A stretch of 64,000 bases of DNA from NCBI GenBank assembly GCA_027485165.1, contig JAIXRN010000014.1:1-64000 (forward strand). Direction: 5' to 3'. Position 1 is the first letter of the stretch, and each line of letters begins with the position of its first letter. Of the stretch, positions 1 through 64,000 are shown piece by piece. The position numbers were made by a program, and so were the translations under genes. The notes under the pieces were generated by a model that was given only the letters and a program-made list of their open reading frames with translations, searched no databases and had not been told where the DNA came from. The stretch comes from Rubrivivax sp. (GTDB taxonomy: Bacteria > Pseudomonadota > Gammaproteobacteria > Burkholderiales > Burkholderiaceae_C).

Positions 1-75
1 CCGAACAGGACAGTGAAACGCCTTTGCGCCGATGATAGTGCGGGTTCCCGTGTGAAAGTAGGACATCGTCAGGCT
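1..75 (+). rRNA. rrf: 5S ribosomal RNA, 3' portion (5' truncated by window edge)
   Basis: Sequence CCGAACAGGACAGTGAAACGCCTTTGCGCCGATGATAGTGCGGGTTCCCGTGTGAAAGTAGGACATCGTCAGGC matches the 3' half of betaproteobacterial 5S rRNA; a terminator follows. Confidence 0.93.
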
Positions 76-89
76 AATATCCCCAAAGC

Positions 90-120
90 AAAAAGCCCGG
101 TCGAAAGACCGGGCTTTTTT
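90..120 (+). terminator. Rho-independent terminator of the rRNA operon
   Basis: AAAAAGCCCGGTC GAAA GACCGGGCTTTTTT hairpin with T-tract directly after 5S. Confidence 0.93.
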
Positions 121-235
121 GCTTCTGTCCGCGGCTTACTCTCCATTTGTCACTGGTAGCGCGAGGCGCCAAGCGCTTGCCTCAGGCATTCGCCCGGGGC
201 GCTGAACATGCCACCGCCCAGCAGCTTCCGCTTGT

Positions 236-1930
236 TCAGTTCTGTGGTGTCCTCAACTCGCGCCTCAAAATCTTGCCGACGTTGCTCTTCGGCAGTTCTT
301 CGCGGAATTCGACATACTTGGGCCGCTTGTAGGCGGTGAAGTTGTCGCGGCAATATCGGACAACATCTTCTTCACCTAAGGTGACGTCGTTTTTGACAAC
401 AAACAGCTTCACAGCCTCCCCAGACTTGTCATCGGGCACCCCCACAGCAGCGCACTCCAGTACGCCAGGGTGCTGGCTGACCACCTGTTCGATTTCGTTG
501 GGGTACACGTTGAAGCCGGACACTAGAATCATGTCCTTCTTGCGATCGACGATTCGCACATAACCGCGGCTGTCCATCACGCCGACGTCGCCCGTCTTGA
601 AAAAGCCGTCCACCGTCATGACCTTAGCGGTCTCATCCGCACGATTCCAGTAGCCCGCCATGACTTGCGGACCGCGAATGCAGATCTCGCCAGGCGTATC
701 GAAGCCCAAGGCTTGACCAGCGTCGTCACGGATCGAAATTTCCGTCGACGGAATCGGCAGACCGATCGTCCCGGTGTAGTCGGGAATGTCCAGCCGATTT
801 GACGTCGCAACTGGTGATGTCTCCGACAGGCCATACCCCTCCACTACGGGGCAGCCCGTGATGCGTCGCCAGCGCTCGGCCGTCGCTTGCTGCACCGCCA
901 TGCCGCCACCGTTGGACACCACGAGGCCCGAAAAATCCAGCCGCGCGAAATCTGGGTCGTTGGCTAGCGCATTGAACAAAGTATTCACCGCAGGAAACAT
1001 GTTGATGCGGTGCTTGGCCAAAGTTCGCACCAGCCCCGGGATGTCGCGCGGGTTGGGGATCAACAGGTTCATCGCGCCAAAATGCGCGCCCATCAGCGCA
1101 CAAATGGTCAGCGCGAAGATGTGATACAGCGGCAAGGCGCACACGATGGTCAACTGCTGATCGCCCACCTTGCTCAGCATGGGCTTAAACCAGGCCTCGC
1201 ACTGCATGATGTTGGCCACCACGTTTCGGTGCAGAAGCACAGCTCCCTTCGACACGCCCGTGGTGCCGCCCGTGTATTGCAGGAAGGCCACGTCGTCCGG
1301 GCCCACATCCACGCGCTGCAGACTCAGTTGCGATCCTTCGGCCAGGGCCATCGGTAGCCGGGTGACCGTGCGGCCGCGGTCCAGCGGCAGACTGAATTCC
1401 GGCACCATGCGGCGGACGTGCCGCACCGCAAAATTCACCAAGCCGCCACGCCAGAAGCCCAGCAGGTCGCCCAGAGCTGTCAACACCACGTGCTTGACCT
1501 GGGTGCGGTCGATGACCTCTTCCAGCACCGTAGCGAAATTCTCCAGAACGATGGCCACCACGGCGCCCGAGTCCTGCAGCTGGTGCTGCAGCTCGCGCGC
1601 TGTATACAGCGGGTTGACGTTGACCACCACGTGCCCGGCCCGCAGCACCGCCGCCATCGCGACCAAATACTGAGGCACGTTGGGCATCATGATGGCCACG
1701 CGGCTGCCCTTTTCCAGCCCCTGCGTTTGCAGCCAAGCGCCCAGGGCTTGCGACATTTCGTCGATGTCGCGGAAGCGCTGGCGCGTGTCCATGCAGGCGC
1801 AGGCATCGCGCTGCGCATGCTTGCGGAAGGCTTCTTCCAGCAAAGCGGCAACGCTGGGGTAGGCGTCGATCTGCGCGGCGGGTGCCACGCCAGGCGGGTA
1901 GTGGTCTAGCCAGGGAGCTTGCACGGGCAA
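236..1930 (-). CDS. fadD: Long-chain fatty-acid--CoA ligase (AMP-binding)
   Basis: 564 aa; LQYTGGTTGVSKGA AMP-binding motif, GYGLSETSP, DRKKDMILVSGFNVYPNEIE and C-terminal KSNVGKILRRELR. Confidence 0.92.
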   Translation of the reverse strand: MPVQAPWLDHYPPGVAPAAQIDAYPSVAALLEEAFRKHAQRDACACMDTRQRFRDIDEMSQALGAWLQTQGLEKGSRVAIMMPNVPQYLVAMAAVLRAGHVVVNVNPLYTARELQHQLQDSGAVVAIVLENFATVLEEVIDRTQVKHVVLTALGDLLGFWRGGLVNFAVRHVRRMVPEFSLPLDRGRTVTRLPMALAEGSQLSLQRVDVGPDDVAFLQYTGGTTGVSKGAVLLHRNVVANIMQCEAWFKPMLSKVGDQQLTIVCALPLYHIFALTICALMGAHFGAMNLLIPNPRDIPGLVRTLAKHRINMFPAVNTLFNALANDPDFARLDFSGLVVSNGGGMAVQQATAERWRRITGCPVVEGYGLSETSPVATSNRLDIPDYTGTIGLPIPSTEISIRDDAGQALGFDTPGEICIRGPQVMAGYWNRADETAKVMTVDGFFKTGDVGVMDSRGYVRIVDRKKDMILVSGFNVYPNEIEQVVSQHPGVLECAAVGVPDDKSGEAVKLFVVKNDVTLGEEDVVRYCRDNFTAYKRPKYVEFREELPKSNVGKILRRELRTPQN

Positions 1931-1996
1931 CCAGAATCAAGTGGGTGAAGCCCGGCATGGTCGCGGCGCCCCGGCCGCAGGGCTACGGTACTTGTC

Positions 1997-2686
1997 CTAG
2001 GCCGTGGTCTCTCGCCCTTCGAAAAGAGCTTTTGCCAGCTGCCTTTCCCGCTGGGCGATGGTGCCCAGCAGACCCTGCGCGCCCTGCATCTGCCGGAAAG
2101 TGTCGAAGCCGGCTTCCAGGAACTGTTGCAAAGCACCCAGCCCAGAAGCGGCTGCAGGTCCGCGCATCAGTCGCAGGCTGTGCCGGAGTAAGGGCTTGCG
2201 CGTGAAGCGGTCCAGTGCGTTACCCACCAGCAGCATCAGCTGAATCTGTCGCTCGCGGTCAGCCGGCCGCCCGACTTGACGCCAGGCGGGCGCATAGCTG
2301 TGCGCGTCCACCACCACCTGTCCCGGCAAAACCTGCGCCATCAGCCCGTCAAGTTCTTCGGACAAGGCGTGCAGCTGCGCCAGCGCCGACACGGTGCCCA
2401 CGATGTCCTCCGGGAACAACCGCACCAATGCCGGCACGATGCGGGCGAACTGGCCGTCGCGTTCGGTGAAGTCATGCGGCCCGTACAGGTCGTCCAAGAA
2501 GAACTGCGCCGCCGGACCATAGCGTGGGCTGGCCAGCAAATCGGCATAAGTGGCCGCAAACCGCTGATGCTGATAGGCCTTTACGGCCAGCACCTGATCG
2601 GCCAGCGCTGCGTCTCCCTGATGCGCTGCGCGCTGCGCGGCCACGGCCTGCAGGCAAGCAAGAATCGTCTGTCCGTCGGGGCTCAA
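1997..2686 (-). CDS. Conserved hypothetical protein with FFLDDLYGP motif (FFLEELY-like family)
   Basis: 229 aa ORF with AAQFFLDDLYGPHDFTERD; downstream of and codirectional with no overlap to fadD. Confidence 0.7.
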   Translation of the reverse strand: MSPDGQTILACLQAVAAQRAAHQGDAALADQVLAVKAYQHQRFAATYADLLASPRYGPAAQFFLDDLYGPHDFTERDGQFARIVPALVRLFPEDIVGTVSALAQLHALSEELDGLMAQVLPGQVVVDAHSYAPAWRQVGRPADRERQIQLMLLVGNALDRFTRKPLLRHSLRLMRGPAAASGLGALQQFLEAGFDTFRQMQGAQGLLGTIAQRERQLAKALFEGRETTA

Positions 2687-2740
2687 GGCTTAGTCGGCGC
2701 CCTCTACGGCGCCAACTGCAGATGATGCAACACTGCTGGC

Positions 2741-3247
2741 ATGCGTAGAAGAGCTTTGTTGCAGCTGGGCCTGGCCAGCAGCCTGGTGCTCGCGGTGGCG
2801 GGGCTAGGGTCGACCCTCATCGCGCCGGCCTGGCAAGGCGGCCGCCTGTCAGGGCCTGCCCGCGCGCTGATGGCTGCTGTTGCCCGTGCCGTGCTGCAAG
2901 GGGTGCTGCCCGCAGATGCGCCTGCGCAGGCTGCAGCGCTGCAAGCCCACCTGGGCCGGGTCGAAGACACGATCTCCGGCTTCCCATTGCCGGTGCAGCA
3001 AGAACTGGCACTGCTGCTGCGCCTGCTGGCTACCGCTCCGGGCCGCCTGGGCCTCGCGGGCCTGACTGCAGACTGGGAAGAGGCCAGCGAAAGCGATATC
3101 CAGGCCATGCTGCAGCGCTTGCGGCAGTCTTCCCTGGACTTGCGCCAGCAGACCTACCAAGCCTTGCGCGACATCACCTACGCGGCTTACTTTGCCGACC
3201 GCAGCAGCTGGGCCAGCCTGGGCTATGCCGGGCCGATAGCGGTATGA
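2741..3247 (+). CDS. Small secreted/Tat-like protein, putative partner subunit of the adjacent GMC oxidoreductase
   Basis: 168 aa, MRRRALLQLGLASSLVLAVAG signal; overlaps the GMC oxidoreductase start by 4 nt (ATGA). Confidence 0.6.
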   Translation: MRRRALLQLGLASSLVLAVAGLGSTLIAPAWQGGRLSGPARALMAAVARAVLQGVLPADAPAQAAALQAHLGRVEDTISGFPLPVQQELALLLRLLATAPGRLGLAGLTADWEEASESDIQAMLQRLRQSSLDLRQQTYQALRDITYAAYFADRSSWASLGYAGPIAV

Positions 3248-4857
3248 CGCGCATTCCCGACCCTATCCAGGAAGGCCTAGCCCGTGGCTGGAAGGTCTAC
3301 GGCGGGCCGCACGCCGCCCGACCGGCCAGCATCCAGTGCGACGTCGCCATCGTCGGCAGCGGCGCTGGCGCCGGCATCACGGCCGAACTGCTGACCGCTG
3401 CCGGTCTGGATGTCGTGCTGCTGGAAGAAGGCCCCTTGAAGTCCAGCCGCGACTTCCGCCAGCTGGAAAGCGAGGCCTACCCCAGCCTGTACCAGGAAAG
3501 TGCAGCGCGCAAGACGGCCGACAAGGCCATCACCATCCTGCAAGGCCGCTGTGTTGGTGGGTCAACCACCGTCAACTGGACCAGTTCGTTTCGCACCCCG
3601 ACGGCCACGCTGGCCTATTGGCGCCAGCACTTCGCGCTGCCCGATCTGACCGACGACGCCCTCTTTCCGTGGTTCCTGCAGGCGGAACAACGCCTGTCCA
3701 TCGGCCCCTGGCTGGCGCCGCCGAACGAAAACAACGAACTGCTGCGCAAGGGCGCGCTGAAGCTCGGCATTGCCGCGGCCGCCATCCAGCGCAATGTGAA
3801 GGGCTGCTGGAACTTGGGCTCTTGCGGCATGGGCTGCCCCACCAATGCCAAGCAGTCGATGCTGGTGACCACCCTGCCCGTGGCCCTGGACCGCGGCGCC
3901 CGCCTGCTGGTGGAAACGCGGGTGCAGCAGCTGCAGCTGACCCAGGGCCGCGTCACCGGGTTGACGGCCGTGGGCGTGCAGCGCGACGGCACCGCCTTGC
4001 CAGGCACTGCGGTCAGCGTGCGGGCGCGCCATGTGGTGCTGGCCGCGGGCGCCATCAATTCCCCTGCGCTGCTCTTGCGATCTGGCCTGCCCGACCCCCA
4101 CGCCCGGCTGGGCGCACGCACCTTCCTGCACCCAGTAGTGATTTCCAGCGCCATCTTCCACCAGACGGTCGAGGGCTGGAACGGCGCGCCCCAGACCCTG
4201 TATTCCGACCACTTCCTCGAGGTCGACCCCATCGACGGCCCGATCGGCTACAAGCTGGAAGCGCCGCCTGTCCACCCCGTGATCTTCAGCAGCACGTCTA
4301 CGGGTTTCGGTGCCGAACTTGCGGCCGACCTGCGCCAGATGTCGAACACCCACGCCCTGCTGGCCCTGCTGCGTGACGGCTTTCACCCGCAGTCGCCCGG
4401 CGGGCAGGTGGGCCTGAAGGCTGACGGCTCGCCGCTGCTGGACTATCCGCTGACGCCGTTCGTGATGGACGGCGCCCGGCGCGCCTTCCTGTCTATGGCC
4501 GAAATGCAGTTCGCCGCCGGCGCCCGGCGCGTGCGCCTGGCGCACGACCTGGCCCAGCCCTACACGTCCTGGGCGCAGGCCAAGGCCGCCATCGCCGAAC
4601 TGCCGATGAAGCCCCTGCTCACGCGCGTGGCCAGCGCCCATGTGATGGGCGGTTGCGGCATGGCCGGCCAGCCGCAGCTGGGCGTGGTGCGGCCCGACGG
4701 GCGGCATTGGCAGGTGGACAACCTGTCGGTGCATGACGGGTCGCTGTTTCCCACCAGCATTGGCGCCAACCCGCAGCTGTCGATCTACGGCCTGGTGAAC
4801 AAGCTGGCCACGCAGCTGGCGCGCGAACTCAGCGGGCGCAGCGTCCGGCTGGCCTGA
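3244..4857 (+). CDS. GMC family oxidoreductase
   Basis: 537 aa; CDVAIVGSGAGAGITAELLTAAGLDVVLLEEG FAD-binding motif, GRCVGGSTTVNWTSSFR, and C-terminal HVMGGCGM...NPQLSIYGL. Confidence 0.9.
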   Translation: MTRIPDPIQEGLARGWKVYGGPHAARPASIQCDVAIVGSGAGAGITAELLTAAGLDVVLLEEGPLKSSRDFRQLESEAYPSLYQESAARKTADKAITILQGRCVGGSTTVNWTSSFRTPTATLAYWRQHFALPDLTDDALFPWFLQAEQRLSIGPWLAPPNENNELLRKGALKLGIAAAAIQRNVKGCWNLGSCGMGCPTNAKQSMLVTTLPVALDRGARLLVETRVQQLQLTQGRVTGLTAVGVQRDGTALPGTAVSVRARHVVLAAGAINSPALLLRSGLPDPHARLGARTFLHPVVISSAIFHQTVEGWNGAPQTLYSDHFLEVDPIDGPIGYKLEAPPVHPVIFSSTSTGFGAELAADLRQMSNTHALLALLRDGFHPQSPGGQVGLKADGSPLLDYPLTPFVMDGARRAFLSMAEMQFAAGARRVRLAHDLAQPYTSWAQAKAAIAELPMKPLLTRVASAHVMGGCGMAGQPQLGVVRPDGRHWQVDNLSVHDGSLFPTSIGANPQLSIYGLVNKLATQLARELSGRSVRLA

Positions 4858-5819
4858 TGCCGCGGCCCGTGCCCGCCGTGCCCGCCATGCCCGTTGTGCG
4901 GCCGCCCGGGCCTGGCCGCCTGGCACGGCTGCAGCAGGCCCTGACCCTGGGCGCGCTGCTCGCGGCGCTGGCCTGGGCGGCTGTCTGCCTGCGCCATGGC
5001 CAGCCCGGGCTGGCGGCAGCCGGTGCGGCGGTGCTGCTGGGCGGCTACGCGGCTGTGCTGGGTTTCGAAATGCTGCTGTTGACGGCCACGCATGCCCGCG
5101 ACCCCTGCCCACGCGCATCGCCAGGGGCCCTGATGCGCGCCTGGTGGGGCGAAGTGCTGACAGCGCCAAAGGTGTTCTGCTGGCGCCAGCCCTTTCGCAG
5201 CCAGAGCTGGCCCGACCGGCTGCCGCAGCAGGCCAGTGGCCGGCGCGGGGTGCTGTTGATCCACGGTTTCGTCTGCAACCGCGGCCTGTGGAACCCCTGG
5301 CTGGCGCGGCTGACGACACAGGGCACACCTTTCGTGGCCGTTAACCTGGAGCCCGTCTTCGGCACCATCGACGCCACCGTGGCCGTGGTCGAGGAGGGTA
5401 TGCGCAGGCTGGAAGCCGCCACCGGCATGCAGCCCGTGGTGGTGGCGCACAGCATGGGCGGCCTGGTGCTGCGGCGCTGGTGGGCTGAGCACGGCGGCGG
5501 CAGCCGGGTGCACCACGCCATCAGCATCGGTACGCCGCACCAGGGCACCTGGCTGGCACGCTGGGGCCACAGCGCCAATGCACGCCAGATGCAGATCGAT
5601 TCGCCCTGGCTGCGCAACCTAGCCCAGCGAGAAGCCGTGTCGACGCCGCTGGCTGGCCGCATGACCTGCTTCTACAGCCACTGCGACAACATTGTCTTCC
5701 CGCCCAGCCGCGCCACTCTGCCGGGGGCTGACAACCGCCACCTGCCCGGCCTGGCCCATGTGCAGATGGCCGATGCGCCCGAGCCCTGGGCTGAGCTGCA
5801 ATATCGGCTCTTGCCCTAG
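4857..5819 (+). CDS. Alpha/beta hydrolase (lipase-like)
   Basis: 320 aa; RGVLLIHGFVCNRGLW oxyanion region and nucleophile elbow VVVAHSMGGLVLRRW. Confidence 0.85.
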   Translation: MPRPVPAVPAMPVVRPPGPGRLARLQQALTLGALLAALAWAAVCLRHGQPGLAAAGAAVLLGGYAAVLGFEMLLLTATHARDPCPRASPGALMRAWWGEVLTAPKVFCWRQPFRSQSWPDRLPQQASGRRGVLLIHGFVCNRGLWNPWLARLTTQGTPFVAVNLEPVFGTIDATVAVVEEGMRRLEAATGMQPVVVAHSMGGLVLRRWWAEHGGGSRVHHAISIGTPHQGTWLARWGHSANARQMQIDSPWLRNLAQREAVSTPLAGRMTCFYSHCDNIVFPPSRATLPGADNRHLPGLAHVQMADAPEPWAELQYRLLP

Positions 5820-5860
5820 CGCGCCCTAGCTCCCCCTAGCTCGCCCTAGCTTGGCCTAGA
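5811..5860. repeat. Five 10-bp tandem units (NNNCCCTAGC; last unit TTGGCCTAGA)
   Basis: TTGCCCTAGC GCGCCCTAGC TCCCCCTAGC TCGCCCTAGC TTGGCCTAGA read directly. Confidence 0.85.
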
Positions 5861-6737
5861 AGCGCCGTTCGCCCGCTAGCAGTACACCAGCGTCCACCAC
5901 GTCCTGGCCATGCACCGCGGCGTAGATGGGTGTGAAGTCGGGCCGCGTGGCGTCGAACAGCTGCCGGAAGGAATCGATGACGAAGTACGTGGCCTGGTAG
6001 GTGTCGATGCGGTAGCGTGTGCGCATCAGCCGCTGCAGGTCGAAACCCACACGCAGCGCGCCAGGCGCGGTGATGCTGTGGCGCAGTTCGCCAGCAGAAG
6101 ACAGGATGCCTGCGCCATAGGCGCGCAGGCCTTGCGGCGTGTGGATCAAGCCAAATTCCACCGTGTACCAGTACAGGCGCGTCAGCAGTTCGCAGGCGTC
6201 CAGCCGGCTGGCCTTCATGCCGCCGGCGCCATAGGCCTGCATGTAGTCGGCGAAGGTGGGGTTGAACAGCAGCGGCACATGGCCGAACAGGTCATGGAAG
6301 ACGTCGGGCTCGACGACGTAGTCGAACTCTTCGGGCTTGCGCATCCAGTCGGTGACGGGGAATCGCTTCTCGGCCAACAGCTTGAAGAAGGCTTCTTCCG
6401 GGATCAGCCCCGGCACGCCCACGATCTGCCAGCCTGTGGCCTGCATCAGGCGTTCGCTGATGTCGTCGAAGTGCGGGATGCGGTCGGGTGCACCCAGCTG
6501 TTCGACGGCGCTGATGAATTCCTCGCAGGCCAGCCCCGGCAGCTGCTGCAGTTGTCGGGCATACAGGCGCCGGTAGGTGTCGTGGTCGGCTTCGGTGTAC
6601 TGGGCGTAGTCCTGCTCGCAGGTGTAGTCGCTGCGCGCCTTGGCGTAGTCGCCGCGCGGCGGGCGGCTGCCTTCGCCGTAGGTGACAGGCGGCACGCCCA
6701 GGTTGATGCCGCTGTGGAAGTCGGGGGTCGAGTTCAT
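5856..6737 (-). CDS. phhA: Phenylalanine-4-hydroxylase
   Basis: 293 aa; YVVEPDVFHDLFGHVPLLFNPTFADYMQAYG and FWWYTVEFGLI-type sequence (LYWYTVEFGLIHTPQGLRAYGAGILSS). Confidence 0.95.
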   Translation of the reverse strand: MNSTPDFHSGINLGVPPVTYGEGSRPPRGDYAKARSDYTCEQDYAQYTEADHDTYRRLYARQLQQLPGLACEEFISAVEQLGAPDRIPHFDDISERLMQATGWQIVGVPGLIPEEAFFKLLAEKRFPVTDWMRKPEEFDYVVEPDVFHDLFGHVPLLFNPTFADYMQAYGAGGMKASRLDACELLTRLYWYTVEFGLIHTPQGLRAYGAGILSSAGELRHSITAPGALRVGFDLQRLMRTRYRIDTYQATYFVIDSFRQLFDATRPDFTPIYAAVHGQDVVDAGVLLAGERRF

Positions 6738-6803
6738 GCTGAGGTGCCTGTATGGATCAAGCTCCCCGTCACGGAGCCGGCTCTGCCGGGCCGTCGGCGG
6801 GCG

Positions 6804-6842
6804 GCCCCCTCGGGGGGTAGCGAGCGTCAGCGAGCTTGGGGG
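6804..6842. repeat. REP-like palindromic intergenic element
   Basis: GGCCCCCTCGGGGGGTAGCGAGCGTCAGCGAGCTTGGGGG; compact palindromic, with repeated CAGCGAGC-like words, located between hppD and phhA. Confidence 0.5.
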
Positions 6843-6843
6843 T

Positions 6844-7938
6844 TCACAACTTACCGCGGCGCATCTGGTCGAGCTCGATGCTCTCGAACAAGGCCTTGAA
6901 GTTGCCTTCGCCGAAGCCCTGGTCGCCCTTGCGCTGGATGAATTCGAAAAAGATCGGGCCCAGCTGGTTCTCGCTGAAGATCTGCAACAGCAGCTCGCCA
7001 GCCTTGCCGTCCACCAGGATCTTGCGCACCTTCAGCGCGGCCACGTCTTCGCCATGGCCGGGGATGCGCTTGTCGATCAGCTCGTAATAGGTGTCGATGG
7101 TGTCCAGCAGCTTCACGCCCTGGCCGCGCATCATGTCTACCGTGCGCGGCAGGTCGGTCGAGCCCAGCGCGATGTGCTGGATGCCTTCGCCGCGGTACAT
7201 GTCCAGGTATTCCTGGATCTGACCCGCCTTCTCGTTGCCTTCCTCGTTGATCGGGATGCGGATCTTGCCGCAGGGGCTGGTCATGGCCTTGCTCTTCACG
7301 CCCGTGACCTGGCCTTCGATGTCGAAGTAGCGCACCTCGCGGAAATTGAACAGCCGTTCGTAGAACTCAGCCCATTCGGCCATGCGGCCGCGGTGCACGT
7401 TGTGCGTCAGGTGGTCGATGTAGGTCAGGCCATGGCCGGGTGGGTTCAGGCCGGCGCTGGCGGCGCCGGGCAGGGCTTCGAAGTCCACGTCGAAGAAGCC
7501 GATGTTCCCGATGTCGCCGTCCTTCGCGCCGTTCTTGCCGCGCCACTTGTCGACCAGGTAGATCAGGCTGTCGCCGATGCCTTTGATGGCGGGGATGTTC
7601 AGCTCGCCCGGACCGGCTGTGCCGGCGTAGGCCCAGCCGCCCAGCTGTTGCGCGCGGGCAAAGGCCGCGCGCGCGTCCTGCACGCGGAAGGCGATGGCGC
7701 AGATGCTGGGCCCGTGCAGGCGTGCGAAGCGCTGCGCGAAGCTGTCGGGTTCGGCATTGACGATGAAGTTGATCTCGCCCTGCCGGTACAGCAGCACATT
7801 CTTGTGCCGGTGCTTGGCAATCGCTGTGAAGCCCATGCGCTCGAACAGCGCGCCCATCGCCACCGGGTCAGGCGCGGCGTATTCGATGAACTCGAAGCCG
7901 TCGGTGCCCATCGGGTTGTCCCAGGGTGTGAATTGCAT
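6844..7938 (-). CDS. hppD: 4-hydroxyphenylpyruvate dioxygenase
   Basis: ORF 6844..8046; likely start MQFTPWDNPMGTDGFEFIEYAAPDP at 7938; DHLTHNV, IQHIALGSTDL and FEFIQRKGDQGFGEGNFKALFESIE motifs. Confidence 0.94.
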   Translation of the reverse strand: MQFTPWDNPMGTDGFEFIEYAAPDPVAMGALFERMGFTAIAKHRHKNVLLYRQGEINFIVNAEPDSFAQRFARLHGPSICAIAFRVQDARAAFARAQQLGGWAYAGTAGPGELNIPAIKGIGDSLIYLVDKWRGKNGAKDGDIGNIGFFDVDFEALPGAASAGLNPPGHGLTYIDHLTHNVHRGRMAEWAEFYERLFNFREVRYFDIEGQVTGVKSKAMTSPCGKIRIPINEEGNEKAGQIQEYLDMYRGEGIQHIALGSTDLPRTVDMMRGQGVKLLDTIDTYYELIDKRIPGHGEDVAALKVRKILVDGKAGELLLQIFSENQLGPIFFEFIQRKGDQGFGEGNFKALFESIELDQMRRGKL

Positions 7939-8057
7939 GTCTGCCCGCCTGAATGCTGGAAATTGCTGCGCACTGTAGGTTGCACGCTGCGCAGCAGGTA
8001 TGCAACTGGCGCGCGCAGGCGGGCTGCCTACGCTGGATTCCTGCAAGAATCTGGGTG

Positions 8058-8540
8058 ATGCAGACGGAAATCCAGCTCGACGCGGTGGATCGGCGCATCC
8101 TCCAGGTGCTGCAGGCCCAAGGCCGCAGCACTTTTGACGACCTGGCCAGTGCCGTGGGCTTGTCCGCCAGCGCCGTGCTGCGGCGCGTGAAGCGGCTGGG
8201 AGAGTCGGGCGTGATCGCTGGCTATGTGGCCCTGGTGGCGCCTGAACGCGTGGGCCTGGGCCTGACGGCCTATATCAATGTACGGCTGGAAAAGCACGCC
8301 GACGTCGGCAAGCGCAGCCCCATGGACGCCTTCACTGCCGCCGTGCAGGCCTGGCCCGAGGTGGTGGAATGCGCCGCGCTGACGGGCGAAATGGACTACC
8401 TGCTGCGCGTGCTGGTGCGCGACATGGCCCACTATTCGCGCTTCATCATGGACAGCCTGCTGAAGCACCCGAGCGTGCAGGACTGCAAGACCAGCTTCGT
8501 GATGCAGCGCTGGAAGGGCACCACCGCGGTGCCGTTGTAG
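8058..8540 (+). CDS. Lrp/AsnC family transcriptional regulator
   Basis: MQTEIQLDAVDRRILQVLQAQGRSTFDDLASAVGLSASAVLRRVKRLGESGVIAGYVA winged-HTH; divergent from hppD. Confidence 0.93.
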   Translation: MQTEIQLDAVDRRILQVLQAQGRSTFDDLASAVGLSASAVLRRVKRLGESGVIAGYVALVAPERVGLGLTAYINVRLEKHADVGKRSPMDAFTAAVQAWPEVVECAALTGEMDYLLRVLVRDMAHYSRFIMDSLLKHPSVQDCKTSFVMQRWKGTTAVPL

Positions 8541-8610
8541 CCCGCCGCGCCGCGTGCCCATGCGGTCGCCGTGAAGCCCGGCACACCTGCGCTTCACGGG
8601 GCCTTCAGCG

Positions 8611-9120
8611 GTGCCAGAGACAATGCGGCCCATGCTGGACTGGATCAATCAACTGTCGACCTGGCTGCAGGGCTGGATGAGTGCTGGCGCCGGGCTCTGG
8701 GGCCTGTTCTTTTCGGCCTTCGCATCGGCCACCGTGCTGCCCGGATCGAGCGAGGTGGTGATGACCGCGCTCATCACCGCCTACCCGGCGCTGGCCGTGC
8801 AGGCCTTCTTCGTCGCCCTGGCAGGCAACGTGCTGGGCTGCCTGCTGACCTTCGGCATGGGCCACGCCGGGCGCGAAGGCTTCGAACGCTTCAAGAGCGT
8901 GAAGGTGGACCTGGAACACCCGCGCATCCAGCGCCTGCGGCGCTGGGGGCCGCCGGGGCTGTTCCTGTCGTTCCTGCCGCTGGTGGGCGACGCGCTGGTG
9001 CTGGCCGCCGGCTGGATGAAGATGCCCTTCTGGCAGAGCATGTTCTGGATCGCACTGGGCAAGGGCGCGCGCTACCTGGTGCTGCTGCTTGGCCTGAAGG
9101 GCGTGCTCGCCCTGGGCTGA
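8611..9120 (+). CDS. YqaA family (DedA/SNARE-associated-like) membrane protein
   Basis: 169 aa hydrophobic protein; LPGSSEVVMTALI and GNVLGCLLTFGMGH characteristic of YqaA proteins. Confidence 0.82.
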   Translation: MPETMRPMLDWINQLSTWLQGWMSAGAGLWGLFFSAFASATVLPGSSEVVMTALITAYPALAVQAFFVALAGNVLGCLLTFGMGHAGREGFERFKSVKVDLEHPRIQRLRRWGPPGLFLSFLPLVGDALVLAAGWMKMPFWQSMFWIALGKGARYLVLLLGLKGVLALG

Positions 9121-9141
9121 GGGCAAGCGCTGCAGGCAGCT

Positions 9142-9954
9142 TCAGGCCGCCTGTGTTTTCATCAGTTGCGCCGGGATGGGTGCCGGCCAGCCGGCATCTT
9201 TGGCCACCCGCACGATGGCTTCATTGGTGTCGAAGTAGACCTGCCAGTAGTAGTCGGTGTGGCAGTAGGGGCGCACGCTGATGACGGTGCCCATCAGGTT
9301 GATGTCCATCAAGTTGACCTCGGGCGCAGGGCTGGTCACCACATTGGGGATCTTCACGATCGCGGCCTTCAGCTTCTCGATCGCTTCCAGCGGGTCCACG
9401 CTGCCATGCAGCTGGGCCGTGCGTTCCACGCGCCGGGCCGGGCGCGATGAATAGTTCATCACCGTGTCGCCGAAGACCTTGGTGTTGCCCACCAGGGTCA
9501 GCACGTTGTCGGGCGTGACCAGCGTGGTGCCGAACAAGCCCAGTTCGTGCACCGTGCCGGTGACGCCGCCCACGCTGACGAAATCGCCTACCTTGAAGGG
9601 CCGCAGTACCAGCATGAAGGCGCCAGCCGCGAAGTTGCCCAGCATGCCCGACCAGGCCGCGCCGATGGCCACGCCGGCGCCGGCCAGCATGGCCGCGAAG
9701 CTGGTGGTCTGGATCCCGAAGTAGCCCAGGATGCCCAGCACCAGGGTGATGTTGAGCGCGATGTTGACGATCGAGCCCAGGTACTTGGTCAGCGTCGGGT
9801 CGACGTTGTTGCGGCCCATGCCGACCTGGATGAGGCCGATGACCTTGGTGATGAGCCAGCGGCCCACGATCCAGAACGCGATCGCGGCCAGGATCTTCAA
9901 GCCGACATCGGCCAGGGTGGTGGTGACAAAAGTCTGAACGGACTGAAGGTCCAT
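9142..9954 (-). CDS. Small-conductance mechanosensitive channel, MscS family
   Basis: Likely start MDLQSVQTFVTTTLADVGLK at 9954; GAAWSGMLGNFAAGAFMLVLRPFKVGDFVSVGGVTGTV MscS signature. Confidence 0.92.
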   Translation of the reverse strand: MDLQSVQTFVTTTLADVGLKILAAIAFWIVGRWLITKVIGLIQVGMGRNNVDPTLTKYLGSIVNIALNITLVLGILGYFGIQTTSFAAMLAGAGVAIGAAWSGMLGNFAAGAFMLVLRPFKVGDFVSVGGVTGTVHELGLFGTTLVTPDNVLTLVGNTKVFGDTVMNYSSRPARRVERTAQLHGSVDPLEAIEKLKAAIVKIPNVVTSPAPEVNLMDINLMGTVISVRPYCHTDYYWQVYFDTNEAIVRVAKDAGWPAPIPAQLMKTQAA

Positions 9955-10058
9955 GGTGCTGCTCCGGAACGGGGGTGAGGTCGCCTCTAGACCGGCGATG
10001 CCGCCGGCCTGGAAACTATTGCACACCGTTGCGGGCAGTTGCCCGCCCAAAGGCGGGT

Positions 10059-10931
10059 TCAGTCGGCGTCGATGTCCAGCAGCAGGCGCTGTGCAGCGTC
10101 GGGCGACAGATGCAGCAGGTCGGCCACGTCGTGCACGTCGTCGGGCAGCGCCGGGTTGTCCCAGCCTTGGGCGCTGTGGCGGGCGACCCGAATCGCGAGC
10201 CAGACGTTGCGCAGCTGCGCCTGGCCCCCGCTGGCGGCCCGGGCCATGGCCTGGTCGTCGGTGATCTGCACCAGCAGGGCCGGCAGCCGCCAGCGCTGCA
10301 TCAGCGCATGCTGCAGTTCGGCTAGTTCAATGCCCAGCACCTGGCGCTGCACCACGGCCGAACGCAGACCCGGGTCTTGCTGCTGGCGCTGCTGGATGTC
10401 CAGCGCCAGCGCCGGGGCGTGCAGCCACAGCAGCAGTTCAGCGAAGTCGTGCAGCAGCGCAGCTTCGTGGATGACCGCGGCGTCGTGGTCCATGCGGTGC
10501 ACGGCAAAGGCCATGGCGAAGTTGGCAGCCCGGTGCGAACGGCGCAGCACCTGGTGAAAGCCGGCCAGCGCGGCTGCGTTGTCGGCCAGCCAGTCTTCTG
10601 CCACTGGCTGCGGGCCGAAGCTGCGGAAGAAGGGCGTGATGCCCAGCATCACCAGGGCTTCGGTGGCGGTCTCGGGTTCGCTGCCCTCGCGCCCGCGGCG
10701 CAGCGCGGCCACGTGCGCCAGCAGCTTCAGCATCATCAGCGGGTCGGTGGCCAGGGTCTCGGCCAGGCCATGGGCGTCGGCGGCGTCTTCGGTCAGGCGC
10801 CAGTCTTCTATGAAGCTCGCCGTGCTGGCCAGCACCGGCAGCTCGGGGGCGTCGAAGCAGGCGGCCCAGGCGGCCAGGTCCAGCGGCGGCTGGGTAATGG
10901 CACAGCGTGTGCGCGCGGCAACAGGGCTCAT
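10059..10931 (-). CDS. HDOD-domain signalling protein
   Basis: Likely start MSPVAARTRCAITQPPLD at 10931; LATDPLMMLKLLAHVA and HDAAVIHEAALLHDFAELLLW HDOD-like motifs. Confidence 0.75.
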   Translation of the reverse strand: MSPVAARTRCAITQPPLDLAAWAACFDAPELPVLASTASFIEDWRLTEDAADAHGLAETLATDPLMMLKLLAHVAALRRGREGSEPETATEALVMLGITPFFRSFGPQPVAEDWLADNAAALAGFHQVLRRSHRAANFAMAFAVHRMDHDAAVIHEAALLHDFAELLLWLHAPALALDIQQRQQQDPGLRSAVVQRQVLGIELAELQHALMQRWRLPALLVQITDDQAMARAASGGQAQLRNVWLAIRVARHSAQGWDNPALPDDVHDVADLLHLSPDAAQRLLLDIDAD

Positions 10932-11075
10932 CAGTGGGTTATCGGGCGTTAGGGGCGCCGACTTGAAGCACGCTTGCCTGGCGCTCGGGGCTTCGGGCGC
11001 GATGGCGCAATGGCCCACCAGCCCGCCCTGCCCGTGGGGCAGGGCGGGCGGAGGCAGCCGGGCGTTACGGGTGCA

Positions 11076-11327
11076 TCACAGGCGGGTGATGCCTGTCAGG
11101 TGCCCGACCAGCTGGCCGTTCACGTAGAGCGCACCTTCAGGGGCGCCGGCTTCGGCATGGAATTCCAGCCGCAGTTCTTCAGGGTGCGGCGGGGCCTGCA
11201 CCTGCACCAGGCGCTGGGCCAGGCGGTCGAGCGCTGCGCCCAAGGCGCGCAGCAGGGAAGCGGCGGCCTGGCGGCCACGCTGTTCGGGTTGCGGAGTCTG
11301 GCTCCACGGGAGGTCTTGCAGGGTCAC
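11076..11327 (-). CDS. Small conserved hypothetical protein
   Basis: 83 aa ORF MTLQDLPWSQTPQPEQRGRQAAASLLRALG...; fits between HDOD gene and next codirectional ORF. Confidence 0.5.
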   Translation of the reverse strand: MTLQDLPWSQTPQPEQRGRQAAASLLRALGAALDRLAQRLVQVQAPPHPEELRLEFHAEAGAPEGALYVNGQLVGHLTGITRL

Positions 11328-11387
11328 GATGCTTCTCCGTCGGTGGCCTTCACCCCCGCGTGCGCAGAGGTCGGCCAGGGGGTGGAT

Positions 11388-11555
11388 TCAGGGGCTGTGC
11401 CGGTGGTGGTCCAGCGCTTGCAGCTCGCGCTGCAGCAGGCGCCGCGCGCTCGCGCGCTGGGCTTGCTGGCTGGGGCGATGGGCGCCGGCGGCACGTTGGC
11501 GTGCGGCGGCGACCAGGGGGTTGCGGGGCTTGAGGGGGGCAAGATGAATCTTCAT
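11388..11555 (-). CDS. Small basic hypothetical protein
   Basis: Start MKIHLAPLKPRNPLVAAARQRAAGAHRPSQQAQRASARR within ORF 11388..11675; resembles small KPRNPLVAxAxxRxAGxH proteins common in Burkholderiales (from memory). Confidence 0.55.
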   Translation of the reverse strand: MKIHLAPLKPRNPLVAAARQRAAGAHRPSQQAQRASARRLLQRELQALDHHRHSP

Positions 11556-11596
11556 CGCAGGTCTCCTGGGTGCGTGGCCGCGTGGCCGTTGGTGGA

Positions 11597-11636
11597 ACAA
11601 AGCAAAAGGCCCGGGTTGCTGGTGCAACCCGGGCCT
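11597..11636 (-). terminator. Rho-independent terminator, minus strand
   Basis: 13-bp perfect stem AGGCCCGGGTTGC/GCAACCCGGGCCT with TGGT loop, followed on the minus strand by TTTTGCTTTG. Confidence 0.75.
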
Positions 11637-11662
11637 GCGGCATGTGGCGGCTGAAGCGGGCT

Positions 11663-11794
11663 TCAGCCTGGACACACCGCCGCCCCGGGCGGGGCAGCAT
11701 CAGCCAAAACGCCTGCCTGGCTGGCGCCTGCGGCCAGCCCCAGCCCGGCCATGCGGCTGGACAGGGTGGCGAAGCGGGCGTTGTGCAAGGTCAT
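11663..11794 (-). CDS. Possible 43-aa small protein
   Basis: MTLHNARFATLSSRMAGLGLAAGASQAGVLADAAPPGAAVCPG; the only evident ORF immediately upstream of the minus-strand terminator. Confidence 0.3.
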   Translation of the reverse strand: MTLHNARFATLSSRMAGLGLAAGASQAGVLADAAPPGAAVCPG

Positions 11795-11991
11795 GGCGGG
11801 GGCGCTTGGCGGGCGCGTTGTGGGGTGGATCGGCCGGGGCGGTGCCCCGGTGGCGGCGGCTGGACGAATCCAAACGCTTGCGCAAATGATAAACACGCCG
11901 TTATCAGTGCGCAAGCCTTTTTGCGCATCTTGGCGACTGCGCTTCTAGGGGGTGTGGCGCCGGCGCCGCTGCCGCGCCAGCCTGCGCCCTG

Positions 11992-12621
11992 CTACTTCTT
12001 GCGCTTCAGCGGTGCCACGCCAGTTTGGCTGCGCAGCCACAGGGCGTGGGCTTCTTCGGCTTGTGGCGCCAGGGGTGCTGGGGGCGCCGGAAGTGCCGGA
12101 AGACCCGGAAGAGCCGGCAGAATGGCTCGCGGGTTGGGCGCAGGTGCCGGCGCCAGCACTTCGCCCAGCAGGTCCAGCAGCCGCGTGCGGGCACGCTGCG
12201 GGTGGCGGCGGTAGTAGGTCAGCACCAGGCCCACGATGAAGCGCTCGTCGTCGTCACGGGGGGCGGATTCGTCAATGCCTGCCTGCGTTGACTGGGCGAC
12301 TGGCGCTGGCGCGCCGGCGGCCACTGTCGCCCCGCCACGGGTGCCGTGTGGCAGGTCCATCCAGCCCGCGGGCTTGTGGCAGAGCTGTTCGAACTGCCGC
12401 GCCAGGCGTTCGCCGATCTGGCGGCTGCGGCCCTTGATCTGGCTCCAGTAGCTGGGCTGGATCTGCACCCTTTCGGCAAAGCGCCTTTCCAGCCCGCGCA
12501 GCGTGGCCGCGTCGGCATGGCGCGCGGTGGCGCGCACGAATTCCTCGAACAGCGCCAGCGCGTTGTCCAGGCGCACCTGGGCCAGGTCCTTGGCAGGGTC
12601 TTGCAGGCCGCTTCGCATCAC
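11992..12621 (-). CDS. Putative XRE-like DNA-binding regulator
   Basis: 209 aa; SYWSQIKGRSRQIGERLARQFEQLCHKPAGWMD helix-turn-helix-like pattern followed by A/P-rich linker. Confidence 0.6.
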   Translation of the reverse strand: MMRSGLQDPAKDLAQVRLDNALALFEEFVRATARHADAATLRGLERRFAERVQIQPSYWSQIKGRSRQIGERLARQFEQLCHKPAGWMDLPHGTRGGATVAAGAPAPVAQSTQAGIDESAPRDDDERFIVGLVLTYYRRHPQRARTRLLDLLGEVLAPAPAPNPRAILPALPGLPALPAPPAPLAPQAEEAHALWLRSQTGVAPLKRKK

Positions 12622-12709
12622 CCACGGATGATAAAGGTGCCTTCACCCTCAGGCGTTCGGCCCGCCGCAGGCAGCGGCGGGCTGGCCGGACCACCCGTAC
12701 CATGCAGGC

Positions 12710-13564
12710 ATGGTGGTGCAGTTTCCCAGCGGTGAAGAGCAGCCCGGGCTGGCCCTGGGCCTGTACGGCTACGGCGCCGACAGCGGCCGCCAGGCCGCCG
12801 AAGTCGCCACGCTGCGGCTGGCCCTGGACATGGGGTGGCGCGTCTTCGACACCGCCGAGATGTATGCCGACGGCGGGTCTGAACGCGTGCTGGGGCAGGC
12901 TCTGCAACAGGCCTTTCGCGCTGGCCTGGCGCGCGAAGCGGTGATGGTGGTCAGCAAAGTGCTGCCCGAAAACGCCTTCGAAGCGGGCGTGGTGGCCGCC
13001 TGCGAACAAAGCCTGCAACGCCTGCAGCTGGACTGCATCGATCTGTACCTGCTGCACTGGCCCGGCCCGCACCCGCTGGCTGAAACGGTGCGCGGCTTCG
13101 AACAGCTGCAGCGCCGCGGGCGCATCCGCCACTGGGGTGTGAGCAATGTCGACCTGCCCCAGCTGCGCGAGCTGGCCACCGTGCCCGGCGGCGCGGCCTG
13201 CGCGGCCAACCAGGTGCACTATTCGCTGCGCGCGCGTGGCGTGGAATTCGACCTGCTGCCGGCCCAGCGCGTGCATCAGATGCCGCTCTTGGCCTACAGC
13301 CCGCTGGACCAGGGCGAACTGGCCGACCACCCGGCGCTGGCGGACCTGGCCATGCGCCACCGCGTCACCCCAGCCCAAGTGGCCCTGGCCTGGGTGCTGC
13401 GCCAGCCGGGCGTGATGGCCTTGCCGAAAGCGGGCAGCGCCCTGCACCTGCGCCACAACTGGGCCGCGCGCGCCCTGGCCAAAGCGTTGACGGCCGAAGA
13501 CCTGGCGCAGCTGGACGCGCACTTCCCGCCGCCGCGGGCCAAGCAGCCGCTGTCGGTACGTTGA
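12710..13564 (+). CDS. Aldo/keto reductase
   Basis: 284 aa; MGWRVFDTAEMYADGGSERVLGQAL, DCIDLYLLHWPGPHP, GVSNVDLPQL. Confidence 0.92.
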   Translation: MVVQFPSGEEQPGLALGLYGYGADSGRQAAEVATLRLALDMGWRVFDTAEMYADGGSERVLGQALQQAFRAGLAREAVMVVSKVLPENAFEAGVVAACEQSLQRLQLDCIDLYLLHWPGPHPLAETVRGFEQLQRRGRIRHWGVSNVDLPQLRELATVPGGAACAANQVHYSLRARGVEFDLLPAQRVHQMPLLAYSPLDQGELADHPALADLAMRHRVTPAQVALAWVLRQPGVMALPKAGSALHLRHNWAARALAKALTAEDLAQLDAHFPPPRAKQPLSVR

Positions 13565-13615
13565 CGGCAGCGCGCCGCGCTGCCCCGGGCCGGGCTGCCG
13601 GCCGACCGCTGCCGT

Positions 13616-14704
13616 TCAGGCCAGCAGCGCGCGCGTGGCTTCCGCCGGGCTGCGGCAACCGGTCAAGGCCAGCGCCATCAGCAGTTCGTCCTGCAGCAGC
13701 CGCAGCGCCAGGGCCACGCCTGGCGCACCGTCTGCCGCCAGGGCCAGCAGCAGGGGCCGGCCCACCAGCACGGCGCTGGCGCCCAGGGCCAGGGCCTTCA
13801 GCACGTCGGTGCCGCGGCGGATGCCGCCGTCCACCAGCAGGGGCAGCCGGCCGCCCAGTGCGTCGGCGATGCGGGGCAGGGCGTGTGCGCTGGGCAGGGC
13901 CGTGTCCAGCGTGCGCCCGCCGTGGTTGGACACGATCAGCCCGGCCACGCCGATGTCGGCCGCCAGGCACGCGTCGTCGGGGTGCAGGACGCCCTTCAGC
14001 AGCAGCGGCAGCGGGCAAGCCTGGCACAGCTGTTCGACCTGGGCCCAGCCCAGGGCCTGGCCGCGCCAGTCAGGTGCTGCGCCCGCGCCATGGGCGGCAG
14101 GCGGCAGGTTGACGGCGCGCACCCCGGGCGGCAGCGTGAAGCCGGCGCGCCGTTCGCGGTCACGCGCGCCTTGCACGGGGGCGTCCACCGTCAGCACCAC
14201 GGCTTCGAAGCCGGCCGCCACAGCGCGCTGCACCAGGGCCTGCGTCAGGCCGGGGTCGGCCTGGGGGTAGAGCTGGAACCACAGCGGCCCGCGGCCGGGT
14301 TCGTCGCGCACCTGGCTGGCGACGTCCTCGATCGTGCTGCTGGCCTGGGTGGACAGCACATAGCCCGCCCCCTGCGCCGCGCAAGCCAGGGCGGCGCCGC
14401 ATTCGCCATCGGCATGGGCCAGGCGCTGGTAAGCCATCGGCGCCATCAACAGCGGGTGCGGCCAGCGCCGGCCCAGCAGGGCTATGCCCAGGCCGGCGCC
14501 CGCCAGCGGGCGCAGCACGCGCGGCAACAGCTGCAGGCCATCCCAGGCGCTGCGGTTGCCGCGCAGGGTGATCTCGTCGGCCGCGCCCCCGGTGATGTAG
14601 GCCCAGGCGCTGTCGTCCAGCCGCGCGCGGGCGCGGGCTTCGAAGTCGTGCAGGTTCACGGCCTTGGCAGCGGTCAGCGATGCCGTGGCGCCGAAGGGCT
14701 GCAT
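13616..14704 (-). CDS. FMN-dependent alpha-hydroxy-acid oxidizing enzyme (lactate oxidase/LldD-like)
   Basis: ORF 13616..14719 with start MQPFGATAS overlapping the upstream stop (TGATG); AYITGGAADEITLRGNRSAWD, VSNHGGRTLD, LPLLVDGGIRRGTDVLKALALGASAVLVGRP. Confidence 0.9.
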   Translation of the reverse strand: MQPFGATASLTAAKAVNLHDFEARARARLDDSAWAYITGGAADEITLRGNRSAWDGLQLLPRVLRPLAGAGLGIALLGRRWPHPLLMAPMAYQRLAHADGECGAALACAAQGAGYVLSTQASSTIEDVASQVRDEPGRGPLWFQLYPQADPGLTQALVQRAVAAGFEAVVLTVDAPVQGARDRERRAGFTLPPGVRAVNLPPAAHGAGAAPDWRGQALGWAQVEQLCQACPLPLLLKGVLHPDDACLAADIGVAGLIVSNHGGRTLDTALPSAHALPRIADALGGRLPLLVDGGIRRGTDVLKALALGASAVLVGRPLLLALAADGAPGVALALRLLQDELLMALALTGCRSPAEATRALLA

Positions 14705-15405
14705 CAGGTGCGTGCCCACAGGCGCAGCAGGTTGTGATAGCTGCCCGTCAGCGCTACAGCCTCGGCCGATTCGGCGCCGGCGCTGTCGATGTCGCGCTGG
14801 CGCAGGCGCGTCAGCGCCAGGTCCATCTCATGCAGCAACTGGCGTTCTTCGGCTCGCGGCACCAGGCTTTCGACCCAGAAGAAGGCCGCCAGGCGTTCGC
14901 CGTGCGTCACCGGGGCCACGCTGTGGACGGTGTTGGCGGGGTAGAGCCAGGCGTCGCCCGCCGCCAGCTTCATGGCCTGTTGTGCGGGCGCGCCGCGGGT
15001 GCCTGCGCCGGACTGCATCAGCAGTTCACCGCCGTCGTAGCTGCCAGGGTCCGATAGGAACAGCGTGCACGACAGGTCGGCGCGCAGCGGCCCGCCAGGG
15101 TGCTGGCGGATGGCCTGGTCGACGTGCGGGCCGTAGGCGTCGCCCGTGCCGCGGTAGCGGTTGAAGGCTGGCGGCAGCACCCGCCGCGGCAGCGCGGCCG
15201 ACAGGAACAGCGGGCAGCGTTCCAGCGCCTGCATCACCAGCGCGCGCAGGGCCTGCGCGGCCGGCCCTTCGGCCAGCTGGGCATTGCGCTTCACGGCCGC
15301 AGCCTGCGGGCCGGCCGTCGCGCGGCCGTCGGCCCAGGGGCCCTGGGTCAGCCAGTGGCGGGCCTGGGCCAGTTCTTCCGCGCTCAGCAAAGCCGGCAGG
15401 TGCAT
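14704..15405 (-). CDS. piuC: Fe(II)/2-oxoglutarate-dependent dioxygenase, PiuC/YbiX (PKHD-type hydroxylase)
   Basis: 233 aa; MHLPALLSAEELAQARHWL, YGPHVDQAIR, GGELLMQSG and SVAPVTHGERLAAFFWVESLVP. Confidence 0.9.
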   Translation of the reverse strand: MHLPALLSAEELAQARHWLTQGPWADGRATAGPQAAAVKRNAQLAEGPAAQALRALVMQALERCPLFLSAALPRRVLPPAFNRYRGTGDAYGPHVDQAIRQHPGGPLRADLSCTLFLSDPGSYDGGELLMQSGAGTRGAPAQQAMKLAAGDAWLYPANTVHSVAPVTHGERLAAFFWVESLVPRAEERQLLHEMDLALTRLRQRDIDSAGAESAEAVALTGSYHNLLRLWART

Positions 15406-15419
15406 GGTGATGGGCGTTG

Positions 15420-17684
15420 CTAGAACCGGTAGGTGGCCGTCAGCTGCAGCGTGCGCGGCTTGCCGGGCGTGTAGTGGCCGCGGTACAGGCCGTCGGCATA
15501 CAGCTTGTCGGCGATGTTGGTGAGGTTGGCCTTCAGCGCCAGGCCGTCCCAGGCGTATTCGACCATCAGGTCAGCGGTGACAAAGCTGGGCGCCTTGAAG
15601 GTGGTGATGCCCTGCGGCGCGTCGCTGCTGCGGGCATTCAGGCCCGCACCGACGCGGAACTTCTGCGTCAGCTGGTAGGTGGTCCACAGCGTGCCACTGA
15701 ACCTGGGCGTCAGCCCGGGGCGCGAGCCCACGGTTTCGCCGGCGGCTGCGGCGGCGCTCGCCCGGTCGACCTCGGCGTCGGGGATGTAGGACAGCGAGGC
15801 GAACACTTCCCAGGCCGGCGTGATGCGCCCGGCGACGTCGAGTTCGAGCCCTGCGGCATGGCGTGCGCCCGACAGCACGTAGTTGCAGGCGTTCACGCTT
15901 TCGGCGTCGCGGTTGCGCTCGTTGAACTTGGTCGAATGGAACACCGCCACGCGGGTGCTGAGCCGGCCGTCGGCCGAATCGAGCTTGGCGCCGATCTCGA
16001 AGTTGCGGCTGGACTCCGGGTCCACCTGGGCATTGCCGGCGTCGTACTGGTAGGCATCGCCCGCGGTGTTGAACGAGGTGCCGTAGCTGAAGTGGTAAGA
16101 CGCCAGCGGCGTAGGCTGGTACAGCAGGCCCAGGCGCTGGCTGGTGAGCGCGTCGCTGCGCGAGATGCTGGCGGCTACCGGCACGGCGCAGGCGTTGTTG
16201 GCTGCGGCCGGGATGCTGAGGTTGCGGTACTCGCCCTCGAAGCGGTCCCAGCGCAGCCCGGCCAGCAGCTTCCAGGCCGGGGCGACCTGCAGCAGGTCCT
16301 GAACATAGACGCCCACTGATTTGGCGTCGAAGCTGCGGTTGATGGTCTTGCTGCGCAGCGACTCGTCCACCCGCGCACCGTCGTCGGGCGTGCCGATGCG
16401 GGTGCTGGGCTTGGTCAGGGCCACGCCGACGGGCAGCGTCAGGCCGTAGTTGTTGAAGTCCTCCTGCCCCAGGTCCACGCCGGCCTGCACGTCGTGGCGG
16501 CCGCCCAGGCCCTGAAAACGCGTGCTGTAGTCGCTTTGCAGGTAGCGCGTGTCCATGTCCTGCACCTTGATGTTGGTGCCGCGGGTCAGCACGGTGGACG
16601 GGCTCAGCGTGGCCAGCGTGACGGCCTGGGCGCCGGGTTGCAGGTTCGCTGCAGCGAAGCGGATGGCGCTGGCGCGCAGATCGCGCTCGTACTGGCCCAG
16701 GCGCAGCGTGGTGCGCCATTCGCTGCGGTCGGCAAAGCGGTGCGTGTAGCCGAAGGTACCCAGCTTGACGCTGCCTTTGTTCTGGTCGCTGGCCATGCCG
16801 TAGAAGTTCTTCGCGCTGACGGGCACCAGCACGCGGTCCGTGGCGCCTGGGCTGGGCGCAAGCCAGGGCATGCCGTAGTGGATGTTGTTGGCGTTGTCCA
16901 GCCAGTAGGCCGAGAGCAGGAATTCATGGGCCGTGCCGATGCCCCAGCGGAAGGCCGGTGCGATGCCCTTCTTGTCGATCGTTTCGCCGCTGTTGTCGGC
17001 GCGGTTGACCATCGCGTTGACGCGCAGGGCCGCGTTGTTGCCGGTCTTCAGGTTGAAGTCGCCGGTCAGGCGCTGGTAGCGGCCTGCGCCCAGCGTGAGG
17101 GCCAGTTCCTGGCTGTCGACCGTGCGCGGCAGCTTGCTGACCTGGTTGGCGGCGCCGCCTGTGCTGCCGCGGCCGAACAGCATGCTGGCGCTGCCGCGCA
17201 GCACTTCCAGGCGGTCCCAGTTGAAGCTGTCGCGGTCGTAGAAGGCCGGGTCGCGGATGCCGTCGACAAAGATGTCACCCGTACCCTGCAGCGAAAAGCC
17301 GCGCAGGCGGATGTCTTCTTCGCCGCCCTCGGCGGCCAGGAAGCTGATGCCGGCGGTGTTCTTCAGCGCGTCTTTCAGCGTGTCCAGGTTGCGGTCGTCG
17401 ATGAGCTTTTCCGTCACCACCGTCACCGACTGCGGCACGTCGCGCAGTTCCTGCTGCGCCTTGCCGATGCGTGTGGTGGTGGCCTGCACGCTGTCGCGGG
17501 CCGTGGGATCAGCTGTGGCCTTGGCGCGCACCACGGGCATCAAGCTTTCGCTGGCGGCTGGGGCCGGGGCAGGGGCAGGCACGGAGGCCTGAGCCCAGGC
17601 GGTGCCCGTCAGACCGAAGCCCAGGGCGATGGCGCCCAGCGGCAGGATGGGCAGGCAGAGGGTGGGTTTGGTCAGTGTTTTCAT
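15420..17684 (-). CDS. TonB-dependent siderophore receptor (Fiu/CatFiu-like)
   Basis: 754 aa with signal peptide, plug (VPQSVTVVTEKLIDDRNLDTLKDALKNTAGISF..., RGSASMLFGRGSTGGAANQVSK) and C-terminal aromatic beta strand LQLTATYRF. Confidence 0.94.
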   Translation of the reverse strand: MKTLTKPTLCLPILPLGAIALGFGLTGTAWAQASVPAPAPAPAASESLMPVVRAKATADPTARDSVQATTTRIGKAQQELRDVPQSVTVVTEKLIDDRNLDTLKDALKNTAGISFLAAEGGEEDIRLRGFSLQGTGDIFVDGIRDPAFYDRDSFNWDRLEVLRGSASMLFGRGSTGGAANQVSKLPRTVDSQELALTLGAGRYQRLTGDFNLKTGNNAALRVNAMVNRADNSGETIDKKGIAPAFRWGIGTAHEFLLSAYWLDNANNIHYGMPWLAPSPGATDRVLVPVSAKNFYGMASDQNKGSVKLGTFGYTHRFADRSEWRTTLRLGQYERDLRASAIRFAAANLQPGAQAVTLATLSPSTVLTRGTNIKVQDMDTRYLQSDYSTRFQGLGGRHDVQAGVDLGQEDFNNYGLTLPVGVALTKPSTRIGTPDDGARVDESLRSKTINRSFDAKSVGVYVQDLLQVAPAWKLLAGLRWDRFEGEYRNLSIPAAANNACAVPVAASISRSDALTSQRLGLLYQPTPLASYHFSYGTSFNTAGDAYQYDAGNAQVDPESSRNFEIGAKLDSADGRLSTRVAVFHSTKFNERNRDAESVNACNYVLSGARHAAGLELDVAGRITPAWEVFASLSYIPDAEVDRASAAAAAGETVGSRPGLTPRFSGTLWTTYQLTQKFRVGAGLNARSSDAPQGITTFKAPSFVTADLMVEYAWDGLALKANLTNIADKLYADGLYRGHYTPGKPRTLQLTATYRF

Positions 17685-17776
17685 CGAAGCCGGGTCCTGG
17701 GGTGTGTGAAGGGCGCGGCGGGGTGGCGATGGCTGCCTGGCTGCAGGGGTGGGAAGGAGAAAGGCAAAAGGACAGA

Positions 17777-17800
17777 GACAGGGGCAGGGACAGGGGCAGG
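17777..17800. repeat. Two perfect 12-bp tandem units GACAGGGGCAGG in a purine-rich stretch
   Basis: Read directly; flanked by GACAGA on both sides. Confidence 0.7.
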
Positions 17801-17835
17801 GACAGAGAAATGGTGACGGCCGTCGAACCCAGCGC

Positions 17836-18660
17836 TCAGTCGACCTCGTAAGCCAGGGGCGCGATCACGACCCATTCGATCGGCAGGCCGTTCTCGGTTT
17901 GCGGTGTGAAGCGCGCGGCCTGCATGGCCACGACGGCCTGTTCGTCCAGGCGCGGGAAGCCCGAGGACTGGTGCACGACGATCTGCACCGGCAGGCCCTG
18001 GCGGTCGACGCGCACGCGCAGCCAGACGGTGCCGCTTTCGCGCAGCCTGCGCGACGCCAGCGGCACGGCGATGGCTGGCGGCACACGGTAGCGGACGGCG
18101 CCGGGCGGCAGCAGGCGCGGCTCTGCTGCGGTGGGCAAGGGCGTCGGGGCGGGCGCTGGCGTTGCCGTGATGGGGCTGGGCAGGGCCGGGGCGGCCGGGC
18201 TGGCCGTCGACGCGACAGCCGCTGCTGCGGCAGGCGCTTCGGCCAGCCAGGTTGTTTCAGCGGCCACGGCCGCAGCGGGGCTGGCCGCTGCGGTGGCGCT
18301 GTCCAGACGCGGCGGCGCCAGCGCCGGCAGGGCAGGTGCGGCCTGGCGGGGGGCCAGTGGGGAAGGCAGGGGCCGTGCCGCTTCAGGCGCCGCGGGCGGC
18401 GGTGGGTCGGCCAGCAGCACCACGCTGACGGGCAGGATGGTGGGCAGCACCCGGTCGATGACGTCGGTTTGCAGCAGCAGCCAGGCCAGGGCGACGTGCA
18501 GCGCCAGCACCGCCAGCGCGAAGGGCGAACGTTGGCGGGTGAAACCAGCAGCCGGGGACCGGCTGCCCAGCGCCGCAGCGCCTTCGGCTGGCCCTGGGGC
18601 GGGCGCACGTTGCAGGGTGCGGTGCCGAAGCGGCCACCTGGGCAGACTGACGCTGGTCAC
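17836..18660 (-). CDS. tonB: TonB-like energy transducer
   Basis: Probable GTG start at 18660 (VTSVSLPRWPLRHR); single TM, Ala/Pro-rich periplasmic region, C-terminal VAVPLASRRLRESGTVWLRVRVDRQGLPVQIVVHQSSGFPRLDEQAVVAMQAARFTP TonB domain. Confidence 0.9.
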   Translation of the reverse strand: MTSVSLPRWPLRHRTLQRAPAPGPAEGAAALGSRSPAAGFTRQRSPFALAVLALHVALAWLLLQTDVIDRVLPTILPVSVVLLADPPPPAAPEAARPLPSPLAPRQAAPALPALAPPRLDSATAAASPAAAVAAETTWLAEAPAAAAAVASTASPAAPALPSPITATPAPAPTPLPTAAEPRLLPPGAVRYRVPPAIAVPLASRRLRESGTVWLRVRVDRQGLPVQIVVHQSSGFPRLDEQAVVAMQAARFTPQTENGLPIEWVVIAPLAYEVD

Positions 18661-18704
18661 GGTGAGGCGAAAGGAAATGAATCGAACTCGATCGCAGAAT
18701 GTAA

Positions 18705-18725
18705 TGCAAACGCTAATGATTCGCA
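18705..18725 (-). promoter_or_regulatory. Candidate Fur box upstream of tonB
   Basis: Imperfect palindrome TGCAAACGCTAATGATTCGCA resembling TGCAAATGATAATCATTCGCA-type Fur sites, about 45 bp before the GTG start. Confidence 0.6.
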
Positions 18726-18757
18726 ACCAGTTTGTGACGAGAGCCGGTGCTTCGGGG

Positions 18758-18793
18758 TCGTGGCTTGGGTCGCGGCTTGGGTCGCGGCTTGGG
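18758..18793. repeat. Three 12-bp tandem units (TCGTGGCTTGGG, TCGCGGCTTGGG, TCGCGGCTTGGG)
   Basis: Read directly between tonB and terC. Confidence 0.8.
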
Positions 18794-18910
18794 TCATCGC
18801 GGTCAGAACGCCGGGCCCAAAAGCAAACCCGCCGCCAGCCCGAGGAGGGCGTGGCGGCGGGGCGGCGCGATGTCCAGGTATCGAGAAGGCGGCCGGTTGG
18901 CCGCCGTCCA

Positions 18911-19873
18911 TCAGCTGCCGGCGTTGTCGACCTTCGGCGCCGTGCGCACGCTTAGCCACATGGTGAAAGCCAGGATCGTGACGACCACACCCAGCGAGAT
19001 CGCCACCGGGATCTTGAAGATGTCGATCAGCATCATCTTCGTGCCGATGAAAACCAGGATCACCGCCAGACCGTAGCTCAGCAGGTGGAACTTGGCCGCC
19101 ACCGCCGCCAGCAGGAAGTACATCGCGCGCAGGCCCAGGATGGCGAAGATGTTGCTGGTGAGAACGATGAAGGGGTCGGACGTGATCGCGAAGATGGCCG
19201 GGATGCTGTCGACGGCGAAGATCACGTCGGTCAGGGCCACCAGGCAGATCACCAGGAACAGCGGCGTGGCGATCTTCTTGCCGTTTTCGACGGTGAAGAA
19301 CTTCTCGCCGTCGAACTTGGCGCTCACCGGCATGAAGCGCTTCAGCAGCTTCAGCGCGGGGTTGCTTTCAAGGTCGGGCTCCTTCCCCGCGGCCCACCAC
19401 ATCTTGATGCCGGTGATGATGAGGAACGCACCGAACAGGTACAGCACCCAGTGGAACTGCGTGATGAGCCAGGCGCCCACCAGGATCATCACGGTGCGCA
19501 GCACCATCGCGCCGATGATGCCGATCATCAGCACCCGCTTCTGGAATTCCAGCGGCACCGCGAAGTAGGTGAAGATCATCAGGAACACGAAGATGTTGTC
19601 CACGGCCAGGCTTTTCTCGATGAGATAGCCGGTCAGGAATTCCATGCTCTTCGTGTTGGCGACCGCGGCGCCGTTGTCCTGGTAGATGGCCCACCAGAAC
19701 AGGCCGTTGAAAGCGAAGCTGGCGGCCACCCAGACGATGGACCAGTTGATCGCTTCCTTGATGCCCACGGCATGCGCGCCTTGCTTGCGCAGCACGACGA
19801 AGTCGACGAAAAGCGCCGCGATGACGATCGCGACAAACGTAATCCAAAGCCACAGCGGCGCGATGGTGTCCAT
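18911..19873 (-). CDS. TerC family integral membrane protein (Alx-like)
   Basis: MDTIAPLWLWITFVAIVIAALFVDFVVLRKQ; EFLTGYLIEKSLAVDNIFVFLMIFTYF, SIPAIFAITSDPFIVLTSNIFAILGLRAMYFLL. GTG start at 19879 is an alternative. Confidence 0.95.
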   Translation of the reverse strand: MDTIAPLWLWITFVAIVIAALFVDFVVLRKQGAHAVGIKEAINWSIVWVAASFAFNGLFWWAIYQDNGAAVANTKSMEFLTGYLIEKSLAVDNIFVFLMIFTYFAVPLEFQKRVLMIGIIGAMVLRTVMILVGAWLITQFHWVLYLFGAFLIITGIKMWWAAGKEPDLESNPALKLLKRFMPVSAKFDGEKFFTVENGKKIATPLFLVICLVALTDVIFAVDSIPAIFAITSDPFIVLTSNIFAILGLRAMYFLLAAVAAKFHLLSYGLAVILVFIGTKMMLIDIFKIPVAISLGVVVTILAFTMWLSVRTAPKVDNAGS

Positions 19874-19904
19874 GGACACTCCCGTTCAAGTTGGGTTGAG
19901 GTTC

Positions 19905-20030
19905 GCGCCGAAAGGTCTTGCGGAAGACGGAAAAGCTCTTCTGCGGTCCCGGGCGGCTGGCTGGCGCCAGCGGCCGTATTGACGGGGGGCCGCGGCAACA
20001 GGTGTTGCGTGCTACTCCCCTTTCGACGAG
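19905..20030 (-). promoter_or_regulatory. yybP-ykoY family (Mn2+) riboswitch-like leader of terC
   Basis: Minus strand reads GTCGAAAGGGGAGTAGCACGCAACACC...CCCCGTCAATACGG...CCGCAAGACCTTTCGGCGCG; contains the GGGGAGTAGC and GCAAGACCTTTC elements typical of the class. Confidence 0.85.
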
Positions 20031-20139
20031 CGGGAATGTAGCGGCCTGCCATTGGCCCGACGCCGGGTGGGGCCGTCACGCACAGCCTGAGCGTGGCATC
20101 TTGCGCAGTAATCGTCCGGCCAGCTTGTCGGGTGTGCGC

Positions 20140-21639
20140 CTACTGGAAAGCCACCTCGGCGAAGCTGCGCAGCTTGCGGCTGTGCAGGCTGCCCGGGCGT
20201 TCCTGGCGCAGCAGTTCGACCGCGCGCATGCCGATGCGCAGGTGCTGGTCGACGCGTTCTCGGTAGAAGTGGTTGGCCATGCCGGGCAGCTTGATTTCAC
20301 CGTGCAGCGGCTTGTCGCTGACGCACAGCAGGGTGCCGTAGGGGACGCGGAAACGGAAGCCGTTGGCGGCAATCGTGGCACTCTCCATGTCCAGCGCCAC
20401 CGCGCGGCTCTGGCTGAAGCGGCGCTCGGGGCCCGGGTGCGGCAACAGTTCCCAGTTCCGGTTGTCGGTGCTGGCCACGGTGCCGGTGCGCAGGATCTTC
20501 TTCAGCTCGTAGCCTTCCAGCTGGGTGATGTCGGCCACGGCCTGTTCCAGCGCCACCTGCACCTCGGCCAGGGCCGGGATGGGCACCCACAGCGGCAGCT
20601 CTTCGTCCAGCACGTGGTCTTCGCGCATGTAGGCGTGGGCCAGCACGTAGTCGCCCAGCTGCTGGCTGTTGCGCAGGCCGGCGCAGTGGCCCAGCATCAG
20701 CCAGGCATGCGGGCGCAGCACGGCAATGTGGTCGGTGATGGTCTTGGCGTTCGCCGGGCCCACGCCGATGTTGACCATCGTGATGCCACTGTTGTCGCCG
20801 CGCACCAGGTGGTAGGCCGGCATTTGCGGCAGACGCGGCGGCGCGGCGCCCAGTTCGTCGCCCGCGCGTGGCGGCAGCCCGGCCCGGCGCGTGATGACGT
20901 TGCCAGGTTCCACGAACGCTTCGTATTCGCTGTTCGGGTCGGCCATCACGGCGTGGCCGAGCTTGATGAATTCGTCGATGTAGAACTGGTAGTTCGTGAA
21001 CAGCACGAAGTTCTGGAAGTGGTCGGGCACCGTGCCGGTGTAGTGGCGCAGGCGGTGCAGCGAATAGTCCACGCGCGGGGCGGTGAACAGGCTCAGCGGC
21101 TGTGATTCGCCAGGCCGGGGCTCGAAGGCGCCGTTGGCGATGCCGTCGTCCATGGCCGCCAGGTCGGGCAGGTCGAACAGGTCGCGCATGCGCAGCCGGC
21201 GCTCGGGCGACAGCGACCCTTCCAGGTGGTTGTTCTCGGCCAGCGAGAAGTGCACTGGGATGGGCTGGGTGCTGGTGCCCACTTCCAGCGCCACGCCGTG
21301 GTTCTGCATCAGCAGGCGGAACTGTTCTTCGTAGTAGCTGGCGAACAGGTCGGGCCGCGTCAGCGTGGTCTCAAAAGTGCCGGGCCCGGCCACGAAGCCA
21401 TAGCTCAGGCGGCTGTCGGCGCGTGCCACGGTGTCGGTGCGCACACGCACGAAGGGGTAGCAGGCGCGCACGTGCTGGCCGTCGTCGCCACCGGCCACGA
21501 AGCGCTGCAGGCTGTTGCGCAGGTGCTGGATGCTGGCGCCGTAGATGGACTGGACCTGGGCCAGCGCCGCGGCGGGGTCCGTGTGGTGCGTGGGGGCGAC
21601 GAAGGCCGGCGCAGCAGAGGGGGCAGACGACATACACAT
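20140..21639 (-). CDS. amn: AMP nucleosidase
   Basis: 499 aa; LPQMPAYHLVRGDNSGITMVNIGVGPANAKTITDHIAVLRPHAWLMLGHCAGLRNSQQLGDYVLAHAY. Confidence 0.95.
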   Translation of the reverse strand: MCMSSAPSAAPAFVAPTHHTDPAAALAQVQSIYGASIQHLRNSLQRFVAGGDDGQHVRACYPFVRVRTDTVARADSRLSYGFVAGPGTFETTLTRPDLFASYYEEQFRLLMQNHGVALEVGTSTQPIPVHFSLAENNHLEGSLSPERRLRMRDLFDLPDLAAMDDGIANGAFEPRPGESQPLSLFTAPRVDYSLHRLRHYTGTVPDHFQNFVLFTNYQFYIDEFIKLGHAVMADPNSEYEAFVEPGNVITRRAGLPPRAGDELGAAPPRLPQMPAYHLVRGDNSGITMVNIGVGPANAKTITDHIAVLRPHAWLMLGHCAGLRNSQQLGDYVLAHAYMREDHVLDEELPLWVPIPALAEVQVALEQAVADITQLEGYELKKILRTGTVASTDNRNWELLPHPGPERRFSQSRAVALDMESATIAANGFRFRVPYGTLLCVSDKPLHGEIKLPGMANHFYRERVDQHLRIGMRAVELLRQERPGSLHSRKLRSFAEVAFQ

Positions 21640-21791
21640 TCCTACTTTTTTCGTTGTGGTGGCGAATTGTCGCCCGGACCCCGGCTTCCCCCCTGAACGA
21701 GGGGTTGGCCCCAGCGGTCACGACGCGGGCTGGCTAACGATGGCGGAACGGTCGCCGGTCAATCTCCGCCCTGCCCCCTTGGAGGAAGACC

Positions 21792-24700
21792 ATGTTCTCG
21801 TCTATGCCCGTGAATTCGCCCGCCCGTCGTCGCCATCGCGCCCTGCGTGCCCGTCATGCCTTGGCCATGGCCGCCGCCGCCCTGCTGGGCACCGCCGCAG
21901 CACCCCCGGCGCAGGCGGCGATCTGCACCTGGAACCCCGCCACCGGCAACTGGGCCAGCGCGCTGAACTGGACCTGCGGCATCGTGCCCACCAACGGCGC
22001 CGCCGACACGGCCATCATCGGCGCCGGGCTGACCAGCATCGTCAACGACCAGCAAAGCCCGGGTGTCTTCCGCAACGTGCGCAACCTGTCGAATGCCGGC
22101 ACGCTGCAGATCGATGCCTTCGGCTTCACGCTGGGTAGCGGCGGCAGCAGCACCAACACCGGCGCCATCAACGTCGGCGGTGTCAGCACCGCTACCTTGC
22201 AGGTGCTGCACAACATCAACAACGCCGGCGGCAGCATCAACGTCGGCAACGGCAGCACGGTCAGCCTTTCAGGCGCCGTCATCACCGGTGGCACCGTCAA
22301 CACCACGGGCACGGGCGTGCTCGTGCCCACGGCCAGCAATGCGAACCTGCTGAGCGGGGTCAGCTTCAATGGCGGCATCAACATGTCGGCGAACAGCATC
22401 CTGCGCGTGTCGAGCGGGCTCACGCTCAACGGCGACATCGCACTGAATGCCAACAGCGTGCTGGCCTTCGCAGGCAACCAGACCCTGGGCGGCAACGGCA
22501 ACATCGTGCTGGGCAATACCGGCAGCAGCAACCGCGCCCTGAGCCTGGAAGGCGCCACCGTGCTGACCCTGGGTTCGGGCATCACCGTCAGCGGCCAGAG
22601 CGGCACTTTGGGGCAGACCTACCTGGCTGGCGGTGCGCAGTCGATCATCAACAACGGCCGCATTGCGGCCAACGTCAGTGGCGGCAGCTTCAGCCTGGAA
22701 CCGAATGGCGGCGTGACCAACAACGGCGTGCTCGAAGCCCAGAACGGCGGCACCCTGGTCTTGAACGCCAACGTCAGCGGCGGCCCGGCCGGCAGCATCG
22801 TGGCCGGTACCGGCAGCACGGTGCTGCAGAACGGCGTCACGCTCAGCGGCAACATCAGCACCTCGGGCAGTGGCAGCTTCCGCGCCAGTGCCAGCAACTC
22901 CAATGTGCTGTCGGGCGTCAGCTTCTCCGGCACATTGGACCTGGCCAGCGCCAACGCCGTCCAGCGGGTCACTGGCGGGCTGGTGCTCAATGGCACCGTC
23001 AACGTGAACAGCAACAGCGTGCTGGCCTTCAATGGCACGCAGACGCTGTCTGGCGCCGGCACGGTCGTGCTGGGCAACACGGGCCCTTCCAACCGCGGTC
23101 TCAGCCTGGAAAGCAATACCGTGCTGACCCTGGGCCCCGACATCGTCGTACGCGGCCAGAACGGCGTGCTCGGGGAAACCTACTTGAGCGGCGGCACGCA
23201 GTCGATCGTCAACAACGGCCGCATCTCGGCCGACGTGCTAGGCGGCACCGTGACGCTGGCGCCCAATGCCGGCACCACCAACAACGGCATCCTGGAAGCG
23301 CAGAACGGCGGCACCCTGGTGCTGGCCAGCAACGTCGCCGGCACCGCCGGCGGCAGCATCCGCGCCGGCGCCGGCAGCACCGTGCTGCAAAGTGGTGTCA
23401 CCCTCAGCGGCACCATCGCCACGCAAGGCGGCGGCAACATCCGGCCCACGGCCAGCAACAGCAACGTCCTGGCCGGCGTCAGCTTCAACGGCGCACTGGA
23501 CATGGCCACCGGCAACGCCATCGAACGCGTCACCGGCGGCCTGGTGCTGAACGGCAGCATCAACCTGAACGCCAACAGTGTGCTGTCGTTCACTGGCGAC
23601 CAGACCCTGTCGGGCAATGGCACGATCACCCTGGGCGGCACCGGGTCCAGCAACCGCGCGCTCAGCCTGGAAGGCGCGACCGTGCTGACCCTGGGCTCGG
23701 GCATCCTGGTGCAGGGGGAGAACGGAACGCTGGGGCAGACCTACCTGGCTGGCGGCGTGCAGTCGATCGTCAACAACGGCCGCATCTCGGCCAATGTGAA
23801 CAACGGCAATCTCAACCTGGTGCCCAATGCCGGCATCGTCAACAACGGCGTACTCGAAGCGGCCAACGGTGGCCGGCTGACGCTGTCCAGCCATGTCGTC
23901 GGTGCGGCCGGCAGCAGCATCGTGGCCGGTGCTGGCAGCACGGTGGTGCAGAACGGCGTCACGCTCAGCGGCACCATCAACACCACCGGTTCAGGGAATT
24001 TCCGCGCCACCGCCGACAACGCCAACTTCCTGAATGGCGTCAGCTTCAACGGCACACTGGACCTGGCATCGGCCAATGCCGTCGAACGCGTCACGGGCGG
24101 GCTCACGCTCAACGGCCGCATCGACCTGAACGCCAACAGTGTGTTGTCCTTCAGCGGCGACCAGAGCCTGTCCGGTAGCGGCGAACTGGTGCTGGGTGGC
24201 ACCGGGGCCAGCAACCGCGCGCTCAGCCTGGAGGGCGCGACCGTGCTCACCCTGGGGGCGAACATCGTCGTCCGCGGCGAGAACGGGACGCTGGGCCAGA
24301 CCTACCTGGCTGGGGGCACGCAGGCCATCGTCAACAATGGCCGCATCTCGGCCAATGTGAGCGGCGGCACCCTGACGCTGGCGCCGAATGCCGGCACGAC
24401 GAACAACGGCGTGCTGGAAGCCCAGAGCGGCGGCACGCTGGTCCTGTCCAGCAACGTCACGGGCACGCCAGCGGGCCAGATCCGCGCTGGCGCCGGCAGC
24501 ACCGTGGTGCAGAACGGTGTGACGCTGAGTGGCGTCATCAACACCAGCGGCGATGGCAATTTCAGGCCGACGGCGGACAACAACAACATCCTGTCCGGGG
24601 TCAGCTTCAGCGGTGTGCTGAACATGGCCTCGACCAACGGTGTCGAACGCGTCGCGGGCGGGCTCACGCTCAACGGCCGCATCGACCTGAACGCCAACAG

Positions 24701-26846
24701 CGTGCTGTCCTTCAACGGCAGCCAGACCCTGGGCGGCACCGGCAGCATCGTGCTGGGCAACAGCGGCGCCAGCAACCGGGCGCTCAGCCTGGAAGGCGCC
24801 ACGACGCTGACCATCGGCCCGGACATCACCGTGCGCGGCACGAGCGGCATCCTGGGCCAGACCTACCTGGCCGGCGGCAGCCAGTCGATCGTCAACAACG
24901 GCAGCTTCATTTCCGACGGCGGCGGGCTGATCACCGTGGCGCCTGGCACCGCCTTCGTCAACAACGGCCTGGCGCGTGCGCAATCCGGCAGCCTGACGGT
25001 GGCGGCACCGCTGTCGGGCACTGGCACCCTGCAGGCCGACCCGAGCGGGCAGCTCAACCTGCCGAACGGGGCCAAGGCCCAGGGCCGGCTGGTGCTGACG
25101 GGCGCGGGTGCCAACATCGCACTGGGCACCGGCAACCTGACGATCAGCAGCGACTACACCAACGTGGCCGCCGGCAGCGGCAACGGCTTCAACCGCCGCG
25201 CGGGCGTGACCGGCACGGGCCAGATCTTCGCCGCCGGCAACGTCGCGCCGCTGATCACCGGTGCCGGCGTCAGCGGCGGCGCCACGGCCAATGCCACGCT
25301 GGCGATCGGCAACGTGCGCGTCGGCACGACGGTCTTCAACTACCAGATCAACAACGGCGGCAGCACCGGGCCGACGCTGCGCGGCGCCATCCAGACCAGC
25401 GTCAACGGCGCCAGCCTGAACGACCCTCGCCTGGGCGGGACGGGCGTCACGCCGGGGCTGTTCAATGCCGGTGCGCCCGGCTTCGGCAGCGGCGACCTGG
25501 GCGTCAGCTTCAGCGTCGCTAGCTCAGGGGCCATTGCCCCGCTGACCGGCCAGCTGCTGAACTTCCGCAGCAACTTCGAGAACATCGGCGACCAGAAGCT
25601 GAACATCGTCGTCAGCAGTGGCGCTGCGGCCTACAACGCCGCGGTCGGCAGCGCCACGCCGGCGCCCATCCAGCTGGCAGCGCAACGCGTCGGCGGCAGC
25701 GTGACGCAGGCCCTGACGATCACCAACACCGCACCCGCGGGCGCCTTCAGCGAAGACCTGAACGCCCAGTTCGGGCCCGCCACCGGCGCGGCGCTGGGGG
25801 CGGGCAGTGTCACGGGCGTGCTGGCGGGCGGCAGCAGTGGTGGATCAGGCAGCCTGGCGGTCGGTGTCGACACGACGGTGTCGGGCGTGCGCAGCGGCAG
25901 TGTCACTGTCAACTTCGCCACGGCCGGGGCCGTGGGTGGCGTTGCCAACGGCCTGGGTGTTGCGGCTGCGAACCAGCAGGTCATCGCCGTCAGCGGGAAT
26001 GTCTACGCCCCGGCCGTGGCGCAGCTGAACACGCCTGCGGTGAACTTCGGCATCGTGCGCGTGGGTGACACCGTCGCGCCGCGCAACGTCAGTGTTACCA
26101 ACACGGCCAGTGGCGCGCTCACCGACACCCTGCGCGCCAGCCTGTCGGGTGGTGCGTCGCCCTTCACCGCCAGCGGCACCGCCACGGCGGTGGCCGCCGG
26201 CGCCACCAATGCCAGCAGCCTGGCCGTGACGCTCAACACGGCCGCCGCTGGCGTCTACAGCAGCAGCGGCAGCGTCAGCTTCACGAGCCAGAACCCCGAG
26301 ATGGCCGACCTGCCGCTGGGCACGGCCAGCGTGGGCTTCACGGCCCAGGTGAACAATCTGGCCGCGACGACCCTGGCGCACACCGGCGCCGGCAGCTTCA
26401 GTGGCAGCGCGCTGAGCTACACGCTGAACTTCGGCACCGTGCTGACGGGTGCCGCTGGCGGCACGGCCACGCTGAGCCTGGCCAACAGCGCCACGGGCCC
26501 GGCCGACGCGCTGGCCGGCAGCTTCAACCTGGGCGGCCTGCTGGCGGGCGACCCGTTCGCGCTGGGCGGCTTCGCCAGCTTCAGCAACCTGGCGGCGGGC
26601 AGCAGCCTGAACGGGCTGACGGTCAGCTTTGGTGGCACGGTGGAAGGCAGCTTTGACCGCGTGATCGTGCTCAACCGCCTGTCGACCAACGGCAGCGGGC
26701 CCGACCTGAGCCTGGCGCCGGTGGAGCTGCGCCTGGTCGGCACGGTGACGGCCGTGCCCGAGCCCGGCACCTGGGCGATGTGGCTGGCCGGCCTGGCCAT
26801 GCTGGGCAGCCTGCTACGCCGCCGCACGCGCATGCTGCAGGCTTGA
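21792..26846 (+). CDS. Large repeat-containing exported PEP-CTERM protein with choice-of-anchor/ASH-like domains
   Basis: 1684 aa; N-terminal signal (LAMAAAALLGTAAAPPAQAAICTW), tandem G/N/S-rich beta-helix-like repeats, and C-terminal VPEPGTWAMWLAGLAMLGSLLRRRTRMLQA. Confidence 0.9.
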   Translation: MFSSMPVNSPARRRHRALRARHALAMAAAALLGTAAAPPAQAAICTWNPATGNWASALNWTCGIVPTNGAADTAIIGAGLTSIVNDQQSPGVFRNVRNLSNAGTLQIDAFGFTLGSGGSSTNTGAINVGGVSTATLQVLHNINNAGGSINVGNGSTVSLSGAVITGGTVNTTGTGVLVPTASNANLLSGVSFNGGINMSANSILRVSSGLTLNGDIALNANSVLAFAGNQTLGGNGNIVLGNTGSSNRALSLEGATVLTLGSGITVSGQSGTLGQTYLAGGAQSIINNGRIAANVSGGSFSLEPNGGVTNNGVLEAQNGGTLVLNANVSGGPAGSIVAGTGSTVLQNGVTLSGNISTSGSGSFRASASNSNVLSGVSFSGTLDLASANAVQRVTGGLVLNGTVNVNSNSVLAFNGTQTLSGAGTVVLGNTGPSNRGLSLESNTVLTLGPDIVVRGQNGVLGETYLSGGTQSIVNNGRISADVLGGTVTLAPNAGTTNNGILEAQNGGTLVLASNVAGTAGGSIRAGAGSTVLQSGVTLSGTIATQGGGNIRPTASNSNVLAGVSFNGALDMATGNAIERVTGGLVLNGSINLNANSVLSFTGDQTLSGNGTITLGGTGSSNRALSLEGATVLTLGSGILVQGENGTLGQTYLAGGVQSIVNNGRISANVNNGNLNLVPNAGIVNNGVLEAANGGRLTLSSHVVGAAGSSIVAGAGSTVVQNGVTLSGTINTTGSGNFRATADNANFLNGVSFNGTLDLASANAVERVTGGLTLNGRIDLNANSVLSFSGDQSLSGSGELVLGGTGASNRALSLEGATVLTLGANIVVRGENGTLGQTYLAGGTQAIVNNGRISANVSGGTLTLAPNAGTTNNGVLEAQSGGTLVLSSNVTGTPAGQIRAGAGSTVVQNGVTLSGVINTSGDGNFRPTADNNNILSGVSFSGVLNMASTNGVERVAGGLTLNGRIDLNANSVLSFNGSQTLGGTGSIVLGNSGASNRALSLEGATTLTIGPDITVRGTSGILGQTYLAGGSQSIVNNGSFISDGGGLITVAPGTAFVNNGLARAQSGSLTVAAPLSGTGTLQADPSGQLNLPNGAKAQGRLVLTGAGANIALGTGNLTISSDYTNVAAGSGNGFNRRAGVTGTGQIFAAGNVAPLITGAGVSGGATANATLAIGNVRVGTTVFNYQINNGGSTGPTLRGAIQTSVNGASLNDPRLGGTGVTPGLFNAGAPGFGSGDLGVSFSVASSGAIAPLTGQLLNFRSNFENIGDQKLNIVVSSGAAAYNAAVGSATPAPIQLAAQRVGGSVTQALTITNTAPAGAFSEDLNAQFGPATGAALGAGSVTGVLAGGSSGGSGSLAVGVDTTVSGVRSGSVTVNFATAGAVGGVANGLGVAAANQQVIAVSGNVYAPAVAQLNTPAVNFGIVRVGDTVAPRNVSVTNTASGALTDTLRASLSGGASPFTASGTATAVAAGATNASSLAVTLNTAAAGVYSSSGSVSFTSQNPEMADLPLGTASVGFTAQVNNLAATTLAHTGAGSFSGSALSYTLNFGTVLTGAAGGTATLSLANSATGPADALAGSFNLGGLLAGDPFALGGFASFSNLAAGSSLNGLTVSFGGTVEGSFDRVIVLNRLSTNGSGPDLSLAPVELRLVGTVTAVPEPGTWAMWLAGLAMLGSLLRRRTRMLQA
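22290..25000 (+). repeat. About five in-frame tandem repeats of 561 bp (187 aa)
   Basis: Two independent anchors recur at exactly 561 bp: NANSV-type codons at 22449, 23010, 23571, 24132, 24693; the CAGACCTACCTGG-type motif at 22614, 23175, 23736, 24297, 24858. Confidence 0.92.
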
Positions 26847-26853
26847 CGGGCGG

Positions 26854-27825
26854 TCAGCGCCAGGCGCTGGCTGCATCCAGCGCCGCCATGTCGACCGCTG
26901 ACAACTGCAGCCGCGCGGCTGCGGCCAGCTCGGTCCACTGCGCCACGCGGGTGGCGCTGGCGATCGGCGCCGTGATGCCCGGCCGGGCGATCTGCCAGGC
27001 CAGGGCCACCTGGGCCGGCGTGGCGCGGTGTGCTTCGGCCACCGCGTCCAGCGCCGCCAGGATGCCCAGGCCGCGTGGGTTCAGGTAGGCCTTCACGCCG
27101 GCGCCGCGCGGGCTTTGCGCCAGGTCGGCCTCGCTGCGGTACTTGCCGGTGAGGAAGCCGCGCGCCAGGCCGAAGAAGTTGATCACGCCCAGGCCTTCGG
27201 CGCGGCACAGCGGTTCCAGCGCTTCTTCATACAGCTGGCGTTCGACCAGGTTGTAGTGCGGCTGCAGGGTCTCGTAGCGCGGCAGCCCCAGCCGGGCGCT
27301 GGTGGCCAGGGCTTCGGCCAGGCGCGGGGCGCTGTAGTTGCTGGCGCCGATGGCGCGCACCTTCCCTTCGCGGATGAGTTCGGCAAAGGCCGACAGGGTC
27401 TCATCCAGCGGCGTGGTGGCGTCGTCGTCGTGGCTCTGGTACAGGTCGATGCGGTCGGTCTGCAGCCGGCGCAGGCTGTCTTCGACGGCCTGGCGGATCC
27501 AGCGCCGGCTCAAGCCGGTCTTGCCGCTGCCCTCGTCGCCCATGGGCTTGCCCACCTTGGTGGCGATCAGGACCTGGTCGCGTTTGTGGCCGTTGCCTGG
27601 CAGCTTCAGCCACTGGCCAATGATGGTTTCGCTTTCACCGCCACTGTGGCCCGGGGCCCAGCGCGAATAGATGTCGGCAGTGTCGATCAGGTTGAAACCG
27701 CTGTCCGTGAAAGCGTCCAGCAGCTGGAAGGACGTGGCGGCATCGGCGGTCCAGCCGAAGACATTGCCACCGAAGGCGATCGGGGCCGTCATCAGGCCGC
27801 TGCGGCCCAGTTCACGTTGCTGCAT
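26854..27825 (-). CDS. Aldo/keto reductase
   Basis: 323 aa; MQQRELGRSGLMTAPIAFGGNVFGW, FNLIDTADIYSRW, DRIDLYQSHDDD, GASNYSAPRL. Confidence 0.93.
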   Translation of the reverse strand: MQQRELGRSGLMTAPIAFGGNVFGWTADAATSFQLLDAFTDSGFNLIDTADIYSRWAPGHSGGESETIIGQWLKLPGNGHKRDQVLIATKVGKPMGDEGSGKTGLSRRWIRQAVEDSLRRLQTDRIDLYQSHDDDATTPLDETLSAFAELIREGKVRAIGASNYSAPRLAEALATSARLGLPRYETLQPHYNLVERQLYEEALEPLCRAEGLGVINFFGLARGFLTGKYRSEADLAQSPRGAGVKAYLNPRGLGILAALDAVAEAHRATPAQVALAWQIARPGITAPIASATRVAQWTELAAAARLQLSAVDMAALDAASAWR

Positions 27826-27859
27826 GGGTGTTGTGGAAAGTGAAGAGCAGGGCTGGCGT

Positions 27860-29239
27860 TCAGAGGATGTAGCGCGACAGGTCTTCGTCCTTGGCCAGTT
27901 CTCCGAGGCGCGCGTTCACCATCGCGGCGTCCACCACCAGGGTCTGGCCGCTGCGGCTGGGCGCGTCGAAGCTGATCTCGTCCAGCAGCCTCTCCATCAC
28001 CGTGGCCAGGCGGCGGGCACCGATGTTTTCGGTGCGCTCGTTCACTTCAAAGGCGATCTCGGCCAGCCGGCGCACGGCTTCGGCTTGCACCTGCACTGTC
28101 ACGCCTTCGGTGGCCAGCAGGGCCTGGTACTGCGACACCAGGCTGGCGTGGGTGCTGGTGAGGATGGCTTCGAAGTCGGCCACGCTCAGCGACGACAGCT
28201 CCACGCGGATCGGGAAGCGGCCCTGCAGTTCAGGAATCAGGTCGCTGGGCTTGGCCAGGTGGAAGGCGCCGCTGGCGATGAACAGGATGTGGTCGGTCTT
28301 GACCACGCCGTACTTGGTGCTGACGGCTGTGCCTTCCACCAGCGGCAGCAGATCGCGCTGCACGCCCTGGCGGCTGACTTCGGCGGTGCTGCCGTTGTCA
28401 GAACGCGAGGCCACCTTGTCGATCTCGTCGATGAAGACGATGCCGTCGGCTTCGGCCTTGGCCACCGCAGCGGCGCGCACCTCGTCGTCATTCACCAGCC
28501 GGCTGGCTTCCTCGTCCACCAGAAGCCGGCGCGCTTCGCCGATCTTCAGCTTGCGCTTGCTCTTCTTGGCCTGGTTCATCTGGCTGAACAGGCCCTTCAT
28601 CTGCTCGGCCAGGTCTTCCATGCCCGGCAGGCCCTGCGGGCCCAGCACTTCCAGCGCCGGCTTGGCGTCGGCCAGGTCGATCTCGATGTCCTTGTCGTCG
28701 AGCGTGCCTTCGCGCAGCCGCTTGCGCATCACCTGGCGCGCGGTGTTTTCAGCCGCCGGCTCGGCGGCGAAACCGATGCTGCGTGTGTCCCTGGCAGCAT
28801 CGCGCGGCGGGGGCACCAGCACGTCGAGGATGCGTTCCTCGGCCGCGTCCTGCGCCGCCGCGCGCCGGGTGGCCACCTGGCGCTGGCGTTCCTGCTTCAC
28901 CGCCACTTCCACCAGGTCGCGGATGATGGTGTCCACGTCCTTGCCCACATAGCCCACCTCGGTGAACTTGGTGGCTTCGACCTTGATGAAGGGTGCGTCG
29001 GCCAGGCGTGCCAGGCGGCGCGCGATCTCGGTCTTGCCCACGCCCGTGGGGCCGATCATCAGGATGTTCTTCGGCGTGATCTCGGCTTGCAGCGCGCCCT
29101 GCACGCGGCGGCGGCGCCAGCGGTTGCGCAACGCGATGGCCACCGCGCGCTTGGCCGCGTGCTGGCCGACGATGTGCTTGTCGAGTTCGGCGACGATCTG
29201 CGCCGGCGTCAGCCCCTGCGGGTCGAAGTCGGCAGTCAT
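27860..29239 (-). CDS. hslU: HslU, ATPase subunit of HslVU protease
   Basis: 459 aa; [77 protein letters not shown]. Confidence 0.97.
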
Positions 29240-29772
29240 TCCAGGCTTTCGATGATGTGGTTCTGGTTCGTATAAATGCAGATGTCGCCCGCGATCTCCA
29301 GCGACCGCTTGACGATCTGCGCCGGCGCCAGGTCGGTGTGGTTCAGCAGCGCCATGGCCGCGGCCTGGGCGTAGGCGCCGCCGCTGCCGATGGCCACGAT
29401 GCCCTGTTCGGGTTCCAGCACGTCGCCATTGCCGGTGATGATGAGACTGGCCGTGCGGTCGGCTACGGCCAGCATGGCTTCCAGGCGGCGCAGCACGCGG
29501 TCGGTGCGCCAGTCGCGCGTCAGTTCGATGGCCGCGCGCACCAAGTGGCCCTGGTGCTTTTCCAGCTTCGCTTCGAAGCGTTCGAACAGCGTGAAGGCAT
29601 CGGCCGTGGCGCCGGCAAAGCCGGCCAGCACCTGGTCGCGGTAAAGCTTGCGCACCTTGCGCGCGCTGGCCTTGACGACGATCGTGCCCAGCGTCACCTG
29701 ACCGTCGCCGCCCAGGGCAACGATGGGGCCGCGGCGGACGCTCACGATGGTCGTCCCGTGATAGGTTTCCAT
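29236..29772 (-). CDS. hslV: HslV, peptidase subunit of HslVU protease
   Basis: 178 aa; [29 protein letters not shown]...; 4-nt overlap with hslU. Confidence 0.97.
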
Positions 29773-29821
29773 AAGTTCTTGTCAGTTGGCGCCAAAGCGC
29801 CGGGGTTCAAGGCGAGCGTGC

Positions 29822-31741
29822 CTAAACCTTGCGAACTTGCACCTTGGCGTGTTCGTTGATGCCCATGGCACCAAAGAACAGCGCCAGCAGGCGGTGCGCG
29901 TCGACGAAATGCACGGCGCGGTTGTCGTTGCGCTTGGTCAGCACCCAGTTCAGCAGGTCGCCGGCGGCGATGAAGTCCACGCGGATCAGCCGCGCGCAGC
30001 TGACGCTGACGATCGGCGCGGCATTCAGGCCGTCGTCCAGCTTGCGCAGGGTGGCGCCGATGTCGCCCACCAGCTGGCCCGACAGTTCCACATGCGCCAT
30101 TGCGACTGGGCTGGAAGCGCCCGTGTCGTCGTGCAGGCCCGATTCCAGGAAGCTGGTGGACACCTCGCTGACGCGCGACATCTGCGGGTTGCGCGTGTTC
30201 GGGTGTGCGCCGGCCACCCGCACCTTGCAGCGCGCGGGTTCCCAGGAGGGCGGCGAGACTTCGTAGGTGACGCAGTAGTCGATCGCGGCTTCGTCGAACT
30301 GGTCGGCGCGGTTGGCCAGGCGCAGGGCGTCCAGTCGCGTCAGCCAGAAGGCGGGGTCGGCGTCGCGCACGCCGGTCGGTGCGGCTTCCTGCAGCACCTG
30401 GAACAGGCGGTCGCCGGCCACCCAGCGCATTTCCAGGGTCTGGCCGGCCCACAGGCGCAGCAGCATCGACAGCTGGGTGGCGGCTTCGGGGTCGATGCGC
30501 TGCAGCTGCGACCAGTCGAACACCCAGGGCAGCGGCATCTGCAGGGTCTGCGAACGCAGGCGCGCCACGGCGTCGGTGTCCAGCTGCGGCGGGCAGACCC
30601 AGCCGACATCGCCCGACCCCATCGTGCTGCTGTGGGTGGCGACCACGGGCTCTTCAGCCACTGCGTCGGCCACCAGCTTGGGCAGCGAATACCACTGCGG
30701 CGCCGACCAGCCGAACTGGTGCGCGTAGTCCATGGCCAGGCTTTCGAAGCGCTGCTGCTGGCCGGTGGCGCGGTACAGGTCGAACAGCACCAGCCAGGTC
30801 TCGGCATGCTGGGCACGCTGGCCGCTGGCGCTGGTGAGCTGCTGCAGCGCGTTTTCGCACTGCGTGAAGTCGGCATTGGCAAACGCGATCACGGCTTCGT
30901 CGAGCTCGGGGTCGTGCACGACTTCGCTGACTTCCAGCGCCAGCGCCGGGTCTTCGGTGCTGCGCGGCCCCGGCGGCGTGGCGGCAGCTGCCGGTAGCGG
31001 GGGCAGGGGCTCTAACGGTGGCAGCGGCGCCAAAGGTGGCAGCCCGGTGCCCATCTGCAGCGGTGCCGGCGCGGCGGCGCGGGGGGCGTTGAAACCGCTG
31101 TCGTGCGCCGCGGCGGCAGTGCGGGCTGCCAGCGGTGGCAGTGATGGCACGGATGGCAGCACGTCGCTGTGGTCGTCCATCGGGCCGCCTCGTTGCAGCT
31201 CGGGGCTGTCGGGCAGGGCGAAGTCGGGGCCGGGCCTGGACGCGTCGGTGCGCGAATCGGGGCCGCGCAAGGCACCGGGCCCGCTGTCGCGTGCGGCCGG
31301 GCGCGGTTGTGCTCCGGCCAACCGGGCCAGCGCACCGGCTACGGAATTGCCCAGCTGGCCACGGCGGCTGGTGTTGCGGAAGCCGCCTTCGCCCACCATC
31401 TGCTGTTCGATTTCGTCGATCTTGGCCTTCACGCCCTGGTCGGGGCGGCCGGCCTTGGGGTCGGGCAGGCGGGCTTCGGAATCGTCCAGCCGCGAAGAGC
31501 CCCCCAGAGCTGCCAGCTGTTCTGGCGACAGGCCTTCGCGGCGCACCCGGCGCAGCATGTCGAATTCGCGCTTGCGCACGAAGTCGTTCCGGCGCTTGCG
31601 CTCGATCATGGCCTTGAGCTCGGATTTCTCCAGCTCGAGTTCGCGCGAGTCTTCCTGCTTGGTGTTGAGCTCGGTCCAGTCGGTGGCCGGGTTGGCCACG
31701 AACCGCACCACCTTGCGGAAGAAGCTTTCGTTGTCGGCCAT
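29822..31741 (-). CDS. Hypothetical protein with C-terminal STAS-like domain
   Basis: 639 aa; conserved MADNESFFRKVVRFVANPATDWTELN N-terminus, variable A/P-rich middle, C-terminal LIRVDFIAAGDLLNWVLTKRNDNRAVHFVDAHRLLALFFGAMGI resembling STAS. Confidence 0.75.
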   Translation of the reverse strand: MADNESFFRKVVRFVANPATDWTELNTKQEDSRELELEKSELKAMIERKRRNDFVRKREFDMLRRVRREGLSPEQLAALGGSSRLDDSEARLPDPKAGRPDQGVKAKIDEIEQQMVGEGGFRNTSRRGQLGNSVAGALARLAGAQPRPAARDSGPGALRGPDSRTDASRPGPDFALPDSPELQRGGPMDDHSDVLPSVPSLPPLAARTAAAAHDSGFNAPRAAAPAPLQMGTGLPPLAPLPPLEPLPPLPAAAATPPGPRSTEDPALALEVSEVVHDPELDEAVIAFANADFTQCENALQQLTSASGQRAQHAETWLVLFDLYRATGQQQRFESLAMDYAHQFGWSAPQWYSLPKLVADAVAEEPVVATHSSTMGSGDVGWVCPPQLDTDAVARLRSQTLQMPLPWVFDWSQLQRIDPEAATQLSMLLRLWAGQTLEMRWVAGDRLFQVLQEAAPTGVRDADPAFWLTRLDALRLANRADQFDEAAIDYCVTYEVSPPSWEPARCKVRVAGAHPNTRNPQMSRVSEVSTSFLESGLHDDTGASSPVAMAHVELSGQLVGDIGATLRKLDDGLNAAPIVSVSCARLIRVDFIAAGDLLNWVLTKRNDNRAVHFVDAHRLLALFFGAMGINEHAKVQVRKV

Positions 31742-31767
31742 CGCGGCAGCGTCCGGTGCCTTGCGCC

Positions 31768-32532
31768 CTAGTCGCCGAACATCTTCTGCTTCAGCTCACG
31801 CCGTTGCTGCGCTTCCAGCGACAGCGTGGCGGTGGGCCGGGCCAGTAGCCGGGCGATGCCGATGGGTTCGCCAGTCTCGTCGCAGAAGCCGTATTCGCCA
31901 CTGTCGATGCGCGTCAGCGACTGCGCCACCTTCTTCAGCAGCTTGCGTTCACGGTCGCGGGTGCGCAGTTCCAGCGCGTGTTCTTCCTCGATCGTGGCGC
32001 GGTCGGCCGGGTCGGGCACGATGCTCGTGTCTTCGCGCAGGTGCTCGGTGGTTTCGCCGGCGTTGGACAGCAGGTCGTCCTTCTGCTGCTGCAGCCGGGC
32101 GCGGAAGAATTCCAGCTGCTTGTCGTTCATGTACTCGCTGTCGGGCATGGCCAGCAGCTCGGCTTCGGTCAGGTCCTTGCCGGCCTTGGTCTTCCAGGCG
32201 TTGACGAGTTTGGGGTCTGCTTTGTAGGCGTTCTTCTGCACTTCGATCGGGTCAGGCAGCTTCGACGGCGGGGAAGGCGCGAAGCGGTCAGTGAAACGGT
32301 TACTGCCACCGGACAAGGCGGTGGACGGCACCTGGGCGGGGGTTTCCGGCAGGGCCCGCGCCTTGGCGGACGCCTTGCTGGACTTGCTGCTGGCCGGTTT
32401 GGCCGCAGCAGGAGCTGCGGCGGTGGCGGCCACAGCGGTGGCCGGCGCGGTGGCAGGAGCGGCTGCCGCCTTGACCGGTGTCTTCGCCGGGGTCTTGGCT
32501 GCGGGGCTGGCTTTTGCAGCGGTCTTCGTCAA
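31768..32532 (-). CDS. dksA: RNA polymerase-binding protein DksA with Ala/Lys-rich N-terminal extension
   Basis: Probable TTG start at 32532 preceded by GAGGAGAA; core ELLAMPDSEYMNDKQLEFFRARLQQQKDDLL...SGEYGFCDETGEPIGIARLLARPTATLSLEAQQRRELKQKM. Confidence 0.92.
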   Translation of the reverse strand: MTKTAAKASPAAKTPAKTPVKAAAAPATAPATAVAATAAAPAAAKPASSKSSKASAKARALPETPAQVPSTALSGGSNRFTDRFAPSPPSKLPDPIEVQKNAYKADPKLVNAWKTKAGKDLTEAELLAMPDSEYMNDKQLEFFRARLQQQKDDLLSNAGETTEHLREDTSIVPDPADRATIEEEHALELRTRDRERKLLKKVAQSLTRIDSGEYGFCDETGEPIGIARLLARPTATLSLEAQQRRELKQKMFGD

Positions 32533-32698
32533 GGGCTTCTCCTCGCCTGGGTATCTCAAAGGGGCACAAATGGCCGCCGGTGGGCGGAAGGGCCCCAACC
32601 GGGACTGCAGCAGCTGGGCTGCAGACCTTCAAGGCGCGCGGATTGTAGCCACCGGCTGGCCGCCCGCGGGCTGGCCAGACTGCAGCAGTTAGCAGCTT

Positions 32699-33754
32699 TC
32701 AGACCAGACATTGCTCCAGGCCCTGCAGCAGCACTTCGCGCGGCAGGTCGATGCCGATGAACACCATCTTGCTGCCCTTGGCTTCGCCCGGGGCCCACTT
32801 CGGGCCCAGGTCACTGCCCATGAGCTGGTGCACGCCCTGGAAGATGACCTTGCGGTCACTGCCCTTCATGTGCAGCACACCCTTGTAGCGCAGCATCTTG
32901 GGGCCATAGACCTGCACGATGGCGCCCAGGAAGTCTTCCAGCTTGGCGGGGTTGAAGGCGCGTGCGCTGCGGAAGACGAAGGACTTCACATCGTCGTCGT
33001 GCGCGTGGTGGTGGGGGTGATCGCAGGCTTCACCGGGGCCGTGGTCGTGGCCTTCATGGCCATGGTCGTGGCCGTGATGGTCGTGCTCGTCGGCCTTCAG
33101 GAAGTCCGGGTCGATGTCGAGCTTGGCATTGAGGTTGAAGCCCTTCAAGTCAAAGACCTTGGCGATCGGCACTTCGCCGAAATGCACCGCCTGCTGCGGT
33201 GCGCGCGGGTTCATGTGCTTGATGCGGTGCTGCAGGGCGTCGAGCGCGGCGCTGTCGACCAGGTCGGTCTTGCTGATGAAGATCTGGTCGGCAAACCCGA
33301 TCTGCCGGCGCGCTTCCTGGCGCGTGTCCAGCTGGGCTTCGGCGTGCTTGGCATCGACCAGGGTCAGGATGCTGTCCAGCAGGTAGCTTTCGGCGATCTC
33401 GTCGTCCATGAAGAAGGTCTGCGCCACCGGGCCAGGGTCGGCCAGGCCGGTGGTTTCGATCACGACACGGTCAAAGCTGAGTTCGCCCTTGCGTTTCTTT
33501 TCAGCCAGGTCGGCCAGGGTGCTGCGCAAGTCCTCGCGGATGGTGCAGCAGACACAGCCGTTGCTCATCTGGATGACCTGTTCCTCGGTGTCGGCCACCA
33601 GGATGTCGTTGTCGATGTTCTCTTCGCCGAACTCGTTCTCGATCACGGCAATCTTCTGTCCGTGGGCTTCGGTCAGCACGCGCTTGAGCAGGGTGGTCTT
33701 GCCCGAGCCCAGGAAGCCGGTGAGGATGGTGGCGGGAATCAGACCTTGCGACAT
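32699..33754 (-). CDS. CobW/COG0523 (G3E) GTPase, putative metal chaperone
   Basis: 351 aa; TGFLGSGKTTLLKRVL Walker A, SNGCVCCTIREDL CxCC motif, His-rich DEHDHHGHDHGHEGHDHGPGEACDHPHHHAHDDD. Confidence 0.94.
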   Translation of the reverse strand: MSQGLIPATILTGFLGSGKTTLLKRVLTEAHGQKIAVIENEFGEENIDNDILVADTEEQVIQMSNGCVCCTIREDLRSTLADLAEKKRKGELSFDRVVIETTGLADPGPVAQTFFMDDEIAESYLLDSILTLVDAKHAEAQLDTRQEARRQIGFADQIFISKTDLVDSAALDALQHRIKHMNPRAPQQAVHFGEVPIAKVFDLKGFNLNAKLDIDPDFLKADEHDHHGHDHGHEGHDHGPGEACDHPHHHAHDDDVKSFVFRSARAFNPAKLEDFLGAIVQVYGPKMLRYKGVLHMKGSDRKVIFQGVHQLMGSDLGPKWAPGEAKGSKMVFIGIDLPREVLLQGLEQCLV

Positions 33755-33782
33755 GGTGAGGCGCCTTCGTTGGTGTTTGCAG

Positions 33783-34364
33783 TCACGAGACCGCCGGATA
33801 TGAGGGCGCAGCCCAGGTTTGCAAGCGCGGCAGCAGCGCCCGGTACGGGGCCAGCAGCAGCACGGCCATCGCCGCCTTCACGGCCAGGTCGCCGGCGGCC
33901 AGCATCAGCCAGTTCATGTCGCTGCCGGCAAACGCCAGGAAGAAGAACACGCCAGTGTCCACCACGCTGGCCACCAGGCTGCCCACCAGCGGCGCCTTCC
34001 ACCAGCTGGCCTGGCGCCAGCGGTTGAAGACGGCCACGTCCATCAGCTGCGAAAACAGAAATGCTGCGCCCGAAGCCAGCGCGATGCGCCAGGGCGCCAG
34101 CCCCAGCGAAACGCCCACCGCCACCGCAAATCCGATCCAGGCCACGCGCCGCGCCACCTGGGGGCCCAATGCGCGGTTGGTCAGGTCGCTGACCAGGAAC
34201 ACCAGCGGGTAGCTGAAAGCGCCCCAGGTCAGCCAGGCGTTGATTTCGTGCTGCACCAGCACGTTCGACAGCACGATGACAGCGGCCATGGCCAAAACAG
34301 GCCAGGCCAGGGCGCGCAGGGCGGGGGTCGGGCGGGGCGAAGGAGTGGGGGAAGGGTGCTTCAT
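33783..34364 (-). CDS. VUT/QueT-like queuosine precursor transporter family protein
   Basis: 193 aa; multi-TM with LVQHEINAWLTWGAFSYPLVFLVSDLTNRALGPQVARRV. Confidence 0.8.
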   Translation of the reverse strand: MKHPSPTPSPRPTPALRALAWPVLAMAAVIVLSNVLVQHEINAWLTWGAFSYPLVFLVSDLTNRALGPQVARRVAWIGFAVAVGVSLGLAPWRIALASGAAFLFSQLMDVAVFNRWRQASWWKAPLVGSLVASVVDTGVFFFLAFAGSDMNWLMLAAGDLAVKAAMAVLLLAPYRALLPRLQTWAAPSYPAVS

Positions 34365-34460
34365 GGGGGCGCCGATTGTGCCTGCCGCGCTGCGCTGGCG
34401 GTGGGGCCTGGGGTTGTCGGTCGGTTATTCTCTGCACGACCGAGACTGCCGACACCCCCC

Positions 34461-35441
34461 GTGTCAGAACCCCCTCCTCCCGCCCCTTCTGTTTCTCACC
34501 GGCCCACCCGCAGCCCGTCTTCCGTGTCCCGCGTGGGCCGCAGCGAACGCGCCGACCGCCCGGACCGGCCCGACCGCCCCGAAACGCCCGACCGCCGCAC
34601 GCTGTTTGAACGTCTGGTGGAATTTGTCTCGCCAGGCGTGGACAGCAAGGCCGAGCTCATCAAGACCTTGGCCGATGCCGAACAGCGCGAACTGATCGAA
34701 CCCGAAAGCCGCCTGATGCTGGAAGGCGTGCTGCGCATGGCCGACATGACGGCCGGCGACGTGATGGTGGCCGCGCCACGCATGGACCTGCTGGACATCG
34801 GCGCCGACTACGACGAACTGCTGGCCCTGGTGATCGACACCGCGCATTCTCGCTTCCCGGTCTATGAAGGCGAACGCGACAACATCATCGGCATCCTGAT
34901 GGCCAAGGACCTGCTGAAGCTGCAGCGCGCCCCGGAACTGAACCTGCGCACCCTGCTGCGGCCGGCCGTCTTCGTGCCCGAAAGCAAGCGCCTGAATGAG
35001 CTGCTGCGCGACTTCCGCAGCAACCGCAACCACCTGGCGATCGTGATCGACGAGTTCGGCAACACCGCCGGGCTCATCACCATCGAAGACGTGCTGGAAG
35101 AAATCGTCGGCGAGATCGAAGACGAGTTCGACGAACGCAGCCAGGAAAGCGGCATTTACACCCTGGCCGACGGCACCCACCGCGTGGCGGGCGACGTGGC
35201 CATCGAGGCCGTCAACCACGCCTTCGACACCAGCCTGCCGGCGCAGGACTTCGACACCATCGGCGGCATCGTGGCGCATGAACTGGGCCGCGTGCCGCGC
35301 CGTGGCGAGACGGTCGCGGTGGGCGGCCTGCGATTTGCCGTGATGCTGACGCGCGGCGGCGCCGTGCGCTGGTTTCGCGTCAGCCGCGATGTCGGCGGGC
35401 CTGGCGGAGACATCACCGCCGACGGCGGCGACGTGGATTGA
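34461..35441 (+). CDS. HlyC/CorC family transporter-associated CBS-domain protein
   Basis: GTG start at 34461; ELIEPESRLMLEGVLRMADMTAGDVMVAAPRMD, CBS domains, VIDEFGNTAGLITIEDVLEEIVGEIEDE, CorC/HlyC C-terminal domain. Confidence 0.93.
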   Translation: MSEPPPPAPSVSHRPTRSPSSVSRVGRSERADRPDRPDRPETPDRRTLFERLVEFVSPGVDSKAELIKTLADAEQRELIEPESRLMLEGVLRMADMTAGDVMVAAPRMDLLDIGADYDELLALVIDTAHSRFPVYEGERDNIIGILMAKDLLKLQRAPELNLRTLLRPAVFVPESKRLNELLRDFRSNRNHLAIVIDEFGNTAGLITIEDVLEEIVGEIEDEFDERSQESGIYTLADGTHRVAGDVAIEAVNHAFDTSLPAQDFDTIGGIVAHELGRVPRRGETVAVGGLRFAVMLTRGGAVRWFRVSRDVGGPGGDITADGGDVD

Positions 35442-37003
35442 ACGCCCCCGTCCCCACCGGCCTGCGGCTGGCTGAAGCCCTGGCCCTGGCCGGCCTGGGC
35501 GCCCTGCAAACCCTGGCCTACACGCACACCGGGGCGTGGTGGCTGCCCGTGCTGACCCTGGCCGTGCTGGTGTGGCGGCTGGACGGCGCCACACCGCGCC
35601 GTGCGGCGCTGTGGGGCTGGTGCTACGGCACCGGCTGGCTGCTGGCCGGGGTGTGGTGGCTGTTCATCAGCATGCACCGCTTCGGCGGCCTGCCGGCACC
35701 GCTGGCCGTGTTGGCGGTGCTGGCGCTGGCGGCGGCGCTGTCGCTGTACCTGGGGCTGGCCGCGGGCTTGTACGCCGCGCTGCGCCGCGGCACGCTGTGG
35801 GGCGACGCGCTGCTGTTCGCGTCGCTCTTCCTGCTGGCGGAATGGGCGCGCGGCGTCCTGTTCACCGGCTTTCCCTGGGTGGCGCTGGGCTATTCGCAGG
35901 TGGACGCGCCGCTGGCCGTGCTGGCGCCCTGGGTGGGCGTTTACGGCCTGGGCGCGGCCGTGGCCTGGGCCGCGGCACTGCTGGCGGCGCTGCCACGCGT
36001 GCGCCTGGGCGAGCGGCCCACCCTGGTGGCGGGTCTGGTGGTGGTGCTCACGATGCCCGGGCTGGCTGGCCCCTGGAACTTCACCGCCGGCACCGGGCAG
36101 CTGCGCGTGGCCTTGCTGCAGCCCAACGTGCAGCAGGACGAGAAGTTCAACGCCGAACGGCTGCCCGCCATCCTGGCCTGGGTGGCCACCGAATTGCAGC
36201 GGGTTGACGCCGACCTGGTGGTGACGCCGGAAACCGCCGTGCCCCTGCTGCCGGCGCAGCTGGCCGAGATGGCCCCGGAGTATTGGGACACCCTGGTGGC
36301 CCACTACGCGCAGCCCGGGCGCGCTGCCCTGGTGGGCGTGCCCCTGGGCGACTTCGACATGGGATACACCAATTCCGTCGTCGGCCTGTCCCCGGCCGGC
36401 AGCGACTACCGCTACGACAAGCACCACCTGGTGCCCTTCGGCGAATTCATCCCCACCGGCTTTCGCTGGTTCACCGAGATGATGAACATCCCGCTGGGCG
36501 ACTTCCGGCGCGGCGTGGTGGCCGCGCCGTCCTTTACCGTCGGCACGCAGCGCATCGCCCCGCACATCTGCTACGAAGACCTGTTCGGCGAAGAACTGGC
36601 GCTGCGCTTTCGCCCCGCTGCCACAGCGCCCACGGTGCTGGCCAATGTCAGCAACATCGCCTGGTTCGGCGATACGGTCGCCGTGGCCCAGCACCGCAAC
36701 ATTTCGCGTATGCGGGCGCTGGAATTGCAGCGCCCGGTGATCCGCGCCACCAACACTGGCGCCACGGTGGCCATCAACCACCGTGGCCGCGTGCTGGCCG
36801 AGCTGCCGCCGGCCAGCCAGGGCGTGCTGGCCACGATGGTGGAAGGCCGCACCGGCAACACCGTGTTCGCCCTGTGGGCGGCCCGCTTCGGCCTGTGGCC
36901 GCTGGTGCTGCTGGCCGTGCTGCTGGTGCTGGGCCTGTCGGGCCGCGTGCGGCGCAGGGGCGAGGCCCGAGACACCGAGCTGCCGTCGGGCCTGGCGCCT
37001 TAA
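35438..37003 (+). CDS. lnt: Apolipoprotein N-acyltransferase
   Basis: 521 aa; [32 protein letters not shown] nitrilase motifs and multi-TM N-terminus; TTG start overlapping corC stop. Confidence 0.95.
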
Positions 37004-37037
37004 CATCAAGGGTTTTCCGCGGCCCTGGCCCCAGCCC

Positions 37038-37970
37038 ATGCTCACCTTCCAGCAGATCATCCTGAAGTTGCAGTCCTACTGGGACGCGCAGGGCTGTGCC
37101 CTGCTGCAGCCCTACGACATGGAAGTGGGTGCCGGCACCAGCCACACCGCGACCTTCCTGCGCGCCCTGGGCCCTGAACCCTGGAAGGCGGCCTACGTGC
37201 AGCCCAGCCGGCGCCCCAAGGACGGCCGCTATGGCAACAACCCCAACCGCCTGCAGCACTACTACCAGTACCAGGTGGTGCTGAAGCCCGCGCCGGCCAA
37301 CATCCTGGAGCTCTACCTCGGCAGCCTGGAAGCGCTGGGCTTCGACCTGAAGGCCAACGACGTGCGCTTCGTCGAAGACGACTGGGAGAACCCCACGCTG
37401 GGCTGCTGGGGCCTGGGCTGGGAAGTCTGGCTGAACGGCATGGAAGTGACGCAGTTCACCTACTTCCAGCAGGTGGGCGGCATTGACTGCCGGCCGATCA
37501 CGGGCGAAATCACCTACGGGCTGGAACGCCTGGCGATGTACCTGCAGGGCGTGGACAACGTCTACGACCTCACCTGGACGGTGGGCGCCGACGGCTGCAA
37601 GCTGAGCTACGGCGACGTCTACCACCAGAACGAAGTCGAGCAGAGCACCTACAACTTCGAGCACAGCGACGTCGACTTCCTGCTGCAGGCCTTCGCCGCG
37701 CATGAACGCCAGAGCCAGCTGCTGATGGCACAGCAGCTGGCCCTGCCGGCCTACGAACAGCTGCTGAAGGCCGGCCACAGTTTCAACCTGCTGGACGCAC
37801 GCGGCGCCATCAGCGTGACAGAACGCGCCGCCTACATCGGCCGCATCCGCAACCTGGCACGCAGCGTCGCCGCCAGCTATGTGGAAAGCCGCGCCCGCCT
37901 GGGCTTCCCGATGGCGCCCCGGGCCTGGGCCGACCAGGTGGTGGCGCAGCTGGCCAAGAAGGCGGCATGA
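37038..37970 (+). CDS. glyQ: Glycyl-tRNA synthetase alpha subunit
   Basis: [49 protein letters not shown]. Confidence 0.97.
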
Positions 37971-40117
37971 GCATGGCTGCGCAGAACCTGCTGGTCGAAC
38001 TCTTCGTCGAAGAACTGCCGCCCAAGGCGCTGAAGAAGCTGGGCGAAGCCTTTGCCCACGGCTTGGCCGCTAGCCTGAAGGCCCAGGGCCTGGCGGCTGA
38101 CGAAGCCGCCGTGACCGCCTATGCATCGCCGCGCCGCCTGGGCCTGCACCTGACGGGCGTGGCTGCGCGCGCTGCCGACAAGGCCGTGCAGAGCAAGCTG
38201 ATGCCCGTGGCCGTGGGCCTGGACGCCAGCGGCGCGCCCACCCCCGCGCTGCTGAAGAAGCTGGCCGCCCTGGGCGCCGACGCCAGCGCTGTGCCGGGCC
38301 TGAAGCGTGCGCCCGACGGCAAGGCCGAAGCGCTGTTCCTGGACAGCACCGTGCCCGGCGCCACGCTGGCCGAAGGCCTGCAGAAGGCGCTGGCCGACAC
38401 CCTGGCCAAGCTGCCCATTCCCAAGCTGATGCAGTACCAGCTGGAGGCCGGCGCCCAGTCTGACGATCCCGGCTTCGAACCGGGCTGGACGACGGTGCAC
38501 TTCGTGCGCCCTGCCCACGGCCTGGTGGCTTTGCATGGCGCTGAGGTCGTGCCCGTGCAGGCCCTGGGCCTGCAGTCCGGCCGCAGCACGCGCGGCCACC
38601 GCTTCGAGGCGGCAACGCCCAGCATCGAGATCGTCGATGCCGACAGCTACGCCGCGCAGCTGCGCGACGAAGGCGCCGTCATCCCGCGCTTCGACGAGCG
38701 CCGAGCCGAACTGCAGCGCCAGCTGGCTGCTGCGGCCCAGCGTGAAGGCCTGGTCGCGATCGACGACGATGCCCTGCTGGACGAAGTCACGGCCCTGGTG
38801 GAACGCCCGAACGTGCTGCTGTGCCACTTCGAAGAAGCCTTCCTGGCCGTACCGCAGGAGTGCCTGATCCTGACGATGAAGGCCAACCAGAAGTATTTCC
38901 CGCTGCTGGACGCGACTGGCCGGCTGACCAACAAGTTCCTGATCGTCAGCAATATCCGCCCGGCCGACGCCAGCCGCGTGATCGAAGGCAACGAACGCGT
39001 GGTGCGCCCGCGCCTGGCCGACGCGAAGTTCTTCTTCGACCAGGACAAGAAGCGCACGCTGGAAAGCCGCGTGCCCCAGCTGGCGCGCGTGGTCTACCAC
39101 GGCAAGCTGGGCAGCCAGGGCGACCGCATGGAACGCGTGCGGGCCCTGGCGCGCAGCATCGGGCAGCAGCTGGGCGGCGGCGAAGGGGCCGCGCTGGCCG
39201 ACCGCGCCGCCCTGCTGGCCAAGGCCGACCTGCTGACCGATATGGTGGGCGAATTCCCTGAACTGCAAGGCGTGATGGGCGGCTACTACGCCCGCCACGA
39301 TGCCGAGCCCGAAGCCGTGGCCCTGGCCATCGAAGACCACTACCGCCCGCGCTTTGCCGGCGACGCGCTGCCGCGCGACACCGCTGGCCATGCCGGCCTG
39401 GCCCTGGCCCTGGCTGACAAGCTGGAAACCCTGGCTGGCCTGTTCAGCATCGGTCAGCTGCCCACTGGCGACAAAGACCCGTTTGCGCTGCGCCGCCACG
39501 CGCTGGGCGTGATCCGCATGCTGATCGAACGCGACCTGCCGTTGGCCGTGCCCGACCTGGTGAAGTTGGCGCTGGGCCAGTTCCCTGCGGCGGCGCCAGG
39601 CGTGGCCGCCGAACTGTCCAGCTTCCTGTTCGACCGCCTGGTGGGCAGCCTGCGCGAACAGGGCAGCAGCGCCCAGGAAGTGGACGCCGTTGTCGCCCTG
39701 CGCCCGCCGCGCTGGGGCGACATCCCGCGCCGTCTGGCGGCGGTGCGGGCCTTCGCGGCCCTGCCCGAATCGGCCGCGCTGGCAGCTGCCAACAAGCGCG
39801 TGGGCAATATCCTGAAGAAGGCCGACGACGGCGCGCCGGGCGCGGTGGACACCGCACGCCTGGTCGAACCCGCCGAATCGGCCTTGGCCCAAGCCCTGGC
39901 CAGCGTGGCGCCGGTGGCCGACGCGGCCTTCGAGCGCGGCGACTACACCGCTTCGCTGCAAGCCCTGGCGGCGCTGAAGGGCCCGGTCGATGCCTTCTTC
40001 GAAGGCGTGATGGTGAACGCCGAAGACCCGGACCTGCGCCGCAACCGACTGGCCTTGCTGGCGCGCCTGCACGCGGCGATGAACCGCGTCGCTGACCTGT
40101 CGCGGCTGGCCTCATGA
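37967..40117 (+). CDS. glyS: Glycyl-tRNA synthetase beta subunit
   Basis: 716 aa; [36 protein letters not shown]-type and FFDQDKK motifs; overlaps glyQ by 4 nt. Confidence 0.97.
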
Positions 40118-40147
40118 AGCCAGCCTGCGCACGGCCGGGTTGAACAG

Positions 40148-40747
40148 ATGCAGCACACCAAGCTCGTCATCCTGGGCCGCGACGGCGTGCTCAACCAGTT
40201 CCGCGAAGGGCATGTCACCGCACCGGCCGAATGGGTGCCGATCCCCGGCGCGCTGGAAGCCGTTTCGCGGCTGAACCACGCCGGCTGGCATGTGGTGGTG
40301 GCCACCAACCAGAGCGGTATTGGCCGCGGCATGATCGACATGAGCGCCGTCAACGCCGTGCATGCGCGCATGAACAGCCTGCTGCAAGCCGAGGGCGGGC
40401 GCCTGGACGCCGTGTTCTTCTGCCCGCACACGCCCGAAGAAGGCTGCAGCTGCCGCAAGCCCCAGCCGGGCCTGCTGCTGGACATCGGCCGCCGTTACGG
40501 CGTGGACCTGGGCGGCGTGCCCATGGTGGGCGACACCCTGCGCGACCTGCAGGCCGCGCTGGCCGCCGGCTGTGAACCCCACCTGGTGCTGAGCGGCCGC
40601 GCCGCGCAGCTGCAGGGCGACGCGCTGCAGGCCGTGCTGGCGGCGGCGCCCGGCACCACGGTGCACGCCAGCCTGACCGAGTTCGTCGAGTTCCTGCAGC
40701 GCCGCGGCGGCGAAGTGCCCGACTCAGGCGCTGGGGGCCTGGGCTGA
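40148..40747 (+). CDS. gmhB: D-glycero-beta-D-manno-heptose 1,7-bisphosphate 7-phosphatase
   Basis: 199 aa; LVILGRDGVLNQ, NQSGIGRGM, CPHTPEEGCSCRKPQPGLL. Confidence 0.92.
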   Translation: MQHTKLVILGRDGVLNQFREGHVTAPAEWVPIPGALEAVSRLNHAGWHVVVATNQSGIGRGMIDMSAVNAVHARMNSLLQAEGGRLDAVFFCPHTPEEGCSCRKPQPGLLLDIGRRYGVDLGGVPMVGDTLRDLQAALAAGCEPHLVLSGRAAQLQGDALQAVLAAAPGTTVHASLTEFVEFLQRRGGEVPDSGAGGLG

Positions 40748-41526
40748 TGCGCCTGCTTTGGGCCCTGCGGTCCTTCGTCTTCGTGCTGTGGATGGCAGCC
40801 ACCGTCATCCCCTGGGGCACGCTGATGCTGCTGCTGTCGATCTTCTGGCGCGGTGAAAAGCTCTATTGGCCCACGATGCGCTGGCTGCGCATGGCGATCT
40901 GGGGCGCGCGCGTGATCTGCGGCGTGAACTACCGCGTGCACGGGCTGGACCGGCTGCCGACCAAGGGCGACCGCCGTTCGGCCGTGGTGCTGGCGTCCAA
41001 GCACCAGAGCACCTGGGAGACCTTCGCCTACCCCACGCTGATGCCGCACCCGCTGGCCTATGTCTTCAAGCGCGAACTGCTGTACGTGCCCTTCTTCGGC
41101 TGGGCCATGGGCCGGCTGGACATGATCCACATCGACCGCAGCAAGCGCACCGAAGCCTGGAACAAGGTGGCCGCCCAGGGCAAGCGGCTGGCGGCCGAAG
41201 GCATCTGGGTGATCATGTTCCCGGAAGGCACGCGGGCGCCGCGCGGCGGGCAGGGCAGCTACAAGAGCGGCGCTTCACGCCTGGCCATCGCCACCGGCGT
41301 GCCCATCGTGCCCATCGCCACCAGTTCGGCCAAGTGCTGGCCGCGCAAGAGCTTCCTGCTGCGCCCGGGGGTGGTGGACGTGTCGATCGGCCACCCCATC
41401 GCCAGCGCCGGCCGCGAACCCGACGAACTGATGCGCGAGGTCGAAGCCTGGATCGAAGCCGAGATGCGCAGGCTCGACCCCCAGGCTTACGCCAGCACGG
41501 CCACGGGCCGCCCGGCCAGCGCCTGA
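40747..41526 (+). CDS. 1-acyl-sn-glycerol-3-phosphate acyltransferase
   Basis: 259 aa; ASKHQSTWETFA (HX4D-like HQSTWE), FPEGTRAPRGGQGSYKSGA. Confidence 0.93.
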   Translation: MRLLWALRSFVFVLWMAATVIPWGTLMLLLSIFWRGEKLYWPTMRWLRMAIWGARVICGVNYRVHGLDRLPTKGDRRSAVVLASKHQSTWETFAYPTLMPHPLAYVFKRELLYVPFFGWAMGRLDMIHIDRSKRTEAWNKVAAQGKRLAAEGIWVIMFPEGTRAPRGGQGSYKSGASRLAIATGVPIVPIATSSAKCWPRKSFLLRPGVVDVSIGHPIASAGREPDELMREVEAWIEAEMRRLDPQAYASTATGRPASA

Positions 41527-41550
41527 ACCGTCGCGCGGCGCCTTCCTACA

Positions 41551-42543
41551 ATGCGCCGGATGTTGCGACGGATACCGCGACCCGCACCGATGCCGACTGC
41601 CCGACTGCGTGGCCTTGGCGCCAGCCAGCCCGCAGCGGCCCAGGCGCAGCTGTCACTGTTCGATGCTGCTGAAGCCGACGCCAACGTTGAAGCGAGCCTG
41701 GCGCCAAGCTTGCAGGGCGCACCCGTGTTGCCTGCTGCCCTTGCGGTCCCCCCGGTCGGCCCGCTGGCCTACCAGCATCCGCAGGCTCAGCGCTTCATCG
41801 TGCTGGGGGCAGGCCACCGCGTGGCCTATGCGTTGCGCCGCGCCCGGCGCCGCAGCATCGGTTTTTCCATCGACATGGACGGCCTGACCGTGAGCGCGCC
41901 GCGCTGGCTGGGGCTGGCCGACGTCGAAGCCGCGCTGCGCGAAAAGGCGCCGTGGATCCTGCGCAAGCTGCAGGAACAGCGCGAACGCGGCCAGCGCGTG
42001 GCGGCGGCGCGGGTGGACTGGCGCGACGGCACGACCCTGCCTTTCCTGGGCCAGACCCTGACCCTGGTGCTGGACCCGCGCATCACGGGCGCGCAGCTGC
42101 AGGGGGCCGATCAGCCTTTGTCGGGCTTGCCTGGCCGGCCAGGCATCTGCCAGCTCACCCTGCGGCTGGGCCTGCCGCAGGGTGCGGCCCCGGTGCAGAT
42201 CCGCGACACCGTGCAGAGCTGGCTGCAGCGCCAGGCGCGACGCGTGTTTGAAGAGCGTTGCGCCCTGTTCGCGCCGCGGCTGGGCGTGACCATGAAGCGT
42301 CTGGCGCTCAGTTCCGCGGCCACGCGCTGGGGCAGCGCCAGCGCAGATGGTTCCATCCGGCTGAACTGGCGCCTGGTGCACTTCGGCCTGCCCGTGATCG
42401 ACTATGTGGTGACCCATGAGCTGGCCCACTTGCGCGAGATGAACCACAGCCCGGCGTTCTGGGACGTGGTGCGCAGCGCGCTGCCGGCATTCGAGGCCGC
42501 GCGCGGCGCGCTGCGTGCCGAGGTGCTGCCGGTCTTCGACTGA
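41551..42543 (+). CDS. M48-family/YgjP-like metallopeptidase
   Basis: 330 aa; RWGSASADGSIRLNWRLVHFGLPVIDYVVTHELAHLREMNHSPAFWDVV (HELAH zinc motif). Confidence 0.92.
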   Translation: MRRMLRRIPRPAPMPTARLRGLGASQPAAAQAQLSLFDAAEADANVEASLAPSLQGAPVLPAALAVPPVGPLAYQHPQAQRFIVLGAGHRVAYALRRARRRSIGFSIDMDGLTVSAPRWLGLADVEAALREKAPWILRKLQEQRERGQRVAAARVDWRDGTTLPFLGQTLTLVLDPRITGAQLQGADQPLSGLPGRPGICQLTLRLGLPQGAAPVQIRDTVQSWLQRQARRVFEERCALFAPRLGVTMKRLALSSAATRWGSASADGSIRLNWRLVHFGLPVIDYVVTHELAHLREMNHSPAFWDVVRSALPAFEAARGALRAEVLPVFD

Positions 42544-42599
42544 GGCATAAGTAGCGCCAGAGCCCGCTGGCAGGGCTAAACCCCCCTAACGGGGGCCGC

Positions 42600-42810
42600 T
42601 GGCAGCAGTCTCTTCCGCCATGCGGTGGATGTTTCCAGCGGGTGAGCCCGGCACACTGCCGCCAGTCAGCTGTCGTCATGTGAGCATCTGTCTGTGCGGA
42701 AACCTGGAGGTCCCGCATCATCGGTTGGCACCCGCGTCATCAAAACTCTTCCAAGCCGGCCGATTGCAGTGCGGCGGCCCTCCAAGCCTGTCTTGGGGGG
42801 CCGCCGTTTT
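42600..42810 (+). ncRNA. Candidate structured small RNA, family not identified
   Basis: Intergenic between convergent genes; nested pairings ATGCGG(42620-42625)/CCGCAT(42713-42718) and GTTTCC(42631-42636)/GGAAAC(42698-42703), ending in a strong terminator. Confidence 0.4.
42772..42810 (+). terminator. Rho-independent terminator
   Basis: 15-bp stem CGGCGGCCCTCCAAG / CTTGGGGGGCCGCCG (one T-G pair), 5-nt loop, followed by TTTT. Confidence 0.85.
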
Positions 42811-42846
42811 GCTTGGAGCCGACCCTTTCGCCCGCGCAGCCGGGCG

Positions 42847-43923
42847 TCAGCCGGCCAGGGCAAAGCGCCGCACGCCCGCCGTCACCGGCAGCGCTTGCAG
42901 CCGGCCGGCCGAGGCCAGCGCATGCAGGTGGGCGATGGCTTCGCCCATGGCAAACGTGGTCTGGTGCAGGTCTAGCGGGCGCTTGAACAGCACCGGCAGC
43001 AAGTCAGCGGCGCTGTGCGGGCGTTCGGCGCAGGCGGCCAGCACATCGTTGAAGCGCTCATCGTGGTGTGCCGTCAGCTGCGCGATGCGTTCATGCAGCC
43101 CCCTGAAAGGCTTGCCGTGCGACGGCAGCACCAGGCTGTCTGCGGGCAGCGCACGCATCTGTGCGATGGATTGCAGGTACAACGGCAGCGGGTCGGCTTC
43201 GGGTTCGATGTCGATCACGCTGACGTTGGTGGAAATGCGCGGCAGCACCATGTCGCCCGATATCAGCACGCCCAGGCCGGGGCAGTGCAGGGCGATGTGT
43301 TCTGGCGCGTGGCCGTAGCCGGCGATGCCACGCCAGGCCTGGCCGCCGATGTCCAGCACCATGCCGTCCAGCAGCCGCCGGTAGCGGCCGGGCACCTGGG
43401 GCACCATGCTGCTGTAGTAGTTCGACCGTGCCCGCACCTTGGCCAGCGCGTCCGGGTCGCTCAAACCATGCAGGGCGAAGAACTGCGCGGCTGCGTCGCC
43501 GCCGAAGCCGGTGGTGGTCTGGCTGGCCATGCGCGCGGCGTTCCAGTCGGTGGCGCTGATCCACAGCCGGCATTCACGGTCAGGGGTGCGCCAGCGTTCG
43601 CACAGCCAGTGCGCCAGGCCGATGTGGTCGGGGTGCATGTGCGTCACCAGCACGCGCAACACCGGCAGGCCCTGCAGGTCCTGGGCGAAGATCTGTTCCC
43701 AGGCGGCACGCGTGTCGTCGTTGCTGATGCCGCAATCCACCACTGTCCAGCCTTCGATGCCGTCCTGCCGGTCGCGCAGCAGCCACAGGTTGATGTGGTC
43801 CAGCGCGAAGGGCAGGGGCATGCGCAGCCAGCGTATGCCCGGGGCGACTTCGATGCTGCTGCCCGTGGCGGGCAGGGTGTCGGCGTGGGGGTAGCGCAGG
43901 GCGCTTTCTTGCGGGTTGGCCAT
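42847..43923 (-). CDS. MBL-fold metallo-hydrolase
   Basis: 358 aa; VLVTHMHPDHIGLAHWL and GYGHAPEHIALHCPGLGVLISGDMVLP. Confidence 0.93.
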   Translation of the reverse strand: MANPQESALRYPHADTLPATGSSIEVAPGIRWLRMPLPFALDHINLWLLRDRQDGIEGWTVVDCGISNDDTRAAWEQIFAQDLQGLPVLRVLVTHMHPDHIGLAHWLCERWRTPDRECRLWISATDWNAARMASQTTTGFGGDAAAQFFALHGLSDPDALAKVRARSNYYSSMVPQVPGRYRRLLDGMVLDIGGQAWRGIAGYGHAPEHIALHCPGLGVLISGDMVLPRISTNVSVIDIEPEADPLPLYLQSIAQMRALPADSLVLPSHGKPFRGLHERIAQLTAHHDERFNDVLAACAERPHSAADLLPVLFKRPLDLHQTTFAMGEAIAHLHALASAGRLQALPVTAGVRRFALAG

Positions 43924-43981
43924 CTGCGCTGCAGTCTAACCAGCTAGCATTCCGCGCACATTCGCACAGGAGACACCGCCC

Positions 43982-45163
43982 ATGAGCGCACTACCCGGCC
44001 TGAACTTCATGCTCGGCGATGACATCGACGCACTGCGCGACGCGGTACGCGAATTCGCCCAGGCCGAGATCGCCCCGCGCGCGGCCGACGTCGACGCCAG
44101 CGATCAGTTCCCCATGCACCTGTGGCGCCAGATGGGCGAACTGGGCGTGCTGGGCATCACCGTGCCCGAAGAAGACGGCGGCGCCGGCATGGGCTACCTG
44201 GCCCACATGGTGGCGATGGAAGAGATCAGCCGCGCCAGCGCCAGCATCGGCCTGAGTTATGGCGCGCACAGCAACCTGTGCGTGAACCAGATCAACCGCA
44301 ACGGCACGGCGGCGCAGAAGAAGAAGTACCTGCCCCGGCTCATCAGCGGCGACCACGTGGGTGCGCTGGCGATGAGCGAGCCCGGCGCCGGCAGCGACGT
44401 CATCAGCATGAAGCTGAAGGCCGTCGACAAGGGCGGGGTCTACCTGCTGAACGGCACCAAGATGTGGATCACCAACGGGCCCGATGCCGACACGATGGTT
44501 GTGTACGCCAAGACCGAACCTGAACTCGGTGCCCGCGGTGTGACGGCCTTCATCGTCGAAAAAGGCATGAAAGGCTTTTCCACCGCGCAGAAGCTGAACA
44601 AGCTGGGCATGCGCGGCAGTCACACCGGCGAGATGGTGTTCCAGGACGTCGAGGTGCCGGCCGAGAACATCCTGGGCCAGCTGAACGGAGGCGCCAAGGT
44701 GCTGATGAGCGGCCTGGACTACGAACGCGCGGTGCTGGCCGCCGGGCCCATCGGCATCATGCAGGCGGTGATGGACAACGTCGTGCCCTACATCCACGAC
44801 CGCAAGCAGTTCGGGCAGTCGATCGGCGAATTCCAGCTCATCCAGGGCAAGGTGGCCGACATGTACACCGTGCTGCAGGCCGGCCGCAGCTTTTGCTACA
44901 CCGTGGGCAAGAACCTTGATGCGCTGGGCAGGGAACACGTGCGCCAGGTGCGCAAGGACTGCGCCAGCGTCATCCTGTGGTGCGCCGAAAAGGCTACCTG
45001 GATGGCCGGCGAAGGCATCCAGATCTTCGGCGGCAACGGCTACATCAACGACTACCCGCTGGGCCGGCTGTGGCGCGATGCCAAGCTGTACGAGATCGGC
45101 GCGGGCACCAGCGAAATCCGCCGCATGCTGATCGGGCGCGAGCTGTTTGCCGAGACGATGTGA
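43982..45163 (+). CDS. liuA: Isovaleryl-CoA dehydrogenase
   Basis: 393 aa; acyl-CoA dehydrogenase motifs [83 protein letters not shown]. Confidence 0.93.
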
Positions 45164-45212
45164 CCATCGGATCAGGCCTGGGCATGGCCCAGGCAGGCAT
45201 CGCCCGGAAGTC

Positions 45213-45250
45213 AAAAGCCCCGGCTGTCCAGCAGGACGACCGGGGCTTTA
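45213..45250. terminator. Bidirectional rho-independent terminator between convergent genes
   Basis: AAAGCCCCGG...CCGGGGCTTT hairpin. Confidence 0.8.
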
Positions 45251-45291
45251 GAACAGTGGCCGCCAGGTGACGGCCTGCATCAGGTGCCTGT

Positions 45292-45942
45292 TCAGGCCTT
45301 GCGGCGGCGGGCCATGGCGCCAACGGCGGCCAAGCCAGCCAGCATCAGGGCGTAGGTGCCGGGTTCCGGCACGGCCAGGGTCAGGTTGTCGATGGTGGGC
45401 CACAGCGGCGAAGCGCCCTGCACGGCGCTGACGGTCAGCGACACGATGCTGCCGTTGGTCGACACGAAGCCCAGGAAGCTGGAGGTGGTGGCGTTGGTGA
45501 TGGTCTGGGTTAGCGAAGCGCCCGTCGAGTCGACCGCGGTCAGCGTGACGCTGCCAGCGAGGAAAGCGCCGTTGATGTCCGAACCGAAGAAGTTGCCGGC
45601 GATGCCGCGGACCGTCGTGGTGCCACCCGAGAAGCCGTTGAACAGGACGCTGTCGGTGGCCAGGTTGGTCGACAGCCAGGGGTTGGCGGTCGTGCCCGCG
45701 CCGTAGAAACTGCTGGTGCTGGCGGCAGCGGTGTAGGTGTAAACGCCAGCGGTGCGGGTGACCGGCGAAGGCGAAGAACCACTGATGTTGAAGCCAGTGT
45801 AGGTGTCAACACCCGGCAACACGGTCAGGGCGGAGAAGGCGGCCGAGGTCGTGACGACCGTCATGGCGGCCTGTGAAGCGCCGACCGAAACGACCAGGGC
45901 TGCGGCGGCCAGGGCTTGCAGAGCAAATTTGCGGTTCAACAT
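45292..45942 (-). CDS. Small exported PEP-CTERM protein
   Basis: Start MLNRKFALQALAAAALVVSVGASQAA; C-terminal VPEPGTYALMLAGLAAVGAMARRRKA sorting signal. Confidence 0.9.
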   Translation of the reverse strand: MLNRKFALQALAAAALVVSVGASQAAMTVVTTSAAFSALTVLPGVDTYTGFNISGSSPSPVTRTAGVYTYTAAASTSSFYGAGTTANPWLSTNLATDSVLFNGFSGGTTTVRGIAGNFFGSDINGAFLAGSVTLTAVDSTGASLTQTITNATTSSFLGFVSTNGSIVSLTVSAVQGASPLWPTIDNLTLAVPEPGTYALMLAGLAAVGAMARRRKA

Positions 45943-46142
45943 GGGTGTTCCTCTTGGGATGTGATCAGGGGTGAAGGAACCAGCCCAAAGGCCAGATTTC
46001 CTACGCAATTTGAGTGTCAATGTCACATGCTCTCGACGTAAACCCCTGACATGGGGGGTGCTCGACACCTCGAACCAGGGTCGACTTCAGCGCCGCGCTG
46101 TGGTGGTCGAATGGCAGCGGCCAGCGCCTTAAACTGCCCCGC

Positions 46143-46814
46143 ATGAGCCAGGCACTGACCGAACTGTTCGAAAGCAACCGTCGTTGGGCCGCGGCCAGCC
46201 AGGCGCAGGACCCCGGCTTCTTCAGCCGTCTGCTCAGCCAGCAGACGCCGCAGTATCTGTGGATCGGCTGCGCCGACAGCCGCGTGCCGGCGAACGAGAT
46301 CCTGGGCCTGCTGCCCGGCGACGTGTTCGTGCATCGCAACCTCGCGAATGTGTTGGTGCACAGCGACCTGAATGCGCTGTCGGTGATGCAGTACGCCGTG
46401 GACCAGCTGCAGGTGCGCCACATCATGGTGGTGGGGCACTATGGCTGTGGTGGCGTCACGGCCGCGCTGCAGGGGCAGCGCGTGGGCATTGCCGACAACT
46501 GGTTGCGCCACGTGCAGGACGTGCGCGGCAAGCACCGCGCCTTCATCGACGGCCTGCCCGACGACGACGCCCGCCTGCGCGCGCTGTGCGAACTGAACGT
46601 GCTGGAACAGGCCTTGAACGTCTGCGGCACGACCGTGGTGCAGGACGCCTGGGCCCGCGGCCACGCCGTCGTCGTGCACGGCTGGGTCTACGGCTTGCAC
46701 AACGGCTTGCTGGACGACCTGCAGATCAACGCCCAGCGCACGGCCGACGTCGAGCCCGCCTACGCCCGCGCGCTGGTGGCTCTGCACGCGCGCCATGCGC
46801 CCGCGCCGGCCTGA
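46143..46814 (+). CDS. can: Beta-class carbonic anhydrase
   Basis: 223 aa; LWIGCADSRVPANEILGLLPGDVFVHRNLAN, VVGHYGCGGVTAAL. Confidence 0.95.
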   Translation: MSQALTELFESNRRWAAASQAQDPGFFSRLLSQQTPQYLWIGCADSRVPANEILGLLPGDVFVHRNLANVLVHSDLNALSVMQYAVDQLQVRHIMVVGHYGCGGVTAALQGQRVGIADNWLRHVQDVRGKHRAFIDGLPDDDARLRALCELNVLEQALNVCGTTVVQDAWARGHAVVVHGWVYGLHNGLLDDLQINAQRTADVEPAYARALVALHARHAPAPA

Positions 46815-46874
46815 GCGCTGCCGCGCACGTGCTACCCGCCGCACCGCCCGTATCGTCTTCCTGAAAGCTCACCG

Positions 46875-48680
46875 ATGTACCCGCACCGCCTGACCGACAG
46901 CCGCGCCGTCGACATCGCCCTGGCGCTGCGCGACGGCTTCGACCGACACTACCGCCTGTTCCGCGCCACCAGCGCTGCCGCCAAGCAGCGCTTCGAAGCG
47001 GCCGACTGGGCCGGCCAGCAGACCGCGCAGCGCGCCCGCATCGACTTCTACGACCTGCGCGTGAACGAAGCCGTGGAACGCCTGCGCACCGAATTCAAGG
47101 TCGCTGAACTGTCGCAGGACAGCTGGCAGCAGGCCAAGCTGCACTACATCGGCCTGCTCACCAACCACCACCAGCCCGAACTGGCCGAGACCTTTTTCAA
47201 TTCCGTCACGGCCAAGGTGCTGGACCGCAGCTACTACAAGAACGACTTCATCTTCGTGCGCCCGGCGGTCAGCACCGAATACATCGAAAACGACGCCCCA
47301 GCGTCGATGCCCACCTACCGCGCCTACTACCCCAGCAAGGCCAACCTGTTCGATACCTGGCGGCGCATCATCGACAACTTCCAGCTTGCGCTGCCGTTCG
47401 AAGACCTGGACCGCGACGTGGCCCAGGTGGTGGAAGCCATGGGTTCTGAACTGGGCGGTTTCCGGCCACGGCCCAATTTCCAGATCCAGGTGCTGTCCAG
47501 CCTGTTCTACCGGAACAAAGGCGCCTACGTGGTGGGCAAGATCATCAACGGCTTCAACGAAACGCCCTTTGCCCTGCCCATCGTGCATGTGGAAGGCGAG
47601 GGCCGCGCGGGCCCAGGGCCGCTGGTGATCGACGCCGCGCTGTTCGGCGAAGACGAGCTGCTGTTGATCTTCAGCTATGCCCGCGCCTACTTCATGGTGG
47701 ACATGGAGATTCCGTCGGCCACGGTGCAGTTTCTGCGCAGCCTGATGCCACGCAAGCCGCGCGCCGAGCTCTACAACAGCCTGGGCCTGCAGAAGCACGG
47801 CAAGAACCTGTTCTACCGCGACTTCCTGGCCCACCTGCGCCATTCGTCAGACAAGTTCCGCATCGCCCCTGGCATCAAGGGCATGGTGATGCTGGTCTTC
47901 GACCTGCCGTCCTTCCCCTACGTCTTCAAGCTCATCAAGGACTTCTACCCGGCGCCCAAGGACACCACGCGCGAACAGATCAAGAGCAAGTACCTGCTGG
48001 TCAAGCAGCACGACCGCGTGGGCCGCATGGCTGATACGCTGGAATACAGCACCGTGGCCTTCCCCCGCCACCGCTTCGAGGAAGAGCTGATCGCCGAGCT
48101 GCAGCACTTCTGCCCCAGCTTGCTGGAATTCGGCGTGCGCGATGGGCTGGAGGTGATCCTGATCAAGCACCTCTACATCGAGCGGCGCATGATCCCGCTG
48201 AACATGTACCTGCAGGAAGCCACGCCCGAGCAGATGGCGCACGCGGTGCAGGAATACGGCAACGCGATCAAGGACCTGGTGGCCGCCAATATCTTCCCCG
48301 GCGACATGCTCTGGAAAAACTTCGGCGTCACGCGCCACGGCAAGGTGGTGTTCTACGACTACGACGAGATCGAATACATCACCGACTGCAACTTCCGCCG
48401 CGTGCCCGCGCCGCGCCATGAAGAGGACGAGATGAGCGGCGAAATCTGGTATTCGGTCGGCCCGAAGGACGTGTTCCCGGAGACCTTCGGCCCCTTTCTT
48501 TTGGGCAACCCTCAGGTTCGTGAAACCTTCATGGCCCACCATGCCGACCTGCTGGACGCCGGTTTCTGGCAGTTGCACAAGGAACGCATCGTCGCGGGCC
48601 ATGTGCACGACGTCTTCCCTTACGAACCCCACAAGCGTTTCATCGCGCAGCGCCGGCGCGCTGCGGCCCCCGGCGCCTGA
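46875..48680 (+). CDS. aceK: Isocitrate dehydrogenase kinase/phosphatase
   Basis: 601 aa; [45 protein letters not shown]. Confidence 0.96.
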
Positions 48681-48731
48681 ACATGCAGGCGCATCACCCC
48701 ACTGCACCACCACCCCCTGAAGGAGCCCGTC

Positions 48732-49910
48732 ATGGCTGAATCCATCGTCATCGTTTCCGCTGCCCGCACGCCCATCGGAGGCCTGCTGGGCGACTTTTCT
48801 GGCCTGCAGGCCTGGGAACTGGGCGCCGTGGCCGTGAAGGCGGCGGTCGAACGCGCCGGTGTGCCCGGCGACGCCTTCGACGAAGTGCTGCTGGGCAACT
48901 GCCTGATGGCCGGCCAGGGCCAGGCCCCGGCGCGCCAGGCCATGCGCCGCGCCGGCCTGCCCGACAGCGTGGGGGCCGTCACGCTGACGAAGATGTGCGG
49001 CAGCGGCATGCGCGCGATGATGTTCGCGCACGACATGCTGGCCGCTGGCAGTGCCAGCGCCATGGTGGCCGGCGGCATGGAAAGCATGACCAACGCCCCG
49101 CACCTGATGTTCGCGCGCAAGGGCGTGCGCTACGGCGCGGCGCAGATGTTCGACCACATGGCCCTGGACGGCCTGGAAGACGCCTACGTGCGCGGTCAGG
49201 CCATGGGCGTGTTTGCCGAGCAGTGCGTGGCCAAGTACCAGTTCACGCGCGAAGCGCAGGACGCCTTTGCCATCGCCAGCACCCAGCGCAGCAAGCAGGC
49301 CAACGAAGACGGCAGCTTCGACTGGGAAATGGCCCCGGTCACCCTGCAGGGCAAGGGCGGCGAAACCCTGGTCAAGCACGACGAGCAGCCCTTCAAGGCC
49401 AAGCTGGACAAGATCCCCGGCCTGAAGCCGGCGTTCAAGAAGGACGGCACCATCACCGCGGCCAACGCCAGCAGCATCAGCGACGGCGCCGCCGCCCTGG
49501 TGCTGGTGCGCGAAAGCACGGCTGTGCAAATGGGCCTGAAGCCGCTGGCACGCATCGTCAGCCATGCTGTGCATGCGCAGGCGCCGGACTGGTTCACGAC
49601 CGCACCCGTGGGCGCGATCGAGAAGGTGCTGAAGAAGGCCGGCTGGCAGGCCGGCCAGGTGGACCTGTGGGAAGTGAACGAGGCCTTCGCCGCCGTCACC
49701 ATGGCCGCGATGACGGAATTCAAGCTGGCGCACGAGATCGTCAACGTGCACGGCGGCGCCTGCGCGCTGGGTCACCCCATCGGCGCGAGCGGCGCGCGCA
49801 TCGTCGTCACCCTGCTGGGCGCGCTGCGCAAGCAGGGCAAGAAGCGTGGCGTCGCGGCACTGTGCATCGGCGGCGGCGAGGCCACGGCGATGGCGGTCGA
49901 GCTGCTGTGA
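48732..49910 (+). CDS. Acetyl-CoA C-acetyltransferase (thiolase)
   Basis: 392 aa; SIVIVSAARTPIGGLLGDFSGL, KMCGSGMRAMMFAHDML, NVHGGACALGHPIGASGARI. Confidence 0.95.
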   Translation: MAESIVIVSAARTPIGGLLGDFSGLQAWELGAVAVKAAVERAGVPGDAFDEVLLGNCLMAGQGQAPARQAMRRAGLPDSVGAVTLTKMCGSGMRAMMFAHDMLAAGSASAMVAGGMESMTNAPHLMFARKGVRYGAAQMFDHMALDGLEDAYVRGQAMGVFAEQCVAKYQFTREAQDAFAIASTQRSKQANEDGSFDWEMAPVTLQGKGGETLVKHDEQPFKAKLDKIPGLKPAFKKDGTITAANASSISDGAAALVLVRESTAVQMGLKPLARIVSHAVHAQAPDWFTTAPVGAIEKVLKKAGWQAGQVDLWEVNEAFAAVTMAAMTEFKLAHEIVNVHGGACALGHPIGASGARIVVTLLGALRKQGKKRGVAALCIGGGEATAMAVELL

Positions 49911-49979
49911 AGCCCCGGGCCCTGTCACCCGACGCCGGGCGGCGCTGATGGCGCCGGCTCGTGTGCAGCGGCCCTGGCC

Positions 49980-50705
49980 GTGACCGACCTGCTGCCGGCC
50001 CCGGGCCCCGCCGCAGCCTTTGCGCTAGCGGTGCTGGTGGTCAACGCGTCGCCAGGGCCTGACATGCTGTTGACGATCTCGCGCAGCCTGCAGGGTGGCG
50101 TGCGCGCCGGGCTGGCCGCGATGGCGGGTGTCAACGCCGGCTGCGTGCTGCACACCCTGGCCGCCGCCTTCGGGCTGGCAGCTGTGCTGGCCGTGGTGCC
50201 ACTGGCCTTCAGCCTGCTGCAGTGGCTGGGGGTGGCTTATCTGGCCTGGTTGGGCATCGGGTTGCTGGTGCGGGCCTTCCGGCCGGTGCAGCCGGGGCCC
50301 GAGCAAGCAGCAGCGGCCCGGCCGGGCGTTGCCACAGCGGACGCCTTGCCCGCCGCCAGCACGCTGGCGCCGCAAGCGGCACGGCGCCAGCAGGCACTCT
50401 GGCCCAGCTTTCGCGCTGGCCTGTTCACCAATCTGTTGAACCCCAAGGTGGCGCTGTTCTTCCTGGCTTTCCTGCCACCGTTCGTGCCCACAGGCAGCCC
50501 CAGCCGCAGTGCCAGCTTCCTGCTGCTGGGGGGCTGGTTCGTGCTGCAGAACACCGTGCTGATGGCCCTGGTGGCCGTGTTGGCGGCGCAGCTGCGGCGC
50601 TGGCAGACTTCAGCCCCGCTGCGGCGTGCAGCCGCAGGGCTTGGGGGCACACTGTTTTTGCTGCTGGCCTGGCGGCTGCTGACCGCACGCGCACAGGCCA
50701 CATGA
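49980..50705 (+). CDS. LysE family translocator
   Basis: 241 aa (GTG start); SPGPDMLLTISRSLQGGVRAGLAAMAGVNAGC, FRAGLFTNLLNPKVALFFLAFLPPFV. Confidence 0.93.
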   Translation: MTDLLPAPGPAAAFALAVLVVNASPGPDMLLTISRSLQGGVRAGLAAMAGVNAGCVLHTLAAAFGLAAVLAVVPLAFSLLQWLGVAYLAWLGIGLLVRAFRPVQPGPEQAAAARPGVATADALPAASTLAPQAARRQQALWPSFRAGLFTNLLNPKVALFFLAFLPPFVPTGSPSRSASFLLLGGWFVLQNTVLMALVAVLAAQLRRWQTSAPLRRAAAGLGGTLFLLLAWRLLTARAQAT

Positions 50706-50825
50706 AGCGGAGCGCCCTTGTTGAACACTGTCTTGCCCCTGTTTTCGCCCGTGTGCGGCCCACGCACCCCCACCTTCCCTTGATGCCCCCCGATGCCCCT
50801 TGATGCCGTTCCCAAGGCTGCTTCC

Positions 50826-51290
50826 ATGACTCCAGAAGAACAGACCCCGCTCATCCGCGTGGGCGAAACCTTCCAGACCCAGGTGCGCTACACGCGCGAG
50901 CAGATCGTCCAGTTCGCCCGCCTCACTGGCGACGCCAACCCCCTGCACCACGACCGCCAGGCGGCTGAACGCGCCAGCTTCGGCGAGATCATCGCCAGCG
51001 GGCAGCAGACCGCCAGCCAGATGATGGGCGCGGTGGCCAGCCACTTCAGCCGGCGCGAAGACGCCGTGCCGCGCGAGATGCTGTGCCTGAACTTCAACTT
51101 CGCCTTCCGCGCACCCATCTTCGCCGAGCAGGACATCGTGATCGCCTGGCGCGTGAGCGAAGTCGAACGCAACACCAAGCGCGGGGGCTACATCGGCCAC
51201 CTGGACGGCAGCGCCAGCGTGGCCGGTCGCGCCTGCGTGGTGGGCCGGGGCACGGTGCTGGTGTCGCGCGCTGCGGCACGCCTGGCGTGA
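50826..51290 (+). CDS. MaoC-like (R)-specific hydratase family protein
   Basis: MTPEEQTPLIRVGETFQTQVRYTREQIVQFARLTGDANPLHHDRQAAERASFGEIIASGQQTA. Confidence 0.88.
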   Translation: MTPEEQTPLIRVGETFQTQVRYTREQIVQFARLTGDANPLHHDRQAAERASFGEIIASGQQTASQMMGAVASHFSRREDAVPREMLCLNFNFAFRAPIFAEQDIVIAWRVSEVERNTKRGGYIGHLDGSASVAGRACVVGRGTVLVSRAAARLA

Positions 51291-51338
51291 ACCGCCGCAT
51301 CGACCCGACGCCCCTTCACTGACATCCAGGACAAGACC

Positions 51339-52469
51339 ATGCTGCTTTCCGAAGACCACCTGGCCGTGCAGGACGCCGTGCGCGCTTTCGTGCAGGCCGA
51401 AGTCGCCCCCCACGCCGCGGCCTGGGACAAGGGCCACACCTTCCCGAAGGCCGCGCTGCGCGGCCTGGCCGAACTGGGCTGCTACGGCGTGGCGGTGCCC
51501 GCCGAACTGGGCGGTGCGGGGCTGGACTACCTGGCGCTGGCCGTCATCCTGGAAGAGATTGCGGCCGGCGACGGTGCCACCAGCACCATCGTCAGCGTCA
51601 ACAACTGCCCGGTCTGCAGCATCCTGATGTCCTATGCCAACGCCGACCAGCAGCAGCGCTTCCTGTTGCCGCTGGCGCGTGGGCAGATGCTGGGCGCCTT
51701 CTGCCTGACCGAACCGCACGTGGGCAGCGAAGCCGGCGGTTTGAAGACCACGGCGGTCCGTGACGGCGACGATTACCTCATCAACGGCGTCAAGCAGTTC
51801 ATCACCAGCGGCAAGAACGGCGACGTGGCCATCGTCATGGCGGTGACCGACAAGGCTGCGGGCAAGAAGGGCATCAGCGCCTTCCTGGTGCCCACCGCGA
51901 CACCGGGTTACACCGTGGCACGTGTCGAAGACAAGCTGGGCCAGCACGCCAGCGACACGGCGCAGATCCTGTTCGACAACTGCCGCGTGCCGGCCGCCAA
52001 CCGGCTGGGCGAAGAAGGGCAGGGGCTGAAGATCGCGCTGTCGGGCCTGGAAGGCGGGCGCATCGGCATCGCCAGCCAGGCCCTGGGCATGGCGCGCGCC
52101 GCGTTCGAAGCGGCCTTGGCCTACAGCAAGGACCGCACGAGCTTTGGCCAGCCCATCTTTCAGCACCAGGCGGTGCAGTTCAAGCTGGCCGACATGGCCA
52201 CGCAGCTGGAATGCGCGCGCCAGCTCATCCACCACGCTGCGGCGCTGAAGGACGCCGGCCGCCCTTGCCTGAAGGAAGCCGCGATGGCCAAGCTCTACGC
52301 CAGCGAAATGGCCGAGCGCGTGTGCAGCGACGCCATCCAGGTCTTCGGCGGCTATGGCTACGTCAGCGACTTTCCGGTCGAACGCATCTATCGCGACGTG
52401 CGCGTGTGCCAGATCTACGAAGGCACGTCTGAAGTGCAGAAGATCCTGATCGGCCGCGCACTGGCCTGA
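51339..52469 (+). CDS. Acyl-CoA dehydrogenase
   Basis: 376 aa; AFCLTEPHVGSEAGGLKTTA, FGQPIFQHQAVQFKLADMATQLE, QVFGGYGYVSDFPVERIYRDVRVCQIYEGTSEVQKILIGR. Confidence 0.94.
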   Translation: MLLSEDHLAVQDAVRAFVQAEVAPHAAAWDKGHTFPKAALRGLAELGCYGVAVPAELGGAGLDYLALAVILEEIAAGDGATSTIVSVNNCPVCSILMSYANADQQQRFLLPLARGQMLGAFCLTEPHVGSEAGGLKTTAVRDGDDYLINGVKQFITSGKNGDVAIVMAVTDKAAGKKGISAFLVPTATPGYTVARVEDKLGQHASDTAQILFDNCRVPAANRLGEEGQGLKIALSGLEGGRIGIASQALGMARAAFEAALAYSKDRTSFGQPIFQHQAVQFKLADMATQLECARQLIHHAAALKDAGRPCLKEAAMAKLYASEMAERVCSDAIQVFGGYGYVSDFPVERIYRDVRVCQIYEGTSEVQKILIGRALA

Positions 52470-52517
52470 GGCCTGGCCTGAAGCCTGGCCCCAAGCATTC
52501 CGCATCAGCCCCTGCGC

Positions 52518-53942
52518 GTGAGCGAGACTTTCCATGAAGACGCGGCCCGCCGCGTGCTGATGCTGCAGGCCTTCGAGACCGCCGCCAGCGACAGCCCGCT
52601 GTGGACGCCCGAAGACCGCGCCTGGGCCACGCGGCTGGCGCGCGAGACCGGTGCCGCCGACCTGCCCCCTGCGCAGGCCCTGGACCAGCGCGCCCGCCAT
52701 GCGCTGCAGCGGCTTGCGCCGCGCGAAGCCGCGGTGCCCAGGCGGCTGGGCCTGCGCATGTGGCAGACGGCCTGGGTGCCGGCGGTGCTGGGGCTGGCCT
52801 TCGTCGCCGGCATCGCCGTCGATGCGATTGGCGGCACGCAGCGCATCAATCTGCTGGCTCCGCCAGTCTGGGTGGTGATCCTGTGGAACCTGGTCGTCTA
52901 CGTCGGCCTGCTGGTGCCGCGGCCTGAGGCGCCGCGCGGCCTGCGCGCGCTGCTGGCGCGGCGGCTGGTGGGGGGCAACAGTGGGGGTAGCAACGCGCGG
53001 GTGCCGCTGCGTGCCTACGCTGCAGCCTGGGCCCAGGCCAGCCTGCCGCTGACAGCTTCGCGCGCCGGGGTGTTGTTGCACGTGGCCGCGGCCGCGCTGG
53101 CGCTGGGCCTGGTGGCGGGCCTGTATGGGCGCGGCCTGGTGCTGGACTACCGCGTCGGCTGGGAAAGCACCTTCCTGGACCCCGCCGCGGTGCGCGCCGC
53201 ACTGGCCGCGCTGCTGTGGCCGGCCACGGCAGCGACCGGCATCGCGGTGCCCGACGCGGCCGCCATCGAGGCCCTGCGCCTGACCCCGGGCGTGGCCGCC
53301 ACCGCCAGCGCGGCCGACTGGATCCACCTGTACGCCGCGATGCTGGGGCTGTTCGTGATCGCGCCGCGTGTGGTGCTGGCGCTGATGGCCGGTTCGCGTG
53401 CGGCCTGGCGCGCGCGCCACCTGAGCCTGCCGCTGCAGGACCCTTACTTTCAACGCCTGTTGCGCGAACTGCAAGGCGCCAGGGCCCAGGTGCAGGTGTT
53501 GCCACACGGCGCCGCGCCCAGCCCGCAGGCCACGCTGGCGCTGCGCGAGTGGCTGGCCGCGGCCTGCGGCGCAGGCCTGCAGCTGCGCCTGGCCGAGCCC
53601 ACGGCCTACGGCCAGGAAGAACACGCCGCGGCCGCCGAGCCCGGCACCACGCTGCGGGTGCTGTTGGTCGACTTGGGCAGCACGCCCGAAGACGACACCC
53701 AGGGCCGCCTACTGGCCACGCTGAAGGCGCAACACGAAGCGCCCGGCGCGGCACGGCTGGTGCTGGCCGACGAAGCCGCCTTCTGCCGCCGCTTCGCCCA
53801 GCTGCCCGACCGTCTGGCTGAACGCCGTGCTGCCTGGCAGGCGTTCGCCGCGCAGCATGGCGCTGCCTTCCTGGGCGTGAACCTCGAGCACCCGGACACC
53901 GCACAGGCCGAAGCACGCCTGCAGGCGGCGTTGCAGCGATGA
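52518..53942 (+). CDS. DUF2868-like membrane protein
   Basis: 474 aa, GTG start, multi-TM; directly overlapping the downstream DUF3482-type GTPase, the usual pair. Confidence 0.8.
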   Translation: MSETFHEDAARRVLMLQAFETAASDSPLWTPEDRAWATRLARETGAADLPPAQALDQRARHALQRLAPREAAVPRRLGLRMWQTAWVPAVLGLAFVAGIAVDAIGGTQRINLLAPPVWVVILWNLVVYVGLLVPRPEAPRGLRALLARRLVGGNSGGSNARVPLRAYAAAWAQASLPLTASRAGVLLHVAAAALALGLVAGLYGRGLVLDYRVGWESTFLDPAAVRAALAALLWPATAATGIAVPDAAAIEALRLTPGVAATASAADWIHLYAAMLGLFVIAPRVVLALMAGSRAAWRARHLSLPLQDPYFQRLLRELQGARAQVQVLPHGAAPSPQATLALREWLAAACGAGLQLRLAEPTAYGQEEHAAAAEPGTTLRVLLVDLGSTPEDDTQGRLLATLKAQHEAPGAARLVLADEAAFCRRFAQLPDRLAERRAAWQAFAAQHGAAFLGVNLEHPDTAQAEARLQAALQR

Positions 53943-55495
53943 GCACCATCACCCTCAGCCTGGTGAGCCACACCAACGTCGGCAAGACGACGCTGGCGCG
54001 CACCCTGCTGGGGGCCGATGTCGGCGAAGTGCGTGACGCGCCGCATGTGACCGAATTCGCCGACGGCCACGAGCTCATCGCCACCGACCAGGGCGACCGC
54101 CTGCGGCTGTGGGACACCCCGGGCTTCGGCGACAGCGCGCGCCTGGCCAGGCGGCTGCTGGGCAGCAGCAACCCCATCGGCTGGTTCCTCAGCCAGGTCT
54201 GGGACCGCTGGGCCGACCGCGGCTTCTGGGCCAGCCAGCAGGCCATGCGCCATGTGCAGGCCGAAAGCGATGTCGTGCTGTACCTCGTCAATGCCAGCGA
54301 GAGCCCCGCCGCTGCCGGTTACGTCGCGCCCGAGATGGACCTGCTGGCCTGGGTCGGCAAGCCGGTGCTGGTGCTGCTGAACCAGCTGGGCGAACCGCAG
54401 GCCCCGGACCAGGAAGCCGCCGACGTGCAAGCCTGGCGCCAGCACCTGGCGCGCTGGCCGCAGGTGCAGGCGGTGCTGCCGCTGGACGCCTTTGCGCGCT
54501 GCTGGGTGCATGAACAGACGCTGCTGCAGGCCGTGCAGCAGCGCCTGCAGGGTGACCAGGCCGCGGCCATGGCGCGCCTGGCTGCCGCCTGGGCGCTGCG
54601 CAACCAGCAGCGCTTCGATGGGTCGCTGCAGGTGCTGGCGGCAAGCCTGGCGCGCATGGCCCTGGCCCGCACAGCAGCGGTTGAAGGCCCGGGCCTGCGC
54701 GACCGCTTGCGCCAGATGGGCAGCAACCTGGGTGCGGCGCTTTCCGGTGGCCCGGGCGCTGGCAGCGTCCACGCCCAGGCCGACGCCGCCGCCCGTGATG
54801 GCAGCCTTTCGTCCAGCCCATCCAACCCATCCAGCCCGGCCGCCACCCCGGCCGAACAGGCCCTGGCCGCCCTCTTGCAGGCCGAGGTGCAGGCCAGCAC
54901 CGACGCGCTGCTGGCACTGCACGGCCTGGCCGGGCGCGCGCGCGCCGACATCCTGCAGCGCGTGGCCGGCCAGTTCGCATTGCGCCAGCGGGTGCCCGAA
55001 GGCAAGGCCGCGCTGGTGGGCGGCGCCGTCACCGGTGCACTGGCCGGGCTGAAGGCCGACATCGCCAGCGGCGGTCTGACGCTGGGCGGCGGCCTGATCG
55101 CCGGCGCGCTGCTGGGCGCGCTGGGCGCTGCTGGCGTGGCGCGCGGCGTGAACGTGGTGCGCGGCACCGACCAGAGCTGGCTGCGCGTGGCCGACGAGGC
55201 GATGGCTGCACTGGTCGAATCGGCCGTGCTGCGCTATCTGGCGGTGGCCCATTTCGGCCGCGGCCGCGGCCAATGGGTGCAGGGCGAAGCGCCGCCCCAC
55301 TGGCCGGCCACGGTGGCCGCCGTGCTGCAGGCGCAGCAGCCGGCCTGGCAGACGCTGTGGGCCGCACGCGACCCCAAGGCGGCAGACGCCGACCCGCTGG
55401 CGCTGGCCGCGCAACTGCAGCCCTTGCTGGCTGCGGCGGTGCGCAGCACCCTGGCCCGGCTGTATCCCAGCGCCACCCATAATTCCGCTGCATGA
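53939..55495 (+). CDS. DUF3482-like GTPase
   Basis: 518 aa; SLVSHTNVGKTTLARTLLG Walker A, RLWDTPGFGDSARL G3 motif, VLLNQLGE. Confidence 0.85.
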   Translation: MSTITLSLVSHTNVGKTTLARTLLGADVGEVRDAPHVTEFADGHELIATDQGDRLRLWDTPGFGDSARLARRLLGSSNPIGWFLSQVWDRWADRGFWASQQAMRHVQAESDVVLYLVNASESPAAAGYVAPEMDLLAWVGKPVLVLLNQLGEPQAPDQEAADVQAWRQHLARWPQVQAVLPLDAFARCWVHEQTLLQAVQQRLQGDQAAAMARLAAAWALRNQQRFDGSLQVLAASLARMALARTAAVEGPGLRDRLRQMGSNLGAALSGGPGAGSVHAQADAAARDGSLSSSPSNPSSPAATPAEQALAALLQAEVQASTDALLALHGLAGRARADILQRVAGQFALRQRVPEGKAALVGGAVTGALAGLKADIASGGLTLGGGLIAGALLGALGAAGVARGVNVVRGTDQSWLRVADEAMAALVESAVLRYLAVAHFGRGRGQWVQGEAPPHWPATVAAVLQAQQPAWQTLWAARDPKAADADPLALAAQLQPLLAAAVRSTLARLYPSATHNSAA

Positions 55496-56931
55496 AGATC
55501 GTCATCCTCGGGGCCGGCCGCGTCGGCGAAAGCGTGGCAGAGAGCCTGGTCTCTGAGCAGAACGACATCACCCTGATCGACACCGACCCGGCCCGTCTGC
55601 ACGCGCTGCAGGAAAGGCTGGACCTGCGCGGTGTGGTCGGCAACGGCATCCAGCCCAGCGTGCTGCGCGAAGCCGGCATCGAAGACGCCGACATGCTGAT
55701 TTCGTGCGCGCCGATGGACGAGACCAACCTGGTGGTCTGCAAGGTCGGGCACGACCTGTTCAACGTGCCCACCACCATCGCGCGCATCCGCAGCCCTGAA
55801 TTCCAGAACGGCAGCCCGCTGCTGGGCAAGGCAGGCTTCGCGGTCGATGAAGTGATCTGCCCCGAGCAGAGCGTCACCGCCTACATCCGCAAGCTCGTCG
55901 AATACCCCGAAGCCCTGCAGGTGCTGGAATTCGCGCACGGGCTGGTCAGCCTGATCGCCGTGCGCGCCGTGGCTGGCGGGCCGCTGGTGCAACACACGCT
56001 GGCCGAGATCCCGCAGCTGCTGCCCGACATCGATCTGCGCATCGTCGCCATCTACCGCCAGCAGGGCGGGCGCGAAAGCGTGGTGACGGACCTGCGCGGC
56101 GACACGCGCGTGGAACCGGGCGATGAAGTCTTCGTGCTCGCCGCCACCGAACACATCCGCAGCGTGCTGAGCGTGCTGCGCAAGCGCGACGACCCCGTCA
56201 AGCGCGTGATGATTGCCGGCGGCGGCCGGGTGGGCTTGCGCCTGGCGCGCGAGATCCAGGACCGCTACCAGGTCAAGCTGATCGAGACCGACCGCAAGCG
56301 CTGCGAATACCTGGTCAGCCAGTTGAACAGCGCCGTGTTGGTGCTGCAGGGCGACAGCACCGACGAAGACCTGATGGAAGACGAGAACGTCCGCGAGATG
56401 GACCTCTTCCTGGCCCTGACCAGCGACGACGAAGACAACATCATGGCCTGCCTGCTGGCCAAGCGCATGGGTGCCAAGCGGGTGTTCGCGCTCATCAACC
56501 GCCAGGCCTATGCCGACCTGGTGCAGGGCACCACCATCGACATCGCCATCTCGCCGGCGCATGCGGTACTGGGTGAGTTGCTGGCCTTCGTGCGGCGCGG
56601 CGACGTCGAAGCCGTGCACAGCTTGCGCCGCGGCGCCGCCGAAGCACTGGAAGGCATCGTGCGCGGCGACCGCACCACCTGCCGCATGGCCGGGCGGCGG
56701 CTGGAGCAGATCGAGATGCCCGACGGTGCGCAGATCGGCGCCATCGTGCGCGGCCTGCACCGCCCCGACGGCAGCGAAGCCGCCGAGGGCGACGCCCGGC
56801 CGCAGGTGCTGATCGCCCACCACGACACCGTGGTGCAGCCGCTGGACCACGTCATCGTGTTCATCCCGCGCAAGCGCAGCATCCCGGCCGTGGAACGCTT
56901 GTTCCAGGTCACTGCCACCTTCTTCGGCTGA
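55492..56931 (+). CDS. trkA: Trk system potassium uptake protein TrkA
   Basis: 479 aa; MKIVILGAGRVGESVAESLVSEQNDITLIDTD and second RCK domain RVMIAGGGRVGLRLAREIQDRYQVKLIE. Confidence 0.95.
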   Translation: MKIVILGAGRVGESVAESLVSEQNDITLIDTDPARLHALQERLDLRGVVGNGIQPSVLREAGIEDADMLISCAPMDETNLVVCKVGHDLFNVPTTIARIRSPEFQNGSPLLGKAGFAVDEVICPEQSVTAYIRKLVEYPEALQVLEFAHGLVSLIAVRAVAGGPLVQHTLAEIPQLLPDIDLRIVAIYRQQGGRESVVTDLRGDTRVEPGDEVFVLAATEHIRSVLSVLRKRDDPVKRVMIAGGGRVGLRLAREIQDRYQVKLIETDRKRCEYLVSQLNSAVLVLQGDSTDEDLMEDENVREMDLFLALTSDDEDNIMACLLAKRMGAKRVFALINRQAYADLVQGTTIDIAISPAHAVLGELLAFVRRGDVEAVHSLRRGAAEALEGIVRGDRTTCRMAGRRLEQIEMPDGAQIGAIVRGLHRPDGSEAAEGDARPQVLIAHHDTVVQPLDHVIVFIPRKRSIPAVERLFQVTATFFG

Positions 56932-56975
56932 TGTTGGCTTGCGGCCCGCGCTGAGACCTGCCCCGTGAACCGTTC

Positions 56976-58436
56976 TTGAAGCATTACGCCCCTGTCTTTG
57001 CGGTGCTCGGCGGCGTGCTCATGCTGTTCGCGCTGACCATGGCCGTGCCGCTGGGCTTTGCCTGGGTGGGGCGCGACCCGGCGCATGGCGCCTATGTCTG
57101 GGCGATGACGATCACCGCGCTGAGCGGCGCGCTGCTGTTCTTCAGCCTGCGCCGCGTGGGCCGGCGCGAACTGCAGCCGCGCGACGGCTTCCTGCTGGTG
57201 TCGCTGGTGTGGTCGGTGCTGCCGGCGTTCGGCAGCCTGCCGCTGCTGTTGCACCTGCCGGGGCTGAGCTTCACCGACGCCTACTTCGAAGCCATGTCCG
57301 GCCTCACCACCACGGGTGCCACGGTGCTGACGGGCCTGGACACCATGCCGGTGTCGATCAACGTCTGGCGCTGCTTCATGGTGCTGATCGGCGGCATGGG
57401 CATCCTGGTGTTGGCGGTGGCCATCCTGCCGCTGCTGGGCGTGGGCGGCAGCCAGATCTTCAAGGCGGAAACACCCGGCCCGATGAAGGACACCAAGCTC
57501 ACCCCGCGCATCGCCGAAACGGCGCGTGGCCTGTGGGCGGTGTACTTCGGCATCGCGCTGCTGTGTTTCTTAGCCTACCGTGCCGCCGGCATGGGCTGGG
57601 CCGACGCCTTCATGCACATGTGCTCGACCATGGGGCTGGGCGGCTTCGCAGCCTACGACGCCAGCTTCGGCTACTTCAATTCGCCGCTGATCGAAGCGGT
57701 GGCGATCTTCTTCATGCTGGTCTCCGGCGTGAACTTCGCGCTGTACTTCGTGGCGCTGCGGCGGCGTTCATTGCGCGGCCTGTGGCACGACCTGGAAGCG
57801 CGCAGCTTCCTGCTGCTGATGGCGGTGTCGGTGTTCGGGATCGCCCTGTTCCTGCAATTCCACGGCGTGTACCCCACGTTCCTGCAATCGCTGCGGCATT
57901 CGGCCTTCAACGTCGTGTCGATCGCCACCACCACCGGCCTGGCTTCGGTGGACTACGCGCAGTGGCCGATCTTCGCGCCGGTGCTGATGCTGTTCCTGTG
58001 CTGCTTTGCCACCAGCGCCGGCAGCACGGGCGGCGGCATCAAGATGGTCCGCGCGCTGCTGCTGCTGAAGCAGGCGCGCAGCGAACTGACGCGCATCGTT
58101 CACCCGCGCGCCGTGACGCCGGTGACGCTGGGCGGCGCCGTCGTCGACGCGCGCGTGCTGCAGTCGCTGCTGGCCTTCATGCTGGTCTATGGCGCCGTCA
58201 TCACCGGGGCCACCCTGATGCTGCTGGCCAGCGGGCTGGACGTGCTGACGGCCTTCACCGCCGTCATCGCCTGCATCAACAACACCGGCCCGGGCCTGGG
58301 CCAGGTGGGCCCGGCGAACAACTTCCAGGGCCTGAGCGATTTCCAGACCTGGGTCTGCAGCGTGACCATGCTGCTGGGCCGGCTGGAGCTGTTTGCGGTG
58401 CTGGTGCTGTTCACGGCGCGCTTCTGGAAAAAGTGA
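56976..58436 (+). CDS. trkH: Trk system potassium transporter TrkH
   Basis: 486 aa (TTG start); YFEAMSGLTTTGATVLTGLD selectivity-filter region, MGLGGFAAYDASFGYF, CCFATSAGSTGGGIKMVRALLLLKQ. Confidence 0.95.
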   Translation: MKHYAPVFAVLGGVLMLFALTMAVPLGFAWVGRDPAHGAYVWAMTITALSGALLFFSLRRVGRRELQPRDGFLLVSLVWSVLPAFGSLPLLLHLPGLSFTDAYFEAMSGLTTTGATVLTGLDTMPVSINVWRCFMVLIGGMGILVLAVAILPLLGVGGSQIFKAETPGPMKDTKLTPRIAETARGLWAVYFGIALLCFLAYRAAGMGWADAFMHMCSTMGLGGFAAYDASFGYFNSPLIEAVAIFFMLVSGVNFALYFVALRRRSLRGLWHDLEARSFLLLMAVSVFGIALFLQFHGVYPTFLQSLRHSAFNVVSIATTTGLASVDYAQWPIFAPVLMLFLCCFATSAGSTGGGIKMVRALLLLKQARSELTRIVHPRAVTPVTLGGAVVDARVLQSLLAFMLVYGAVITGATLMLLASGLDVLTAFTAVIACINNTGPGLGQVGPANNFQGLSDFQTWVCSVTMLLGRLELFAVLVLFTARFWKK

Positions 58437-58476
58437 CCAGGACCCACGGGTCTGCGCCGGGCTGTGGGTTTTCAGA

Positions 58477-59112
58477 TCAGGTCTTGGGCGGCAGCAGGTA
58501 GATGCGGTCCGCGTAGGTGGCCAGCCAATGCGGGCGGAAGGCCACGAACATCGCCACCAGCATGCCGGTGATGAAGGCGTCGCCCGATGCGGTGAGCACC
58601 CGCGCCAGCAGCAGGTCGCCCTGGTGCAGGCTGGTCGGGCCTTCGTGCAGCAGCATCTGGCCGACCGCCGCCACCGCGCCCGCAGCCCCGGTGGCGAAGA
58701 AGCCACGGCCCAGGATGTAGACAAACAGGTGGTGGGGCAGCCAGCGGCGCAGCGCGGCACCGAAGGCCAGCGCCAGTGTCGCCGGCACGATGCCCAGCCA
58801 CACGCCGCGCTGCAGCGCCAGTTCTGGCGGCAGCCCGGCCAGCCAGCCGGTGGCCGCCGCCGCCGGGAACACCGCTAGCACCGCCAGTGGCCAGCCGGCC
58901 ATCAGCGTCAGCAGGCTCGCGCCGCTGATCGGCTGCGCCAGGCTTTGCCCCGCCACACCGTCCACACCCCACAGCGCCGGCAGCGCCGCACACCAGGCCA
59001 GCCAGGGCCAGGGGGGGCCGCCGGCGGGCAGCGCGCGCCAGGGTTGCAGCGCCAGCGCGGGCAGCAGGGCCGCCAGCGCGATGCAGATGTCGATCCAGGA
59101 AGCAAAGGGCAT
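58477..59112 (-). CDS. Energy-coupling factor (CbiM-like) transporter permease
   Basis: 211 aa multi-TM; PISGASLLTLMAGWPLAVLAVFPAA, LPHHLFVYILGRGFFATGAAGA. Confidence 0.78.
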   Translation of the reverse strand: MPFASWIDICIALAALLPALALQPWRALPAGGPPWPWLAWCAALPALWGVDGVAGQSLAQPISGASLLTLMAGWPLAVLAVFPAAAATGWLAGLPPELALQRGVWLGIVPATLALAFGAALRRWLPHHLFVYILGRGFFATGAAGAVAAVGQMLLHEGPTSLHQGDLLLARVLTASGDAFITGMLVAMFVAFRPHWLATYADRIYLLPPKT

Positions 59113-59184
59113 TCATGCATGCTAGGCCCGGGCTGGCGCGGCTATGCTGACCTGCCGCAATGCCCCGCACGAAGCGCCACCGCC

Positions 59185-59802
59185 ATGTCCCCGACCACTC
59201 TGCCGACCATCGACTTCTGGTTCGACTTCTCGTCGCCGTATTCGTACATCGCCAATGAATGGATCGACGCCGTCGCCGCCCGCCATGGCCGCACCGTGCG
59301 CCGCCACGCCATCCTGCTGGGTGCTACCTTCCAGGCGGCGGAACTGAAGCCGCCAGTAGCCTTTCCGCTGAAGGGCGTCTATTCGCTGCGCGACTTCGCG
59401 CGCTCGGCGCGCTTCGAAGGCTTGCCCTACCTGCCGCCGCCCGTCTTCCCCATTCCCACGCAGAACGCCGCACGCGTGTTCTGGTGGCTGCAGGCCAGCC
59501 AGGGCGACAAGGCTGCCGCCGCCTGGGCCACAGCCGGGCTGCGCGCCGTCTTCACGCAGGGCCTGGCGCTGCACCAGCCCGAAGGCCTGGCGGAACTGGC
59601 GGCTTCGCAGGGCCTTGACGCCGAGCGGGTGCAAGCCGTCTGTGGCGACGCCCAGTGGAAAGCCCGCCTGAAGGAAGCCAATGACGAAGCCATTGCCGGC
59701 GGCGTGTTCGGCGCCCCGTTCTTCAAGGTCGACGGCGAGCCGTTCTGGGGCAATGACCGCCGCGCGCAGATCGAGCGCTGGCTGGCCAGCGGCCCGTTCT
59801 GA
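59185..59802 (+). CDS. 2-hydroxychromene-2-carboxylate isomerase (DsbA-fold)
   Basis: Start MSPTTLPTIDFWFDFSSPYSYIANEWI at 59185; GVFGAPFFKVDGEPFWGNDRRAQIERWL. Confidence 0.93.
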   Translation: MSPTTLPTIDFWFDFSSPYSYIANEWIDAVAARHGRTVRRHAILLGATFQAAELKPPVAFPLKGVYSLRDFARSARFEGLPYLPPPVFPIPTQNAARVFWWLQASQGDKAAAAWATAGLRAVFTQGLALHQPEGLAELAASQGLDAERVQAVCGDAQWKARLKEANDEAIAGGVFGAPFFKVDGEPFWGNDRRAQIERWLASGPF

Positions 59803-59816
59803 AGCCGCGGTTCACG

Positions 59817-60386
59817 ATGGAAGCCTTGAAGCTGCTGCGCATCCAGGCGCATGCCCATGCGCTGGCCAACACCCGGCTGCATGCTGCGATGGCAGCCTTG
59901 GCACCAGCCGAATTCGACGCACCGCGCACGGGTTTCTTCCCTTCGCTGCAGGCCACCCTGAACCATGTGCTCGAGGTCGACGGCTACTACATCGGCGTGC
60001 TGCACCGCGATGCCGACATCGACAGTGGTTGGTGGGACCGTTTCGTGCCCGCCACCACGCTGGCCGAACTGGCCGCGCGCCAGCGCGCGAGCGACCTGCG
60101 TCTGCTGGCCTGGTTCGAAGGCGCGGGCCCTGACGCAGCCCGCCAGCCGGTCTTCATGCCACGCGGCGGCGGGCGGGTGCAGCAGGACCTGGCAGCGCAC
60201 CTGTTGCAGCACCTGTTCATGCACCAGACCCACCACCGCGGGCAGGCCCACGCGATGCTGTCGGGCACGTCCGTGGCGCCGCCGCAGCTCGACGAATTCC
60301 TGATGCCCAGTGAAGCCCACCTGCGCACCACCGAGATGGCTGCGCTGGGCTGGCACGAGCCCGATGTCTACCCCCCGTCGATCTAA
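59817..60386 (+). CDS. DinB family protein
   Basis: 189 aa; TLNHVLEVDGYYIGVL and HLLQHLFMHQTHHRGQAHAML. Confidence 0.9.
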   Translation: MEALKLLRIQAHAHALANTRLHAAMAALAPAEFDAPRTGFFPSLQATLNHVLEVDGYYIGVLHRDADIDSGWWDRFVPATTLAELAARQRASDLRLLAWFEGAGPDAARQPVFMPRGGGRVQQDLAAHLLQHLFMHQTHHRGQAHAMLSGTSVAPPQLDEFLMPSEAHLRTTEMAALGWHEPDVYPPSI

Positions 60387-60416
60387 ACTCGGTGCCCCTG
60401 CCAGGAGTGTTGCCCG

Positions 60417-62027
60417 ATGCCCGTGCTTGCGACCCAGATCGACCCGCGGTCAGACGCCTTCAAGCTCAACGCGGCCGCGATGCAGGGCTTGGTCGACGAC
60501 CTGCAAGCCCGGCTGGCCCAGGTGGCGCAAGGCGGCGGCGACGTGGCGCGCGCACGCCATGTGGCACGCGGCAAGCTGCTGCCGCGCGACCGCGTGGACA
60601 AGCTGCTGGACCCCGACACGCCTTTCCTGGAAATCGCCCCGCTGGCCGGGCTGGGCCTGTACGACAACGCCGCCCCTGGCGGTGGCGTGATCGCCGGTAT
60701 CGGCCGCGTCAGCGGTGTGGAATGCGTCATCGTCTGCAACGACGCCACGGTGAAGGGCGGCACCTACTACCCCATCACGGTGAAGAAGCACCTGCGCGCG
60801 CAGGAAGTGGCGCAGCAGAACCGCTTGCCCTGCATCTATCTGGTCGACAGCGGCGGCGCCAACCTGCCCAACCAGGACGAAGTCTTCCCCGACCGCGACC
60901 ACTTCGGCCGCATCTTCTACAACCAGGCGCAGATGTCGTCGCTCGGCATCCCGCAGGTGGCGGTGGTGATGGGCAGCTGCACCGCCGGCGGCGCGTATGT
61001 GCCGGCGATGAGCGACGAGACCATCATCGTGAAGAACCAGGGCACGATCTTCCTGGCCGGCCCGCCGCTGGTGAAGGCGGCCACGGGCGAAGTGGTGAGC
61101 GCCGAAGACCTGGGCGGCGGCGACGTGCACACGCGCCTGTCGGGCGTGGCCGACCACTTGGCCGAAAACGACATGCACGCGCTGGCCATCGCCCGGGCCA
61201 CGGTGGCGAACCTGAACTGGAAGAAGCCGCAGCCGCTGCTGCTGCAGCCACCGCGGCCGCCGCTGTTTGACGCCAGCGAACTGCATGGCGTGATCCCGAC
61301 CGACGCACGCAAACCTTTCGATGTGCGCGAGATCATCGCCCGCATCGTGGACGCGTCGGAGTTCGACGAATTCAAGGCCCGCTTCGGCGCCACGCTGGTG
61401 ACCGGCTTTGCGCACATCGACGGCATCCCCGTGGGCATCGTCGCCAACAACGGCGTGCTGTTCGGCGAAAGCGCGCAGAAGGGCGCGCACTTCATCGAAC
61501 TGTGCTGCCAGCGCCGGGTGCCCCTGGTCTTCCTGCAGAACATTACCGGCTTCATGGTCGGCAAGAAGTACGAAGCTGAAGGCATCGCCAAGCACGGCGC
61601 GAAGATGGTCACCGCCGTGGCCACGGCCACGGTGCCCAAGTTCACCGTCATCATCGGCGGCAGCTTCGGCGCCGGCAACTACGGCATGTGCGGCCGCGCC
61701 TACAGCCCGCGCCTGCTGTGGATGTGGCCGAACGCGCGCATCGGCGTGATGGGCGGCGAACAGGCCGCCAGCGTGCTGGCCACGGTGAAGCGCGACGGCA
61801 TCGAAGCCAAGGGCGGGCAGTGGGGCGCTGACGAGGAAGCGGCCTTCAAGCAGCCCATCCTGGACCAGTTCAACACCCAGGCGCACCCGTACTACGCCAG
61901 CGCCCGGCTGTGGGACGACGGCATCATCGACCCGGCGGATACCCGCCGCGTGCTGGCCCTGGCCATCAGCGCCAGCCTGAACGCGCCGATTCCCGAGTCG
62001 CCCCGCTTCGGCGTTTTTCGCATGTAG
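60417..62027 (+). CDS. liuB: Methylcrotonoyl-CoA carboxylase beta subunit (carboxyltransferase)
   Basis: 536 aa; [73 protein letters not shown]. Confidence 0.96.
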
Positions 62028-62032
62028 TGTAC

Positions 62033-62064
62033 GATGTGTGCAGATTCAGAAAAATATACACATC
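62033..62064 (+). promoter_or_regulatory. Operator-like inverted repeat upstream of vapB
   Basis: GATGTGT (62033-62039) and ACACATC (62058-62064), 18-bp spacer, abutting the vapB ATG. Confidence 0.55.
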
Positions 62065-62370
62065 ATGCGCACCAACATCGATATCGATGACGAGTTGATG
62101 GCCCAGGCCATGGCGGCGGGCCCGTTCACGACGAAGAAGGACGCCGTGGAAGCCGGCTTGCGCTTGCTCGCGCGGCAGGCCGCGTATCGCGAGATCCTGA
62201 AATGGCGTGGCAAGCTGAAGTGGGAAGGCGACGACAGCATCGACTGGACCGCGCCGTCGCCCGACGCTGCACCTGCAGCACCTGCAGCGGCTGCAGCACC
62301 TGTGGTGCAGGCGCCGGCAGCGCCGCCGTCCGCAGCGTCGCCTGCCGCGCAGCGCCGCGCTCGTCGCTGA
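62065..62370 (+). CDS. vapB: VapB-type antitoxin with Ala/Pro-rich C-terminal extension
   Basis: MRTNIDIDDELMAQAMAAGPFTTKKDAVEAGLRLLARQAAYREILKWRGKLKWEGD, then APAAPAAAAAPVVQAPAAPPSAAS tail. Confidence 0.88.
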   Translation: MRTNIDIDDELMAQAMAAGPFTTKKDAVEAGLRLLARQAAYREILKWRGKLKWEGDDSIDWTAPSPDAAPAAPAAAAAPVVQAPAAPPSAASPAAQRRARR

Positions 62371-62387
62371 CCGCGGGGTGGCATACC

Positions 62388-62789
62388 TTGCTGGTCGTTG
62401 ATTCGAGTGTCTGGATCGATTTCTTCAACAACGCCGACCATCCGGCCGTCGAGCAGTTGTCCTTCATGCTCGAACGCGGCGAAGTACGCTTGGTCGTGCC
62501 CGATCTGGTGCTCTATGAAGTGCTGCGCGGTTTCCGCCACGAAGCGCCTTACCGCGCGGCCCGGCGCCTGATGGAAAGCTTGGCCGTGGAAGACACCGGC
62601 AGCGCCGGCTTGGCACTGGCCGCGGCCCAGCATTACCGCAGCTTGCGGGCGCAGGGCATCACCGTGCGCAGCCCCATCGACGTGCTGGTAGCGGCTTTTT
62701 GCATCGAGCGCGACTACGCGCTGCTGCACCGCGACCGCGACTTCCAGGCCTTCGAAGACCTGCGCGGGCTTCGCGGCTGGCAGCACTGA
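62388..62789 (+). CDS. vapC: VapC-type PIN-domain ribonuclease toxin
   Basis: Probable TTG start; LLVVDSSVWIDFFNN, VPDLVLYEVLRGF, SPIDVLVAAFCIERDYALLHRDRDFQAFEDL PIN motifs. Confidence 0.9.
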   Translation: MLVVDSSVWIDFFNNADHPAVEQLSFMLERGEVRLVVPDLVLYEVLRGFRHEAPYRAARRLMESLAVEDTGSAGLALAAAQHYRSLRAQGITVRSPIDVLVAAFCIERDYALLHRDRDFQAFEDLRGLRGWQH

Positions 62790-62796
62790 CTTCACC

Positions 62797-63579
62797 ATGA
62801 CCACCACACTCGACATCCGCCGCCCCGGCCCGCATGTGGCCGAGGTCTGGCTGAACCGCCCCGATGTGCGCAACGCCTTTAACGACGGCGTCATCCAGGA
62901 ACTCACCAGCGCCTTCACCACCCTGGGTGCCGACCCCGAGCTGCGCGCCATCGTGCTGGCCGGCCACGGCAAGGCCTTCTGCGCCGGGGCCGACCTGTCG
63001 TGGATGCGCACGATGGCCGGCTACAGCTGGGACGAGAACCAGGCCGACGCCGCGCGCTTGGCCCAGATGCTGTGGACCGTGTACAGCTGCCCCGTCCCCG
63101 TGCTGGGCCGCATCCATGGCGACTGCTATGCCGGCGGCGTGGGCCTGGCCGCGGTGTGCGACGTGCTGGTGGCCAGCGACGCCGCGCACTTTTGCCTAAG
63201 TGAAGCGAAGCTGGGCTTGCTGCCGGGCACGATCGCGCCCTACGTGGTGCGGGCGCTGGGCGAGCAGGCTTCGCGCCGCTACTTCATCACCGCTGAACGT
63301 TTCAGCGCGGCACAGGCGCAGGCACTGGGCTTCGTGCACGAAGTCGCCAGCGCCGAGACGCTGGACGCGAAGCTGGCTGAAGTCGTGGCCCAGATCGTGG
63401 CCAACGGCCCCGCGGCGGTGAAGGCCTGCAAGCGGCTGGTGCAAGACGTGGCTGGCCGGTCCATCGACGCCGACTTGCGTGCCGACACCGCACGCCGCAT
63501 CGCCGACATCCGCGCCAGCGATGAAGGCCGCGAAGGCGTGCAGGCCTTCCTGGGCAAGCTCGATCCCACTTGGCGCTGA
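62797..63579 (+). CDS. liuC: Enoyl-CoA hydratase/isomerase, probable methylglutaconyl-CoA hydratase
   Basis: 260 aa; AIVLAGHGKAFCAGADLSWMRTMAGYSWDEN, IHGDCYAGGVGLAAVCDVLVA; next to liuB. Confidence 0.9.
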   Translation: MTTTLDIRRPGPHVAEVWLNRPDVRNAFNDGVIQELTSAFTTLGADPELRAIVLAGHGKAFCAGADLSWMRTMAGYSWDENQADAARLAQMLWTVYSCPVPVLGRIHGDCYAGGVGLAAVCDVLVASDAAHFCLSEAKLGLLPGTIAPYVVRALGEQASRRYFITAERFSAAQAQALGFVHEVASAETLDAKLAEVVAQIVANGPAAVKACKRLVQDVAGRSIDADLRADTARRIADIRASDEGREGVQAFLGKLDPTWR

Positions 63580-63598
63580 GCACCGAGCGCGGGCCACG

Positions 63599-64000
63599 AT
63601 GAATCTCGACCTCACCCACCTGGCCGCGCTGGCCGCGGCCCTGGGCTGGGCCAGCGGCATGCGCCTCTATGCCGTGGTGTTCCTGGTCGGCGGTGCCGGC
63701 TTCCTGGGCTGGGTGCCGCTGCCCGATGGCCTGAAGCTGCTGCAGCACCCGTTGGTGCTGGGTGCCGGCTTCCTGATGTTCGCGATGGAATTCGTGGCCG
63801 ACAAAGTCCCGGGTGTCGACACGCTGTGGGACGCAGTGCACACCTTCATCCGCATCCCTGCCGGCGCGGCGCTGGCCGCTGGCGTGTTCAGCGGCGACGG
63901 CAGCCTGGGCGGGCCCGAAGCGTCGCAGGCCTGGATGCTGATCGCCGCCCTGGCGGGCGGCACGCTGGCAGCCACATCGCATGCCGCCAAGGCCACCACG
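63599..64000 (+). CDS. DUF4126-like membrane protein (3' truncated by window edge)
   Basis: Open reading frame MNLDLTHLAALAAALGWASGMRLYAVVFLVGGAGFLGW... runs off the window; not in ORF track because it lacks a stop. Confidence 0.75.
   Translation, partial: MNLDLTHLAALAAALGWASGMRLYAVVFLVGGAGFLGWVPLPDGLKLLQHPLVLGAGFLMFAMEFVADKVPGVDTLWDAVHTFIRIPAGAALAAGVFSGDGSLGGPEASQAWMLIAALAGGTLAATSHAAKATT

Follow-up and report, generated by a model that had tools for sequence, protein, structure and literature searches.

RTX adhesins are exported by type I secretion, and the repeats of one of them, MpAFP, are Ig-like and Ca2+-dependent. In such fibrillar, tandem-repeat adhesins high-order repeats (the RII repeats in MpAFP) build a long rod, and the number of repeats varies among relatives (PMC4083281). 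A different kind of repeat surface is found in Ag43 and other self-associating autotransporters, whose passengers are beta-solenoids rich in Thr, Asn and Gly; Ag43 solenoids self-associate (PMC8993888). Proteins of the PEP-CTERM/exosortase A (EpsH) class have a signal peptide and a PEP-CTERM tail, are encoded by single-gene units and occur by the dozen in genomes encoding XrtA and PrsK/PrsR/PrsT (Haft et al. 2006, PMC1569441). Floc formation in Aquincola involves a PEP-CTERM protein, and PepA of Aquincola tertiaricarbonis has been reported to be RpoN-dependent (PMC9850573). Floc- and granule-forming bacteria of wastewater and freshwater are rich in PEP-CTERM proteins, few of which have an assigned shape or job.

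The gene described here lies in a 64,000-nucleotide stretch of a Rubrivivax sp. genome (the window) and encodes a protein of 1684 amino acids that combines features of these systems. With the PEP-CTERM class it shares the signal peptide, the tail, the single-gene unit and the accompanying genomic machinery, but its size greatly exceeds that of most PEP-CTERM frames in its own genome, no sigma-54/PrsR promoter was found upstream, and its passenger is a long, repeated, predicted beta-solenoid. The passenger is predicted to be of the same fold class as that of Ag43 and is likewise rich in Thr, Asn and Gly; unlike Ag43, however, the protein has an exosortase tail and an Ig-like stalk in place of the autotransporter beta-barrel, as well as a large 187-residue higher-order repeat, and with low TM-scores the likeness is one of fold only. 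PepA, by its description, comes from a related burkholderial and belongs to a PEP-CTERM/exosortase system, but its role in aggregation has been shown whereas that of the 1684-aa protein is proposed, and no promoter of the RpoN type was seen before the latter. As in the RTX adhesins, high-order repeats probably form a long rod and vary in number among relatives, but here the repeats would consist of solenoid turns, and sorting would rely on a PEP-CTERM tail.

The gene and its setting

The open reading frame at 21792-26846 (+) is a complete gene whose product of 1684 residues ends in the VPEPGTWAMWLAGLAMLGSLLRRR tail, exactly as described in the sequence-only reading of this DNA. A strong ribosome-binding site (GGAGG, 21781-21785, +), read directly, lies 6 nt before the ATG at 21792. 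The gene stands alone between genes of the opposite strand: AMP nucleosidase (amn) precedes it, and an aldo/keto reductase (AKR) and hslU-hslV follow, giving the order amn - gene - AKR - hslU - hslV. Motif 1 (TTTACA) and a sigma-54 (PrsR-type) site were not found within the upstream segment 21640-21791; this promoter preceded 99 of 167 proteobacterial PEP-CTERM genes in 2006 and is common, not universal (PMC1569441).

Foreign origin of the gene as judged by composition was rejected, its GC3 being 0.906 against 0.908 and 0.898 for the neighbours. Searching a plasmid collection by tblastn gave no match to the protein, thus there was no sign of plasmid carriage. Four antisense open reading frames (22619-23143, 23180-23704, 23741-24265 and 24302-24850, all on the minus strand; three of 174 and one of 182 amino acids) follow each other 561 bp apart like the repeats; they are probably shadow frames arising from GC-rich repeated codons rather than genes.

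Domain architecture and predicted fold

The protein begins with a predicted Sec signal peptide (residues 1-42, 21792-21917, +), recognized by eye from its RRRHRALRAR n-region, hydrophobic core and AQA cleavage site. It is followed by an N-terminal cap (CTWNPATGNW..NWTCGIVPT, residues 43-129, 21918-22178, +). The cap contains two cysteines, and C, W, W, P and D residues in it are nearly invariant across the family; in the structure model confidence was lower in the first 70 residues (59-87).

Five repeat units come next (all +): unit 1 (residues 130-316, 22179-22739), the most divergent and with small indels, units 2, 3 and 4 (residues 317-503, 504-690 and 691-877; 22740-23300, 23301-23861 and 23862-24422), each of 187 amino acids, and unit 5 (residues 878-1063, 24423-24980), whose last part has diverged and which also has small indels. 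The end of the solenoid and a conserved linking region (residues 1064-1385, 24981-25946, +) are more strongly conserved in the family than any other part, with 54-65% identity to the closer members.

The C-terminal part consists of a choice-of-anchor D domain with an ASH-like Ig fold (best stretch residues 1396-1500, 25977-26291, +), a further beta-sandwich domain seen in the C-terminal model (residues 1501-1653, 26292-26750, +) and the PEP-CTERM sorting signal, made up of VPEPGT, a transmembrane helix also present in the model, and RRR (26751-26825, +). Choice-of-anchor D was recognized by NF012200 with 87.6 bits (cut-off 45, E 7e-25), three stretches of the protein passing, while the match of PF15780 (ASH) to the C-terminal region stayed below its cut-off. 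PF07589 (PEP-CTERM) matched the tail with 28.3 bits (cut-off 20.7); two other PEP-CTERM models fell just below theirs, NF035944 (PEPxxWA, 30.3 vs 35) and TIGR02595 (14.8 vs 16). Both the choice-of-anchor/ASH-like domains and the sorting tail had been proposed from the sequence, as had the absence of an autotransporter barrel: Pfam found none in the protein, and the C-terminal model shows Ig-like domains and a transmembrane helix. Neither Pfam nor NCBIfam recognized a binding domain, the solenoid passenger matched no named family, and a Pfam search with the repeats and with 17 proteins of the family returned no repeat family, only scattered weak matches to unrelated families.

An AlphaFold2 model was built from the N-cap plus three units aligned with 16 relatives (pLDDT 88.1, pTM 0.82). 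It was nearly all strand and formed a continuous solenoid, in which the strand pattern recurred at +187 residues, in register. Foldseek with this model returned 82 PDB matches at E ≤ 10, of which only two, the self-associating protein 4kh3 and E.coli Ag43 (7koh), had E ≤ 0.001; further Ag43 structures, TibA and the Hbp autotransporter came next. TM-scores to the Ag43/TibA-type matches were low (0.16-0.33), the match therefore indicating the class of solenoid fold and not homology. Searching the PDB by sequence, with the single protein and with a profile, yielded nothing meaningful and no relation to any solved structure. The model supports assignment of the repeats to the beta-solenoid class and agrees with their earlier description as beta-helix adhesin-like. 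In a model of the C-terminal part (pLDDT 85.5, pTM 0.56) the solenoid ends, Ig-like domains follow and a transmembrane helix closes the chain; in structure comparison these Ig-like domains matched axonemal proteins and cadherins.

Sorting machinery in the genome

A search for the exosortase, suggested when the gene was first noticed, was successful. The same genome encodes exosortase A (XrtA; TIGR03109, 349 bits, cut-off 208) next to a PEP-CTERM/XrtA glycosyltransferase (TIGR03087), and on the same contig (C21) PrsT, PrsR and PrsK are adjacent in a row, all scoring above their cut-offs. About 70 PEP-CTERM matches were counted in the genome. With exosortase A, the three Prs proteins and this number of co-resident PEP-CTERM sequences present, the reading of the tail as a sorting signal stands. 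A second exosortase in the genome is XrtB-like and has an EpsI-like partner.

Regularity of the repeats

At the DNA level a 300-nt block occurs five times, with spacings of 561, 561, 561 and 561 bp, and the copies are 72-78% identical to the reference copy. Comparison of the protein with itself gave 544 matches at lag 187 (36%), a z of about 37 relative to a flat background; the best unrelated lag reached about 13%. Tandem Repeats Finder reported no array, as was to be expected with a period of 561 bp and a limit of 500 nt.

The SNRALSLE anchor is located at residues 246, 433, 620, 807 and 994, a constant spacing of 187, whereas the GVSF anchor is spaced by 186 between units 1 and 2. Units 2-4 could be aligned without gaps (68-74% identity). 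In the full alignment pairs with unit 1 contained 4 to 6 gap columns and pairs with unit 5 contained 2, and identity across all five units ranged from 56 to 74%. The claim of a 561-bp spacing without indels over five units thus holds for the 300-nt block, for SNRALSLE and for units 2-4, but not for GVSF or for units 1 and 5. Likewise, the repeats described as exact are so in length, not in sequence, and the length is not fixed in the family, where it ranges from 179 to 199 residues. Because of the small indels in units 1 and 5 and the 186-residue GVSF spacing, the original observation is best regarded as partly confirmed, right in substance and slightly overstated. Neither the absence of a solenoid, nor that of an exosortase, nor a breakdown of the spacing beyond these small indels was found, and the interpretation as a whole is partly supported.

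Relatives at the same locus

Related sequences were sought in a collection containing one genome per species. Of 199 related genomes, 47 contained matches, many of which covered the tail or the C-terminal domains only; further matches came from nine database loci, among them Rubrivivax, Rhizobacter and two Accumulibacter. The repeat proteins are an unnamed family within the known PEP-CTERM class, with repeats for which Pfam and NCBIfam have no model. A literature search of incomplete coverage returned no paper combining PEP-CTERM with beta-helix and none combining it with choice-of-anchor D.

The relatives have three to six units of 179-196 amino acids, one copy reaching 199. Spacing is regular in some and irregular in others: in L067 it is 186, 191, 186 and 185, and L069 and L035 are also uneven by several residues. 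Several relatives are found at this locus too, with amn and/or hslUV as neighbours, and unit lengths at the locus differ (187, 196, 193 and 185). The two closest ones, L030 and L031, have amn, AKR, hslU and hslV products 87-97% identical to those of the window, yet the C-terminal part of the 1684-aa protein is only 65-68% identical to theirs and the repeats 34-36%. Their units are 195-196 residues long and all share an eight-residue insertion. In another genome the gene was found on two contigs (L070 and L071), with amn flanking the front half and hslU the rear half. It seems to have been broken inside the repeats by the assembly; numbers of units taken from short-read assemblies should be treated with caution.

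Evolution of the repeat array

A tree of 51 units placed the five units of the 1684-aa protein in a single clade (SH-aLRT 99), and each of the five has its best match inside the same protein. Joining its unit 1 to the unit-1 clade of other proteins was rejected by the AU test (p=0.007), indicating that orthology does not simply follow position in the array. Comparable patterns of different age are seen in other members: in L068 the neighbouring units 2 and 3 share 91% identity, whereas the units of the two Accumulibacter proteins match one to one (89-94%). Units 4 and 5 of the 1684-aa protein share an exact tract of 46 bp, above the expectation from codon shuffling (p=0.0035 over all pairs) and compatible with gene conversion. 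Clustering of units by protein, the neighbouring pair in L068 and the 46-bp tract bear out, indirectly, the earlier suggestion that recombination changes the array. Between units the same codon was used at 69-77% of identical residues (61% expected) and synonymous sites were close to saturated, so homogenisation is not recent overall. The repeats have probably been copied anew inside this lineage, next to genes that stayed almost the same.

The strict length had been taken as a sign of selection on fold geometry, which would mean that each unit makes a whole number of solenoid turns. The gapless alignment of units 2-4 and the continuous modelled solenoid with strands in register would fit this. 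However, units vary in length across the family and by several residues within L067, L069 and L035, they differ at the same syntenic locus, relatives carry the eight-residue insertion in every unit, and a common origin of the five units within the lineage would by itself explain their equal length and is the simpler explanation. Selection on geometry, already weakened by these data, is thus quite improbable, and amplification and/or homogenisation by recombination within the lineage accounts best for the equal length, the family giving no support to selection for exactly 187. Exchange of the array as a block, the N-cap and units being swapped with a divergent allele instead of homogenised in place, is a more serious alternative, though still a somewhat doubtful one. 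Whereas amn and the linking region place the 1684-aa protein with L030/L031, its N-cap is closer to that of L035, L034 and L068 (59-60% vs 34-44% for L030/L031), as are its repeats (45-49% vs 34-36%), and a branch with a support of 100 separates the L030/L031 units. On the other hand, holding the units of the 1684-aa protein and of L030/L031 together was not rejected by the AU test (p=0.25), and fast divergence plus homogenisation would yield the same picture.

Proposed function

The product of 21792-26846 is probably a PEP-CTERM-class protein that is secreted, has the shape of a rod and acts in adhesion or aggregation, and whose array was amplified or homogenised in its lineage. Export would proceed by Sec, and the passenger would fold into a long beta-solenoid of five blocks of ~187 residues, joined via the Ig/ASH-like domains to the PEP-CTERM tail. 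Exosortase A would then cut the tail, leaving the rod at the cell surface or within the exopolysaccharide matrix. There, judged by likeness to the Aquincola floc protein and to Ag43-type solenoids, it may adhere or self-associate and is likely to mediate cell-cell or cell-matrix cohesion in flocs or biofilms. The equal length of the five units would stem from amplification and/or homogenisation by recombination in the lineage.

The rod could also be structural, an S-layer-like matrix scaffold in which the solenoid serves only as a spacer or to fill the exopolysaccharide layer, other PEP-CTERM proteins doing the binding. The lack of a recognisable binding domain in Pfam or NCBIfam would suit such a scaffold, the roughly 70 PEP-CTERM sequences of the genome could do the binding instead, and Ig-like C-terminal domains are typical stalk modules. 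Yet this is unlikely: the best fold matches are passengers of self-associating autotransporters, and the unusually fast change of the repeats beside neighbours conserved at 87-97% fits an exposed recognition surface better than an inert spacer, with the caveat that relaxed constraint could produce the same pattern. A further step from the adhesin reading, that homogenisation of the array creates a lineage-specific recognition surface and makes the protein a self/non-self or kin-specific aggregation factor of floc- and granule-forming bacteria, has only a slim chance of being right. If it were, exosortase-anchored solenoid adhesins would exist of which each lineage carries its own recognition surface beside almost unchanged neighbours. 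The family offers a concrete, testable architecture common to Rubrivivax-like bacteria and Accumulibacter (a predicted Ag43-like solenoid rod, an Ig stalk and an exosortase tail), and since its arrays diverge from lineage to lineage at one and the same locus, the role of repeat number and repeat surface in aggregation is amenable to experiment.

Other PEP-CTERM and repeat genes

The window contains a second, ordinary PEP-CTERM gene (45292-45942, -) of 216 amino acids, whose true start is probably the ATG at 45942. Upstream of it lie GGGTTTACG and TTGACACTCAAATTGC (46005-46020), similar to the PrsR/sigma-54 promoter but with a spacing shorter than published; no such promoter was found before the large gene at 21792-26846. 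Elsewhere in the same genome, a gene on contig C48 (1-2817, L086) shares the C-terminal half (51% identity) behind a different front part. It is cut at the contig end, and its linking region is near-identical to that of L081 from another genome. Beside a family member of 2320 amino acids, an open frame of 2489 amino acids runs on the opposite strand (L032, 2-7468, -) with a strong period of 454 residues. Two giant members, L079 and L082, are 2869 and 3444 amino acids long, and in these the 187-residue period is replaced by periods of 118 residues, the size of a choice-of-anchor D domain, and of 224-265 residues.
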